This document shows positions 1 through 58,113 of a stretch of DNA of 58,113 nt, in pieces. The stretch covers positions 1 through 58,113 of the forward strand of contig NZ_AZRK01000006.1 of assembly GCF_002895485.1 (NCBI RefSeq), read 5' to 3'. The notes below the pieces were generated by a model. It saw only the letters and a list, made by a program, of their open reading frames with translations. It was not told the DNA's origin and made no database searches. A program made the translations under genes and the position numbers. Position 1 is the stretch's first letter. The number at the start of each line of letters is the position of its first letter. Origin of the DNA: Petrotoga sp. 9PWA.NaAc.5.4. GTDB taxonomy: Bacteria; Thermotogota; Thermotogae; Petrotogales; Petrotogaceae.

Positions 1-1
1 A

Positions 2-193
2 AGTGCCCAAGAGATGAGTTCAGCGATGGACAGAGTAGCAAAGGCAGTAACAGAAATAAGCCAGCAGTTAGAAAGATCGAGAAAGATAATAGACAACCAA
101 GTAGAACAAGCTATAGGGATAAATGAAGATGCTAAAGAATTAAATGAAATATCTTCAGAGTTGAAAGGGTTAGTTGAGAGCTTTAAGATATAA
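2..193 (+). CDS. Methyl-accepting chemotaxis protein, C-terminal fragment (5' end outside window)
   Basis: The open frame from base 2 to the TAA at 191-193 encodes about 63 residues beginning SAQEMSSAMDRVAKAV and ending LKGLVESFKI. This heptad-rich helical sequence is typical of the distal end of the MCP cytoplasmic signalling bundle, which docks CheA and CheW. No CheR-docking pentapeptide is seen at the end. The gene is cut by the window edge, so its sensor domain is unknown. Most of the fragment uses A-ending codons and little third-position T, the same bias seen in the 3' part of the MCP at the right end of the window. It is followed at once by a repeat array. Confidence 0.85.
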   Translation, partial: SAQEMSSAMDRVAKAVTEISQQLERSRKIIDNQVEQAIGINEDAKELNEISSELKGLVESFKI

Positions 194-203
194 ATCCAAA
201 AGG

Positions 204-797
204 TAGTAAAAAATTTTCTAAAACAATGTTTTTGATTTTACAATGAGTTAAGGGCGGAGCCCTCTCCCCCTCTCTTGGTACAAGTACCGAAAAGTTAAAG
301 AAATTTATATTTTGTAAGAATTAAACAGGTACTTTAGAAACGATAATTTTCAGAAAATAAGCTTTTGAATTTAAAATGGGCCCAGGGCGGAGCCCTCTCC
401 CCCTTTCTTGGTGCAAGTACCGAAGAAGTTAAAAAAATAGAAAATTGGTCAAAATTATATAGTGACTTCAGAAATAAAGGTTTTCTAAAAATAAGATTTA
501 ATGTTTATAACAGGTCCAGGGCGGAGCCCTCCTCTCTCCTTCGGTAAAAATACCGAAAAAGTTAAAGAAATTTATATTTTGTAAGAATTAAACAGGTACT
601 TTAGAAACGATAATTTTCAGAAAATAAGCTTTTGAATTTAAAATGGGTCTAGGGCGGAGCCCTCTCCCCCTCTCTTGGTACAAGTACCGAAAAGTTAAAG
701 AAATAAATAATTAGTGAATATTAAAGTTATGAGGGTGTTTTTGAAAAAACTAAAAGTTAAAACATTGATAAAAATTATTTTTTAAAATTTGTAATGT
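204..797 (+). repeat. Tandem array of the 200-bp intergenic repeat: four head modules, the last one complete
   Basis: Four copies of the core AGGGCGGAGCCCT begin at 251, 384, 518 and 651, a period of 133-134 bp. Module boundaries marked by ACTTTAGAAA-like sequence lie at 331, 470 (ACTTCAGAAAT) and 598; the first module is diverged and starts near 204. Only the last module (598-797) carries the tail that ends in a degenerate 3' inverted repeat just before the beta-mannosidase SD. The stretches after cores 1 and 3 are identical for about 87 bp, which suggests duplication of a two-module unit. Each core can form a hairpin AGGGC-GGA-GCCCT, and a second small hairpin follows (GGTAC-AA-GTACC in modules 1 and 4). 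The 639 bases between the MCP stop and the next gene hold nothing else I recognise. Confidence 0.85.
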
Positions 798-832
798 GAG
801 TAAAATATAAGAATTCAAGGAGGAATAATAAA

Positions 833-3214
833 TTGCAAATATCTTTAAACGGAAAATGGAAAGTATATGACAATGAAAACGAGTTTAATTTTGAAGGAAA
901 CGTTCCAGGAACAGCTCAAGGTGACCTTGTAGATTTGAAACTTATGCCTCACCCTTATATAGGGAAAAATGAAAAACTTTTTAAAAGACTTGAATGGAAA
1001 GATTGGATTTATGAAAGAAATTTTAATATTGATAATATAAATCAAGAAAATAGGTATGATTTAGTTTTAGAAGGTGTAGATACACTTGCAAACATATACG
1101 TAAATGGTCAGTATGTAGGAAAAACCGAAGATATGTTCATTGAATACAGATTTAATGTAAAAAAATATCTAAAAGTTGGAGAAAATTCTATAAAAGTAGA
1201 AATATTATCTCCTATAGATATACCAACGAGATTAGAGAAAAATTATGGAAAGCTTCATGCAGGGGAAGAAACTGCAAGAGTTTATATAAGAAAAGCACAA
1301 TATTCATACGGATGGGATTGGGGAGCAAGGATAGCTACAAGTGGAATATATAGAAATATATATATAGATAATTATAAAAACGGAAGAGTATTTGGTTCTA
1401 CTGCATATTTAGAGGATTTAAACGGAAAGGTCAATTTTACAGGTTATGTTGATATTAATTCAGATAACCCAGAAGATTATAAAGTTGAAATAACTTTAAA
1501 TGATTTCATAAGTTTTGTTTTGCCAGTAATTAACAGTAATAAAGGATATATATTTAGAGGAACCAAAATCATAGAAGATATTAAGTTATGGTATCCTCAT
1601 GATTTAGGCGAAAGTTATCTTTACAAAGTTGAATTTAAACTTTTGAAAAAAAATGAAGAACTATATTCAGAAAAAAAGAGAATAGGATTTAGAATAGTAA
1701 AAGTTATAAGAGAAAACGATGGAGAAGGAGAGAGTTTCATATTTGAGATAAACGGAAAGAAAATATTTGCTAAAGGAGCTAACTGGATACCTGCAGAAAA
1801 TATTTTAAGCTGGCTTAAAGAAAAAGACTACGAACAATTAATTAAAATGGCTAAAAATTCTAATATGAATATGTTGAGGGTTTGGGGTGGAGGACTTTAC
1901 GAAGATACTACTTTTTACAATAAATGTGATGAGTTTGGCATTTTAGTTTGGCAAGATTTTATGTTTGCGTGTGCTGAATATCCCGATCATATTGAATGGT
2001 TCAGAAAATTGGCTAATGAAGAAGTAAAATACAATGTAACAAAGTTAAGATACCATCCATGTATAGTACTTTGGTGCGGTAACAATGAAAACAACTGGGG
2101 TTTTGAAGAATGGGATTACAAGATAAAAGTCGATGGGAAAAATTTAGGTAATAGATTGTATTTAGAAGATTTTCCAAAAATATGTGCTGAAGAAGACCCT
2201 ACAAGATTATATTGGCCATCTAGTCCATATGGTGGGAGTAAGGCTAACTCCAATGAAGCAGGCGACAGACATGTTTGGGAAATTTGGTCCGGTTGGCAAG
2301 ATTTTAAATATTATACGAAAGATACTTCAAAATTTGTAAGTGAATTTGGATTTCAAGCTGCACCAGATCCTAAAACTATAGATTTTTTTGCTATGGATGA
2401 GCAAAAAGAAATGTTTTCTGAAGTGATGTTAAATCACAATAAACAAGTAGAAGGACCTGAAAGGTTATTAAAGTTTATTAACTCTCATAACGGTTTGATA
2501 ACTAATTTTGATTCTATAGTTTATTTGACACAATTGAATCAAGCTGAGGCCATAAAAACAGGTGTTGAACATTGGAGAAGTAGAAAATATAGAACAGCCG
2601 GCACTCTTTACTGGCAAATCAATGACTCTTGGCCTGTTTTTAGCTGGTCATGCATAGATTATTTTAAAAGACCTAAAGCATTATATTTTTATACTAAAAG
2701 GTTTTATAACCCGATATTACCAATCGCCAAAAATAAAGACGGGAAAATCATAATCTCTATTATTAACGATAGCTTTGCTACAAAAGTTGATTTGGAATTT
2801 CAACTGTGGTCTCTAAACGGAGAATTAATTAAAAAAGAAGAGTTTTTAAATGTAAAAATTGCTGAAGATTCTGTAATTACTGTTGAGCAATTGGATGTCT
2901 CAAACATTGATGTTGAAAACACTATTGCTTATATTAATTTAAAGCAAAACGGAAAAACAATAATTGAAAATCATGAATTATTCGCAGATCTTAGAATTAA
3001 CAAATTAAAAGATCCTATGATAACTATTAACAAAGAAGGAAACGACCTAATTTTAAATTGCGAAAAACCTGCTTTAGGCGTGAATATAAGAGTGAATGAA
3101 GAAAACTATATTGACGATAATTTTTTTACTCTTTTTCCTTCTAATTCTAAAACATTAACAAACATCAAAGGAGATATAACTATAAAAAGTACTTATGATT
3201 TTTTAAGGAGATGA
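833..3214 (+). CDS. Beta-mannosidase, glycoside hydrolase family 2
   Basis: A 793-residue protein with the layout of bacterial GH2 beta-mannosidases: an N-terminal jelly-roll sandwich (about 1-170), an immunoglobulin-like domain, a TIM barrel (about 300-620) and C-terminal beta domains. The acid/base is E419 in GNNENNW and the nucleophile is E504 in SEFGFQA. WGGGLYEDTTFY and WQDFMFACAEYP are family signatures. It should release terminal beta-mannose from manno-oligosaccharides. There is no signal peptide, so it acts in the cytoplasm on imported sugars. The start is TTG, 8 nt after AAGGAGG. A VOC protein follows 6 bp downstream and a LacI regulator after that, suggesting a substrate-controlled operon. 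Length fits the Thermotogales enzymes. Confidence 0.93.
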   Translation: MQISLNGKWKVYDNENEFNFEGNVPGTAQGDLVDLKLMPHPYIGKNEKLFKRLEWKDWIYERNFNIDNINQENRYDLVLEGVDTLANIYVNGQYVGKTEDMFIEYRFNVKKYLKVGENSIKVEILSPIDIPTRLEKNYGKLHAGEETARVYIRKAQYSYGWDWGARIATSGIYRNIYIDNYKNGRVFGSTAYLEDLNGKVNFTGYVDINSDNPEDYKVEITLNDFISFVLPVINSNKGYIFRGTKIIEDIKLWYPHDLGESYLYKVEFKLLKKNEELYSEKKRIGFRIVKVIRENDGEGESFIFEINGKKIFAKGANWIPAENILSWLKEKDYEQLIKMAKNSNMNMLRVWGGGLYEDTTFYNKCDEFGILVWQDFMFACAEYPDHIEWFRKLANEEVKYNVTKLRYHPCIVLWCGNNENNWGFEEWDYKIKVDGKNLGNRLYLEDFPKICAEEDPTRLYWPSSPYGGSKANSNEAGDRHVWEIWSGWQDFKYYTKDTSKFVSEFGFQAAPDPKTIDFFAMDEQKEMFSEVMLNHNKQVEGPERLLKFINSHNGLITNFDSIVYLTQLNQAEAIKTGVEHWRSRKYRTAGTLYWQINDSWPVFSWSCIDYFKRPKALYFYTKRFYNPILPIAKNKDGKIIISIINDSFATKVDLEFQLWSLNGELIKKEEFLNVKIAEDSVITVEQLDVSNIDVENTIAYINLKQNGKTIIENHELFADLRINKLKDPMITINKEGNDLILNCEKPALGVNIRVNEENYIDDNFFTLFPSNSKTLTNIKGDITIKSTYDFLRR

Positions 3215-3220
3215 AATATT

Positions 3221-3628
3221 ATGAATTTTGTGTTTGATCATTTAGCCATTACTGTTTCTAATTTAGAAGAATCCATCGATTTTTATACTAATATTCTTGG
3301 TTTTAAAATATTGGGAAAATTGGTTCAAGATAATGGAAATTTTACTATTGTATATCTTTATATGGGAGATAAAGTTTTAGAACTATTCTATTTCGTAGAG
3401 AAAGGTAAAAGTATAACTTCTTATAACGATAAAGATATAGGAATCAAACATTTCGCTTTCAAAGTTGAAAGTGTTGATAAGACTTTTGAATATTTAAAAG
3501 AAAAAGGAGTAGAATTCACTATGCAACCTACCGATGCTGAAGGAGGTGTAAGAATCGCCTTCTTCAAAGATCCTAATAATATATTAATAGAGATAATTGA
3601 AGGAAATCTTAAGTTAGAAAATTATTGA
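3221..3628 (+). CDS. VOC (glyoxalase/bleomycin-resistance) family protein
   Basis: A 135-residue protein with two beta-alpha-beta-beta-beta modules. Candidate metal ligands sit where glyoxalase I or methylmalonyl-CoA epimerase has them: H7 (FDHLAIT), E54 (LELFYF), H77 (IKHFAFKV) and E124 (LIEIIE). The family includes lactoylglutathione lyases, epimerases and dioxygenases, and sequence alone does not say which. The gene starts at ATG behind AAGGAGATG, 6 bp after the beta-mannosidase, and is very likely co-transcribed with it. A role in detoxifying methylglyoxal or another keto-aldehyde produced during sugar flux is possible but is only inference. Confidence 0.8.
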   Translation: MNFVFDHLAITVSNLEESIDFYTNILGFKILGKLVQDNGNFTIVYLYMGDKVLELFYFVEKGKSITSYNDKDIGIKHFAFKVESVDKTFEYLKEKGVEFTMQPTDAEGGVRIAFFKDPNNILIEIIEGNLKLENY

Positions 3629-3654
3629 AATGAATTTTTTGAGGTGAGATAACT

Positions 3655-4650
3655 ATGCCCACCATTAGAGATGTCGCTAAAATGTGCGGTTATTCTATTG
3701 CTACGGTATCCAGAGTTCTTAACGGTTGTGAAAACGTTTCAGAAGAAACAAGAAACAAAGTTTTGAAAGCTATAAAAGAAATAAATTATAGAAGAGGTGA
3801 AAACATAAAAGGTAGCTCCTATAGAGTAGTTGGAGTATTAGTTCCAGATTTAAAAGCCGATTATTATGGAATGATAGCTGAAGGAATAGAAGAATCTTTG
3901 ATTATAAACAGTTACGAAATGTTTCTTTCAACTTATAGGCATTCTTTAAAAAAAGAAAAAGAAGCCTTAGATGAATTTTTCGCAAGGAAAGTAGATGGTA
4001 TAATACTATGCACCACATATAACGATGATGAATTTTTAGAAAAATTCTTTGAAGCAGGCATTCCTGTTGTGGCGGTTGATAGAGAAAAATCAGACCTAAA
4101 AATAGATATCGTTAGTATAAACAATTATTCATCTTCTTTGGAAACAGCTAAATATCTATATAAAATGGGACATAGGAAAGTTCTTTATGTCGAAGGAATG
4201 ATAGAGATATATTCTGCCAGGGAAAGAAAAAAAGCTTATATAGACTTTTCTTCAAAGAAAAATGATTTTGAAGTATTTTCTCTCCCCGGTGGTTTTAGTG
4301 TAGAAGAAGGTTATGAAGCTATAAAAAAATATCTTGAAAGAGACGGGAAAAATTTTACGGCTATTTCCTTCCCTAATGATTGGACGGCTTTGGGAGGTAT
4401 TAAGGCTTTAAAACAAGCTGCCATTAATTGTCCAGAAGATGTTTCTGTGGTTGGCTTTGATGATGCGACATTTTCTAAGTATATTCATCCATCTTTAACA
4501 ACTGTTAAACAACCCACCTATGAAATGGGGCTAAATGCTGCAAAACTTTTAATAGAAAGAATTGAAGGAAAAATTGAAAGCAAAACAAAAAGACGAATGA
4601 TTCTTCCTACAAAGTTAATATTAAGAGATTCTGTAAAAAAAATCGATTAG
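3655..4650 (+). CDS. LacI-family transcriptional regulator
   Basis: A 331-residue regulator. Residues 3-24 form the LacI helix-turn-helix (TIRDVAKMCGYSIATVSRVL) followed by the hinge helix. Residues about 60-330 are a periplasmic-binding-protein-like effector domain with VGVLVPDL, DGIILCTTY and the late motif PEDVSVVGFDDATFSKYIHP. The SD is TTGAGGTGAG before ATG. It is the third gene after the beta-mannosidase, 26 bp behind the VOC gene, so the likely role is a local repressor responding to a mannoside or related sugar. No clear palindromic operator is visible upstream of base 833, because that region is filled with repeats. Confidence 0.9.
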   Translation: MPTIRDVAKMCGYSIATVSRVLNGCENVSEETRNKVLKAIKEINYRRGENIKGSSYRVVGVLVPDLKADYYGMIAEGIEESLIINSYEMFLSTYRHSLKKEKEALDEFFARKVDGIILCTTYNDDEFLEKFFEAGIPVVAVDREKSDLKIDIVSINNYSSSLETAKYLYKMGHRKVLYVEGMIEIYSARERKKAYIDFSSKKNDFEVFSLPGGFSVEEGYEAIKKYLERDGKNFTAISFPNDWTALGGIKALKQAAINCPEDVSVVGFDDATFSKYIHPSLTTVKQPTYEMGLNAAKLLIERIEGKIESKTKRRMILPTKLILRDSVKKID

Positions 4651-4703
4651 ACCCTCACTTTGACCCTAATATAAATTCAAATGCTTATTTTTACAAAATA
4701 AAT

Positions 4704-4732
4704 TTTAAAAAAAAGCTTCTATATATTATAAT
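4704..4732 (+). promoter_or_regulatory. Putative AT-rich promoter for hppA
   Basis: The intergenic stretch 4651-4798 contains TATAAT at 4727-4732, with TTTAAA 17 bp upstream at 4704-4709. The -35 match is poor and the region is so AT-rich that chance matches are likely. The hppA SD (AAAGGAGGG) lies some 55 bp downstream. No rho-independent terminator for the lacI gene is visible here. Confidence 0.35.
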
Positions 4733-4798
4733 ATATTAAAATAAGGGAAAATATTTACTCCATCTGTTTTTAAAACATGGTCAAAAAGGAGGGCGCTT

Positions 4799-6781
4799 AT
4801 GGGGGCTATTTTTCAATTAATTGCAGTAATAAGTGGGGGGATAGGTTTAATTTTTACTGTTTTCTTAGTTTTTAATATCTTAGAGAAACCAGCCGGAAAT
4901 GAAAAGATGCAAAAACTTTCAAAGGCTATCCAAGTCGGAGCAAAGTCTTTCCTGTTCTCAGAATATAAGATACTTTTCTTAGTAATTATCCTATCGGCAA
5001 TACTTTTATGGCAAATTTCTTCTTTTGAAATGTCTTTATCTTTTGGGTTAGGTGCAATGTTTTCAATACTTTCAGGTTTCTTTGGAATGTCAATCGCAAC
5101 TCGGGCTAATACAAGAACTACTCAGGCAGCTATAAATAGTTTAAAAGGAGCTTTAACGATTGCTTTTAATGCAGGAGCTGTTATGGGAATAACTGTAACT
5201 TCTTTGGGATTGATAGGATTAGGGATGATTTTTTATTTTGGCGGTGGAAACACAGAAATGATGGGTGGTTATGCTATGGGAGCTTCTTTTGTTGCTCTTT
5301 TTGCAAGAGTTGGGGGGGGAATATTTACAAAAGCCGCTGATGTTGGAGCAGACTTGGTAGGAAAATTGGAAGCAAATATTCCTGAGGATGATCCAAGAAA
5401 TCCTGCTGTTATTGCAGATAATGTTGGAGATAATGTGGGCGATGTTGCTGGAATGGGTGCTGATTTATACGAATCTTATATAGGATCTATATATTCTGCT
5501 TCCGTTTTAGGTGGACTTGCTTATTCTCTTAAAGGAGCAATTTTTCCTTTTTTTGTAGCCTCTTCTGGCTTAATTTTGTCTATCATCGGAATAGTCAGCG
5601 TAAATTATTTTATTAAAAAAGCTAAAAATATAAATCCACAAAAGGCCTTAAATTTTGGTACTTATCTGACAAGTTTCTTACAAGCAATAATTGTTTTATT
5701 TTTATCTAAAATTATTTTAAATACTTTTCAAGCCGGCTTGATAGTTATCTCTGGCATGATTGTTGGCATTTTAATTGGAGCTATAACTGAACATTATACT
5801 TCAAAAAAGCCTGTTTTTAAACTTGCTCAGAACGCTCCTTCAGGTTCTGCACCTCTTATTATAAATGGTTTAGCTTTAGGAATGGAATCAACCTTATTTC
5901 CCATAATTTTTATAGGGGCTTCCATTGTTATTTCTTTTACTTTTTACGGCCTATTTGGAATAGCCATAGCTTCAGTTGGAATGCTTTCAACCTTGGGTAT
6001 GACGCTATCTATAGATGCATACGGACCTATAGCTGATAATGCGGGAGGAATTGCTGAAATGGCCGGACTTGAATCATCTGTTAGACAAAGAACGGATAAA
6101 TTAGATTCGGTAGGAAACACCACAGCAGCTATAGGAAAAGGATTTGCTATTGGATCTGCTGCTTTAACAGCTTTAGCTCTTTTTGCTTCATATATTCAAG
6201 TTGCTAATGTTTCTTTGATAGATTTGAATAATGCAAATGTTTTTACTGCGTTATTAATTGGAGCTATGTTACCTTTTCTTTTTTCAGCATTAGTGATGAA
6301 AGCAGTAGGAAACGCTGCTACCCTTATGGTTCAAGAAGTTAGAAGACAATTCAACGAAATAGTTGGATTAATGGAAGGCAAAGCAGAACCTGATTATGGA
6401 AGGTGTGTTAAAATCGCAACCAACGGTGCTTTAAAGCATATGATCCTTCCTGCTTTAATAGCTGTTATTTCTCCTATGATTGTTTATTTTCTCTTAGGCA
6501 AAGAAGCAGTAGCAGGAATGTTGGCTGGAACTACAGTTTCAGGAGTTATGTTAGCAATATTTATGGCTAATTCTGGAGGAGCATGGGATAATGCAAAAAA
6601 GTATATAGAAGAAGGAAATTTAGGTGGAAAAGGTTCTATGGCTCACAAAGCTGCCGTTGTAGGAGATACTGTAGGTGATCCCTTAAAAGATACAGCCGGA
6701 CCTTCTATAAACATTCTAATTAAATTAATGTCTATAGTATCTATAGTGGTAATTCCGCTTCTTATTAGAATTTTTGAGTAA
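4799..6781 (+). CDS. hppA: Membrane-bound K+-dependent pyrophosphatase (probable Na+ pump)
   Basis: A 660-residue, roughly 16-helix membrane protein that couples pyrophosphate hydrolysis to cation export. Signature motifs are DVGADLVGK starting at D181, the run [51 protein letters not shown] and [25 protein letters not shown] at 439-448 has alanine (A443), not lysine, after GNTT; this marks the K+-dependent branch of the family, where the Thermotoga enzyme is a Na+ pump. Na+ specificity here is inferred. The start is ATG behind AAAGGAGGG. It lies 45 bp upstream of a phosphofructokinase-like gene, which suggests a link between pyrophosphate use and glycolysis. Confidence 0.95.
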
Positions 6782-6826
6782 TTATATCATAATTTAGAAA
6801 ATCAATCATTGAAAGGGGTGATAATA

Positions 6827-7843
6827 ATGAAAAGAGTTGCTGTTTTGAATGTAGGAGGAGATTGCCCTGGTCTTAATGCTGTAATAAGAGCGCTTATAGT
6901 TAAAGGTGCTGATGATGATATCGAAATTGTAGGTGTATATGATGGATTTTTAGGACTTGTTCAAGATAAAATGACTATTATGGTTAAAGAACATGTATCA
7001 GGCAAATTACCAGAAGGTGGAATCATTTTGGGCTCATCAAAATATGATCCCACTGAAAATCCAGAAGACTTGAAAAAACTCAAGGAAAATTTCCAAAAAT
7101 ATCAAATTACCAGTCTTATTTTACTTACAGGACATACTGGTGCAAAGATTGCTTTAAAATTAGCCGATGAAGGTATCCCTTCCATTATAATACCTGCTAC
7201 CATTGATAATGATTTAGCTTGGACAGACATAAGTATAGGATTTTTAACCGCCTTACAAGTAGTTTCCGATGCTTTGGATAGACTACATTCTACTGCAAGT
7301 GCAGGCCATCGAGTAATAGTGATTGAAGTAGGAGGAGACGAAGCTGGTTGGTTAGCTACAATTGGCGGTATGGCGGGAGGAGCTGACTACATTATTACCC
7401 CAGAAATTGAATTTGATCCTGATAACTTGTTAGAAAATATTAAAAAAAGGTATGAAATAGGTAGAAAATTTTCACTCATAGTAGTTGAAGAGAAGGTTAA
7501 ACTTCCCGAGAAAATAAATGCTGTGGTTACAGATCCCAAAGTTAGAAATTTTATGAGACCTTCGGAATTAATTACAGAATATATAAAAGAAAATTTAAAA
7601 AATATAGAATGTAGAACTGTTAACTTAGATTACTTACAAAGAGGAGGTACACCCTCTTCCTTCGATAGATATTTAGCTTTTAAATTTGGTTTTAGTGCAA
7701 TAGCTGCTGTTAAAAAAGGAAAAGCTAATATTGCTTTGGGTTTAAAGGGTTTTGAAGTCATAGAAAAACCTTATACATCTGATATTTTAAAAAATAAAGA
7801 AATAAGCAAAGAATTATATGAAATGGCAAAATTATTTTTTTAA
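6827..7843 (+). CDS. Phosphofructokinase-family protein with divergent nucleotide site
   Basis: A 338-residue PfkA-fold protein. The ATG at 6827 is chosen because AAAGGGGTG at 6812-6820 is its SD; an in-frame TTG at 6809 lies before that SD. The sugar-phosphate side is conserved: GGDCPGLN near 10-17, TIDND at 125-129 with catalytic D127, an Arg in GHRVIVIEV, and QRGGTPSSFDR. The phosphoryl-donor side is not. The usual GGDGS (ATP) or GGDD (PPi) motif is replaced by TGHTG at 101-105, the P-[GK]-TIDND residue is Ala, and the MGR motif reads GGDE. It could be an unusual ATP, ADP or PPi enzyme or a regulatory paralogue. It follows hppA and is closed by a strong terminator. Confidence 0.8.
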   Translation: MKRVAVLNVGGDCPGLNAVIRALIVKGADDDIEIVGVYDGFLGLVQDKMTIMVKEHVSGKLPEGGIILGSSKYDPTENPEDLKKLKENFQKYQITSLILLTGHTGAKIALKLADEGIPSIIIPATIDNDLAWTDISIGFLTALQVVSDALDRLHSTASAGHRVIVIEVGGDEAGWLATIGGMAGGADYIITPEIEFDPDNLLENIKKRYEIGRKFSLIVVEEKVKLPEKINAVVTDPKVRNFMRPSELITEYIKENLKNIECRTVNLDYLQRGGTPSSFDRYLAFKFGFSAIAAVKKGKANIALGLKGFEVIEKPYTSDILKNKEISKELYEMAKLFF

Positions 7844-7854
7844 TAAATCATCTA

Positions 7855-7890
7855 TTTAGCGATGCATAAAAACTCGCATCGCTAAATTTT
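7855..7890 (+). terminator. Rho-independent terminator after the phosphofructokinase gene
   Basis: A perfect 11-bp stem, TTTAGCGATGC (7855-7865) and GCATCGCTAAA (7876-7886), encloses a 10-nt loop and is followed by TTTTT. It ends the plus-strand hppA-pfk unit. The stop codon of the convergent minus-strand gene lies inside the right arm, so the hairpin may also slow transcription from that side, although the minus-strand T tract is weak. Confidence 0.88.
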
Positions 7891-9000
7891 TATTTCAAAC
7901 TGGAAAGAAATTACTATGAAATTCGAAGTTTCCCCATAAGGCCCGGCCCATTGTAAACTATCTATTTTCCTTTCATCTTCATATGGAGTAGAAAGATCTA
8001 TCTCTCCTTTCAAATATCTTTCAAATATCAATTTATAACTAACATTATCATTAAAAATATCTATACCTATTAAAAAACCTTCCATATCATTCCCATAATC
8101 AAATCCTATTGGGAATTCCTCATTCCCATAAAATGCAGTCCATTTTAAATAAGGTAACCATTGATTATACATCCAAGTATAAATTTTATAATATTCAATT
8201 TTAGGAGAAACATAGAAATTAGAACTTTTATAAACTTTTCTTGTACCAAAACTCCAGGCTAAGGCCGTTGGCTTGTAATCCTCTGCACCAGATTCTGTAG
8301 ACTGTACAACAAAATCATCCATTGCAAATTGACCATATATTTGAAAACCATCGAATGGAATTAGAGAAAAATCTAAACCCATCATGCTATTTGAAAAACC
8401 TTCTCCTAAATTGTTATGAGAAACACCAAATGGATTTGCATCAGAAAGATCGGGATATTTACCTCCAATAAGATTTAATTCACTCAAAGATAACCTTAAT
8501 TTTTCAAAAAAAATCCATTCTACTCTATGTATAAAAAGTACTTTGGATGGATCAGAATATCCAAAGTTTTCTATACGATATCTGTCCGAATTTCTATCGT
8601 AACTTGTGTTTCTTTGTCTTAAAAATGATTCTTCATCAAGATAAGGATCAAAAAAATATAATCCTGATATTATTCTCATATTACCTGCATCATATCCACC
8701 CATAAATCCTTTTACATATGGTATTGAATCAGATAAATACAATCCTCTTTCAAAATCCGACCAATTTGTTTTATAAATTCCACTAATCAACCATATTGGA
8801 TCTATATCCCAATAAATAAAATAGGGTTCAAATCCAGAATAAGCTTCATCATAAATTGGATAAGGAAAAACGTTGGTGAAATCTTTTCCTTCATAAATTG
8901 ATTTTAAAAGATATTTTTGATCTATGGCAACTTCACTGAACACAAATATATTACTGAACAATAACAACAATAAAATTGTAACCTTACCAAATTCTTTCAT
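7882..9000 (-). CDS. Predicted outer-membrane beta-barrel protein, Wzi-like
   Basis: A 372-residue protein. The ATG at 9000 is preferred because AAGGGAGAG stands before it; a longer frame starts 39 bases upstream without an SD. An N-terminal signal peptide (KEFGKVTILLLLLFSNIFVF) is followed by many short amphipathic strands rich in Trp, Tyr and Phe, and the chain ends with a beta-signal-like strand (FIVISFQFEIKI). The segment with ALAWSFGTRKVYKSSNFY and strand-turn spacing resembles capsule-assembly Wzi-type barrels. The overall barrel prediction is better supported than the family name. It would sit in the outer sheath (toga). It is the last gene on the minus strand, 136 bp after ligA. I see no clear promoter in 9001-9136. 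Confidence 0.6.
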   Translation of the reverse strand: MKEFGKVTILLLLLFSNIFVFSEVAIDQKYLLKSIYEGKDFTNVFPYPIYDEAYSGFEPYFIYWDIDPIWLISGIYKTNWSDFERGLYLSDSIPYVKGFMGGYDAGNMRIISGLYFFDPYLDEESFLRQRNTSYDRNSDRYRIENFGYSDPSKVLFIHRVEWIFFEKLRLSLSELNLIGGKYPDLSDANPFGVSHNNLGEGFSNSMMGLDFSLIPFDGFQIYGQFAMDDFVVQSTESGAEDYKPTALAWSFGTRKVYKSSNFYVSPKIEYYKIYTWMYNQWLPYLKWTAFYGNEEFPIGFDYGNDMEGFLIGIDIFNDNVSYKLIFERYLKGEIDLSTPYEDERKIDSLQWAGPYGETSNFIVISFQFEIKI

Positions 9001-9136
9001 TTTCTCTCCCTTAAAATCATCCATATTAGAAGCTTTCAAATTTATACTTCATAACTATTTTATATCTATACTTTTCTGATCCTTACTAACTACAAATTTC
9101 TTTAATTTATCTTTTTTCTTTTCTATTGTAATCACG

Positions 9137-11366
<2,230 letters not shown>

Positions 11367-11380
11367 CTTCTTCACTTTAA

Positions 11381-13357
11381 TCAATTAACTCTTAAAATAA
11401 TAGCCGACTTTGCAGGAATTAACAATTCTTTTTTCCCATCATAATAGGATTTATCCTTTAGCTCAAAACTTACAGTTGAAAATATTAATTCCAAGTTTCC
11501 TTCTCGCTTATCTAATAACCATATTGGTAATTCTATTTCTTTTGAATCTTCTTCTCTATTAATTATAGTGATTATACTCTCATCTTCATTCCAACATGCA
11601 TATGAAACGTATCCATCCTTCCAATCGATAAAATCAAAGGAACCTTTCCTTAATACACTATGTTCTTTATATATTTTTATTAAATCTTTAGTGAAATTCC
11701 TTATATCTACATTATTTTCGGTTTCTTTATCCCAGGGAAAAGGTCTCCTGTTATCTGGATCAGTCCAACCTGCCATCCCAATTTCATCACCATAAAATAA
11801 ACCTGGAGAACCAGGTAATGTAAACATCATAACTAATCCTATTTTAAAAACATCTAAATCCACACCATTTTCGGCATCTTCATGAGTTTGCTGTCCCAAT
11901 CTTCCCACTTTCTGGTTAGTACGGGTCATCCACCTTGAATGGTCATGGTTACTCAACTGATTCAAAGCTATAAATTTACTATTCATCGGAAGTTGTGATA
12001 AAGCCCATTTTACACAACTTACAAAATATTCGGAATTCTTCAAAAGCTCAGGTTTTGAAATTTCGCTATGCTTTTCAATTCCTGTAAGAAAATAACTAAT
12101 CGGATCCATACAAGTTATATAATTCATTATAGAGTCCCAACATTTTCTTTCTATCCATGCTAAAGGTGATTTATATATTTCTGCAAAAATTATAGTTTCA
12201 GGGTTTGCCCTTTTAATGTTTTTATAAAAATATCTCCAAAAAGAACTGTTTGTTTCAAAAGATTTTCCCAAATCATCAGCTACATCCAACCTCCAACCGT
12301 CTGCATTAAAAGGTTCGCTAACCCATTTTACCCCAATATCACTAATATACTTCCATAAATAAGCATTAGAATAATTTAACTTTGGTAATGTGTGAAATCC
12401 CCACCAACCTTCATAATTACCTTTTGAATCCCAATAAAAATAAGATTTAAACGGTGAATCCTTTTTATTTTTAGCTCCATTGCCATACAAATTCATCTCA
12501 TCCATCCATTTATGAAAAGATCCACAATGATTAAAAACCCCATCTAAAATAACTTTTATATTTTTATTATGAGCTTGACTTATCAAATTTTGTAATAATT
12601 CGTCGCTTTTTTGAAGATTTATTTCAGAAGTGGTTCTTATTCTATACTTTTCTTTTAAATCTTGTGAATCTTCCTCAATTACTCCAAAGTGAGGATCTAC
12701 ATGCTCGTAATCTTGTGTATCATATTTATGGGGGCTTGGAGAAACGAAAATAGGGTTTAGTAAAATTGTTTCCACCCCTAAATCATTTAAATAATCAATT
12801 TTTTCTATAATCCCTTTTAAATCCCCACCATAAAACTCTCTATGTCCATTTTTAGGATCTGGTAATTGATCCCAAGTTTTTTTTACGACTTCCTGACCAT
12901 CATACTCATATTCATGATCTACTGGATCGTTCGATTTATCACCATTATTGAATCTATCAACAAAAATTTGATAGTATACAGTTCCTTGGGCCCAACTTGG
13001 AGTTTTAAATCCTGCTATAAGCCTAAAATCATGAACTTCGCGATTCTCAACTACTCCCATAGCATCAAATACAATTTTTTTATTTCTTTCAATTAGTTCT
13101 ATTTCAAAATGATATCTTACTATTCTATCAGGCATTTTAAAAGCCCCTTGGAAGTAGTAATAATAGTTAGTTTCTTTGAAAAAGATCATTGGCCTGTGAT
13201 GATAGTTTTTCAGATCTTTTTCTGGGGCAAAAATTACTTTACCTATACTTTTACCTAGATATTTCGGTATTCTTAACCTTACAGTAACTTCGTCGTTTAT
13301 CTCCGGCTCTTCAGGAGTAAGAAAAATGTTTGTTTGATCAGAATAAATCCCTTTCAT
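11381..13357 (-). CDS. GH13 alpha-amylase-family enzyme (neopullulanase / cyclomaltodextrinase type)
   Basis: A 658-residue enzyme. The ATG at 13357 follows GGTGGAGGAA; an in-frame GTG 12 bases upstream is inside that SD and is rejected. An N-terminal carbohydrate-binding beta domain (about 1-125) is typical of GH13_20 enzymes. The catalytic barrel carries nucleophile D358 (DGWRLDVADD), acid/base E393 (IIFAEIYKS) and the transition-state Asp D472 (LSNHDHSR). The chain ends in a C-terminal beta domain. There is no signal peptide, so it probably cuts maltodextrins, pullulan fragments or cyclodextrins in the cytoplasm. It lies 48 bp after the ABC-F gene and may be the distal part of that operon. 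Confidence 0.92.
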   Translation of the reverse strand: MKGIYSDQTNIFLTPEEPEINDEVTVRLRIPKYLGKSIGKVIFAPEKDLKNYHHRPMIFFKETNYYYYFQGAFKMPDRIVRYHFEIELIERNKKIVFDAMGVVENREVHDFRLIAGFKTPSWAQGTVYYQIFVDRFNNGDKSNDPVDHEYEYDGQEVVKKTWDQLPDPKNGHREFYGGDLKGIIEKIDYLNDLGVETILLNPIFVSPSPHKYDTQDYEHVDPHFGVIEEDSQDLKEKYRIRTTSEINLQKSDELLQNLISQAHNKNIKVILDGVFNHCGSFHKWMDEMNLYGNGAKNKKDSPFKSYFYWDSKGNYEGWWGFHTLPKLNYSNAYLWKYISDIGVKWVSEPFNADGWRLDVADDLGKSFETNSSFWRYFYKNIKRANPETIIFAEIYKSPLAWIERKCWDSIMNYITCMDPISYFLTGIEKHSEISKPELLKNSEYFVSCVKWALSQLPMNSKFIALNQLSNHDHSRWMTRTNQKVGRLGQQTHEDAENGVDLDVFKIGLVMMFTLPGSPGLFYGDEIGMAGWTDPDNRRPFPWDKETENNVDIRNFTKDLIKIYKEHSVLRKGSFDFIDWKDGYVSYACWNEDESIITIINREEDSKEIELPIWLLDKREGNLELIFSTVSFELKDKSYYDGKKELLIPAKSAIILRVN

Positions 13358-13405
13358 GATTTCCTCCACCTAATTCTTTTATAAATTCCTACATCATTTA
13401 TCAGT

Positions 13406-15202
13406 TTATTCTCCATTTTCTAAGGAATAAAGTTCTTTTACTAATTCTTCTTCTAAAATCTCTAAATTTAATAATTCTTTTTCTTTTTTGCCTTTTTCTT
13501 CCATTAATTCCATAACTTTATTATAATCGTCTCCAACTTTAAAAAGTTTAGTTTCTATAAAATCCAGATCTTTAAATAAAATATCGGCTCTTTTTCTTAT
13601 ATCTGAAAGCTGAAGCTTTAAACTTTTTATTCTATTTTTAGCCCTTTTATTTTTCTCATAATCGATATTCTTTTTTTTGTATTTTTTTATTTTAAACGAA
13701 GAATTCTTTATACTATCTATTATATTATCAAAGTCTTCATCTATTTCACAAAAACCATCTTCTATTAAAACATACTTATCAGCTATATTCTTTATGAAAT
13801 ACTCGTCATGTGAAACAAAAATCATAGCCCCTTTATATTCTTTTAAAGTATTTTCTAACGTTTCGATCGTCAAAATGTCTAAATGATTTGTAGGTTCGTC
13901 TAATATTAGTACATTAGGTTTTTCAAGCAAAATTTTAGCAAGCGCAAGTCTTGTCAACTCTCCTCCAGACAATTCATTTATCTTTTTAAAAACTTCTTCA
14001 CCATAGAAACCAAATCTACCTAAATACTTTCTAACTTCAAAGTCTTTCCAATCTTTTACTAAATTCCACGTTTCACTTAATATATCTGAATCCTGAAAAA
14101 GATTTAATATTACTTGGTCTAAATAACCTATTTTTATGTTGTGCCCCCACTTTACCTTTCCTGAATAATTTTTAACTTCCCCAATTAAAATTTTCAAAAG
14201 AGTACTTTTACCCGAACCATTTTTACCCAATATGGCTATCTTTTCTCCTTCAAAAACTTTAAAAGAAATATCCTTAAGAAGATTTTGATTTTTATGATAT
14301 GAAAAAGATAAACTATCTACTTCTAAAATCTTATAACCTGTTTTTTCTGGCTGAGGAATATTTATTTTTATTGGTTTTCCATCTTCGATGTTTTCAATTT
14401 CTTCTAATTCAGCTTTTAACTCGTCTAATTTTCTCTCCCTTAAAACAGCTTGCCTCACCATTTTTTCAGTACCCCAAATTCTATATCTTTGAATCATTTT
14501 TTCTAATCTCGTTATTTCCTTTTGTAAATTTTCTTTTCTTGTATTAACAGAGTTTATATATATTTCTCGTAATTTCAAATATTCTCCAAAGCTTCCTTTA
14601 AATTCCCAAACTTTAGAATTATTAATTTCCCAATATTTACCACATATTTGTTCTAAGAAAGCTCTATCATGAGATATAACAACCAAAGCGCCTTTATAAT
14701 TTTTTAAATATTTAATCAACCATTCTATCGAGTATAGATCCAAATGATTCGTCGGTTCATCTAACAATAATAACTCATGTTCAACAGCAAGAACTCTACC
14801 TAAGGATAACCTCGTCAATTCTCCACCACTCAATGTAGAAACTTTCCTTTTCCATTGATCTTCAGAAAAACCCAAACCCACTAAAATATTCCTCACACTT
14901 TTATCAACTATATAATCTTCAAGATTTTTTGATACACCTTCTTTTAAAAACTCATACAAAGATATATCTGCATTAGTAGTTCTATACTGAGTTAAAAGGG
15001 AGATATCTAAATTATTTTTTCTTATTACTTCTCCCTCTATTGGCTCTATCTCACCCATTATGATTTTAAGCAAGGTGGTTTTACCTGAACCATTTTTACC
15101 TATCAAACCTATTTTATCCATGGAGTTTATTTCCAAATTAACATCATAAAATAAGAAAAAATCTCCGTAGTTATGTGAAACATTGTCTAATCTTAAGATC
15201 AT
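13406..15202 (-). CDS. ABC-F family ATPase (ribosome-associated type)
   Basis: A 598-residue protein with two ABC ATPase domains and no membrane segments. Walker A motifs are GKNGSGKT at 35-42 and GKNGSGKS in the second half. Both signatures read LSGGELTRL, and both Walker B regions read [11 protein letters not shown] or LILDEPTNHLD. A charged linker between the domains and a C-terminal coiled coil (rich in K, E and L from about 530) match ABC-F translation factors, which act at the ribosomal E site. Which subfamily (EttA, Uup, YfmR or an antibiotic-protection type) cannot be settled; the C-terminal coiled coil favours Uup-like. It lies 37 bp after the preceding ABC ATPase gene. The SD is weak. 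Confidence 0.9.
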   Translation of the reverse strand: MILRLDNVSHNYGDFFLFYDVNLEINSMDKIGLIGKNGSGKTTLLKIIMGEIEPIEGEVIRKNNLDISLLTQYRTTNADISLYEFLKEGVSKNLEDYIVDKSVRNILVGLGFSEDQWKRKVSTLSGGELTRLSLGRVLAVEHELLLLDEPTNHLDLYSIEWLIKYLKNYKGALVVISHDRAFLEQICGKYWEINNSKVWEFKGSFGEYLKLREIYINSVNTRKENLQKEITRLEKMIQRYRIWGTEKMVRQAVLRERKLDELKAELEEIENIEDGKPIKINIPQPEKTGYKILEVDSLSFSYHKNQNLLKDISFKVFEGEKIAILGKNGSGKSTLLKILIGEVKNYSGKVKWGHNIKIGYLDQVILNLFQDSDILSETWNLVKDWKDFEVRKYLGRFGFYGEEVFKKINELSGGELTRLALAKILLEKPNVLILDEPTNHLDILTIETLENTLKEYKGAMIFVSHDEYFIKNIADKYVLIEDGFCEIDEDFDNIIDSIKNSSFKIKKYKKKNIDYEKNKRAKNRIKSLKLQLSDIRKRADILFKDLDFIETKLFKVGDDYNKVMELMEEKGKKEKELLNLEILEEELVKELYSLENGE

Positions 15203-15239
15203 CTTCGTTCATCCTTAATAGCAAAATTAATATTATCTT

Positions 15240-16166
15240 TTAAGAAGGATTCGCCAAAACATAAGAATATATATCTTCTAAGGTCGGTCTTATTTTTTTT
15301 ATAGATGCTTGAAAACTTTCTAATTTAAAATTGGAATTTTTAGAATCTACAACAATTTTTTCATGAGATATGGGTTTTATAGCTAAAACATCGTTATGAT
15401 CTTTAAGATATGCCATTAAATTTTCATAATCTTCTTTTTTACAGTTAATTTCATATATATTTATAATAGAATCAAATCTATTGTAAACGTTGTCAATATT
15501 ATCTTTTATAACCAATTTACCTTCTATTATTATTCCTATATTTGTTGCAAGTTGTTCTACTTCCCACAAATGGTGGGACGTTATTACTATCGTAGTTCCT
15601 TTATTAATATTTTCATTTATTATATATCTTCTTATGAATCTTGAAGACTCAACATCTATAGCATTTGTGGGTTCATCTAAGAGAAGAATCTCAGGGGATT
15701 TTAATAATGCTCTTGCTACATTTAATTTCTGCTTATTCCCAGAAGATAAGTGTTTTGTTAATTTATTTCGATACTTATTCAATCCAAAAGTATTTAGAAA
15801 TTCCTCAATTTTAGCTTCAGCATTTTCAACCTGGGCTGCAATTGAAAAAACTTTTAAATTCTCGTATGGTGTTAAATCATCTTCTAAAACAGAATAGTCT
15901 GAAACAAGAGAAATTATCTTTCTTATAAACGTTTTGTTTTTAGAGATATCGGTTCCAAATATCGCTACTTTACCAGAAGTTGGATACAATAATGTAGAAA
16001 TCATTTTCATTATTGTTGATTTGCCTGCACCATTTGGCCCAATAAGGCCAAATATTTCTCCCTTATTAATTTGTAAACTTACATTGTCTACAGCTACAGT
16101 TTTACCAAATCTTTTTGTAACATCTTTTATTTCTATAGCTACTTTATTATATTCATGTGATTTCAT
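15240..16166 (-). CDS. ABC transporter ATP-binding protein (ABC-2 type) without a visible permease
   Basis: A 308-residue single-domain ABC ATPase. Walker A is GPNGAGKS at 43-50, the signature is LSSGNKQKL instead of LSGGQ, Walker B is [12 protein letters not shown], and the switch histidine lies in [12 protein letters not shown]-terminal extension of about 80 residues resembles DrrA/NatA-type exporters. Its ATG lies inside the last codons of smpB (14-bp overlap) with only a weak SD, so translation is probably coupled to smpB. No membrane partner is encoded next to it, so the permease must be elsewhere or the protein has another role. Confidence 0.85.
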
Positions 16167-16605
16167 ATTTTTTTTCTTTCCTTACTCTCCTTTCAAAATC
16201 TCTTTCTGCTATTTTTTCACGTTTATCATATTTTTTAAGACCTTTAGCCAACGCTATCTTAACTTTAATAATTCCTCTATCATTCACATAAAATTCTAAA
16301 GGTATTATGGTTAACCCTTCTTTTTTAACTTTTGTGTTCAAACGTATAATTTCTCTTTTATGTAATAATAACTTTCTTGGACTTTCAGGATCATGATTAA
16401 AAACACTCCCACTTGAATAAGGACTAATATGCACATTATATAATATAAGCTCTCCACGTTCTACTTTACAAAAACTATCTTTAAAGCTTATCTTACCTTC
16501 TTTGGCAGACTTTACCTCTGTACCTTTTAAGGAAATTCCTGCTTCTATGGTTTCTAATATCTCATAATCGTGAAAAGCTTTTTTATTTCTCGCTAATATT
16601 TTCAT
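16153..16605 (-). CDS. smpB: SsrA-binding protein SmpB
   Basis: A 150-residue SmpB. It begins with the conserved [27 protein letters not shown] region and has the central FVNDRGI-like segment ([20 protein letters not shown]). Its basic C-terminal tail ([20 protein letters not shown]) becomes helical in the ribosomal mRNA channel. It partners tmRNA in rescuing stalled ribosomes; no ssrA gene was recognised in this window. The SD is GAGGTG. It lies 19 bp after disA and overlaps the next ABC gene by 14 bp. Confidence 0.97.
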
Positions 16606-16624
16606 TCATACACCTCAATAATAC

Positions 16625-17752
16625 TTAAGGATTTCTTATTTTATCTACCTCATCTTTCTCATCAGAAATAAGGTTTAATTCTGAAAGAGAAAAATCTTTA
16701 CCTTTCCTTTTTTTATTTATAGCATCTAAAATAATCTTTGCTCTTCTTTTCCCAATTCCCGAAATATCTGTTAATTCATCATAAGTTGCTTTCATTAATT
16801 CCGGCAATGTTTTAAAGTTCTCAATCACATTTTTAATTGCTATTGATGGTAACTTAGTGGAATAAAGTATTCGATAACCCCTCGAAGTAAGTTTTTCTTC
16901 TTCTAATTCATCCTCTGAAGCAATATCATAGCCTAAAACCTTAGCTATCTCTAAAGGCTTTACCAAAGTATCTATGCTATAATTGTTGAAAATATCTACG
17001 GCTTCTTCTGGTCGCTGACATTTTATATTTTCTGAACTATAATCCATTATTATTGCTCCAACCAATTTAGGCATCGATCTTAGAATTTCTTCATGCTCGA
17101 TTTTTGCGCTACCTGCTATTTCTCCAAGTTCTAACAAATATTTTTCAGCTCTTTGGGTAATCTTTATTGTTAATAAACCCTTAGACAAAGTTTCAACCAC
17201 ATAATCTAAAGAAACTTCTCCTTTTGCTTCTTCTAAATTTAAATATTCAACCAAGCTCATAAAATTTTGCCTATACCTTTGAGCAATTGTTATTTCCTGA
17301 TTTAATCTTGCAAATAGAACATTTTCGGGTAACAATTCGTGTTTAATTTTATCATAATAAGCAGAAATTACATTTCTTCTTTTGGAGATGGCAACTGCCA
17401 AATCCCCCGTTTGAACTGAAATTTTTTCAGCAGTTTTATGCCTCATCCCTGTTTCAGAACTGCTGATAGTTTCATCAGGATTCAGCAAAGCATTAGCATA
17501 TAAAATCTTCGTTCCATCAACATTAAGAATAATAGCCCCATCCATTTTGGAAAGTTCATATACTTTTTCTGGTAAAAATTCGCAATCAATTTTAAAGCCC
17601 AAATGAATCAAGCCTTTTTTCAAATGATCTTCGGCATCAGAAGAAAAAAATAATAAAGCTCCTAAATTTGCTTCTAAAATTCTATCTATTCCACTTCTAA
17701 CAGGTTTGCCCGGAGCTAATATACTGAAAATTTTTTCAAGCTTCTCATCCAA
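16625..17752 (-). CDS. disA: Diadenylate cyclase / DNA integrity scanning protein DisA
   Basis: A 375-residue DisA. The N-terminal DAC domain carries DGA at 71-73 and GMRHKTAE (RHK at 104-106, where RHR is more common). It makes cyclic di-AMP from two ATP. A central helical spine is followed by C-terminal helix-hairpin-helix repeats (LPELMKATYDELTDISGIGKRRAKII) for branched DNA. The start is TTG behind AAGGGGGAAAG, and that SD lies inside the last codons of radA, with 2 bp between the genes. clpC-radA-disA order is the same as in Bacillus and supports the call. Confidence 0.96.
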   Translation of the reverse strand: MDEKLEKIFSILAPGKPVRSGIDRILEANLGALLFFSSDAEDHLKKGLIHLGFKIDCEFLPEKVYELSKMDGAIILNVDGTKILYANALLNPDETISSSETGMRHKTAEKISVQTGDLAVAISKRRNVISAYYDKIKHELLPENVLFARLNQEITIAQRYRQNFMSLVEYLNLEEAKGEVSLDYVVETLSKGLLTIKITQRAEKYLLELGEIAGSAKIEHEEILRSMPKLVGAIIMDYSSENIKCQRPEEAVDIFNNYSIDTLVKPLEIAKVLGYDIASEDELEEEKLTSRGYRILYSTKLPSIAIKNVIENFKTLPELMKATYDELTDISGIGKRRAKIILDAINKKRKGKDFSLSELNLISDEKDEVDKIRNP

Positions 17753-17754
17753 AA

Positions 17755-19101
17755 TTATCTTTCCCCCTTTCTAAATAATTTTATCAAATCTTTAACGTTT
17801 TCGGCAAATAATATTTTATCATTTTTAAAAATCTTGTTATTGGGAATAATAATAACCTCTACCCCCAATTTTAAAGCTATATCCACGCGCTTTTCCAAAA
17901 GGGATATACCTCTTACATTACCATCAAGCCCTATCTCTCCTAAAGCCACAGAAGTAAAATTAGGAGGTTCATCAAAGACTGACGAAATTAAAGACAGCGC
18001 TACTGCAAGATCAATTGAACTATCAGATATTTTTAAACCACCTGACGTATTAACAAAAATATCTTTACTATCCACAGGTAATTTTAACTTTTTAGAAAGA
18101 ACCGCTATAACCATTAAAAGTCTATCCATAGGAATTCCTGAGGTAACTCTTCGAGGAGAACCATATACAGGATTACTAACTAAAGCTTGAATTTCAATAG
18201 GTAAAAATCTATGTCCTACCTTCGCAATTGTTAGAGAATTACCAGGTTCATTCGAATATTCGGAAAGAAAATATGAAGTTAAATTTTCTATGGGTTTTAA
18301 ACCCTTTTCAGTAATTTCTAATAACACCAATTCATCAGTTGGACCAAATCTATTTTTTGTTACCTTTAGAAGCCTTAATCCAGAACTTTTCTCCAAATCC
18401 AACTGTAAAACACAATCAACCATGTGTTCTAATACTTTTGGACCAGCTATAGCCCCTTCTTTATTTACATGACTTATCATTATAACAGTAACGTTTTTTT
18501 TCTTGGCAAAATCTACAATCATCCTCGCCGATTCGCGCACTTGCATAATACTACCAGGCACTGAATCTATACTTTCACTTTTTAAAGTTTGTATAGAATC
18601 TATCAATACAATAGTTGGATCTTTATTTATATTATTAATGGATTTTAAAATCTTTTCAACATTACTCTCAAATATTAAACCAATATTTTTATCTTTTATT
18701 CCCAGTCTCCTAAATCGTTGTAATACTTGTTCAGTAGATTCTTCACCAGAAACGTACAATACGAACCCTTCAGATGTCTCAAAAGAGTTTGCTAATTGAC
18801 TTAAAAGAGTACTTTTTCCTATTCCAGGTTCTCCACTTAAAAGATAAACACCACCTTTAACTATTCCGCCATTTAATGCTTCATTTATATCTTTCATTTT
18901 CAAAGAAATCTTTTCAGGTAAATCAATACTTTGATCTATATAAATTATTTGCTTATTTTCATCATTTGAACTATCAAAAGCAATATCCGCGGTATATTCT
19001 ACCGCGGATTCTAATTCATTACAAACTGGACACTTCGCAAACCATTTGTCAGACTCATAACCACAATTATTACAAATATAATATTTCTCCGGTTTTCTCA
19101 A
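17755..19101 (-). CDS. radA: DNA repair protein RadA (Sms)
   Basis: A 448-residue RadA. The N-terminal C4 zinc finger is C10, C13, C24 and C27. The RecA-like core has Walker A GEPGIGKS at 90-97, and the RadA-specific KNRFG motif lies in LLKVTKNRFGPTDE. A C-terminal Lon-protease-like domain includes LKISDSSIDLAVALSLISS. It drives branch migration in recombination. It starts with TTG in a TTGA overlap with the clpC stop, so it is translationally coupled to clpC. Confidence 0.97.
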   Translation of the reverse strand: MRKPEKYYICNNCGYESDKWFAKCPVCNELESAVEYTADIAFDSSNDENKQIIYIDQSIDLPEKISLKMKDINEALNGGIVKGGVYLLSGEPGIGKSTLLSQLANSFETSEGFVLYVSGEESTEQVLQRFRRLGIKDKNIGLIFESNVEKILKSINNINKDPTIVLIDSIQTLKSESIDSVPGSIMQVRESARMIVDFAKKKNVTVIMISHVNKEGAIAGPKVLEHMVDCVLQLDLEKSSGLRLLKVTKNRFGPTDELVLLEITEKGLKPIENLTSYFLSEYSNEPGNSLTIAKVGHRFLPIEIQALVSNPVYGSPRRVTSGIPMDRLLMVIAVLSKKLKLPVDSKDIFVNTSGGLKISDSSIDLAVALSLISSVFDEPPNFTSVALGEIGLDGNVRGISLLEKRVDIALKLGVEVIIIPNNKIFKNDKILFAENVKDLIKLFRKGER

Positions 19102-21581
19102 GTGTTAACCACTTTCTTTTCAACCTTTTTTTGACGATTTGGAGCTTTTCTAAAAGATAATTTGTTATCGTTCTTTTTGTATGTAATAATTATTTTGTCT
19201 CCTTCTTCATATTTACCTCTTAGAATTTCTTCCGATAAAGGATCTTCAATATATCGTTGTATAGTTCTCTTTAAAGGCCTTGCCCCAAAAACTGGATCAT
19301 ATCCTTTTTCTAATAAGAATGTCATCGCACTTTCTTTTACAGACAGTCCAAGATTTTTTTCTTCCAGTCTGCTCTTGAGATCAGAAAGTTGTATATTAAT
19401 AATGTCTTTCAATTGTTCTTTTGTTAATGGATGAAATACAATTACATCATCTAATCTGTTTATAAACTCAGGTTTGAAAGTTTTCTTAACTGCAGACATT
19501 ACTTGTTCTTTAATATCTTTGTATTCGTTTTCTAAATTGTTTTCTTCAACAAAACCTAAGCTTCTCTTAGATTTATTAATTTGTTCAGAACCTAGATTAG
19601 AGGTCATTATTATAATAGCATTTCTAAAATCAACGGTTCGTCCTTGGGAATCCGTGAGTCTTCCTTCGTCCATTATTTGTAAAAGTATATTATAAACATC
19701 AGGGTGAGCTTTTTCAATTTCATCTAATAAGATCACAGAGTATGGTCTTCTTCTTACAATCTCTGTCAATTGACCTCCTTCATCGTATCCAACATATCCA
19801 GGAGGTGCACCAACAAGTCTTGAGACACTAAACTTTTCCATATACTCACTCATATCTATTCTCACCAAATGCGTATCATCACCAAACAAATAACTGGCCA
19901 ACGTCTTTGCTAACTCAGTTTTTCCTACTCCCGTAGGCCCTAAAAACAAGAATACACCATTTGGACGTCGTGGATCTTTTAAGCCACTTCTTGCTCTTCT
20001 TATTGCTTTAGCAATCGATTTTATAGCTTCATCTTGTCCCACTACCCTTTTGTGTAACACTATTTCCAAATTCAAAAGTCTCTGCATTTCTTCAACCTGT
20101 AATTGTTGCAAAGGTACTCCTGTCCAATTCGAGATAATTTCAGAAATATTTTCCTCTGAAATAGGAATAATTTTATTTTCTGCTTCATTTCTCCACTTAA
20201 CATATGTTTCCTTGTACTTTTCTTTCATTTCTTCTCTCTTTTTTTCAAGTTTTTCAGGATCTTTATTACTAATTTCTAAATTTTCAATCTTTTCAGCTTC
20301 TATTCTTAAGTCTTCAGGAAGTGTAAGAGCTTTTAATCTTGCTTTAGCTCCAGCTTCATCTATAACATCTATAGCTTTATCCGGCAACTGACGATCTGTT
20401 ATATATCTTGCTGAAAGATGTACTGCCGCTTCGATAGCACTGTTAGTATATTTTACTTTATGATGTTCCTCATATTTAAATTTTATGCCTTGAAGAATAT
20501 TAATTGTCTCTTCTATGCTTGGTTCGGATACATAAATTTTTTGAAACCTTCTTTCCAACGCAGGATCTTTTTCAATAAATTTTCTATACTCGCTTGAAGT
20601 AGTCGAACCTATAATAGTAATTTTCCCATTGGCTAATGCAGGTTTCAAGACATTCGCAGCATCCATTGACGATCCTTCAGCTGCTCCAGCTTCTACTATC
20701 ATGTGTAACTCATCTATAAAAAGTATAATATCTTCTGTTTTCTCCAATATTTGCATCAACTTCTTCATTCTTTTTTCAAATTCGCCTCTATATTTAGTTC
20801 CTGCAACTAAAGCCGTAATATCTAAGGAAAATATAGTTTTACTTTTTAAAATTTCTGGGACAGAACCATTGGCTATTCTCTGTGCTAAACCTTCAACAAC
20901 CGCACTTTTTCCTACCCCTGCTTCACCAATTAAAACAGGATTATTTTTCTTCCTTCTTACCAAAATTTCCATAACCCTATTTATTTCTACTTCTCTTCCT
21001 ATAACAGGATCTAATTTATTATTTTCTGCCAATGCCGTAAGATCTATCCCAAATTCCTCTAATTGTTTAAGTGCGTTTTGCTTTTGTCGTTTACGTTCTT
21101 CCAATTCCTCTGTTTTTAATATTTCTCCTTTTCCCAAAGGCTCGCCTTTCATCATAATTTCAGCTAATTCTTTTCTCATTAAGGAAAGATTGATTCCATA
21201 CCTTTTTAATATGTGAGAAGCTATTCCTTCTGCTTCTCTACATATTCCTAACAACAAATGCTCCGCATCAATCTTGCTAAAGCCCATTAATTCAGCTTCA
21301 TCATACGCTAACTCTAATATCCTTTTAGCCCTGGGAGTTGGCTGAGGAGAACCTATAATTCCTTGTGTAGAATTTGTTCCCACAACATTAGTAATTTCCA
21401 TTTTTATGGAATTATAGTGAAGATTAAATTCTTCAAATATTTTATCTAAATACTTTCCTCCTACTCTCAATAATCCCAAAAGAATGTGCTCGGTTCCTAC
21501 ATATGGATGTCCCATTTCCTTCGCTTCGTTCTGAGCTTCTATAAAAACTTTGGCCGCTCTTTCTGTAAAATTATCAAACAT
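19098..21581 (-). CDS. clpC: ATP-dependent Clp protease ATP-binding subunit ClpC
   Basis: An 827-residue class I Clp ATPase. The ATG at 21581 (MFDNFTERAAKVF) follows AAGGAGGA; a longer frame upstream has no SD. Two Clp-N repeats occupy about 1-150. AAA-1 has Walker A GEAGVGKS and AAA-2 has GPTGVGKT. A helical middle domain is rich in K and E (KLEKKREEMKEKYKE). It unfolds substrates for ClpP. It is the first gene of clpC-radA-disA-smpB and downstream genes. No CtsR or McsAB gene is beside it and I see no CtsR or CIRCE operator, so stress control, if any, is different. Confidence 0.96.
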   Translation of the reverse strand: MFDNFTERAAKVFIEAQNEAKEMGHPYVGTEHILLGLLRVGGKYLDKIFEEFNLHYNSIKMEITNVVGTNSTQGIIGSPQPTPRAKRILELAYDEAELMGFSKIDAEHLLLGICREAEGIASHILKRYGINLSLMRKELAEIMMKGEPLGKGEILKTEELEERKRQKQNALKQLEEFGIDLTALAENNKLDPVIGREVEINRVMEILVRRKKNNPVLIGEAGVGKSAVVEGLAQRIANGSVPEILKSKTIFSLDITALVAGTKYRGEFEKRMKKLMQILEKTEDIILFIDELHMIVEAGAAEGSSMDAANVLKPALANGKITIIGSTTSSEYRKFIEKDPALERRFQKIYVSEPSIEETINILQGIKFKYEEHHKVKYTNSAIEAAVHLSARYITDRQLPDKAIDVIDEAGAKARLKALTLPEDLRIEAEKIENLEISNKDPEKLEKKREEMKEKYKETYVKWRNEAENKIIPISEENISEIISNWTGVPLQQLQVEEMQRLLNLEIVLHKRVVGQDEAIKSIAKAIRRARSGLKDPRRPNGVFLFLGPTGVGKTELAKTLASYLFGDDTHLVRIDMSEYMEKFSVSRLVGAPPGYVGYDEGGQLTEIVRRRPYSVILLDEIEKAHPDVYNILLQIMDEGRLTDSQGRTVDFRNAIIIMTSNLGSEQINKSKRSLGFVEENNLENEYKDIKEQVMSAVKKTFKPEFINRLDDVIVFHPLTKEQLKDIINIQLSDLKSRLEEKNLGLSVKESAMTFLLEKGYDPVFGARPLKRTIQRYIEDPLSEEILRGKYEEGDKIIITYKKNDNKLSFRKAPNRQKKVEKKVVNT

Positions 21582-21688
21582 GGATATGCTCCTCCTTCTT
21601 GATACACTATACTTTAAAATTGCACAAATCACTAATTTCAAATTTATATTAAACAAACGATTCATATTCGCAGTATTTTCACTTTTTC

Positions 21689-21716
21689 ATTATAATTGTA
21701 TCACGAATATTGTTAA
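21689..21716 (-). promoter_or_regulatory. Promoter of the clpC operon
   Basis: On the minus strand, TTAACA (21716-21711) and TATAAT (21694-21689) are separated by 16 bp, matching sigma-70 consensus at 5 of 6 and 6 of 6 positions. Transcription would begin near 21682, about 100 nt before the clpC start. No repressor palindrome overlaps it. The remaining gap up to the tRNA promoter holds a minus-strand terminator-like hairpin and a 30-codon open frame, listed separately. Confidence 0.7.
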
Positions 21717-21756
21717 AAACAAAATATTTAAAAATAAATTCTTTGCTAATTTTAAT

Positions 21757-21796
21757 AAAAAAGCCTTTTTTGATTTTTCTTAAAAAATGAAAAGGC
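21757..21796 (-). terminator. Terminator-like hairpin upstream of the clpC promoter (minus strand)
   Basis: On the minus strand GCCTTTT (21796-21790) pairs with AAAAGGC (21769-21763) across a 20-nt loop and is followed by TTTTTT (21762-21757). It has terminator architecture but no annotated gene in front of it on this strand. It may protect clpC from antisense transcription or end a small transcript. Confidence 0.5.
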
Positions 21797-21957
21797 CCTC
21801 ACGAATAATGTAGTAATTAAGCAGTTTTTTATTCAATATTTTAATCACAATGATACCAATTTTTTTACTCATTGTTCATGCCTTGTTTTTTTATCTACCG
21901 TTTTTGGAAGAGAACCATTTAAATAAAGTTTTTAATATATTGTTAACTTAAATGAAA

Positions 21958-21986
21958 TTGACAAGAATACACTCCTTTGATATAAT
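21958..21986 (+). promoter_or_regulatory. Consensus sigma-70 promoter for the tRNA-rpmG-secE-nusG operon
   Basis: TTGACA at 21958-21963 and TATAAT at 21981-21986 are both perfect consensus, with the optimal 17-bp spacer. Initiation should occur near 21993, about 20 nt before tRNA-Thr. It is the strongest promoter in the window, as expected for tRNA, ribosomal protein and RNA polymerase genes. Confidence 0.92.
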
Positions 21987-22012
21987 CAACTTCGGTTAAG
22001 AAAAGAATTTTT

Positions 22013-22088
22013 GCCGATGTAGCTCAATTGGCAGAGCGGCTGACTTGTAATCAGCAGGTTGGGGGTTCAAGTCCCTTCATCGGCTCCA
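22013..22088 (+). tRNA. tRNA-Thr (anticodon TGT)
   Basis: The acceptor stem GCCGATG pairs with CATCGGC, discriminator T is followed by an encoded CCA, and the D arm contains AGCTC...GAGC. The anticodon stem-loop CTGACTTGTAATCAG exposes TGT, and the T loop reads GGTTCAAGTC. The gene is 76 nt long and reads ACA codons. It is the first gene after the consensus promoter. Confidence 0.96.
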
Positions 22089-22095
22089 AATTATT

Positions 22096-22182
22096 GGTGA
22101 GGTGCCCGAGAGGCCAAAGGGGGCGGACTGTAAATCCGCTGGCAGACTGCCTTCGAAGGTTCGAATCCTTCCCTCACCACCA
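22096..22182 (+). tRNA. tRNA-Tyr (anticodon GTA)
   Basis: The acceptor stem GGTGAGG pairs with CCTCACC, followed by discriminator A and an encoded CCA. The anticodon loop CTGTAAA presents GTA. A long variable arm marks a class II tRNA, as expected for bacterial tRNA-Tyr. It lies 7 nt after tRNA-Thr, so both come from one precursor. Confidence 0.96.
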
Positions 22183-22225
22183 TTTATTTATTTTTATTTC
22201 TATATTCTTTAAAGAGGTGAGTGAA

Positions 22226-22390
22226 ATGGCATCAAAAACTCAAATAATAATTTTTTCTTTAAAATGTACAGAATGCAACAATAGAAACTATTATAAAAGA
22301 AAGAATAGAAATTTTAAAGAAAAAATAGAACTAAAGAAATATTGCCCTCATTGCAAAAAACACACTCTTCATGTAGAAGCAAAGATTTAG
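22226..22390 (+). CDS. rpmG: 50S ribosomal protein L33
   Basis: A 54-residue L33 starting at ATG 22226 behind AGAGGTGAG. It contains two CxxC zinc-ribbon pairs, CTEC near the start and CPHC near the end, as in the zinc-binding form of L33, and it is rich in Lys and Arg. An open frame running in from tRNA-Thr is read-through without coding meaning. The order tRNA-rpmG-secE-nusG is the usual bacterial arrangement, although no tRNA-Trp is present. Confidence 0.95.
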
Positions 22391-22457
22391 TTATTTGCTA
22401 TTTTATGTTTCGTGCAGTAATTCAGATATTATTTTATAATAAACGGGAGTGTTAAAT

Positions 22458-22676
22458 ATGTCTAAATTTTGGATTTTTTTAACTTCTGTTTGGCAAGAAG
22501 CAAAAAAAATTAATTGGCCAACTCGTAAGGAGTTGCTTAATTCTACAATTATTGTTTTGATAATAATAGCTTTTGTTGCTGTTTACTTATTTGCTGTAGA
22601 TTTCGGTTTGTTACAATTTTTTACTCTATTGGTTTATCCTGTTTTTTTGAGAAATCAAGGTTCAGGAATTCCATAA
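22458..22676 (+). CDS. secE: Preprotein translocase subunit SecE
   Basis: A 72-residue single-span SecE. The ATG at 22458 follows GGGAG; an in-frame GTG at 22449 overlaps that SD and is rejected. The conserved amphipathic region EAKKINWPTRKELLNST precedes the hydrophobic span (IIVLIIIAFVAVYLFAVDF). It clamps SecY in the translocon. The position before nusG is conserved in bacteria. Confidence 0.95.
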   Translation: MSKFWIFLTSVWQEAKKINWPTRKELLNSTIIVLIIIAFVAVYLFAVDFGLLQFFTLLVYPVFLRNQGSGIP

Positions 22677-22738
22677 AGTCTATGGTTGTTTATTTTTTGA
22701 TCTTCAAATTAAATTATAAATGTGGTGAAACTTAAAAT

Positions 22739-23803
22739 ATGCGTAAAGAATGGTATGTACTTCAAGTTTATTCAGGAATGGAGAATAAAGTAAAAGAAAC
22801 ATTAGAAGAAAGAATTAAATCGTTAGGATATGAAAGGTATTTTGGAAAAATTATTATACCTGAAGTAGAAGAATTGAATTATTCAAATAAAAAGACTGAT
22901 AGGGTTTTTGTTTCTAAAAATGCAGAATTATATGTAAAAAAAGGCAGAGACGTAAAAAAAGGCGATCTTTTGGCAAAAGATACCGAAATACGTGTAAAAT
23001 CAAGTGGAGTTATTTTAGAACTAAAAAATTATAGAAGGATTACCGTTGAAACCGAAGGAAAAAAATATTATAAAGCTTTTTTAATTCCCGAGAGTGCAGG
23101 TATAATTTCAGGGTTAAGAATAGGAAAAAAGTTGAGAGCAGGTACCCCCTTAAGTAAAAACATGGAATACGAAAGTGATGTAGATGGAGAGATTGTATCA
23201 AGCGAAAAAGTTAAAAGAATAGTTCTAAAAACAGATAATGGAGAAGAAGAAGTTTATATAGTTCCTAAAGAATGTTTTAAGAATGAGTTATATAAAACGG
23301 GAACTTATGTAGAACAAGGAACTGTAATAGGGAGCTCTCGTCAATATCAAGCCAAGTTTTCTGGAAGAATAGATATTAGAGAAACTGCTTTCTATAGAGA
23401 AGTTAAAATAGTAAAAACTAAAAGGCGGAATCTTTTTCCTGGATATGTGTTTATAGAAATGATGTATCTAAAAGAAACAGAAAATTTAGTAAAAAATATA
23501 GCTTATATTTCTTCTTTTTTGAGTATTGGAGGTAAACCTGTAAAATTAAAAAGACAAGAAATCAGAGCTATTTTGAGATTAATTGGAGAAGAAGAATATG
23601 AAAAGAAACAAATTAAAGAGATTAGAACAGATTTCGAAATAGGTGAACATATAAAAATAATAAGCGGACCTTTTGAGTATTTTACAGGGAAAATAAAAAC
23701 TATCGACTTAGAAAAACAGGAAGTTAGTGTAGTTGTTACTATGTTCGGAAGAGAAACTGCTGTAACATTATCTCTAAGTGAAATAGAAAAAATAATAGAT
23801 TAA
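22739..23803 (+). CDS. nusG: Transcription antitermination factor NusG with large inserted domain
   Basis: A 354-residue protein, about twice the usual NusG length. Residues 1-45 (RKEWYVLQVYSGMENKVKETL) start the NGN domain. About 45-220 form an insertion with repeated hairpin-like beta segments (KKGRDVKKGDLLAKDTEIRV and similar). The NGN domain resumes with RRNLFPGYVFIEM, and residues about 300-354 are a KOW domain (GEHIKIISGPFEYFTGKI). The same architecture is known from Thermotoga NusG, where the insert is domain II. It binds RNA polymerase and links it to Rho or the ribosome. The SD is weak (GTGGTGAA). Confidence 0.95.
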   Translation: MRKEWYVLQVYSGMENKVKETLEERIKSLGYERYFGKIIIPEVEELNYSNKKTDRVFVSKNAELYVKKGRDVKKGDLLAKDTEIRVKSSGVILELKNYRRITVETEGKKYYKAFLIPESAGIISGLRIGKKLRAGTPLSKNMEYESDVDGEIVSSEKVKRIVLKTDNGEEEVYIVPKECFKNELYKTGTYVEQGTVIGSSRQYQAKFSGRIDIRETAFYREVKIVKTKRRNLFPGYVFIEMMYLKETENLVKNIAYISSFLSIGGKPVKLKRQEIRAILRLIGEEEYEKKQIKEIRTDFEIGEHIKIISGPFEYFTGKIKTIDLEKQEVSVVVTMFGRETAVTLSLSEIEKIID

Positions 23804-23821
23804 AATATAAAGTAAGTGGGA

Positions 23822-23839
23822 GGGATTTTAATCAATCCC
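23822..23839 (+). promoter_or_regulatory. Small hairpin in the nusG-rplK gap (possible L1 target)
   Basis: GGGATT (23822-23827) and AATCCC (23834-23839) form a 6-bp stem with loop TTAATC, about 15 nt before the rplK SD. In other bacteria ribosomal protein L1 represses the L11-L1 transcript by binding its leader. The hairpin is in the right place, but I cannot show that it matches the L1-binding fold. Confidence 0.35.
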
Positions 23840-23865
23840 GATATACCACAAGGAGGTTATAAAGT

Positions 23866-24294
23866 ATGGCAAAAAAACTTATAAGAGTGGTGAAGCTTCA
23901 ACTTGAAGCTGGAAAAGCAACTCCTGCACCACCAGTAGGTCCTGCATTAGGACAATATGGTGTGAACTTAATGGAGTTTTGTAAAAAATTTAACGCTGCA
24001 ACTGCGGATCAAGCTGGTACTCTTTTGCCAGTAGAGATTTCTATTTTTGAAGATAGATCTTTTACATTTATTGTTAAAACTCCTCCCGCTTCTTTCTTGC
24101 TTAAAAAAGCCGCTAATGTTAAGTCTGGCGCAAAACAACCGGGTAAAGAGATGGTTGGAAAAATAACGAAAAGTCAATTAAAAGAAATAGCTGAGCTCAA
24201 GATGAAAGATTTAAACGCTAAAGATATAGAAGCCGCTATGAAAATAATTGCCGGAACTGCAAGAAATATGGGAATCGAAATCGTAGAAGGTTAA
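23866..24294 (+). CDS. rplK: 50S ribosomal protein L11
   Basis: A 142-residue L11 of standard length. It contains [20 protein letters not shown] near the N-terminus and the C-terminal rRNA-binding domain with [12 protein letters not shown] at the end. It forms the stalk base with L10 and L7/L12 and activates GTPase factors. The SD is AAGGAGGTT. rplA follows 17 bp later. Confidence 0.98.
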
Positions 24295-24311
24295 AAAGGG
24301 AGGAGAAAATA

Positions 24312-25019
24312 ATGCCAAAAAGAGGGAAAAAATACCAAGAAATCGTAAAATTAGTTGATAAAACTAAAAGTTATAGTATAGATGAAGCTTTGGAACTTGT
24401 AAAAAAGGTTTCTTATAGTAAATTTGATGGTACAGTTGAAATGCATGTAGTTTTGGGAATAGATCCAAAAAAAAGTGATCAAAACGTTAGAGGCACAATT
24501 TCTCTGCCAAAAGGAACCGGTAAAAAAGTAAGAGTGTTAGTCTTTGCAGAGGGAGAAAATGCTGAACAGGCAAGACAAGCTGGTGCTGATTATGTTGGTT
24601 CTGATGATTTTATAAATAAAATAAGTTCTGAAGGATGGACTGATTTCGATGTAGCCATTTCTACACCCGATATGATGCGAAAAATAGCAAAACTGGGAAA
24701 AGTTTTAGGACCAAGGGGTTTAATGCCTTCTCCAAAAGCCGGGACAGTTACAGAGAATGTTGCCCAAGCTGTTAAAGACTTCAAATCAGGAAAAGTTGAA
24801 ATTAGAAACGATAGGACGGGAAATGTTCATATACCAATTGGTAAAGTCTCTTTTGCAAAAGAGGATTTAAAGGAGAACTTATTATCTGCGTTGGAACAGT
24901 TATCAAAAATGAAGCCCGAATCTGCGAAAGGCAAATTCATTAATAAAGTTGTTATTGCACCAACTATGGGCGTAGGAATTAATATAGATCTCAGTACAGA
25001 ACAATTAAAAGTTGCCTGA
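24312..25019 (+). CDS. rplA: 50S ribosomal protein L1
   Basis: A 235-residue L1 with the signature [21 protein letters not shown] and a full two-domain length. It binds the mobile L1 stalk of 23S rRNA and in many bacteria represses its own operon. It starts at ATG behind GGGAGGAG and is followed by the L10 leader. Confidence 0.98.
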
Positions 25020-25039
25020 TTTTTATAAAATTTTCATTT

Positions 25040-25171
25040 TAACGTGCCAAAGAAAGTTGGTCAAATTGAAAGTTAAAGAGCTTTAATGCTCGCCTACTGA
25101 GGCATGTGGAATAGAAATAGATAAAAAGTTATCTATTTCTTTAATCCGCGGCCGTGAGCCGCTTTTTTTAT
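25040..25171 (+). promoter_or_regulatory. Ribosomal protein L10 leader with intrinsic terminator/attenuator
   Basis: The 166-nt gap between rplA and rplJ is a structured leader. A perfect 11-bp stem AGAAATAGATA (25113-25123) and TATCTATTTCT (25130-25140) is followed by a GC-rich stem GCGGC (25148-25152) and GCCGC (25158-25162) and seven T residues (25163-25169). The SD of rplJ comes directly after. Upstream sequence (25050-25110) can form the multi-arm structure of known L10 leaders, to which L10-(L12) binds. The arrangement suggests transcription attenuation of rplJL-rpoBC. The family assignment rests on position and architecture, not on a covariance search. Confidence 0.8.
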
Positions 25172-25185
25172 AAGGAGGTGCTCTT

Positions 25186-25719
25186 TTGCTAACTAAAGAA
25201 AAAAAGAAAAGTTTGATAGATGAATTCATCCAGGCTCTTCAAAATTCACCTATCATTTTATTTGTTGATTTTACAGGAATGTCTGTGGATCAGACAAACG
25301 CTTTTAGAATAGAATTATTTAAAAATTTTGGAAAGGATGTCACTTTTAAAGTTTATAGAACATCACTTTTAAAAACCGCTTCAAAATTAGCGTCAATGGA
25401 AAAAGATTACCAAAAATTCTTTGAAGGTAGCACAGGAGTAATTTATGCGAAAGACCGTGACCCCATAGAGGTATTAAAAGTAGTTCAAAAATTTTCTGAT
25501 TCAAATAACCAACTTCCTCAGATAAAAGGTGGTATTTTAGAAGGAGCAATAATTGATGCTGAGAAAGTAAAAGAATATTCCAAACTACCTTCAAAACAGG
25601 AACTTTATGCTATGTTAGCAAGGTCATTAAACAGTCCTATATCTGGCTTAGTAAATGTTTTATCCGGTACTTTGAGAAGCTTTTTATATGTTTTAAATGC
25701 AATTAAAGAAAACAAATAA
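25186..25719 (+). CDS. rplJ: 50S ribosomal protein L10
   Basis: A 177-residue L10. The N-terminal rRNA-binding domain begins LTKEKKKSLIDEFIQALQN, and the C-terminal helix (SGLVNVLSGTLRSFLYVLNAIKE) binds L7/L12 dimers. The start is TTG, 6 nt after AAGGAGGTG. Expression is probably controlled by the preceding leader. Confidence 0.97.
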   Translation: MLTKEKKKSLIDEFIQALQNSPIILFVDFTGMSVDQTNAFRIELFKNFGKDVTFKVYRTSLLKTASKLASMEKDYQKFFEGSTGVIYAKDRDPIEVLKVVQKFSDSNNQLPQIKGGILEGAIIDAEKVKEYSKLPSKQELYAMLARSLNSPISGLVNVLSGTLRSFLYVLNAIKENK

Positions 25720-25743
25720 AATATTTTATGGAGGTGTTTTTAA

Positions 25744-26130
25744 ATGACAAGGGAAGAACTTATCAATGAAATAAAAAATATGACTGTGGGAGAACTAGCT
25801 GAATTGGTAAAGGCTTTAGAAGAAGAGTTTGGAGTTTCTGCAGCGGCTCCTGTAGTAGCAGCTGCTGTTCCCGGAGCAACTTCTGCAGGACAAGCTCAAG
25901 AAGAAGAAAAAACTCAATTTGATGTAATACTTAAAGGTTTTGGAGATAAGAAAATCGGCGTTATTAAAGTTGTTAGAGAACTTACAGGTTTAGGTTTGAA
26001 AGAAGCTAAAGATTTAGTTGAAAAAGCTGGAACTCCTGATGCTAAAATAAAAGAAGGAGTTACAAAAGCAGAAGCAGAAGATGTCAAGAAAAAATTAGAA
26101 GAAGCTGGAGCAGAAGTTGAAATCAAGTAA
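25744..26130 (+). CDS. rplL: 50S ribosomal protein L7/L12
   Basis: A 128-residue L7/L12. The N-terminal dimerisation helices ([19 protein letters not shown]) are joined by an Ala-rich hinge to the globular domain with [23 protein letters not shown], which recruits translational GTPases. The SD is GGAGGTG. It is followed by a terminator-like hairpin before rpoB. Confidence 0.98.
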
Positions 26131-26181
26131 TTGAATTAAAAGTTTAACATTAATTTTAAAAAAAAAAGTTATAATTGAAGT

Positions 26182-26211
26182 TGCATTGGGCTTATCCCGA
26201 TGCACTTTTTT
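26182..26211 (+). terminator. Partial terminator between rplL and rpoB
   Basis: TGCATTGGG (26182-26190) and CCCGATGCA (26196-26204) form a 9-bp stem with one G-U pair and a 5-nt loop, followed by CTTTTTT. In many bacteria a leaky terminator here lowers RNA polymerase expression relative to ribosomal proteins, and this hairpin fits that role. Confidence 0.75.
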
Positions 26212-26253
26212 CGTTTTTTCTTTATTAAATGATAGAAAACGAGGTGGTTCCAT

Positions 26254-29200
26254 TTGAATACTATTTTAAGAAAAGTAGGTAAAAGAGAAAGAAAGTTTTT
26301 CGGGAAAGTACCGGAGAATATGTCTATTTATGAAGATTTGGTAAAAATACAAAAGGATTCTTTTAATAACTTTCTAAATAAAAGTTTGATGGAAAGTATT
26401 AAAAGATATATGCCAATAAGAGTTCCTATTAAAACCGCTGCTAAAAAGAACAAAGAAATTTTAATTGACTTTGTTGATGTCACATATGAAAATCCTTCGA
26501 TTAGTGAAAGTGAATGCCTTGATAAGGGTTTGACATATTCTGCAAAAGCCTTTTTAAAAGTTAGAATTACAGATACCTCCACTGGTGAAATGATCGAAAA
26601 AGACGATGTTTTTTTATGTAACATCCCTTATTTAACAGATAGAGGAATTTTTATAATTAATGGTGCTGAAAGAGTAGTGGTTAATCAGTTGGTCAGATCT
26701 CCTGGCATATATTTTATAAAAGAAGAAGAAACCGACTCAACTAAAGAAATGTTGATTGCTCATTTTTTACCAGTTAAAGGAGCTTGGTTAGAAATACTTA
26801 TTAACCCTAATCCTGGTAAAGAAATTCTCCAAGTAAGAATAGATAGGAAAAGAAAGTTTAATTTATTCCTATTTTATAGAGCTCTTGGATACGAAAATGA
26901 TTTAGACATTTTAAGTCTTTTCCCTGAAAATGTAGATTTAGAAGATGAATTTGAAGTTTCAAAATATAAAGACTGTACAGTGTTATCTGATTTATTCTTT
27001 GAAGAATTAGAAAAACTTGAACCTCCTAGGAAAACCACCAAAGGCATGATACTTTCTGATGTTATAGAGTTGTTTAAAAATAATGGAATTAAAAATATAA
27101 AAGTTGCTAACAGAGTTGCTCAAATTACATTAGACAGAATGAAGAAAAGATATGAAAAAGAAGGTAATTTAACTTCTTTGGAGGCTTATAAAGAAATATA
27201 TTCTAAGCTAAAACCTACTGAAATTCCGAGAGCTCAAAAAGCAAAAGAAGAAATAGAAGATATGTACTTTAATCCATCAAAATTTGATTTTTCCGAGATT
27301 GGAAGGCAAAAAGCACAAACTAAATTGACACAAGCTTATATAGATTATTTAAAAGAAGTTGAAGGCAAAGAAATTCCTCAAGAGACAGCAGAAAAAATTA
27401 AATATCCTATAAGTTCTTTAGCAATAGATAAACTCGATATAGTTCTCGCAACCAGATATCTGTTAAAATTAGAAGAGTACCCTGAAGGATTAGATACGAG
27501 AGATCACTTAGGTAACAAAAGAGTTAGATCCGTGGGTGAACTCATGCAAATAGAATTTGAGAGAGCTTTCTCTAAAATGATTCAACACATTCCAGAGAAA
27601 GTTGCTATGTCACCGGCTCTAAATAAAATTAATCCCCAATCTTTAATAAATTCAAGAGCAATTATGATTGCTTTTCATCAGTTTTTTGCTTCCAGTCAAT
27701 TATCTCAGTTCTTAGACCAAGTAAATCCTTTAGCTGAATTAACACATAAAAGAAGGCTTTCCGCCATAGGACCTGGAGGATTAAAGAGGGAACATGCAAA
27801 ATTTGAAGTAAGAGACGTTCATCATTCGCATTACGGTCGAATGTGTCCGATAGAAACTCCGGAAGGAGCTAATATTGGTCTTATTACTTCTTTAGCCATT
27901 TTAGCAAAAGTTGATGAATATGGCTTTTTAAAAACACCGTACTATAAAGTAAAAAATGCAAAAATAGATTATAAAAACATAATCTACTTAACTGCCGATG
28001 AAGAAGAACTCCATAAAATTGCGCCGGCATCGATAAAAATCACTGAAGATGGAGTTTTAGAAGACGAATATGTTGAAGCAAGATATCTTGGAAAAGTCAC
28101 ACTGTTCCATAAAGATGAGATTGAATATATTTCAGTCACTCCAAAACAAATAGCTTCTGTTTCTGCAGCTCTTATACCCTTTTTGGAACATGATGATGCC
28201 AATAGAGCTTTGATGGGATCTAACATGCAAAGACAAGCTGTCCCACTTTTAAAGCCAGACGCCCCTTTTGTTGGAACGGGTGTAGAATGGCTTGCTGCTA
28301 GGGATTCGGGATATTTGATAATGGCTAAGCACAGAGGTATTGTAGAATATGTAGATGGAAGGAAGATTATTGTTAAACGGTTGAATAAAAATAATGAGCC
28401 CGAATTGGATTCAGATGGTAATGAAATTAAAGATCAATATCACTTGATGAAATATGTAAGGTCTAATCAAGACATGTGTATAAATCAAGTGCCTATTGTG
28501 GATATGGAAGATATAGTTGAAGAAGGAGAACCTTTAGCCGATGGTCCATCTATGGATATGGGTGAACTTGCTTTAGGAAAAAATATTGCGGTTGGATTTT
28601 TATCGTGGGAAGGTTATAATTTTGAAGATGCTATAGTAGTTAGTCAGGAATTATTAGAAAATGATACTTTTACATCTATTCATATAGAAGTCTATGAAAC
28701 TAAAGCTATGGATACTCAATTAGGCCCAGAAGAAATAACCGCAGATATACCCAACGTTAAAAAAGAACTTTTGAGAAATTTAGATGAAAACGGAATAGTT
28801 AAAGTTGGATCTTATGTATCTTCTGGCGATATATTAGTTGGAAAGGTTACTCCAAGGGGAGAATCAGATACTACTCCTGAAGAAAAACTTATTAAATCTG
28901 TTTTTGGAGATAAGGGCCGAGACGTAAAAGATACCTCCTTGACTTTACCTCATGGAGTAGAAGGAAGAGTAATAGATGTTCAAATTTTTGATAGGAAAGA
29001 CATTCCTTCATTGGAAATAGGCGTTAATAAATATGTTAAAGTTTTTATTGCTACGAAAAAAACTCTTGAATCGGGAGATAAACTGGCAGGTAGGCATGGT
29101 AATAAAGGAGTAATCTCTACAATTTTGAACAAGGAAGATATGCCTTTCTTGCCTGATGGAACACCTTTACAAATGTTATTGTCTCCATTAGGGGTACCTT

Positions 29201-29817
29201 CTCGTATGAATATAGGACAAATTTTAGAACTTCATTTAGGATGGCTTTCGATGTTAACTGGAGATTATTATGCATCCCCTATATTTGATGGGGCGTCAGA
29301 AGAAGAAATCATGACTGAACTTTCAAAAATTAGAAAAGAAAAGGGATTATACTTAGGAGATGATGAAAAAAATCCCACAGGTAAGATTATATTAAGAGAT
29401 GGAAGAACAGGTGAGCCTTTTGACTTTCCAGTAGCTGTAGGTTCAATGTATATGCTCAAACTTTCTCATATTGCAAAAGATAAGATTCATGCTCGATCGA
29501 CAGGTCCATATTCTCTAATTCACCAACAACCCTTAGGAGGAAAAGCTCATTTCGGTGGACAAAGATTTGGTGAAATGGAAGTCTGGGCACTTGAAGCACA
29601 CGGAGCAGCACATACATTGAATGAAATGCTAACTTATAAATCTGATGATATAAAAGGTAGAAATGAAGTTTATAAATCTGTATTGAAAGGAGAAAATTTA
29701 CCAGAACCTGGAATACCAGAAAGCTTTAAAGTTTTGATGAAAGAACTACAAGGTTTATTGTTGGATATTAAATTATACGATGAAGAAGGTAATGAATTAG
29801 ACATTGATAAACTCTAA
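26254..29817 (+). CDS. rpoB: DNA-directed RNA polymerase subunit beta
   Basis: A 1187-residue RpoB. The start is TTG behind GAGGTGG. Recognisable blocks include the rifampicin region with SSQLSQFLDQVNPLAELTHKRRLSA, GPGGLKREHAKFEVRDVH, YGRMCPIETPEGANIGL, the run GDKLAGRHGNKGVIS and the C-terminal block GGQRFGEMEVWALEAHGA. The rifampicin pocket (S and Q of SSQL, D of LDQ, H of THKRR) looks wild type. It forms the catalytic core with RpoC, encoded 100 bp downstream. Confidence 0.99.
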   Translation: MNTILRKVGKRERKFFGKVPENMSIYEDLVKIQKDSFNNFLNKSLMESIKRYMPIRVPIKTAAKKNKEILIDFVDVTYENPSISESECLDKGLTYSAKAFLKVRITDTSTGEMIEKDDVFLCNIPYLTDRGIFIINGAERVVVNQLVRSPGIYFIKEEETDSTKEMLIAHFLPVKGAWLEILINPNPGKEILQVRIDRKRKFNLFLFYRALGYENDLDILSLFPENVDLEDEFEVSKYKDCTVLSDLFFEELEKLEPPRKTTKGMILSDVIELFKNNGIKNIKVANRVAQITLDRMKKRYEKEGNLTSLEAYKEIYSKLKPTEIPRAQKAKEEIEDMYFNPSKFDFSEIGRQKAQTKLTQAYIDYLKEVEGKEIPQETAEKIKYPISSLAIDKLDIVLATRYLLKLEEYPEGLDTRDHLGNKRVRSVGELMQIEFERAFSKMIQHIPEKVAMSPALNKINPQSLINSRAIMIAFHQFFASSQLSQFLDQVNPLAELTHKRRLSAIGPGGLKREHAKFEVRDVHHSHYGRMCPIETPEGANIGLITSLAILAKVDEYGFLKTPYYKVKNAKIDYKNIIYLTADEEELHKIAPASIKITEDGVLEDEYVEARYLGKVTLFHKDEIEYISVTPKQIASVSAALIPFLEHDDANRALMGSNMQRQAVPLLKPDAPFVGTGVEWLAARDSGYLIMAKHRGIVEYVDGRKIIVKRLNKNNEPELDSDGNEIKDQYHLMKYVRSNQDMCINQVPIVDMEDIVEEGEPLADGPSMDMGELALGKNIAVGFLSWEGYNFEDAIVVSQELLENDTFTSIHIEVYETKAMDTQLGPEEITADIPNVKKELLRNLDENGIVKVGSYVSSGDILVGKVTPRGESDTTPEEKLIKSVFGDKGRDVKDTSLTLPHGVEGRVIDVQIFDRKDIPSLEIGVNKYVKVFIATKKTLESGDKLAGRHGNKGVISTILNKEDMPFLPDGTPLQMLLSPLGVPSRMNIGQILELHLGWLSMLTGDYYASPIFDGASEEEIMTELSKIRKEKGLYLGDDEKNPTGKIILRDGRTGEPFDFPVAVGSMYMLKLSHIAKDKIHARSTGPYSLIHQQPLGGKAHFGGQRFGEMEVWALEAHGAAHTLNEMLTYKSDDIKGRNEVYKSVLKGENLPEPGIPESFKVLMKELQGLLLDIKLYDEEGNELDIDKL

Positions 29818-29898
29818 ATTTTTTATATATAAGCGCATCAGAGTAATTGAGAAATTGTATTTAATATAATGTAATGTTCAACAAAAGGAAATAAAAAA

Positions 29899-29911
29899 CC
29901 CTCAAGGAGGG
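29899..29911 (+). promoter_or_regulatory. Hairpin that sequesters the rpoC Shine-Dalgarno sequence
   Basis: CCCTC (29899-29903), loop AAG and GAGGG (29907-29911) form a perfect 5-bp stem. The right arm is the rpoC SD itself, 6 nt before the ATG. It could tune rpoC translation relative to rpoB. At high growth temperature such a short stem may open easily, so its effect is uncertain. Confidence 0.5.
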
Positions 29912-29917
29912 AAAAGA

Positions 29918-32900
29918 ATGGCAAAAGTATCGTCTTTTCAAAGAAAGATTGCAAAAATTAAAATAGGTATCGCTTCACCAGAAAATATATTAAAAGTATC
30001 GAACGGTGAAGTATTAAAACCTGAAACTTTGAATCATAGGACGGGAAAACCTGAAAAAGACGGCCTTTTTTGTGAAAAGATTTTTGGACCAATAAAAGAT
30101 TATGAATGTGCTTGTGGAAAATATAAAGGCAAGAAATATGAGGGTACAGTCTGTGAAAGATGTGGAGTAAAAGTAGAATCTAAGGAAGTAAGAAGAAGAA
30201 AAATAGGTCATATTGAACTTGCTTCACCTGTATCCCATATTTGGTATTTAAAATCTTCTCCTTCTGTAATTTCTATATTATTGAATATTAGTGTAAAGGA
30301 TTTAGAAAATATTATTTATTATGGATCCAAGAGAGTAATTGAAAGAGCTTATCTGGTTACAGAAGGATCTGAGAACGAAGCTTTAGGTTATTATCCAAGC
30401 GAAGTTTTATATCAGAGAGAATTCGAAATATATAGTGAATATTTAGACTTAAAAGTAGAACCAGCTGTAAAAGTATCTGGAGTCAGAGGCATGCCTATAG
30501 CTGATATCAGCGGTAAAGTTGAAATAAAAGTAGAAATGTCAGAAACGGAAAGAGAAATAACATGGATAATAGTAAGAGATGAAACTGGAGTTGAAAGAAA
30601 GTACCCTGTTTTTGAAGGTGCCTCTATAATGGTTGAAGAAGATCAAGAAATAGAAAAAGGGACGCCACTGGCTGATAGGTTTTTATTCGAAGAAGATTAT
30701 TTAACTCAAAAAGAATATTCTTTATTTTTAGAGTATTATCCTGGATTAATAGATGTAGAAAGAGATATAGAAAGAGATACCCCCATTGTTGTGATAACTG
30801 ATATTGATAAAAGATTTGCAAAAAGAATAGGAAAAAAGATCGGCGATATATTGCTCGAAGATGAAGCCAAAGCTTATGAAGAAGTGATGGAAATTTTAAA
30901 TTCAAGGATAAAAGAAGAGCGAGAAAATATAGTCGATAAAATTTTAGCCGAAGAAATAGTTATAGGAGAAAAGAAATTTAACAAAGGCCTTAAAATAACT
31001 CAAGAGATATTAAACGAATTAGAGGAAATTGGCATAAAAGATGTTTTAGCCAAGGATGAAAACGGCGATGAAAAAGTATATCAAATTAATAAATATGAAA
31101 AATTTGAAGCAGGTTATGGTGCGGAAGCTGTTCAAAAGCTTCTAAAAAAAGTAGATCTTGAATTATTAAAAGCAAGATTAGAATCTGAGCTGGAAAAATT
31201 AGATAAAAAGAGTCAAAAAGCTTTGAAAATTTTAAGAAGATTAAAATTGGTAAGAGATTTTATAAATTCAGGAAATAAGCCAGAATGGGTTGTTACAAAT
31301 ATTATTCCTGTAATACCACCAGATTTAAGACCTTTAATTCAAATAGAAGGTGGAAGGTTTGCTGCTACTGATTTAAACGATTTATATAGAAAAGTTATAA
31401 ATAGAAATAATAGATTGAAGAAACTTTTGGCTATGGAAGCACCCGAAATTATAATAAGAAACGAAAAAAGAATCCTTCAACAAGCAGTAGATTCTTTGAT
31501 TTATAATGGTAGAGTCGGTAAACCCATGACGGATAGAAATAGAAGACCTTTAAGATCTCTTACAGATTTATTAAAGGGTAAAAAAGGAAGATTTAGAAGG
31601 AACCTATTAGGTAAAAGAGTTGATTATTCCGGAAGAGCAGTTATAGCAGTCGGACCGGATCTTAAGATTCATGAATGTGGTCTTCCTAAAAAGATGGCCT
31701 TAGAACTTTTTAAACCTTTCGTTTTAGCAGAATTATTGAAAGATTCAAATGTTGCAAGTAAAAGTGCAAGAAAATTCAAAAAAACTATTATAGAAAAAGA
31801 AATGCCTGAAGCATGGGAGGTACTGGAAGAGGTTATAAAAGGACATCCAGTTTTATTAAACAGAGCTCCCACTCTTCATAGAATTTCTATCCAAGCTTTT
31901 ATACCTAAATTAATAGAAGGAAACGCTATAAGATTACATCCTTTAGTATGTCCCCCATTTAACGCTGATTTTGACGGAGATCAAATGGCTATCCATATAC
32001 CTTTGTCGAGTGTCGCTCAGGCAGAATCTAAATTCTTAATGCTTTCAAGATACAATATAATTTCACCTGCAAATGGAAAACCTGTTTCAATGCCAGGAAA
32101 AGATATAATTGCAGGGGCTTATTATTTAACTATGCATGAAGAAGACAAATTTCAAAATACAAAAATACCACAAACATATGAAAACATGGGGAAAAAAGGT
32201 TATGTAAAACATATTTTTGCGGATGATTTTGAAGCAATATATGCATATGAATATTTAAAAATTATAGATGCAGATATATATATTCAAGATAATATTTTAA
32301 CAATGAAAAATTCGAATATATCCCTACACGAACCTATTGGATACAAAGATAAAAATGGTAATATAATTAAAACAACTATAGGAAAAATAATTTTTAACCA
32401 AGCAGTTCCTGAAAATTTCAGAGATTATTCAAAAATGATGGATAAAAAAGGTCTAAAAGATTTAATATTCAAAACCTTCCAAGAATATGGAATAGATAAG
32501 ACTGCTGATCTATTAGATAGCATAAAAGATTTTGGATTTCATTACTCAACTATTTCTGGACTTACAATATCTATTAGAGACGTCTTAATATCCCCAAAAA
32601 GAGAAGAAATAATCGAAGAGGCAAAAAAAGAAGTTCTGGAAATAGAGTCGCTGTTTGAAGAAGGATACTTAACAGAAAATGAAAGATACAAAGAAATTAT
32701 TAGAATTTGGGAATCTGCTACTGCAAAAGTAACGGAAGAAACAGCTAAAACTTACAGAAACTATACTTTCAATCCTATATGGATGATGATAGAATCAGGA
32801 GCAAGAGGAAACATTGATCAATTAAAGCAATTAGCTGGTATGAGAGGATTAATGGCCGATCCTTCAGGAAAAATCATAGAAGTTCCTATTACCTCTAACT

Positions 32901-34846
32901 TTAAGAATGGTTTATCAGAATTAGAATTTTTCACTTCTACGCATGGTTCAAGAAAAGGTTCCGCTGACACGGCTTTAAGAACATCTACAGCAGGGTATCT
33001 AACAAGAAGGCTTGTGGATGTCGCACAAGGAATTACTATCACTGAAGAAGATTGTGGTACTGATAAAGGCGTAGAAGCTAAAGAACTTTGGTCAGATGAT
33101 TCAAAAGTAGAAAATCTCTCCGATTTCCTATTTGGAAGAGTATTGGCGCGAGATGTACTTGACCCTGAAACAGAAGATATTATATACAACAAAGACTTTG
33201 ATAAAAAATATGAAAAAGACTTGTTGTTAAAAGAAGAAGATGCAGAGTTTCTTGCAAATTATAGAAAAGAAATTCCACTTTATATAGAAAAGGAAGAAAA
33301 AGTTGAGAAAATATCTACAAAACTTTATTCTGAGTCATTAGAAGATATAGAAATAGATAATAAAACAATTGTTAAAAAAGGTGAAGAAATTACGCAAGAA
33401 ATATTAGAAGAATTAATGTTGCACAATATTGCAAAATTGAAGATAAAAGAATATAAAGCCATAGATTTTGTATATGTGGGAGAAGATTTGGTAGTTCAAG
33501 AAAATAACAAACCTATAACTCTTTTGAAATATCAAGAAAGAATTGACATAAAGACTTCTAAATTACTTGAAAAATATGATATTAAAAAAGTAGTAGTTAG
33601 ACCTTTGATATATATAAGGTCTCCTCTGACCTGCGAAGCAAAAGAAGGTATTTGTGCAAAATGTTACGGCATGGACCTTTCAAACTATCAAATAGTAAAT
33701 ACAGGCGAAGCAGTTGGAGTAATTGCCGCTCAATCAATCGGAGAACCTGGAACACAACTTACAATGAGAACATTCCATACTGGAGGAATAGCGACTGCTT
33801 CTGACATAACACAAGGTTTGCCAAGAGCTGAGGAACTCTTTGAAGCCAGGAAGAAAACAAAAGGACCAGAAGGGATATTTGCAAAAACAAAAGGTATTGT
33901 TAGAGAGATAGAAAGAGAAGAAGAAAATAAAAGAGGAAGAAGATTAAGAATAATAATCGAAAACATGGATGGTGATTTAGAAACTTACGATGCAGATTAT
34001 AGGACAAAAACTGTGATAGAAATTGGTGATAAAGTATTACCAGGTCAAAGACTAACAACTGGCAATATTAAGCCAAGAAAAATTTTAAAAGACTTAGGCA
34101 TAGACGCCTTAGCTAATTATCTATTAAGCGAAATAAAGAAAATATACGCTGAACAAGGTGTTGATATACATGACAAACACTTTGAAATAATAATTAGACA
34201 AATGATAAACAAAGTAGAAGTTTTAGATGGTGGAGATACTTCTTACATGCCAGGTGATTTAATAAATTACAATAAAGTTCAAAAGATTAACGCTGAGATC
34301 TTGGAAGAAAACTCCCATATATCTGAAAATAGAGAAAAAATAATAGGAAAAAAACTTGCTAAAAAAGTCATTATTCCTTCTCAAAACGAAGAAGAAGAAA
34401 TTACAATTTATTCAGAAGGAGAAACATTAACTAAAGAAATTTTAAATGAAATAATAGAAGCAAATATTAAAGAAATAGAAGTATACGAAGATTACAAAGA
34501 AATTAAATTGGAAGACAATTCTACTCAAATTGTTGGAACTACGAAGAAATACTTAATAAATCCAAAAAATACGATTACTTATGATCGAAGATTATTGAGA
34601 ATAACTAAAGCTTCGTTAGAAAGGGAAGGCTGGTTATCAGCGGCTTCCTTCCAGCAAACAGTTCAAATTTTAACAGAAGCTTCTATTGAAGGAAGAATAG
34701 ACCAACTTAAAGGCCTAAAAGAGAATGTCATCGTAGGTCAACCAATACCGGCAGGAACTGGTTTGAAATTATATTCTGAACTTAACTATGAGGTAATTCA
34801 GGAAGAGAAGATTCCTGTCAGTGAAAAAGAAAAATCTGTTGGATAA
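29918..34846 (+). CDS. rpoC: DNA-directed RNA polymerase subunit beta prime
   Basis: A 1642-residue RpoC. The N-terminal zinc-binding domain has CACGKYKGKKYEGTVCERCG. The catalytic NADFDGD is at 682-688, with three Mg2+-binding aspartates. The trigger-loop region includes TRRLVDVAQGITITEEDCGT, and the second zinc site has CEAKEGICAKCYG. A long charged stretch between about 1080 and 1230 enlarges the protein, as in Thermotoga RpoC. The start is ATG behind the SD hairpin, and a perfect 12-bp terminator follows the stop. Confidence 0.99.
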   Translation: MAKVSSFQRKIAKIKIGIASPENILKVSNGEVLKPETLNHRTGKPEKDGLFCEKIFGPIKDYECACGKYKGKKYEGTVCERCGVKVESKEVRRRKIGHIELASPVSHIWYLKSSPSVISILLNISVKDLENIIYYGSKRVIERAYLVTEGSENEALGYYPSEVLYQREFEIYSEYLDLKVEPAVKVSGVRGMPIADISGKVEIKVEMSETEREITWIIVRDETGVERKYPVFEGASIMVEEDQEIEKGTPLADRFLFEEDYLTQKEYSLFLEYYPGLIDVERDIERDTPIVVITDIDKRFAKRIGKKIGDILLEDEAKAYEEVMEILNSRIKEERENIVDKILAEEIVIGEKKFNKGLKITQEILNELEEIGIKDVLAKDENGDEKVYQINKYEKFEAGYGAEAVQKLLKKVDLELLKARLESELEKLDKKSQKALKILRRLKLVRDFINSGNKPEWVVTNIIPVIPPDLRPLIQIEGGRFAATDLNDLYRKVINRNNRLKKLLAMEAPEIIIRNEKRILQQAVDSLIYNGRVGKPMTDRNRRPLRSLTDLLKGKKGRFRRNLLGKRVDYSGRAVIAVGPDLKIHECGLPKKMALELFKPFVLAELLKDSNVASKSARKFKKTIIEKEMPEAWEVLEEVIKGHPVLLNRAPTLHRISIQAFIPKLIEGNAIRLHPLVCPPFNADFDGDQMAIHIPLSSVAQAESKFLMLSRYNIISPANGKPVSMPGKDIIAGAYYLTMHEEDKFQNTKIPQTYENMGKKGYVKHIFADDFEAIYAYEYLKIIDADIYIQDNILTMKNSNISLHEPIGYKDKNGNIIKTTIGKIIFNQAVPENFRDYSKMMDKKGLKDLIFKTFQEYGIDKTADLLDSIKDFGFHYSTISGLTISIRDVLISPKREEIIEEAKKEVLEIESLFEEGYLTENERYKEIIRIWESATAKVTEETAKTYRNYTFNPIWMMIESGARGNIDQLKQLAGMRGLMADPSGKIIEVPITSNFKNGLSELEFFTSTHGSRKGSADTALRTSTAGYLTRRLVDVAQGITITEEDCGTDKGVEAKELWSDDSKVENLSDFLFGRVLARDVLDPETEDIIYNKDFDKKYEKDLLLKEEDAEFLANYRKEIPLYIEKEEKVEKISTKLYSESLEDIEIDNKTIVKKGEEITQEILEELMLHNIAKLKIKEYKAIDFVYVGEDLVVQENNKPITLLKYQERIDIKTSKLLEKYDIKKVVVRPLIYIRSPLTCEAKEGICAKCYGMDLSNYQIVNTGEAVGVIAAQSIGEPGTQLTMRTFHTGGIATASDITQGLPRAEELFEARKKTKGPEGIFAKTKGIVREIEREEENKRGRRLRIIIENMDGDLETYDADYRTKTVIEIGDKVLPGQRLTTGNIKPRKILKDLGIDALANYLLSEIKKIYAEQGVDIHDKHFEIIIRQMINKVEVLDGGDTSYMPGDLINYNKVQKINAEILEENSHISENREKIIGKKLAKKVIIPSQNEEEEITIYSEGETLTKEILNEIIEANIKEIEVYEDYKEIKLEDNSTQIVGTTKKYLINPKNTITYDRRLLRITKASLEREGWLSAASFQQTVQILTEASIEGRIDQLKGLKENVIVGQPIPAGTGLKLYSELNYEVIQEEKIPVSEKEKSVG

Positions 34847-34863
34847 AATTGTTAAAAAAACAA

Positions 34864-34897
34864 AACAGTGCTGTTTATTAACAGCACTGTTTTTTAT
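34864..34897. terminator. Bidirectional terminator between rpoC and fliD
   Basis: A perfect 12-bp stem, AACAGTGCTGTT (34864-34875) and AACAGCACTGTT (34880-34891), has a 4-nt loop with T-rich sequence after it on the plus strand and a T-rich run also on the minus strand. It lies between convergent rpoC and fliD and can serve both. Confidence 0.93.
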
Positions 34898-34910
34898 TAT
34901 TTTAATATTT

Positions 34911-36404
34911 TCATTTATTACTTGAAAATGCATTTTGTATATACAGCCCTTGAGCTGACATCTGTTGAATTGCTCGTTCCATAGCAGTAAACTGAGCATA
35001 ATACATTGCTTCTTTTCTTTGAAGTCGATCTAAAAGATTTGTCATATCTTTTGCAAGAAGTCTCATTTGGTTTCCTATCGTTCCGTTTGTTCCGGCTATT
35101 CTATCAATATATCCGTTGAATTTAGTGACTTCGTAAAGATAATTTTGAACGCGCTGAGAAACTCCGTATTCATTATTTACTTTATCATTTGTAGCAAATA
35201 ATTTCCATACATCTTCAGGATTTTCTTCTAAAGTTTTTCTAAGCTTTTCTTCATCTAAGGTTAAAAGTCCCTTCATTGTATTTTGATAATTAGCTCCCGC
35301 ATCTCCTGATGATATACCTATACTAAAAAGACTATTGTATTGAGAACCGGCATTATCTAAATTAACGGAAGAATAAAGAATATTTCTAAGGTTATAAAAT
35401 ATATTTTCTAAATTTCTATTTCCTTTAAGTGCTCCTTTCATGTAATCTTCTTCAGTCATATCCTCTTTAGATTTATTAGTAACTTTTTCTTCATGTAATA
35501 AATCATATATATAAGTAATAGTTTCGTTGTATTTGTCAACAAATTCTTTAATAGTTTCCACACTTTTATCTATATCTTGCTCAACAGAAACCTTTACATA
35601 AGTATTTGATGTGGATTTTAAATCTATATTTACTCCGAAAATGTTTAAAGTATTATCTTGTAAATTGTCGTAAGTTGCACTTTTATTAACCCCATTAAAA
35701 GATAACTCAACTTGACCATATTGCCCAACAGTTTTTGAAACACTTGAATCATCAATTTTAAGAGCTTCTATCAAAGTTTGACCATTTGAATCAGACTCGG
35801 CAGTTACATTAATATCAACACCCCCATTTCCTTTGTTTAAAATAAAAAATTTCCCATTATATTCATCAAATCGTGCTTCTACGTTCAAACCAGAATTATT
35901 GATTTTGTTTATAAAATCTTCAATGGTTTCTTCTCCTGAAACGGATAAATTTACTGATTGTGTACCCTTTGTAATGCTTACAGATGCTTCCTCAGTATCT
36001 CCAACAATCGAACTAATAGTTGAAGACTTTTTGATAGAAGGATCTATACCCTCACCTGCTAAAATTGTTGGAGAAGCTAAAGAAACAACTTTGAGATAAA
36101 ATGTCGAATTTTCAGCATCTGCAGGAGCATTTGCTGTTAATACCTGTTCATTTGAAGACTCTGCCTTTTTGGGAATCAAATTGCTTTTTAACTTAAAGGA
36201 TATCAAATAATCATAAAAATCTTCTAATTTATTGTCTATTTCCATCCAAAGCTTTTGCTGATATTTTAAAGTATCAAATTTTTCTTGTGCCCTATTAAGT
36301 GGTTGTTGTTCTATCTCTAATAATTTTTTTACCATTGCCTGAGTATCTACTCCTGAAGCTATTCCGCTTAATTGAAAAGACCCTAAATAAGGATTAATAT
36401 TCAC
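34911..36404 (-). CDS. fliD: Flagellar hook-associated protein 2 (filament cap) FliD
   Basis: A 497-residue FliD. The GTG at 36404 (MNINPYLGSFQLSGIASGVD) follows GAGGTGGG; another in-frame GTG at 36413 is inside that SD. The N-terminal FliD_N domain has LSGIASGVDTQAMVKKLLEIEQQPL. The C-terminal coiled region with NQMRLLAKDMTNLLDRLQRKE and YYAQFTAMERAIQQMSAQG is typical of the family. It forms the pentameric or hexameric cap on which flagellin polymerises. No other flagellar gene is next to it here, but MCP genes at both window edges fit a motile cell. Confidence 0.95.
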   Translation of the reverse strand: MNINPYLGSFQLSGIASGVDTQAMVKKLLEIEQQPLNRAQEKFDTLKYQQKLWMEIDNKLEDFYDYLISFKLKSNLIPKKAESSNEQVLTANAPADAENSTFYLKVVSLASPTILAGEGIDPSIKKSSTISSIVGDTEEASVSITKGTQSVNLSVSGEETIEDFINKINNSGLNVEARFDEYNGKFFILNKGNGGVDINVTAESDSNGQTLIEALKIDDSSVSKTVGQYGQVELSFNGVNKSATYDNLQDNTLNIFGVNIDLKSTSNTYVKVSVEQDIDKSVETIKEFVDKYNETITYIYDLLHEEKVTNKSKEDMTEEDYMKGALKGNRNLENIFYNLRNILYSSVNLDNAGSQYNSLFSIGISSGDAGANYQNTMKGLLTLDEEKLRKTLEENPEDVWKLFATNDKVNNEYGVSQRVQNYLYEVTKFNGYIDRIAGTNGTIGNQMRLLAKDMTNLLDRLQRKEAMYYAQFTAMERAIQQMSAQGLYIQNAFSSNK

Positions 36405-36538
36405 TTTTCCCACCTCTTTAACATTATATTATATTTAACCTTAGTTTTTTTTATTTTCATTATTTTATCGTATTTTTGTTCCAAAACTTTAATTTTTTTG
36501 TTTTTATTTTCTTTACATTCTTATTTTACTATTTTTTG

Positions 36539-36547
36539 TGATATTAT
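36539..36547 (+). promoter_or_regulatory. Extended -10 promoter for rtcB
   Basis: TG-A-TATTAT at 36539-36547 fits an extended -10 element, about 59 bp before the rtcB start. No good -35 is visible. The rest of the divergent gap 36405-36605 is AT-rich and shows no other clear element. Confidence 0.4.
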
Positions 36548-36605
36548 CTAAATAGAAATAGTTGATTAAAAGCACCTTAAAATACAAAAAGAAGGTATAA
36601 AAGGA

Positions 36606-37748
36606 ATGATTACTGTAAAAGGACAGTTTAACGAAGCTAAAATATTTGCCAAAAGTGTAGAAGAAGAAGCTATAAAACAAATTAAAGAACTATGCGATCA
36701 AGATTTTGTTAAAGATAGTAAAATTAGAATAATGCCTGATGTACATACAGGTATTGGATGTGTAATTGGTACTACAATGACTATAAGAGATAAAATAGTT
36801 CCTAATTTAGTTGGAGTAGATATTGGTTGCGGTGTCGAAATATGTAAATTACAAGAAAAGAACATGAATTTTGATAAACTTGATAAAATCATAAGAAAAG
36901 AAATACCGTCAGGTTTTAATATTAGAAAAATTCCACATTCATATGTAGAAAAAACCGATATTTTAAATTTAAAATGTGTTGATTTTATAGATATAAATAG
37001 AGCAATTTTGAGTATTGGTACTTTGGGTGGAGGGAACCATTTTATAGAATTAGACAAAGATAATGAGTCTCATTTATATTTACTTGTTCATTGTGGTAGT
37101 AGATTCTTAGGTAAAGAAGTTGCAGAATACTATCAAAATTTAGCTTATTCGATTCTAACGGGACAATCTACACTAAAGATCAAAAAGAAAAAAATAAAAA
37201 CAAATCAAACTTCTATACCGAAACATTTAGCCTACCTTGAAGGTGAGCATTTTCATAATTATCTTCATGACATGAAAATAATTCAACAATACGCTGTGTT
37301 AAATAGAAAAGCTATAATTGATGAAATAGTTAAAAACATGAATTTGACAATTACGGAACGATTTACAACCATTCACAATTACATAGATATGGAACATATG
37401 ATACTACGCAAGGGAGCTGTTTCTGCTCAAAAAGGTGAAAAATTGATTATTCCAATAAATATGAAAGATGGTAGCTTAATCTGTATAGGTAAAGGAAATC
37501 CTGATTGGAACTATTCCGCTCCACATGGAGCTGGAAGATTATTAAGTAGAAGACAAGCTAAAAAAATTTTAAATGTTGATGAATTTACAAAAGTTATGAA
37601 AGACATTTATACAACTTCTGTTAATAATAAAACATTAGACGAAGCTCCTATGGTTTATAAACCTTTAGAAGAAATAGAAGAAATAATAAAAGATACAGTA
37701 GAAATTGTTACAAGAATAAAAACTGTATATAATTTTAAAGCAGGATAG
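36606..37748 (+). CDS. rtcB: RNA-splicing ligase RtcB family protein (short form)
   Basis: A 380-residue RtcB, about 100 residues shorter than the archaeal and E. coli forms. Metal and catalytic residues are present: D72 and C75 in GVDIGCG, N144 and H145 in GGGNHF, H162 in VHCGSR, H257 in TIHNYID, and the guanylylated histidine H307 in APHGAGR. The family joins 2',3'-cyclic phosphate or 3'-phosphate and 5'-OH RNA ends using GTP and Mn2+. No archease or RtcA gene is adjacent. The start is ATG with a weak SD (AAAAGGA). Confidence 0.92.
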   Translation: MITVKGQFNEAKIFAKSVEEEAIKQIKELCDQDFVKDSKIRIMPDVHTGIGCVIGTTMTIRDKIVPNLVGVDIGCGVEICKLQEKNMNFDKLDKIIRKEIPSGFNIRKIPHSYVEKTDILNLKCVDFIDINRAILSIGTLGGGNHFIELDKDNESHLYLLVHCGSRFLGKEVAEYYQNLAYSILTGQSTLKIKKKKIKTNQTSIPKHLAYLEGEHFHNYLHDMKIIQQYAVLNRKAIIDEIVKNMNLTITERFTTIHNYIDMEHMILRKGAVSAQKGEKLIIPINMKDGSLICIGKGNPDWNYSAPHGAGRLLSRRQAKKILNVDEFTKVMKDIYTTSVNNKTLDEAPMVYKPLEEIEEIIKDTVEIVTRIKTVYNFKAG

Positions 37749-37762
37749 CCACTTATTATTTA

Positions 37763-37771
37763 TGCTATAAT
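37763..37771 (+). promoter_or_regulatory. Extended -10 promoter for trpS
   Basis: TG-C-TATAAT at 37763-37771 is a strong extended -10 about 138 bp before the trpS ATG. The long leader shows no T-box consensus. Its last 45 bases resemble the 3' end of the 200-bp repeat family, with ...AGTAAGTAAAATAT and then the SD 20 nt later. Confidence 0.5.
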
Positions 37772-37908
37772 ATAATTTAGGTTATTAAACACTCTAAAAC
37801 AACTACTCACCATTTACATAAAAGGAAAGTTTTTACCACAAAACAATCAAAATTGATCTTAAGTGCTTTAAAAAAGTAAGTAAAATATGGCTACTGTGGA
37901 GGTAAGAA

Positions 37909-38886
37909 ATGGTTATAGTCAGTGGAATGAGGGCAACAGGAAAGTTACATATAGGCAATTTCGTAACTTTGGAAAAATGGGTAGAATTACAAAAAAAATC
38001 GGATCATAACTTTTTTTTTGTTGCTGATTGGCATGCTTTAACTTCCCACTATGACGAAGTTGAGATTATTGAAGAATCAACTCTTGATATAATAAGACAT
38101 TACTTGGCAGTTGGCTTAAATCCCAATCAAAGTGTAATTTTTATACAATCAGCGATAAAAGAGCACGCTGAATTATATTTGCTTTTCGGAATGATTGCGT
38201 CAGTTTCACGTTTAGAAAGAATACCGACTTACAAAGAACAAATAACTAATATTTCTGATAAAGATTTGACCACATTAGGATTTCTCGGATATCCTTTGCT
38301 TCAAGCTGCAGATATACTAATATACAAAGGAGAAAGAGTCCCTGTAGGAGAGGATCAAATTTATCATATTGAATTTACAAGAGAAATTGCTCGAAAATTT
38401 AACTTAAGATATAAAGAAGTTTTTCCAGAACCCGAGGCCATTATTTCAAACGTTCCAAAACTACCGGGTACAGATGGTAGAAAAATGTCTAAAAGTTATG
38501 GGAATATTATTAACATAGAAACCAACGAAAAAGAGCTTAAAGAAAAGATATTACCCATGATAACTGATCCTGCAAGAAAAAGGAGAACTGACCCAGGAAA
38601 TCCTGAAAAGTGCCCTGTGTGGGATTATCATAAGGTCTTTACTGAATCTCAAGAAGAAAAAGAATGGGTAGTAAAAGGTTGCACAACAGCCGGAATTGGT
38701 TGCATAGATTGTAAAAAATTATTGATAAAAAATATGAAAAACAAAATGGAACCAGTGTGGGAAAATCTTGCTAAAATTTCTAAGGAAGATGCAAAGAAAA
38801 TTGCTATTGAAGGTAATGAAAAAGCAAGAAACATTGCCAAAGAAACAATGAAAGAAGTTAAAGATGCTATGCATATGAGATGGTAG
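37909..38886 (+). CDS. trpS: Tryptophan--tRNA ligase with Fe-S cluster motif
   Basis: A 325-residue class I synthetase. The HIGH motif is in GKLHIGNF and the KMSKS motif in GRKMSKSYGN. C235, C258, C265 and C268 fit exactly CX22CX6CX2C, the [4Fe-4S] motif described for Thermotoga maritima TrpRS, located in the anticodon-binding part. It charges tRNA-Trp. The ATG follows GGAGGTAAG. The 3' end overlaps the scpA reading frame, so trpS-scpA-scpB-rluB form one transcription unit. Confidence 0.96.
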   Translation: MVIVSGMRATGKLHIGNFVTLEKWVELQKKSDHNFFFVADWHALTSHYDEVEIIEESTLDIIRHYLAVGLNPNQSVIFIQSAIKEHAELYLLFGMIASVSRLERIPTYKEQITNISDKDLTTLGFLGYPLLQAADILIYKGERVPVGEDQIYHIEFTREIARKFNLRYKEVFPEPEAIISNVPKLPGTDGRKMSKSYGNIINIETNEKELKEKILPMITDPARKRRTDPGNPEKCPVWDYHKVFTESQEEKEWVVKGCTTAGIGCIDCKKLLIKNMKNKMEPVWENLAKISKEDAKKIAIEGNEKARNIAKETMKEVKDAMHMRW

Positions 38887-39554
38887 ACTGTATGAGTATA
38901 AGTTTTGAAGAATTAGATATAAAACTTGATATTTTTTCTGGGCCTTTTTACAAACTTGTGGAATTGATAAAAGAAAAAAAGATACCTGTGAGAAAGATAT
39001 CAGTGAGTCGTATTTCTGATATCTTTCTAAAATATATTAACGAAAACTTTCAAGATTTAAATTCTATAGGAGAATTTTTAGAATTAGCTTCTTATTTAAC
39101 CTTTTTGAAATCGAAAGAAATGTTACCTAATTCAGATAAAGACAAAGAATTTAAAAAGCATAGAGAATATATCTATACTTCAATCGAAAATTACGATATT
39201 ATAAGAAAAGCGCAAGAAATTATAAAGAAAGATTTTGGAGAAAACAAGAAAAAATCCATTGGTATTAAAAATAAAGCTAAATTTGATAAAAACCAAGTCG
39301 GTTATCAACTTGTGAAATTTTTTGATGATTACATAACTAAACAAAAAAAATTAGAAGTCATTAAAGAAAGTTATAAAATAGAAGATGCAATTAAAGAACT
39401 TAAAACTAAAGATCGTTTTGATACTTTTCAAATTTTCGAATATTCGCACCATAATAAGCTCAATTTTGTTGTTATGTTTTTAGCAGCTTTAATCCTTGTT
39501 AATCAAGGTTTTTTTAATTATGATGGAGGAATTTTTAATCGCATTTCAACATAA
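38880..39554 (+). CDS. scpA: Segregation and condensation protein A
   Basis: A 224-residue ScpA (kleisin). The N-terminal SMC-binding block has LDIFSGPFYKLVELIKEKKI and ISRISDIFLKYINEN, the central part is charged, and a C-terminal winged-helix region follows (KDRFDTFQIFEYS). The first in-frame ATG (38880) overlaps trpS by 7 bp; the ATG at 38892 has GAGATGG 8 nt before it and may be the real start. It bridges SMC heads with ScpB. It is part of a conserved scpA-scpB-rluB cluster. Confidence 0.9.
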   Translation: MVDCMSISFEELDIKLDIFSGPFYKLVELIKEKKIPVRKISVSRISDIFLKYINENFQDLNSIGEFLELASYLTFLKSKEMLPNSDKDKEFKKHREYIYTSIENYDIIRKAQEIIKKDFGENKKKSIGIKNKAKFDKNQVGYQLVKFFDDYITKQKKLEVIKESYKIEDAIKELKTKDRFDTFQIFEYSHHNKLNFVVMFLAALILVNQGFFNYDGGIFNRIST

Positions 39555-39567
39555 GGAAGTATAGAAA

Positions 39568-40104
39568 ATGAAAAATAGCAAAAAAGTTGACGTAGAAATA
39601 AGAATGATAGAAGCTTTAATATTTTCTAAACCTGATGGAATCTCTTTTAACGAAATTTCAAAACGTTTAAAAATAAAAAGTGATGAATTGAAAGAATATA
39701 TAAATACTATAGAACTTCACTATATGCAAGATCAACATGGAGTAGAACTGGTAAAAGTTGGAAACAAATATAGATTTGAAATAAAACCTGAAATCAAGGT
39801 GATGATTCTTCCTAATGTCAAAAAATTAGAGTTAACGGAAACTCAATTTGAGGTACTTGCCATATTATTCATGAATGGAGAAAGTCGATTAATAGAGATA
39901 GAAAATATTAGAGGTAAAAATAGTTACTATCAATTAAAAAAACTAATGGAATACGAATTGGTCAAAAAAATAAAAAAACAAAATCAACCATTTTATAAAC
40001 TAACAGAGAAATTTTATGAATCTTTACCCGATAACACCTTAAAAAAATTGGAGGATATTAAGAAAAATGAATCTTCAAAAAGCACTACAAATATTAAGTC
40101 TTAG
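39568..40104 (+). CDS. scpB: Segregation and condensation protein B
   Basis: A 178-residue ScpB made of two winged-helix domains. EIRMIEALIFSKPDGISFNEISKRLKI is the typical start and LTETQFEVLAILFMNGESR belongs to the second domain. It dimerises and binds ScpA in the SMC condensin. The SD is AAGGAAG. Its last 38 bases overlap the start of the pseudouridine synthase gene. Confidence 0.92.
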   Translation: MKNSKKVDVEIRMIEALIFSKPDGISFNEISKRLKIKSDELKEYINTIELHYMQDQHGVELVKVGNKYRFEIKPEIKVMILPNVKKLELTETQFEVLAILFMNGESRLIEIENIRGKNSYYQLKKLMEYELVKKIKKQNQPFYKLTEKFYESLPDNTLKKLEDIKKNESSKSTTNIKS

Positions 40105-40804
40105 TAGAAGAAAATCGTCTGAATACATTTTCAACAAAGGAATAAAAGTTAACGGAATACTGATAAAAAAACCATGGTATGAATTAAAAGATAATGATCT
40201 TATAGAGTTTGAAAATCAAATTTACAAAGTTTCTGAAATTTTGAAAATCACTCAAAATAAAGTTTATTATTTATTCAACAAACCAAAAAATGTTTTGTGC
40301 ACTTTCAAAGATAATTTTGGAAGAACGACTATTCAAGATTTGATAAAAGATAAAATAAAAGAAAGGGTTTTTTATGTAGGAAGACTTGATTACGATGCTC
40401 AAGGAGTTTTGTTACTAACTAATGATGGAAATTTAGCTAATTATCTTTTAAGACCAGAGAACAAAGTTGTAAAAATATATCATGTTTTAATTGATGGAAT
40501 ACCTTCTAAAGAAGATTTATTAAAATTAGAAAATGGAATAGTCTTGGAAGATGGTTATAAAACCTTAAAGGCTCACGTATCACTAATAAAAAAAATGGAA
40601 AAACTTTCCTTGATTAAAATTAATATCCACGAAGGCAAAAAAAGACAAATCAAGCTCATGTTTAAAGCCTTAGGATTCAGTGTTTTAGAACTAACAAGGG
40701 TAAAGTTTGGTCCCTGGGGTATAGAAATAGTTCCCCATCCTGGAGATATTAAAAAAATTGATATTAAATACGATTTGCCTAATAAAGCAATGAGGACGCA
40801 ATAG
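40067..40804 (+). CDS. rluB: 23S rRNA pseudouridine synthase, RsuA/RluB family
   Basis: A 245-residue protein with an N-terminal S4 RNA-binding domain (MNLQKALQILSLSRRKSSEY) and a catalytic domain with the family motif GRLDYDAQGVLLLTNDG, whose Asp is catalytic. IHEGKKRQIKLMFKALGF is another signature. RluB is preferred over RsuA by the scpAB neighbourhood. The ATG lies 12 nt after GGAGG and within the end of scpB, so translation is coupled. Its stop codon lies inside a hairpin. Confidence 0.88.
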   Translation: MNLQKALQILSLSRRKSSEYIFNKGIKVNGILIKKPWYELKDNDLIEFENQIYKVSEILKITQNKVYYLFNKPKNVLCTFKDNFGRTTIQDLIKDKIKERVFYVGRLDYDAQGVLLLTNDGNLANYLLRPENKVVKIYHVLIDGIPSKEDLLKLENGIVLEDGYKTLKAHVSLIKKMEKLSLIKINIHEGKKRQIKLMFKALGFSVLELTRVKFGPWGIEIVPHPGDIKKIDIKYDLPNKAMRTQ

Positions 40805-40847
40805 CGTCCTCATTGGATGGGCCGAAATATCAATTATGATGTTTCGG
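40792..40847 (+). promoter_or_regulatory. Two consecutive hairpins at the end of rluB, without a T tract
   Basis: GAGGACGC (40792-40799) and GCGTCCTC (40804-40811) form a perfect 8-bp stem that contains the rluB stop. It is followed by CCGAAATATCA (40822-40832) and TGATGTTTCGG (40837-40847), an 11-bp stem with one G-U pair. GGATGGG occurs on both sides of the second stem. Neither has the T run of an intrinsic terminator. The rest of the gap to 41075 is AT-rich and featureless. It may be an mRNA-stabilising or processing structure, or a small structured RNA. Confidence 0.6.
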
Positions 40848-41075
40848 GGGGATGGGTAAATAAATTATATCTAATAATTATTAAAATTCATAAACGATAA
40901 AATTAAGATAGTTTTCAGTTTCTTCTCTTTTATTTTTATTAGACATTTTTAGAATAAAACTTTTTAAAATAAAGCTTTAAATTAAATGTTTACAAAACAA
41001 TAGTTTCAATCTCCTTTTAAATTTTTTAAAATGTATATATTAGTTGAAGCGCAAATAAAGATTGTGGGGAAACGA

Positions 41076-41708
41076 ATGAGCAGAAATATATACAAACTTA
41101 GAGGCTTAAATCTGAATAGATTAATAGAATTATCTCAAATAGGAGATAAAGAAGCTTTAGGAATGATACTTGAAAAGTTTGAACCGATGATAAAATCAAT
41201 AGTTTCCAATTATTATGGGACATGGTTAGAATATGAAGACTTTTTACAAATTGGTTTTGTTGGTCTAATTCAAGCTGTATACAACTTTAGAAATGACGCC
41301 AACACAAAGTTTTCAAGCTTTGCTTACATGAATATTTCATCTGAAATAAAGTCTTTTATTACATATTTAAACAGAAACAAACACAAAGTATTGACAGAAG
41401 CCGTTAGCATAGAAAATACAGACGAAAACTTCAGTGAAAGTGGAGATTATTACATTGAAAACATAGATTCTCAAGAAAAAGATTTTTTAAAGGAATACTT
41501 ATTTTCCAAAAGTGTTGAAGAACTTAAGGAAGATGAAAAAAATATTATAAAATTATGGGGTTATGGTTATTCTTATCAAGAAATAAGTGATAAACTCAAG
41601 GTATCAACAAAAAAAGTTGATAATACTCTTCAAAAAATTAAAAAGATTCTGGAAACAAAAGAAGAAATATACACAAATATTAAAAATATGTTTGGAGGAT
41701 ACTTATGA
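41076..41708 (+). CDS. Sigma-70 family RNA polymerase sigma factor, SigH-like
   Basis: A 210-residue sigma factor. The ATG at 41076 has GGGGA 5 nt upstream; an earlier in-frame ATG at 41031 lacks an SD. Region 2 is clear (LEYEDFLQIGFVGLIQAVYN and TKFSSFAYMNISSEIKSFI). A short acidic linker is followed by region 4 (LKEDEKNIIKLWGYGYSYQE and ISDKLKVSTKKVDNTLQKIKK). There is no region 1.1 or 3, as in SigH or sigma-30 type factors. Its targets are unknown. It overlaps the next gene by ATGA, which suggests a functional pair. Confidence 0.85.
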   Translation: MSRNIYKLRGLNLNRLIELSQIGDKEALGMILEKFEPMIKSIVSNYYGTWLEYEDFLQIGFVGLIQAVYNFRNDANTKFSSFAYMNISSEIKSFITYLNRNKHKVLTEAVSIENTDENFSESGDYYIENIDSQEKDFLKEYLFSKSVEELKEDEKNIIKLWGYGYSYQEISDKLKVSTKKVDNTLQKIKKILETKEEIYTNIKNMFGGYL

Positions 41709-42316
41709 AGTTTAAAATAACGCTTTTAGTCGTGAGTTTAGTTGCCATAGTTTTGGCAATAACAAATGAAATTAGATTTATTGAATTAAAAAAAGATTTA
41801 CAAAGTCAATTCAATAGACTAAATACTTCTTTAAATCAAAAGTTAAGCGAAACAGATAAAAAACTTTTTGAAATTGAAAGTTATTTTAATCCAAATGGAA
41901 TAGTTGAGAAATTTATAGTTGCCAACAACTTTTTAGAAAAGAACATGAGCGATTTAGACAAAATTATTACCAATTTGGACGAACCGGCTGATGCCGGATA
42001 TATTCAAATATATATCATAGGCCATAATGATGTATGGACAGCGTTTAGAAACTCTGATGGAAAATATGTATTTCAGGGAAATCTTAAACCTGGTTTAAAC
42101 CCATATAAATTTTACTTTTTTAAAACTCCAAAAGTTGAAACTCAATATACTTATCAAATTCCTTCTAATGCATCCTTTAAAAGTGGGGTACCTGAAAATA
42201 CCTACTTCCTAATTAAAGAACCTGGTCAATATAGATTATTAAAACATCCTAACAAAGATATTACTAATATAATGGTAGATTTAAATCTCTATATTCCAAC
42301 AGTTACTGGAAAATAA
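41705..42316 (+). CDS. Membrane-anchored protein of unknown function coupled to the sigma factor
   Basis: A 203-residue protein that I do not recognise. Residues 4-19 form one hydrophobic span (KITLLVVSLVAIVLAI), followed by a coiled-coil-like segment (about 25-60) and a beta-rich domain with YIQIYIIGHNDVWTAFRNS and KYVFQGNLKPGLNPYKFYFF. No zinc-binding anti-sigma motif is present. The topology is a short N-terminus inside and about 180 residues outside. Its ATG overlaps the sigma factor stop (ATGA), so the two are made together. A signalling or anti-sigma role is conjecture. Confidence 0.75.
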   Translation: MKFKITLLVVSLVAIVLAITNEIRFIELKKDLQSQFNRLNTSLNQKLSETDKKLFEIESYFNPNGIVEKFIVANNFLEKNMSDLDKIITNLDEPADAGYIQIYIIGHNDVWTAFRNSDGKYVFQGNLKPGLNPYKFYFFKTPKVETQYTYQIPSNASFKSGVPENTYFLIKEPGQYRLLKHPNKDITNIMVDLNLYIPTVTGK

Positions 42317-42319
42317 ATG

Positions 42320-42328
42320 TGGTATAAT
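42320..42328 (+). promoter_or_regulatory. Extended -10 promoter for leuS
   Basis: TG-G-TATAAT at 42320-42328 is a perfect extended -10, directly after the stop of the preceding gene and about 114 bp before leuS. No good -35 is seen. The remaining leader has no T-box-like conserved sequence. Confidence 0.55.
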
Positions 42329-42441
42329 TAACAATATACTCGATTTTTTCTTAAAGAAGTTGCCTTTTCAAAAAAACTAAAACTTAAGTTTTACAATTTC
42401 TAAATGACTTATAATTCTAATCACCGGAGGAATAACAATAG

Positions 42442-44928
42442 ATGGAAAAATCTTACAATCCTAAAGAAATAGAGAAAAAATGGCAAGAAATTTGGAATGA
42501 AAAGCATATATTTCAAACTCCAAATAAAAGCGAAAAACCCAAATATTATGATTTAGTAATGTTTCCTTATCCTTCTGGGACACTACATGTTGGCCATGTT
42601 AAAAACTATGTAATAGGAGATGTTGTAGCTCGTTATAAAAGGATGAAACAATTCAATGTGTTACATCCTTTTGGTTTCGATGCTTTTGGCCTACCTGCTG
42701 AGAATGCAGCTATAGATAAAGGAAACATACACCCAGAAGACTGGACATTAAAAAATATAGAGATAATTAGAAATCAGATTAAAAAATTAGGAATTAGTTA
42801 TGATTGGAGCAGAGAAGTTATTACTTGTAAAGAAGATTATTACAAGTGGACTCAATGGATATTCCTTCAATTATATAAAAACGGTTTAGCATACAAAAAG
42901 AAAGCACCTGTTAATTGGTGTCCACATTGTAAAACTGTACTTGCAAACGAGCAAGTTGTTAACGGCAAGTGTGAAAGATGTGGTACTAATGTAGAAATAA
43001 AGCAATTAGAACAATGGTATTTTAAAATAACTGACTATGCAGAAAAGCTTTTAGAAGATTTAGAAAAACTTCCTGGGTGGCCTGAAAACGTTAAAACTAT
43101 GCAAAAGAACTGGATTGGCAAAAGTATAGGAGCGGAAGTTGAATTTAAGATAATAGGAACTGATAGAACTTTAAAGATTTTTACAACGAGACCCGATACA
43201 TTATGGGGAGTTACTTTTATGGCTTTAGCCCCTGAATCCCCATTAGTTGAAGAATTAACAACTTCTGATAATATAGGAAAAGTACACGAATTTTTAAGAA
43301 AAGTTAGCTTAGAGGATAGATTTAAAAGGATTGCGGAAGAAGCGACAAAAGAAGGAGTGTTTACTGGAAGTTATGCTATCAATCCTGTTAATGGAGAAAA
43401 AATACCTATTTATGTTGCTAACTATATTTTGTATGAATATGGAACTGGAGCTATTATGGCTGTCCCTGCTCATGACCAAAGAGACTTTGAATTTGCAAAA
43501 AAATATAATATCCCTATAAAAGTAGTTATAACACCCAAAGATGACGTAATAACAGAAAGCAATATTGAAAAAGCTTATACGGGAGAAGGTACTTTGATTA
43601 ATTCAGGTCAGTTCAGTGGATTAAACAGCAAAGAAGCTATAGAAAAAATTACTCAATGGTTAGAAAGAAATAATTTTGGGAAGTTTACTATCCAGTATAA
43701 ATTGAGAGATTGGTTAATATCAAGGCAAAGATATTGGGGAGCCCCCATTCCTATTATTTATTGTGAAAAATGCGGTGTTGTTCCTGTAGATGAAAAAGAT
43801 TTACCTGTCAAGTTACCAAGAAACGTTAAATTTGAACCAACGGGAAAAAGTCCTCTAATAAACCACCCTGATTTTGAAGAAACAAAATGTCCTAATTGTG
43901 GTGGAAAAGCAAAAAGGGAAGTTGATACTATGGACACCTTTGTGGACAGTTCATGGTATTATTTGAGATATATAAATCCAAAAATGGAAGATAAACCTTT
44001 TGACAAACAAGATGTAAATAATTGGTTGCCTGTAGATCAATACATCGGAGGAGTAGAACATGCTATTCTTCACCTTTTATATTCAAGATTTATAACTAAA
44101 GTTTTAAAAGATTTAGGTTTTATAGATTTTGAGGAACCTTTTCAAAACCTATTTACACAGGGCATGATATACAGAAATGGTGCTAAAATGTCTAAATCTA
44201 AAGGAAATGTAGTCTCTCCAGATGAAATGATTAATTATTTTGGTGCAGACGCTTTAAGAACTTACATACTCTTTATGGCTCCACCTGAAAAAGATGCTGA
44301 ATGGAATGATTCCGGAATAGAAGGTACTTATAGATTTTTAAATCGGATTTGGAATACTTATTTTGCTATTAAAGACAAAATAAGAAATATAAAGTTTCAA
44401 CACGTTGATAATCTAAAAAACAAATCGGAAAAATATTTAAGAAGAAAACTTCATCAAACTATTAAAAAGATAACTAACGATATAGAAGGGGATTTCCAAT
44501 TTAACACTGCTGTAAGTTCTCTTATGGAACTTTTAAATGATTTAAATGATTACTTAAATAAAGTAGAAGAAAAAAACTGGAACTTATATCTTCTTAAAGA
44601 GTTTTCAGAAAGTTTTTTACTGATGTTATCGCCTATGGCTCCACATATTAGTGAAGAACTTTGGAGCCTTTTAGGAAAAGAAGAATTAATTACAGATGCT
44701 CATTGGCCTGAAGTAGATGAAAAAGCTCTTGAAATTGAAGAAATAACCTTAGCAATTCAGATAAATGGAAAGTTAAGATCACAAATAACAGTTGATGCTG
44801 ATTTATCTGAAGACCAGATTAAAAATAAGGCTTTAAACGAAGAAAAAGTCAAAAAATATCTTGAAGGAACAGAGGTAAAGAAAATTATTTACGTTCCAGG
44901 AAAAATAATAAACATAGTTATAAAATAA
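42442..44928 (+). CDS. leuS: Leucine--tRNA ligase
   Basis: An 828-residue bacterial-type LeuRS. The HIGH-type motif is in FPYPSGTLHVGHVKNY near residue 40-55. A zinc-binding segment has CPHC and CERC. The CP1 editing domain carries FTTRPDTLWGVTFM and AVPAHDQRDFEFA. A second zinc-ribbon-like pair is CEKC...CPNC, and KMSKS is at 582-586. The C-terminal anticodon-binding and LeuRS-specific domains are complete. The ATG follows CGGAGGAA. Confidence 0.98.
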   Translation: MEKSYNPKEIEKKWQEIWNEKHIFQTPNKSEKPKYYDLVMFPYPSGTLHVGHVKNYVIGDVVARYKRMKQFNVLHPFGFDAFGLPAENAAIDKGNIHPEDWTLKNIEIIRNQIKKLGISYDWSREVITCKEDYYKWTQWIFLQLYKNGLAYKKKAPVNWCPHCKTVLANEQVVNGKCERCGTNVEIKQLEQWYFKITDYAEKLLEDLEKLPGWPENVKTMQKNWIGKSIGAEVEFKIIGTDRTLKIFTTRPDTLWGVTFMALAPESPLVEELTTSDNIGKVHEFLRKVSLEDRFKRIAEEATKEGVFTGSYAINPVNGEKIPIYVANYILYEYGTGAIMAVPAHDQRDFEFAKKYNIPIKVVITPKDDVITESNIEKAYTGEGTLINSGQFSGLNSKEAIEKITQWLERNNFGKFTIQYKLRDWLISRQRYWGAPIPIIYCEKCGVVPVDEKDLPVKLPRNVKFEPTGKSPLINHPDFEETKCPNCGGKAKREVDTMDTFVDSSWYYLRYINPKMEDKPFDKQDVNNWLPVDQYIGGVEHAILHLLYSRFITKVLKDLGFIDFEEPFQNLFTQGMIYRNGAKMSKSKGNVVSPDEMINYFGADALRTYILFMAPPEKDAEWNDSGIEGTYRFLNRIWNTYFAIKDKIRNIKFQHVDNLKNKSEKYLRRKLHQTIKKITNDIEGDFQFNTAVSSLMELLNDLNDYLNKVEEKNWNLYLLKEFSESFLLMLSPMAPHISEELWSLLGKEELITDAHWPEVDEKALEIEEITLAIQINGKLRSQITVDADLSEDQIKNKALNEEKVKKYLEGTEVKKIIYVPGKIINIVIK

Positions 44929-44970
44929 CTTTTTTCTATTGATAATTAAAAAGTGATTAAGAAAATAGGG

Positions 44971-45171
44971 ACTTTAGAAATGAAAATTTCCTAAAAATAG
45001 AATTTTGAATTTAAAATGGGTCTAGGGCGGAGCCCTCTCCCTCTTTCCGCGCTACAAATACCCAAAAAGTTAAAAAATTAAGAATTAGCAAGAATTAGAA
45101 GTGGGGAGGTGTTTTTGGAGAAACTAAAATTCAAAACATTTATAGAATCAGAGTTTCAGAATTTCTAAAGT
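44971..45171 (+). repeat. 200-bp intergenic repeat, complete copy upstream of rex
   Basis: A 201-bp element bounded by ACTTTAGAAAT at 44971-44981 and ATTTCTAAAGT at 45161-45171, perfect inverted repeats. Inside are TTTTGAATTTAAAATGGGTC, the hairpin core AGGGCGGAGCCCT, a weakened second hairpin, and the tail with TTCAAAACATTTATAGAATC. It starts 43 bp after the leuS stop and ends 20 nt before GAGGAGGTGA. The gap 44929-45262 otherwise holds only the rex leader described separately. Confidence 0.9.
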
Positions 45172-45190
45172 AAGTAAAGTACAAATATCA

Positions 45191-45252
45191 GAGGAGGTGA
45201 AAAAATTTTGTCACTTAATAAACTTTTAACGATACTTTGAGTGACAAAATTT
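45191..45252 (+). promoter_or_regulatory. rex leader: strong SD, 10-codon open frame and 13-bp inverted repeat
   Basis: GAGGAGGTGA (45191-45200) is an excellent SD but lies 62 nt before the rex ATG. Seven nt after it, TTG at 45208 opens a 10-codon frame (MSLNKLLTIL) that stops at 45240. The same region has a perfect inverted repeat, AAATTTTGTCACT (45203-45215) and AGTGACAAAATTT (45240-45252), with a 24-nt loop. The rex ATG itself has no SD. A leader peptide or hairpin controlling rex, or a 50-bp insertion between SD and ATG, would explain this. Confidence 0.6.
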
Positions 45253-45262
45253 AATACGAAAT

Positions 45263-45916
45263 ATGAAAAGTTCAAAAGTTCCCAAACCAACAATAAAAAG
45301 ACTTGCTTTGTACAATAGATTTCTTACAGAATTAAAAGAATCAGGTGTCAACAAAACTTCCTCTAAAGAAATTGCCGAAGTCCTTAATATCAAAGCGTCC
45401 CAGGTAAGAAAGGATCTCTCTTATTTTGGAGAATTTGGTAAAAGAGGGTTTGGTTACGTCGTAGATGATTTGCTTTTTAGAATACAAAAAATTCTTGGCA
45501 CTGAAAGGATTTGGAACATTGCTTTAATAGGAATAGGTAACTTAGGGAAAGCCATTTCACATTATCCCGAATTAGAAAAGAATAAATTTAAAATCGTATC
45601 TGCTTTTGATGTTGATAAAAGAAAGATAAATTCAATATTACTTCCTGGAATTACTATAAAACACATAAATGAAATACATCAAGAAAAACAGAAAAAAAAC
45701 TTTGAAATAGCCATATTGACGGTTCCAGCAACAGCTGCCCAGCAAGTCACAGATTTATTAGTAAAAGAACAAATAAAAGGTATTTTGAATTTTACCCCCA
45801 CAACACTTAATGTACCTGATAATATTATGGTTGAAAATGTAGATTTTGTAATTTCACTGAAAACTTTAACTTACGAAATAGTAACTCAGTCTGATATAAA
45901 TTTTGAATCTAAATAG
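45263..45916 (+). CDS. rex: Redox-sensing transcriptional repressor Rex
   Basis: A 217-residue Rex. The N-terminal winged helix has [33 protein letters not shown], almost identical to the family signature. The Rossmann domain has [10 protein letters not shown] for NAD(H) binding. Rex represses fermentation and redox genes until NADH rises. The start (MKSSKVPKP) aligns with known Rex N-termini, yet no SD precedes it (see leader entry). The next gene begins 32 bases after its stop codon. Confidence 0.95.
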
Positions 45917-45948
45917 TGAGTGAAGGAAATCGAAGGAGGAAAAATTAT

Positions 45949-46449
45949 TTGATTACAGTAAATTATCCAATTTCTTTAGAAAGCTTAAAAAAACTAAAAA
46001 ATGGAGATAAAATATTGTACAGCGGAAAAATAATATTAGTAACCCCAGAGGCATTAAAACGATTAAATAAATACTATCAATTAGAGGGAGTTCCTTTGTT
46101 TAATTTTCTCGGAGAAATAGTAACTTGCGGTACTTTAAATTTAGCTCACGGAGAAATCAAAAATATTGACGTTTCCAAAATTTCAGAATATTTTGAATTT
46201 CTGTTTTCTGGAGGGACCAATTCTTTAATAGTCGATAAAATCTCCAATAAAATTTTGAATCTTCTTACAATGTATAAAAGACCAATATTTAAAACTTTAG
46301 AAAAAACCATAAATTGTGAAAATTCTAAGGTTCTTTTCTATAAAGATATTAAAAACGGTGGAATTATAGAATGCTGGACTAAAAGGCATCCCATCGAAAT
46401 TATAAGCTTCGAAAATTATGATCTAATTGGAAATATAAACAATGCCTAA
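45949..46449 (+). CDS. Fumarase beta-subunit (C-terminal) domain-like protein, probably divergent
   Basis: A 166-residue protein. The TTG at 45949 is chosen because AAGGAGGAAAA precedes it; a GTG at 45916 lies upstream of that SD. The start ITVNYPISLESLKKLKNGDKILYSGKI and the following TPEALKRL resemble the beta domain of class I fumarase/tartrate dehydratase. The usual GPTTSxRM segment is not recognisable (SGGTNSLIVD), and no alpha subunit with the Fe-S cluster is nearby. It may be a degenerate or repurposed beta domain. It is encoded behind rex and overlaps the next gene by 8 bp. Confidence 0.55.
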   Translation: MITVNYPISLESLKKLKNGDKILYSGKIILVTPEALKRLNKYYQLEGVPLFNFLGEIVTCGTLNLAHGEIKNIDVSKISEYFEFLFSGGTNSLIVDKISNKILNLLTMYKRPIFKTLEKTINCENSKVLFYKDIKNGGIIECWTKRHPIEIISFENYDLIGNINNA

Positions 46450-46981
46450 CTTCAAAACACATATTAGTACAGGTATTTTTATATTTCCTTTTTTCTTTTT
46501 GTTGTTCAATTCTATTTACAGTCACCTCTTCTATCCTATTTACTATGTTTCTCATGAAATTTTCATATCTTTCTTACTGTTTGTACTCGGTAGCGACTTC
46601 CCGGATGTTGACCATAACTCTTCTTTTATCAACAAACTTTTCAGGTTGCTTTTAATTTTTGGTAGCGTTTTTTATCTTTTTGAATACGATTATTTATATA
46701 AAAAATACTTGCGCCCATACTTCAACAACAATGTTTATAGTTTTTTTATAATTCTTGTTGGTACACTTATAGGTATAATTTTGGGTAAAATTTTCAACAA
46801 ACTTACCAAACATCGCGGAATGTGGCATTCTATAATTACAGGAATAGTGTTGTCTCTTTTTATTTATTTATTAAATTTTAAATATAGATTACCTATAAAA
46901 ATTTTTTATAGTCTGAGTTTCATGAGTGGATTTAGCATCCATATTATTTTAGATAAAACTTTTCCTTCAAAAAATAACTAA
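46442..46981 (+). CDS. Membrane metal-dependent hydrolase, YdjM/DUF457-like
   Basis: A 179-residue protein with four or five membrane spans. Conserved polar motifs of the family are present: THIST near the N-terminus, LGSDFPDVDH around residue 50-60, KHRGMWHS around 122-130, and a late IHIILDKTFPS. The His/Asp set could bind metal. The in vivo substrate of this family is unknown to me. It is the last gene of the rex unit; I see no intrinsic terminator after it. Confidence 0.7.
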   Translation: MPNFKTHISTGIFIFPFFFLLFNSIYSHLFYPIYYVSHEIFISFLLFVLGSDFPDVDHNSSFINKLFRLLLIFGSVFYLFEYDYLYKKYLRPYFNNNVYSFFIILVGTLIGIILGKIFNKLTKHRGMWHSIITGIVLSLFIYLLNFKYRLPIKIFYSLSFMSGFSIHIILDKTFPSKNN

Positions 46982-47137
46982 ATTTTTTCCTTCTAATCTC
47001 AATTTCTTAAAAATTCTTTCCTCAATTTTTTTAAATTCTTAAACATAAGGTTTCGGTTGTTAATTGCTATTATTCTTGAACAAATTAATTTAATTGCTTA
47101 TAAACGACGTTAAATGAATTTGCATTTTTAGTAAAAA

Positions 47138-47206
47138 TATAATATACTGAAAATGAGAAATGATTCATATATTATTTTTTTATTTTGTAAGAGCTGATTC
47201 ATATAT
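47138..47206 (+). promoter_or_regulatory. Promoter region with paired TGATTCATATAT repeats upstream of the acyl cassette
   Basis: In the 246-bp gap before 47228, TATAAT at 47138-47143 is the best -10; the -35 is poor. Downstream of it lie two identical 12-mers, TGATTCATATAT at 47161-47172 and 47195-47206, with a 34-bp repeat distance (about three helical turns). Their position after the -10 fits an operator for a repressor of the downstream genes. No regulator gene is adjacent. The rest of the gap is plain AT-rich sequence. Confidence 0.5.
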
Positions 47207-47227
47207 CATAAATGAAGGAGTGACTTT

Positions 47228-48241
47228 ATGGACAATATTGGAATAATGGGCTTAGGAGTTTACATACCTGATAATTATATTTATGCTGATGAAATAGCAA
47301 AAAGAACTAATATACCTCAATGGGTAATTGAAGAAAAATTCGGAATTCTAAAAAAACCTATTCCAGGTCCAAATGATACAACTAGTTTTATGGGAATTCA
47401 AGCTGCAAAGGACGCTCTTTCGGATGCAAATATTGATCCTAAAGATATTGATTTAGTTATTTGGAACGGAGCTCAACATAAAGACTATCCATGCTGGCTT
47501 GCAAGTTTAAAAGTAGCATATGAAATAGGAGCAACCAATGCTTGGGGATTTGATATGGAAGCTATGTGTGGTTCTATGATGGTAGGAATTGAAACAGCGA
47601 AGTCACTTATGATGAATAATGATAGTTTAAACACAGTTCTTCTTGTCAGTGGGTACAGGAACGGAGACTTAATAAATTATTCTGTTCCAGAAACATCTTT
47701 TATGTTTGATTTAGGAGCGGGTGGAGCTGCAATGATTTTGAAAAAAAATTTAAATAAAAACATAGTTTTAGAATCTTCTTTTAAAGGCGATGGATCTTTT
47801 TCTGAACAATGTGTAATAGAAGTAGGCGGAACTAAAAAGTGGCCCATGCAACCAGAAGATACCACAAAATATTATTTCACGGTCAACGACGCTGAGAAAT
47901 TTAAAGCTAATCTGAATGAAAAAACCATGCCAAATTTTTATTGGGTAATCAGAGATTCGCTAAAAAAATCTGGCTATGATGAAAAAGATATTGGTTATCT
48001 TGCCATTCTTCATTTTAAAAGATCTGCTCATAAAGCTGTCTTACAAGAATTAGGATTAAAAGAAAATCAGACAACTTATTTAGAAAACTATGGCCATCTT
48101 GGGCAAAATGATCAGGTTCTATCTATGAAATTAGCTATAAAAGACGGAAAATTAAAGTCTGGTGATTTAGTAGTAATGGTGGGAGCTGGATTAGGTTTCG
48201 TATGGGCAGCAACTACAGTAAAATGGGGCACTTTTAAATAA
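47228..48241 (+). CDS. 3-oxoacyl-ACP synthase III-like (thiolase superfamily) enzyme
   Basis: A 337-residue protein with the FabH/HMG-CoA-synthase fold: GIMGLGVYIPDNYIYADEIA at the start, and the active-site Cys C114 in EAMCGSMM. H262 lies in ILHFKRSAH, and a second histidine H290 (NYGHLGQ) sits where FabH has Asn (GNTS). KPIPGPNDTTSFMGIQAAKDAL resembles archaeal HMG-CoA synthases as much as FabH. It probably condenses or cleaves a short acyl thioester. It heads a cassette with a dehydrogenase, CoA-transferase and thiolase, so a CoA- rather than ACP-linked role is likely. The ATG follows GAAGGAG. Confidence 0.75.
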   Translation: MDNIGIMGLGVYIPDNYIYADEIAKRTNIPQWVIEEKFGILKKPIPGPNDTTSFMGIQAAKDALSDANIDPKDIDLVIWNGAQHKDYPCWLASLKVAYEIGATNAWGFDMEAMCGSMMVGIETAKSLMMNNDSLNTVLLVSGYRNGDLINYSVPETSFMFDLGAGGAAMILKKNLNKNIVLESSFKGDGSFSEQCVIEVGGTKKWPMQPEDTTKYYFTVNDAEKFKANLNEKTMPNFYWVIRDSLKKSGYDEKDIGYLAILHFKRSAHKAVLQELGLKENQTTYLENYGHLGQNDQVLSMKLAIKDGKLKSGDLVVMVGAGLGFVWAATTVKWGTFK

Positions 48242-48250
48242 TATATGAGT

Positions 48251-48452
48251 ACTTTATAAATAAAGATTTTTTAAAAATAAGCTTTTGAATTTATAGTGGG
48301 TTCAGGGTGGAGTTCTCTTCCCCATCTCTGACTAAAAGTATCGAAGAAGTTAAAGAAAAATAGAGAATATCTCAAAATTAGAATTATGGAAACATTTTAT
48401 AAAAATTCGATGCTAAATATTGGTAAAATCTGAATTTTAGAATTTCTAAAGT
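48251..48452 (+). repeat. 200-bp intergenic repeat upstream of the short-chain dehydrogenase
   Basis: A 202-bp copy that starts 10 bp after the previous stop. The 5' end ACTTTATAAAT is slightly altered, and the 3' end ATTTCTAAAGT is intact. The first hairpin core has decayed to AGGGTGGAGTTCT and the second to GACTAAAAGTATCG. The tail ends 20 nt before AGGAGG of the next gene. This is an older, diverged member of the family. Confidence 0.8.
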
Positions 48453-48484
48453 GAGTAAAAATCATAATTATAGGAGGCATTAAA

Positions 48485-49228
48485 ATGGATAGAATGAAAG
48501 GAAAGGTTTGTGTGGTAACAGGTGGAGCCAGGGGAATTGGTAGAAGTATAGTTGAAAAGTTTTCTGATGAAGGTGCAGAAGTTGTTTTCGCTATAGATAT
48601 GAACAAAGAACTTCTCGATCAATTAGATAAAGAAACCAAAAAAAATATAAGAGGATATCAGTTAGATGTTACAAATAGAGCTGATATTCAAGAATTTGTT
48701 AACAATGTAAAAGAGGAATTTGGAAGGATAGATGTACTTGTAAACAATGCTGGAATCACAAGGGATGCTTTATTGCAAAAAATGTCAGAAGAAGATTGGA
48801 ATTTAGTAATTGATGTTAATTTAAAAGGTGTATTCAATATGACTCAATTCGTTTCTAATCTCATGTTGGAAAACGGAAAAGGTAGCATAGTAAACATTTC
48901 TTCTATTGTAGGTGAAAGAGGAAATATCGGACAAACTAATTACTCGGCATCAAAAGGTGGAGTCATATCAATGACTTATACTTGGGCAAAAGAATTAGCT
49001 AGAAAAGGTGCAAATATAAGAGTTAATGCCATAGCTCCAGGATTCATAAAAACACCTATGACTGAAAAAATGCCGGAAAAAGTCTTAGAAAATATTCTTT
49101 CCAAAATCACTTTGAAACGTATGGGAGAACCGGAAGAGGTTGCTAATGCTGCATTATTTTTGGCTTGCGATGAATCTTCTTATGTAACGGGACATGTTTT
49201 AGATGTAAATGGAGGCACAGTTTTATAA
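48485..49228 (+). CDS. Short-chain dehydrogenase, FabG / 3-hydroxyacyl-CoA dehydrogenase-like
   Basis: A 247-residue classical SDR. The cofactor motif is TGGARGIG; the acidic residue in FAIDMN leaves NAD+ or NADP+ open. NNAG is present. The catalytic Ser lies in NISSIVG and Tyr-Lys in YSASK. The end GHVLDVNGGTVL is typical of FabG and acetoacetyl-CoA reductases. In this cassette it most likely interconverts a 3-oxoacyl and 3-hydroxyacyl thioester or acid. The ATG follows AGGAGG. It is not next to acpP or other fatty-acid genes. Confidence 0.85.
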   Translation: MDRMKGKVCVVTGGARGIGRSIVEKFSDEGAEVVFAIDMNKELLDQLDKETKKNIRGYQLDVTNRADIQEFVNNVKEEFGRIDVLVNNAGITRDALLQKMSEEDWNLVIDVNLKGVFNMTQFVSNLMLENGKGSIVNISSIVGERGNIGQTNYSASKGGVISMTYTWAKELARKGANIRVNAIAPGFIKTPMTEKMPEKVLENILSKITLKRMGEPEEVANAALFLACDESSYVTGHVLDVNGGTVL

Positions 49229-49251
49229 ATTTACGGAGGAGGAATAACGTA

Positions 49252-50568
49252 ATGTGGAAAGATAAATATAGAGAAAAATTAAGATCTCTTGATGAAGCAA
49301 TCTTATCATTACCCAAAAGATGTACAGTTATTGTAAGCATGGCTGCAGCTGAAGCCCAAGGTTTTTTAAGCAATGTACATAAATTCAAGAGTCACTTCGA
49401 AAAAATAAAGATAGTTACTTGCTTAGACACAGGTTATTATGATTTCTTTTTGAATAAAGACTATGAAGACAATTATCAATTGCATACCTGGTTTTTCTCT
49501 GATTCAACTAGAAAGTCAAAATATAAAGACGAATTAAAAATCTTAGATTTTATCCCCAATAATTTACACATGGCTGGTTTAGATAAAGTTATGGCAGAAA
49601 AAGAAGAAGGAAATACAGTAGTTTTTTGGGGAACCTCCGCACCTTTTCAAGAAAAAGCAGGTTATTTTAATTTAGGAATATCAAATGTATATGAAAAAGA
49701 TATAGCGGAAAATGCCGATATAGTTGTTATGGAAGTTAACGAAAAAATGCCTTTTGTACATGGTGACACTGAATGGCATATAAACAATGTTAATATGATA
49801 GTCGAATCAAGTTGGGAAATTCCAGAAATTCCAATAACCGAACCAAAGGAAGAAGAAAGGAAAATTGCTCAACATATAGCTGATCTTATTCCTGATGGAG
49901 CTACTTTACAGATAGGAATTGGTGGAATACCCAATGCTGTTGGAAAACTCCTTGAAGATAAAAAAGATTTAGGAGTTCACACAGAGATGCTAACGGAGTC
50001 TATGATAGATCTTTTTGAAAAAGGTGTCATAACAAATATGAAAAAATCTTTATGGAAGGGAAAGTTTATTATTGCTTTCGCCTTAGGTACTAAAAAAATG
50101 TACGATTTTATAAACAATAATCAAGGAGTTTTTGAACTTAGAGGTAGATACGTCAACGATCCTTATGTAGTATGCCAAAACGACAATATGGTTAGTTTGA
50201 ATACCGCGATTTCTGTAGATCTCACAGGCCAAGTTGTCTCTGAAGCTATAGGAACTCAACAAATTTCCGGACCCGGCGGACAATTGGATACTCACAGAGG
50301 AGCTATAAAGAGCAAGCATGGAAAAGGCATAATTGCACTGAGATCTACGGCAAAAAATGGAACTATTTCTACTATTGTTCCTATGCTACCCCAAGGGACT
50401 CCTGTTACAGTCCCAAGACATGATTTAGATTATGTGGCAACAGAATGGGGAATTGTTCATTTAAGAGGCAGAAGTGCTGGAGAAAGGGCGCGAAAATTAA
50501 TCTCTATAGCTCATCCGGATTACCGAAAGGAATTGGAGAAAAAAGCTATAGAAATGGGATTAATATAA
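49252..50568 (+). CDS. Class I CoA-transferase, 4-hydroxybutyrate / butyrate CoA-transferase-like
   Basis: A 438-residue protein, the same size as known 4-hydroxybutyrate CoA-transferases. The CoA-binding loop is GIGGIPNAVG, the predicted catalytic glutamate is E245 in HTEML, and the second loop is GPGGQLD. C-terminal RSAGERARKLISIAHPDYRKEL is a family signature. It should exchange CoA between an acyl-CoA (often acetyl-CoA) and a short carboxylate, activating the acid without ATP. The SD is GGAGGAGG. It is placed between a dehydrogenase and a thiolase and upstream of an importer. Confidence 0.88.
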   Translation: MWKDKYREKLRSLDEAILSLPKRCTVIVSMAAAEAQGFLSNVHKFKSHFEKIKIVTCLDTGYYDFFLNKDYEDNYQLHTWFFSDSTRKSKYKDELKILDFIPNNLHMAGLDKVMAEKEEGNTVVFWGTSAPFQEKAGYFNLGISNVYEKDIAENADIVVMEVNEKMPFVHGDTEWHINNVNMIVESSWEIPEIPITEPKEEERKIAQHIADLIPDGATLQIGIGGIPNAVGKLLEDKKDLGVHTEMLTESMIDLFEKGVITNMKKSLWKGKFIIAFALGTKKMYDFINNNQGVFELRGRYVNDPYVVCQNDNMVSLNTAISVDLTGQVVSEAIGTQQISGPGGQLDTHRGAIKSKHGKGIIALRSTAKNGTISTIVPMLPQGTPVTVPRHDLDYVATEWGIVHLRGRSAGERARKLISIAHPDYRKELEKKAIEMGLI

Positions 50569-50573
50569 AAATT

Positions 50574-50642
50574 TTTGAGGTATTTTTGAAAAAATCAAAC
50601 GTCAAAATATTCATAAAATCTGAGTGTCGTAATTTCTAAAGT
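50574..50642 (+). repeat. Partial 200-bp repeat: isolated 3' tail after the CoA-transferase gene
   Basis: This 69-bp piece matches only the tail of the element: TTTTTGAAAAAATCAAACGT, CAAAATATTCATAAAATC and the 3' end ATTTCTAAAGT. The head is missing. It lies 21 bp before a complete copy. Together they fill the 328-bp gap 50569-50896, which holds no gene. Confidence 0.75.
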
Positions 50643-50663
50643 AAGTAGTAAAATTCTTAGGCC

Positions 50664-50863
50664 CTTTAGAAATGAGAACCTTTTAAAAATAAGCTTTTGA
50701 ATTTATATAGCGAGGTTAGAGGATAGATCCCTCACCACACTCTCGATACAAGTAGCGAAGAAACTAAAAAATAAAGAACAGGTCAAAATCAGAATTGTGG
50801 AGGCGTTTTATAAAGATTTAACGTCAAACCATTGATAAAATTTGAATTCTAAAATTTCTAAAG
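50664..50863 (+). repeat. 200-bp intergenic repeat upstream of the thiolase gene
   Basis: A 200-bp copy bounded by CTTTAGAAAT at 50664-50673 and ATTTCTAAAG at 50854-50863. The head AATAAGCTTTTGAATTTATA is well kept, but the first hairpin is degraded to GAGGATAGATCCCTC and the second to CGATACAAGTAGCG. The tail reads ACGTCAAACCATTGATAAAA. The SD of the thiolase starts 21 nt after the element. Confidence 0.85.
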
Positions 50864-50896
50864 GCAGTATATAAAATTCTTATTAGGAGGTAAGAA

Positions 50897-52102
50897 ATGA
50901 ACAAAGTTTATATAATATCTGCAAAGAGAACCGCAATCGGCACCTTCGCAGGAACTTTAAAAGACATCTTGGCACCAAAGTTATGTGCAGAAGTGATTAA
51001 GAAAGTTATAGAAGATAGCAAAGTAAAGGTAGAAAATATTGATGAAGTGATTGTAGGTAATGTATTAATCGCAGGGCAGGGAATGGGACCAGGTAGACAA
51101 GCATCAATATATGCGGGTATACCAGAAGACAAACCTGCATATGTAGTAAATATGCTATGTGGAAGCGGTATGAAAAGCATAATGATTGGTGCTAATGATA
51201 TTAAAAATGGTGATGCAAATTTAGTTATAGCTGCAGGTATGGAAAGCATGTCAACAGCTCCTTACCTTCTACCTTATACTACACGATTCGGAACAAAATT
51301 CGGATCCTATCAAATTCAAGATCATATGATTTTAGACGGCCTAACAGATGTATTCAACAACTATCACATGGGAGTAACGGCTGAAAACGTTGCAAAAAAG
51401 TACAATATTTCTCGTGAGGAACAAGATGAGTTTGCATATAACAGCCAAATGAAAGCTAAGATGGCTATTGAATCTGGAAAATTTAAAGACGAAATTATCC
51501 CAATAGAGATAAAAACGAAAAAAGAATCCATTATTTTTGCACAAGACGAACATCCAAGGTTTGATTCTTCCTTAGATAAACTCGCTAAATTACAACCTGC
51601 ATTTATAAAAGATGGGACAGTAACTGCTGGAAATTCTTCAGGTATCAACGATGGAGCAAGTGCCATTTTGTTAGCTTCTCAAGAAACTGTCGAAAAATAT
51701 AATTTGACCCCTATAGCAGAATTGGTTGGTTACAATCAAGCAGGTGTTGATCCAGCATACATGGGATTAGGACCTGTTCCAGCTATCAAAGGTCTTTTGG
51801 AAAGGGTAAAGATACCTTTAGACCAAATAGAATTAATCGAATTAAACGAAGCATTCGCAGCTCAATCATTGGGAGTTATAACTGAACTATCAAGTATTTA
51901 TGGGAAATCAAAAGAATGGTTTTTGAACAGAACAAACGTTAACGGTGGAGCTATAGCATTAGGACATCCAATAGGTGCCTCTGGAAACAGAATAGTGGTA
52001 ACACTTCTTCATGAAATGAAAAAAAGAAATATCGAGTATGGTTTAGCTTCTTTGTGTATTGGTGGAGGAATGGGAACAGCAGTTGTTATAAAGAATGTTT
52101 AG
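50897..52102 (+). CDS. Thiolase (acetyl-CoA C-acetyltransferase type)
   Basis: A 401-residue thiolase. The nucleophile is C88 in NMLCGSGMK, H357 lies in NGGAIALGHPIGASGNR, and the second catalytic cysteine C387 is in SLCIGGGMG. Length and motifs match degradative or biosynthetic acetoacetyl-CoA thiolases. It cleaves a 3-oxoacyl-CoA to acetyl-CoA plus a shorter acyl-CoA, or condenses two acetyl-CoA. With the CoA-transferase and dehydrogenase upstream it completes a short-chain acid route. The ATG follows TTAGGAGG. Confidence 0.93.
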   Translation: MNKVYIISAKRTAIGTFAGTLKDILAPKLCAEVIKKVIEDSKVKVENIDEVIVGNVLIAGQGMGPGRQASIYAGIPEDKPAYVVNMLCGSGMKSIMIGANDIKNGDANLVIAAGMESMSTAPYLLPYTTRFGTKFGSYQIQDHMILDGLTDVFNNYHMGVTAENVAKKYNISREEQDEFAYNSQMKAKMAIESGKFKDEIIPIEIKTKKESIIFAQDEHPRFDSSLDKLAKLQPAFIKDGTVTAGNSSGINDGASAILLASQETVEKYNLTPIAELVGYNQAGVDPAYMGLGPVPAIKGLLERVKIPLDQIELIELNEAFAAQSLGVITELSSIYGKSKEWFLNRTNVNGGAIALGHPIGASGNRIVVTLLHEMKKRNIEYGLASLCIGGGMGTAVVIKNV

Positions 52103-52184
52103 TGAAAAAAAGAGGAGGCGATAAGAGACTTATTTTAACTTTTTTGTTTTAAGTTGAATTATCAAAATATTGGAGGTGAAACAA

Positions 52185-53414
52185 GTGAAAAGATTGTTTG
52201 TTGTGATGTTGAGCTTTATCATGATTTTTTCTTTCCTCATTGGAGCTGTAAATCCTATAAAAATAGGCGCTGTAAATCCATTAGGAGATATAACTGGTAA
52301 CCAATCCACTAAAGCCATGAAATTAGCAGTAAAAGAGATTAACGATGCAGGAGGGGTATTAGGTAGACCTATAGAACTCATAGTTATAGACGATGAGATG
52401 AATCCAGCAAAAGGTGCTGCTGCAATTGAAAGGCTTGCAACAGTTGAAAGAGTAGATTTTTTTGTGGGTGGAATGGGTAGTGGAGTTCATTTAGCTCAAA
52501 TCCCTATTTTGAAAAAATATCAAAAAATCACTGTATGGATAGGAGCAGCTTCACATCAAGCTGAAATAGCTATTGGTCCAAATGCAGATTGGTACTTTCA
52601 TCTTCATCCTTGGGATTACCAACAAGGAGAAGGTTACGGTTTAGGCTGGAGAGAAATTAATGAAGCATATCCAGATTTAAATATTAGCAAAATTTTCCTT
52701 GCTTACGAAGAAGGGGCTTTTGGTACTGATTCATATACTGCATATTTAGATCTATATGAACAGGCTAAGAAAGGAGAAGGCCCTTGGAGAGGAATAATGG
52801 ATGAATTTAAAGGTGCTTCCTTCAAAAGTGCTGCCCTGGGAGGAGGAGATTATAGGGCGATGCTGAATCAAGCTAAATCCTTTAACCCCGACCTTTTTGT
52901 ATGGGCAGGATATGACGCTGATGCTATACCAATTGTTGCTCAAGCTAAAGAAATAAATTTCCAACCTCAATTATTTGTAGGTGCACCTCCGGGATGGCCA
53001 GCTGATTTTGGTAAAAATCCATTATCCAATAACGTAATCTTATATGGTATGTGGTCTCCAACTTTAAATCAAGTTAGTCCAGCTGCAAAGCACTTTTATG
53101 ATGCCTATGTTGAAATGTGGAAAGAAGAGCCTGCAACATACTTTGCTCCTTTGGGATACATGAACATTTATTTCTTAGTTGAAGGTATTAAAAAAGCAGG
53201 AACTTTAGATAAAGAACCTTTAATTAAAGCCCTACAAAGTTTGGAATTCGAAGATACCGCTTTAGGAGAACCTTTGAAGATACAACCGAGTAATATAATT
53301 AAAAATCAAGGGTTTAAATATCAAAAAATTTTACAGTGGCAAAATGGGAAACAAGAAGTTATCTGGCCTTTAGATTTACAAACCGCTGATTTAGTTTATC
53401 CATTTACTTTCTAA
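52185..53414 (+). CDS. Branched-chain-amino-acid-type (LIV) ABC transporter substrate-binding protein
   Basis: A 409-residue type I periplasmic binding protein. The GTG at 52185 is chosen because GGAGGTGAAA stands before it; a TTG at 52170 precedes that SD. A signal peptide (KRLFVVMLSFIMIFSFLIGA) is followed by the mature fold with GDITGNQSTKAMKLAVKEIN, GGVLGRPIELIVIDDE and DLFVWAGYDADAIPIVAQAK. No lipobox cysteine is present. LIV-family receptors also bind short carboxylates, amides and aromatic acids, and the acyl-CoA genes upstream make a carboxylate plausible. The N-terminus repeats GAVNP twice. Confidence 0.88.
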   Translation: MKRLFVVMLSFIMIFSFLIGAVNPIKIGAVNPLGDITGNQSTKAMKLAVKEINDAGGVLGRPIELIVIDDEMNPAKGAAAIERLATVERVDFFVGGMGSGVHLAQIPILKKYQKITVWIGAASHQAEIAIGPNADWYFHLHPWDYQQGEGYGLGWREINEAYPDLNISKIFLAYEEGAFGTDSYTAYLDLYEQAKKGEGPWRGIMDEFKGASFKSAALGGGDYRAMLNQAKSFNPDLFVWAGYDADAIPIVAQAKEINFQPQLFVGAPPGWPADFGKNPLSNNVILYGMWSPTLNQVSPAAKHFYDAYVEMWKEEPATYFAPLGYMNIYFLVEGIKKAGTLDKEPLIKALQSLEFEDTALGEPLKIQPSNIIKNQGFKYQKILQWQNGKQEVIWPLDLQTADLVYPFTF

Positions 53415-53432
53415 AAATAGTTGTAGTTTAAA

Positions 53433-53466
53433 AAAGGTGGCTGGATTTTGCCTTCCAGCCCCTTTT
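53433..53466 (+). terminator. Hairpin between binding-protein and permease genes
   Basis: GGCTGGA (53439-53445) and TCCAGCC (53454-53460) form a perfect 7-bp stem, and flanking AAAAGG and CCTTTT extend it with one mismatch. It stands between the binding-protein gene and livH. Such a structure commonly lets the binding protein be made in excess over the membrane parts, by partial termination or by protecting the upstream mRNA. Confidence 0.7.
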
Positions 53467-53495
53467 AAATAAAAGCTTTTAAGGTGGTGTTCAAC

Positions 53496-54422
53496 TTGGA
53501 GAAATCTATTTTCCGAATAAACAAAACATTTTTAGCTTTCATAATTTTTTTAATAGTAGTTGCAGTATGGAATCCTTTGGCATTAATATATGGAATCCAA
53601 AGAGGTGGATTATATTCACTGATAGGATTACCTTTAGCATTAATATTAGGCATTGTGGGGATATTAAATTTAGCTCACGGAGATTTTTTAACTTTAGGAT
53701 TATACATCGGATACATTTTTTTTAATTTGTGGGATGTTGACCCATTAATTTCATCAATTCCTTTATTTTTTATATTCTTTTTTATTGGTATTGGTTTATA
53801 TTTAATTTCTATTAGATATGTATTAAAAGCAGGACATTTGAATCAACTATTATTAACGTTTGGTATATCAATGATACTTATAGAATTCATCAAAATAATA
53901 TGGACAACTAGACCAAGAAGTGTTTATACTCCTTATGCCTCAACATCTATTCCTGTAGGGAACCTTTCTATAGGAATTTATGAATTTATTTATCCTGTTG
54001 TTGCAATAGCCATACTCATTCTTCTTCAACTATTTTTAAAGAAAACCCGGCTGGGACAAGCCGCTTCTGCAGTAGGTCAAAATCCTAAGGGTGCAGAAAT
54101 AATCGGGATAAATACTAATTTTGTTTATCTGATGGTTTTTAGTATCGCCTTTGGGATTATTGGTATAGCTGCATCAATTATGCTTCCAAGAACTCCCGTT
54201 TTTCCTTTGTCAGGGAATTCTTTTACACTTAAGTCTTTCGCCCTTGCAGCCATGGCTGGATTAGGAAATTTAAAAGGCATATTAATAGGTGGAATTACCC
54301 TTGGGGTTGCTGAAGCTATAGTTCAATCTATTCCAGGTTATAGTGGCTGGTCAGACGTCGTATTCTTCGGTGTCCTGATAGTAGTCATATTGATAAATGC
54401 CAATAGGAGGCTTGAATCATGA
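53496..54422 (+). CDS. livH: LIV-type ABC transporter permease (LivH)
   Basis: A 308-residue inner-membrane permease with about eight spans. The TTG at 53496 follows AAGGTGGTG; GTG codons inside that SD are rejected. ILGIVGILNLAHGDFLTLG near residue 45-70 and the late block FALAAMAGLGNLKGILIGGI, followed by GVAEA, are LivH signatures. It pairs with LivM, whose ATG overlaps its stop (ATGA). The transported solute is unknown, so the liv symbol denotes family only. Confidence 0.85.
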   Translation: MEKSIFRINKTFLAFIIFLIVVAVWNPLALIYGIQRGGLYSLIGLPLALILGIVGILNLAHGDFLTLGLYIGYIFFNLWDVDPLISSIPLFFIFFFIGIGLYLISIRYVLKAGHLNQLLLTFGISMILIEFIKIIWTTRPRSVYTPYASTSIPVGNLSIGIYEFIYPVVAIAILILLQLFLKKTRLGQAASAVGQNPKGAEIIGINTNFVYLMVFSIAFGIIGIAASIMLPRTPVFPLSGNSFTLKSFALAAMAGLGNLKGILIGGITLGVAEAIVQSIPGYSGWSDVVFFGVLIVVILINANRRLES

Positions 54423-55354
54423 GAAATATTTTAATATTTATTATAGCCACTTTAATATTAATATCTTTACCTTTTTTTACAGGAGCTTATTTTCTACATG
54501 TTCTAATGACAATTTTAATATATATGACCTTAGCATTAAGTTGGGATATAATGTTGAGAACCGGGCAATTATCTTTTGGTATAGCGGGTTTTTTTGGAGT
54601 TGGTGCATATGCTTCCATAATTACTTTTTCAAATTTTGGATTTTCTCCTATCTTAAGCATTTTTTTTGCTGCAGGCTTGGTAGCTTTAATAGCTGCTGTA
54701 TTAGGTTTCGCAGTCCTTAAATTAAGAGAAATTTATTTCGCAATCACAACTTTGGCTCTGACTATGGTTTTTTCTGTAATTATAAGAAACATCCCAAAAT
54801 TGACAGGCGGTGCAAGTGGTAAAGTTTTATCAAATGTTATTTTTAATGGAGACTCCACAAAAATATATTGGTTAATATTATCAATAGCTTTAATAACAAT
54901 AATAATATCGGAAGTTTTTACCAAAACCAGAATACAGTTTGCTATTAATTCTATAAGAAACGATGAAATAATAGCTAAATCTAGCGGAATAAATATATTC
55001 AAGTACTTAATTTTTGTTTTTATTATAACTTCAGCACTTCAAGGGGCGACTGGTGCTATTTATGCTCAACAGTATGGATTTGTTTCACCTGAAACAACAT
55101 TTTCTTTAGATTTTCTACTATTACCTATGGCTATGGCACTTGTTGGAGGAATATATTCTACCTGGGGAGCCGTAATAGGAGCTATAATTTTAGGTTTTGC
55201 TTCAGAATATCTAAAACTCATAATGCCCTATGGCCACTTAATTATCTACGGAGTAATGATAGTTTTAATAATACTATTTTTACCGAATGGAATATACGGT
55301 ACAATAATAGATAAAATGTATGCACGTAAAGCAGAAGCAAAGAGCAAAACTTAG
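54419..55354 (+). CDS. livM: LIV-type ABC transporter permease (LivM)
   Basis: A 311-residue permease with eight to nine spans. ALSWDIMLRTGQLSFGIAGF and FFGVGAY near the N-terminus, and ALVGGIYSTWGAVIGAI near residue 240, are LivM signatures. It overlaps livH by 4 bp and is followed 12 bp later by the first ATPase. Its ATG is preceded by AGGAGG within livH. Confidence 0.87.
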   Translation: MRNILIFIIATLILISLPFFTGAYFLHVLMTILIYMTLALSWDIMLRTGQLSFGIAGFFGVGAYASIITFSNFGFSPILSIFFAAGLVALIAAVLGFAVLKLREIYFAITTLALTMVFSVIIRNIPKLTGGASGKVLSNVIFNGDSTKIYWLILSIALITIIISEVFTKTRIQFAINSIRNDEIIAKSSGINIFKYLIFVFIITSALQGATGAIYAQQYGFVSPETTFSLDFLLLPMAMALVGGIYSTWGAVIGAIILGFASEYLKLIMPYGHLIIYGVMIVLIILFLPNGIYGTIIDKMYARKAEAKSKT

Positions 55355-55366
55355 GAGGAATACTCG

Positions 55367-56083
55367 ATGAATATAATGGAAACTAAAAATTTAACAAAAA
55401 GGTTCGGAGGTTTAATTGCAATAAATAACGTAAATTTAACCTTAAACGAAAATGAAATATTAGGAATAATTGGTCCTAACGGTGCAGGTAAAACAACTTT
55501 TGTTAATTTGATAGCAGGTTTAACTTATCCTTCTGAAGGTGAAATTATCTTTAAAAATCAAAACATTGAGACTCTTCCGTCTCATGTTAGGAACAGAATG
55601 GGAATAGCACGTACTTTCCAATTGGTCAGATCTATCAGAAATTTTACAGCATTAGAAAACATAATGGTTGGAGCTTTATTTGGAGCAGGAGAAAAACTAA
55701 ATGACGCTCGAAAAACAGCCTATGAAATATGTGAACTTTTAGAATTAAAAAGGACAAACTTTCTGGTTGATAAACTTACAGTCCTTGATTTAAAAAAGGT
55801 GGAAATAGGACGTGCATTAGCCTCAAAACCTAATATTTTATTTCTGGATGAAGTAATGGCGGGTCTAAATTCTGATGAAACTTGGCAAATGATAACTTTA
55901 GTCAAAAAATTGAGAGACACTGGTTTGACAATTGTAATAATAGAACATGTCATGGGAGTAATAAAAGAATTAACTGATAGGGTAGTAGTACTAGAATCAG
56001 GGACAATAATTGCTGAGGGAATTTATGAGGAAGTTTCCAAAGATCCTAAAGTTGTATCAGCATATTTAGGGGAGGAAGATTAA
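55367..56083 (+). CDS. livG: LIV-type ABC transporter ATPase (LivG) with atypical signature motif
   Basis: A 238-residue ABC ATPase. Walker A is GPNGAGKT at 36-43, the Q-loop lies in ARTFQLVRSI, and Walker B is ILFLDEVMAGLN. The switch His lies in IIEHVMGVIKELTDRVVVLE. The signature position reads LTVLDLKK at 137-144 in place of the usual LSYGQ-type motif. Since LivG and LivF form a heterodimer, one of the two ATP sites may be weakened. The ATG follows TAGGAGGAA. The stop overlaps the livF start by one base. Confidence 0.87.
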   Translation: MNIMETKNLTKRFGGLIAINNVNLTLNENEILGIIGPNGAGKTTFVNLIAGLTYPSEGEIIFKNQNIETLPSHVRNRMGIARTFQLVRSIRNFTALENIMVGALFGAGEKLNDARKTAYEICELLELKRTNFLVDKLTVLDLKKVEIGRALASKPNILFLDEVMAGLNSDETWQMITLVKKLRDTGLTIVIIEHVMGVIKELTDRVVVLESGTIIAEGIYEEVSKDPKVVSAYLGEED

Positions 56084-56790
56084 TGTTAGAAATAGAAAAT
56101 TTAAATGTAAAATATGGGAAAATACAAGTAATATGGGATTTATCAATTAATATCCAAAATCAAGAAGCTATAGGAATCTTTGGACCAAACGGTGCGGGTA
56201 AAACTACTTTGATAAATACTATAATCGGATTAGTTAAAGCTGAATCAGGAAATATTTATTTTGAAAAAAATTCTTTGATTGGATTAGAAACTCACAAAAT
56301 TGTTAGAAAAGGTATTTCTTTGGTTCCTCAAGAACGTGAACTTTTTCCGTCAATGACGGTTGAGGAAAATTTAAAATTAGGTGCAGCTTACATACCAGAA
56401 GCCAAAAATAAAATTGAGGAAAATCTGGATTTTGTTTTTTCAATTTTCCCAATATTAAAAGAGAGAACAAAACAAAAAGCAGGTACTATGAGTGGAGGCC
56501 AACAAAGAATGTTAGCAATAGGAAGAGGGTTAATGGCAAATCCAAAACTTTTAATATTGGATGAACCTTCGTTAGGCCTTCAACCTTCACTTGTTATAGA
56601 ACTTTTTCAAAAACTCAAAGAAATAAAAAAGACAGGAATGTCCATATTATTAGCAGAACAGAATGTAAAACAAGGATTAAAAGTAATAGATCGAGGATAC
56701 GTTATTGAAAATGGAAGAATAATTATGGAAGATACTTCTGATAATCTTGTTGATAGCGAACATATAAAAAAGTCATATTTGGGTGTTTAA
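56083..56790 (+). CDS. livF: LIV-type ABC transporter ATPase (LivF)
   Basis: A 235-residue ABC ATPase. Walker A is GPNGAGKT, the signature is the canonical MSGGQQRML, and Walker B is LLILDEPSLGLQP. LVPQERELFPSMTVEENL is a LivF hallmark, and AEQNVKQGLKVIDRGYVIENG follows the switch region. It starts in a TAATG overlap with livG and is the last importer gene. The 155-bp gap to the MCP is AT-rich, with no clear terminator or promoter. Confidence 0.9.
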   Translation: MLEIENLNVKYGKIQVIWDLSINIQNQEAIGIFGPNGAGKTTLINTIIGLVKAESGNIYFEKNSLIGLETHKIVRKGISLVPQERELFPSMTVEENLKLGAAYIPEAKNKIEENLDFVFSIFPILKERTKQKAGTMSGGQQRMLAIGRGLMANPKLLILDEPSLGLQPSLVIELFQKLKEIKKTGMSILLAEQNVKQGLKVIDRGYVIENGRIIMEDTSDNLVDSEHIKKSYLGV

Positions 56791-56945
56791 TAATCTCTAA
56801 TTTAAAAATTTGTACTCAGACTTTCATAAAATTAATTTCATCGGTTATTACAATTCAATATAGAAATTCCTTTAACTGAAAAAAACATTTTTTAATATTT
56901 AAAAAATTATTTTAATAGTTTTTTAGGTTAGGAGGCTTTAATGTA

Positions 56946-58113
56946 TTGAAAAATAGTATAAAAGTTCGTATACCACTTATTGTAATAATTATGTTTATTT
57001 TATTTGGCTTATCAATCTCATTTAACATAGTATCTCTGTTTAATTCTAACAAAGGATTAGAAGAATACAAAAAAATGGCTGAAGATGTAAATTATTTTTC
57101 ACAAATCGAAAGTGATTTATTTCAAGCTACTTTAGCTCTAAATGATTACATCAAAGCTTTTGAAAAACAAAAAGAAGATGAATTTATCGAATACATTCAA
57201 AAAGCTGAAAATATTCTTTTTAACCTTGAAAATTATAATATCGGAAAATTGGAAAGCGCTATATTTGAATATAAAACTCTTTTTAATCAGCTAATATCTT
57301 CAAATCAAGAAAAAATTTCTTTTATTGAAAATTTCATGGAATATGGTCCTAAATTGGAAAAAGTTGTTAACGAATTTATCAATTTAACTCAAGAAAAAAG
57401 AGCTTCATCTTCATTAACTATATATTCTCAAAGGATTTTAGATGGGAAGGATAAAATTTTTGAGGCTTCCTCACAATATTTCAAAACTTTATCAGAAGGA
57501 GATAAAAATAATATCAATAGTGCATTTGAAAATTTAGAACTTCAGTTATCTACTTTAGAATACAGCATTGTAGATGATGAATTAAAAACTAGTTTTTTAA
57601 AAATAAAAGATATCTTTAACTCATTTAAAGAAAGTTTCATCCAAATAGTTGAGACAATAGAATCACAAGAACCAATAATACAACAGATGGAAGAAACGAA
57701 AGTGGAAATATTAGACCTATTAGAAGAACAAAGAGCGGAGTTAAAAGTACAACAAGACACATTAGGACCGACACTCATAGAAGAAAACAACACAGCCATA
57801 ATGCTAACAATAATATTAACAGTAATAGCGTTTGTAGTATCAATAATCATGGTCATATATCTCATAAGAAGCATAACAAAACCATTGACAGAGTTCAGAA
57901 ACAAAATAAACCAATTCAAAGAAGGAGATCTAACAGTAGACTTTGAAAGCAAAAGCAAAGATGAGATAGGACAGATGGCGAATGCACTATCAGAGATGAG
58001 CAAAGAATTAAGGAAATCTATGAGTTCAATAAAAGGAGCATCAGAAAAAGTAGATAACGCATCCATAAAACTAACAAAAGCATCCCAAGAAAGCAGAAAT
58101 AATTCTGAAGAGT
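56946..58113 (+). CDS. Methyl-accepting chemotaxis protein, N-terminal part (3' end outside window)
   Basis: At least 389 residues from TTG 56946, which lies 10 nt after AGGAGG; an ATG at 56941 opens only two codons. TM1 (about residues 9-31) is followed by a helical periplasmic sensor of some 250 residues. TM2 is about 283-307 (TAIMLTIILTVIAFVVSIIM), then come a HAMP domain (SITKPLTEFRNKINQFKEGDLTV) and the start of the signalling bundle. It probably senses a solute linked to the adjacent LIV importer, though this is inference from position. Codon use changes sharply near base 57655, from T-rich to A-ending codons, suggesting a recombinant gene. Confidence 0.9.
   Translation, partial: MKNSIKVRIPLIVIIMFILFGLSISFNIVSLFNSNKGLEEYKKMAEDVNYFSQIESDLFQATLALNDYIKAFEKQKEDEFIEYIQKAENILFNLENYNIGKLESAIFEYKTLFNQLISSNQEKISFIENFMEYGPKLEKVVNEFINLTQEKRASSSLTIYSQRILDGKDKIFEASSQYFKTLSEGDKNNINSAFENLELQLSTLEYSIVDDELKTSFLKIKDIFNSFKESFIQIVETIESQEPIIQQMEETKVEILDLLEEQRAELKVQQDTLGPTLIEENNTAIMLTIILTVIAFVVSIIMVIYLIRSITKPLTEFRNKINQFKEGDLTVDFESKSKDEIGQMANALSEMSKELRKSMSSIKGASEKVDNASIKLTKASQESRNNSEE

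Follow-up and report, generated by a model that had tools for sequence, protein, structure and literature searches.

What is the 200-bp repeat at 44971-45171 of this DNA, and how did it come to lie where it does? The window (the whole stretch of 58,113 nucleotides from the heat-loving bacterium Petrotoga sp. 9PWA.NaAc.5.4 that was analysed) had been read in an earlier note, from its letters, as holding four complete copies of a MITE-like family and a fifth close to complete. All five are found essentially where that note placed them and with the ends it gave, as matches, far beyond chance, to an HMM built from the genome's copies.

Structure of the element and its copies in the window

The repeats of 200-202 bp described originally are real, but the element extends over ~209 bp once the outer bases are counted, as A-NNN-ACTTTAGAAAT…ATTTCTAAAGT-NNN-T; in the register of the 12-bp duplication discussed below its boundaries are A-NNN-ACTTTAG at the left and CTAAAGT-NNN-T at the right. 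In 31 aligned copies the terminal inverted repeats ACTTTAGAAAT/ATTTCTAAAGT are present and the internal order noticed previously is kept, running from the head through the AGGGC-GGA-GCCCT core and the palindrome TTCGGTACAAGTACCGAA to the tail, with 83% mean column identity. The element carries no transposase of its own, and a 17-codon in-frame stretch found in some tails is broken in other copies.

The best copy (44971-45171, plus strand) is followed by a spacer (45176-45187) and by AGGAGG at 45192-45197; the gene downstream encodes a Rex-type repressor (ORF 45263-45916). In the interval from this motif to the start of the Rex-type gene (45192-45263) there is also a reading frame of 10 codons (GTG...TAA), together with a perfect 11-bp inverted repeat, ATTTTGTCACT/AGTGACAAAAT; the repressor gene may have its operator or leader here. 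The copy at 48251-48452 (plus) sits between two co-directional genes, with its spacer at 48457-48468, AGGAGG at 48472-48477 and a FabG-like short-chain dehydrogenase gene at 48485. The copy at 50664-50864 (plus; HMM match to 50863) is followed by the spacer ATATAAAATTCT (50869-50880), which resembles the spacer on its left, by AGGAGG at 50885-50890 and by a thiolase gene from 50897; a tail-only unit, also matched by the HMM (50565-50642, plus, element positions 125-202), has the spacer AGTAAAATTCTT next to it. The minus-strand copy at about 11168-11366 is present with its far end decayed (HMM 11343-11168), and its 12-bp spacer (11152-11163) leads to AGGAGG at 11142-11147, which belongs to the NAD-dependent DNA ligase gene (9137-11131, minus). 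The region 211-797 is a single plus-strand array, in which three head-only units matched by the HMM (211-325, 331-457 and 465-592, ending at element position 128-130) precede a complete copy (598-797, HMM 598-794), with AGGAGG at 818-823 and the TTG start of a glycoside hydrolase family 2 gene at 833. Every copy in the window has the same orientation with respect to the gene that follows it, a regularity that the earlier note did not mention.

Abundance and distribution

The host genome (G000) comprises 2,224,578 bp (2.22 Mb) in 45 contigs, one of which (C1, 301.6 kb) was read end to end as an unbiased sample for counts. It holds 81 units in 52 arrays, or 4.4% of its length, which extrapolates to ~600 units in ~380 arrays for the genome. 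A BLAST search of the genome with the 44971 copy gave at least 74 matches (the best 40 of 432 candidates were scored), and there are 156 occurrences of AATTTCTAAAGT, compared with 7 of the reversed control pattern. Units are dispersed through the host genome, and good matches turn up in g1 (the genus of the host), g3 and g4, three genera of its family, so the repeat is not confined to the loci first named. No good match was found in the other families searched, nor any match in phage and plasmid records; short matches in genera g2, g6 and g7 (L070-L075) were discarded as chance AT-rich matches. Genus g3 also has a second MITE type (L067, L068, L080, L081, L088), which shares the head and an internal GGAGGTATTTT and differs in the middle; where its ends are readable (L081, L088), it obeys the placement rule described next. 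Shorter variants of ~80-95 bp, consisting of head and tail only (L037 5177-5290, L042 4579-4660, L043 3595-3680), still lie upstream of Shine-Dalgarno motifs.

Placement relative to the Shine-Dalgarno motif

On contig C1, 48 of the 52 arrays lie directly upstream of a gene with the element in the gene's orientation, the right end being ~33 nt from the start codon. Genes were called by a simple script, and in two of the four exceptions (123910, 157503) the motif is normally spaced and followed by a start codon that the gene caller missed. Of 70 readable right ends, 65 have the start of the Shine-Dalgarno motif 17-22 nt after ...AAAGT, including 46 with it at 18 or 19 nt; of the remaining five, one has it at 23 nt and four have none. 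A few copies with no motif (L052) or a poor one do exist. The standard deviation of the distance from the right end is 1.16 nt when measured to the motif and 2.15 nt when measured to the start codon; the spread from motif to start (1.80) explains the difference, so the motif is the anchor. The genes concerned are enriched in strong motifs, with AGGAGG or GGGAGG in 40/48 element-bearing genes compared to 56/225 other genes (p = 4e-14).

Over the whole host genome, 102 of the 156 exact right ends have [AG]GGAG after 15-20 nt, against 0 in the reversed control. With a looser pattern the counts are 107 vs 0 for the host, 25 vs 1 for G003, 16 vs 1 for G014, 13 vs 1 for G002, 10 vs 0 for G009, 6 vs 0 for G008 and 6 vs 2 for G012, and they stay at background level in the remaining genomes searched. 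Judged by these counts, the apparent strict insertion at Shine-Dalgarno motifs is replicated in G003, G009, G014, G002 and G008.

Could selection alone produce this pattern from random insertion, by removing harmful copies and sparing only those that directly precede a ribosome-binding site? Nearly all surviving copies are indeed intergenic and leave the ribosome-binding site intact. However, selection would tolerate any spot from the promoter or upstream gene down to the motif, in either orientation; it cannot fix the spacing at 18 or 19 nt, and copies at AGGAGG-like motifs inside other elements, described below, show the same spacing. We regard this explanation as very improbable.

Target duplications and empty sites

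Within a locus the left and right flanks are far more alike than flanks of different loci are (29 single copies, z = 10.9; 44 arrays, z = 15.7), and the identity peaks at a 12-bp register, or one base off in single copies. The target duplications that the earlier note suggested looking for are therefore present and measure 12 bp; a TA duplication was our initial reading and was dropped after this flank comparison. Clear examples are ACGATTTTTTAT (L057), ATATAATTTATT (L035) and AAAACTTAATTT (L037). Many duplications are eroded and many copies old; for the 44971 copy the flank comparison finds no recognisable duplication remaining.

Empty sites, also proposed as a check, exist in relatives. In the cleanest case G018 has GAGCTCAAAAATAATTAT, the element and AAAAATAATTAATGGAGGAGG, whereas G002 has GAGCTCAAAAATAAAATAATTAATGGAGGG at the same gene. 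At other genes the state varies between genera, the gene of L087 being filled in G008, G000 and G003 and empty in G009, and that of L079 filled in G009 and G000 and empty in G003, so that orthologous gaps do not all carry the same sequence.

The duplications are AT-rich, as they would be if the targets were simply stretches rich in AT that melt easily or are transcribed and, by chance, precede Shine-Dalgarno motifs. Such a preference would not, however, set the spacing to single nucleotides and the orientation to one strand relative to AGGAGG, nor place the motif at 102 right ends vs 0 in the control, and other intergenic AT-rich stretches are hardly used. We give this possibility hardly any weight.

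Arrays and nested insertions

Tandem full-length units have the same short spacer between them, as expected when one target is reused. Head-only units ending at 128-131 stop where an insertion at the internal GAGGAGG (134-140) would cut, and the head units in the window, which end at 128-130, are those expected from such nesting. At two loci (L041, L053) the leftover tail is still present and the spacer duplicated, consistent with insertion at a Shine-Dalgarno-like motif within a MITE, while at a third (L044) a MITE lies at AGGGAGG inside the relic of an insertion sequence (IS) end, the relic itself being at a gene's motif. Since elements are found at motifs inside other copies, the target seems to be recognised as DNA, rather than through translation or an active ribosome-binding site. 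Other head-only units of the host (L031, L034, L044, L059, L060) end at 110-114 and continue with TGTGG, TTGAA or TAGT; this second break point is not accounted for by the internal AGGAGG.

In six IS copies the internal GGAGG is 67-68 bp away from the right end; the distance is mostly 67 bp (64-68) in the host MITE and 67 bp in the g3 MITE. This position hints that it may be a site for the transposase.

A partner insertion sequence with the same ends

What, then, could mobilise the MITE? As the earlier note stated, there is no transposase gene in the window; the only PF01609 (DDE_Tnp_1) gene found in the host genome lies outside it (G000:C2:50663-51913), within a 1.6-kb IS. The ends of this IS (L186/L187, 1.6 kb apart) are those of the MITE, ACTTTAGAAAT at left and ATTTCTAAAGT at right, which supplies the transposase with matching ends that the note had suggested seeking. 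Its target also follows the rule, with a 12-bp spacer and 3 nt leading to the AGGAGG of the next gene. At nine distinct IS sites, including those with transposases of 43% (L195/L196) and 37% (L197) identity, the motif starts 18-21 nt from the end. In copies with a readable motif-side end, the transposase gene is directed away from the host gene.

The transposase contains DUF772 and DDE_Tnp_1 domains (37.5 and 34.3 bits, above the Pfam cut-offs), and its best NCBIfam match is IS1182 at 55.9 bits, below the cut-off of 270. A phylum-wide search found full-length stop-free frames in the host, in G008 (78% identical) and in G044 (37%, another family), with D141, D250 and E356 invariant in all three; copies elsewhere in the phylum are mostly decayed. 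The protein has no match on plasmids or viral contigs and no sequence relative in the PDB, and its single-sequence AlphaFold model (pLDDT 37) is unusable. The partner is best read as a DDE transposon, distantly IS1182/IS5-like, that would target AGGAGG, and shared ends, right-end layout and target rule together suggest that it mobilises the MITE. Two other descriptions do not fit: a REP/REPIN system with RAYT would pair short palindromes with an HUH (Y1) transposase, while the partner here is a DDE transposase with long inverted ends, and the insertion into, or replacement of, palindromes known from some IS1182 members does not describe targets of the form N12-NNN-AGGAGG with a 12-bp duplication.

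Two further features of the IS were observed. The ribosome-binding site of its transposase (L187 2751-2880 and other IS copies) forms one arm of an inverted repeat ACCTCCTTACGAT/ATCGTAAGGAGGT (fold z = -2.56), which should conceal it in read-through transcripts; some other insertion sequences also hide the transposase ribosome-binding site against read-through. The other arm resembles a Shine-Dalgarno motif, faces the host gene and has itself been used as an insertion target (L044). Separately, next to two IS copies (L191, L192) the downstream gene is identical to its relatives (L257, L258, L260, L261) from AGGAGG on, with unrelated DNA upstream; it looks as though a gene had been fused to its leader precisely at the motif.

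Transposon or regulatory leader?

A repeat common to hundreds of genes, in fixed orientation and at fixed distance, might also be mainly a regulatory 5' leader or mobile promoter that the host keeps, its spread being secondary. TATAAT-like stretches in the tails of many aligned copies would fit, and the tail may include a putative promoter, but no conserved -35 was seen. The earlier note had pointed to a foldable core and a second hairpin and proposed a covariance check; core and palindrome are conserved in sequence, while the RNA of the copy folded is no more stable than shuffles (z = 0.22) and the consensus structure has almost no covariation, with any double change in only 2/23 pairs. This argues against an RNA element as the primary nature of the repeat, and Rfam recognises only two tRNAs in the window and nothing in the repeat. 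Terminal inverted repeats, non-coding content, ~600 dispersed units, 12-bp duplications, an empty site and an IS with matching ends all bear out the MITE label given originally and mark a transposon, and the IS itself shows the same placement. A primarily regulatory role is accordingly very unlikely.

Proposed mechanism

We consider it highly probable, judging from sequence, that the repeats are non-autonomous MITEs of an IS whose DDE transposase picks its target by AGGAGG in DNA. The layout read from the sequence is the right end, 12 bp, usually 2-4 nt and AGGAGG, in one orientation, and is the same for the IS. We propose that AGGAGG is bound by the transposase, either unaided or together with a host factor, and that the enzyme makes a 12-bp staggered cut just upstream of it. 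The element would then come to lie ahead of the ribosome-binding site and behind the promoter or the preceding gene. As the ribosome-binding site would be preserved on insertion, the cost would be low and hundreds of copies could build up. Repeated use of one target would then give tandem arrays with the same spacer between units, and insertion at AGGAGG within existing copies would give head-only and tail-only units. A broader proposal, to which we give an even chance, is that a whole clade of DDE transposons uses the Shine-Dalgarno motif as a DNA address, that AGGAGG may be bound by the transposase at two places, the element's own end and the target, and that hundreds of genes have in this way gained a common 200-nt 5' leader.

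If true, the Shine-Dalgarno motif would be an ideal safe landing site, since it precedes a large share of genes; targeting it apparently lets the element spread without breaking them. This would explain how the element came to occupy ~4% of a compact genome and to stand in the leaders of hundreds of genes. A further prediction is a transposase that has a simple 6-bp target and inserts DNA immediately upstream of ribosome-binding sites. The same reading calls for caution, as 5' leaders in these bacteria may derive from transposons instead of being regulatory.

Comparison with known systems

Our search of the open-access literature, with most subscription papers outside it, found no report of MITEs or IS targeting Shine-Dalgarno motifs, nor of Petrotoga or Thermotoga MITEs. 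MITEs and IS of this kind are already known, while the target rule appears to be new. ERIC, Correia/NEMIS and the pneumococcal RUP and BOX repeats are likewise short and non-coding, with terminal inverted repeats, high intergenic copy number and a known or likely parental IS, and in BOX the number of modules varies as in the MITE arrays here. Known repeats of these types insert at TA or loosely defined sites in either orientation, unlike this MITE, with its 12-bp duplication and its single spacing and orientation to the Shine-Dalgarno motif. The transposase shares the DUF772 and DDE_Tnp_1 pair and the DDE residues with IS1182/IS5-type enzymes. IS1272, placed in the IS1182 family, replaces stem-loops and makes no duplication (PMC5678879), whereas the IS described here makes a 12-bp duplication adjoining AGGAGG. 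Putative mobile promoters likewise put similar DNA before unrelated genes in one orientation; the present element differs in its terminal repeats, target duplications and matching transposase, its promoter activity being only putative. Targeting of safe sites is familiar from Tn7 at attTn7 and from IS elements in REP sequences, where a specific motif limits harm to the host. A specific DNA motif would do the same here, but in contrast to those systems it is a short translation signal, standing before a large share of genes and offering hundreds of open sites.
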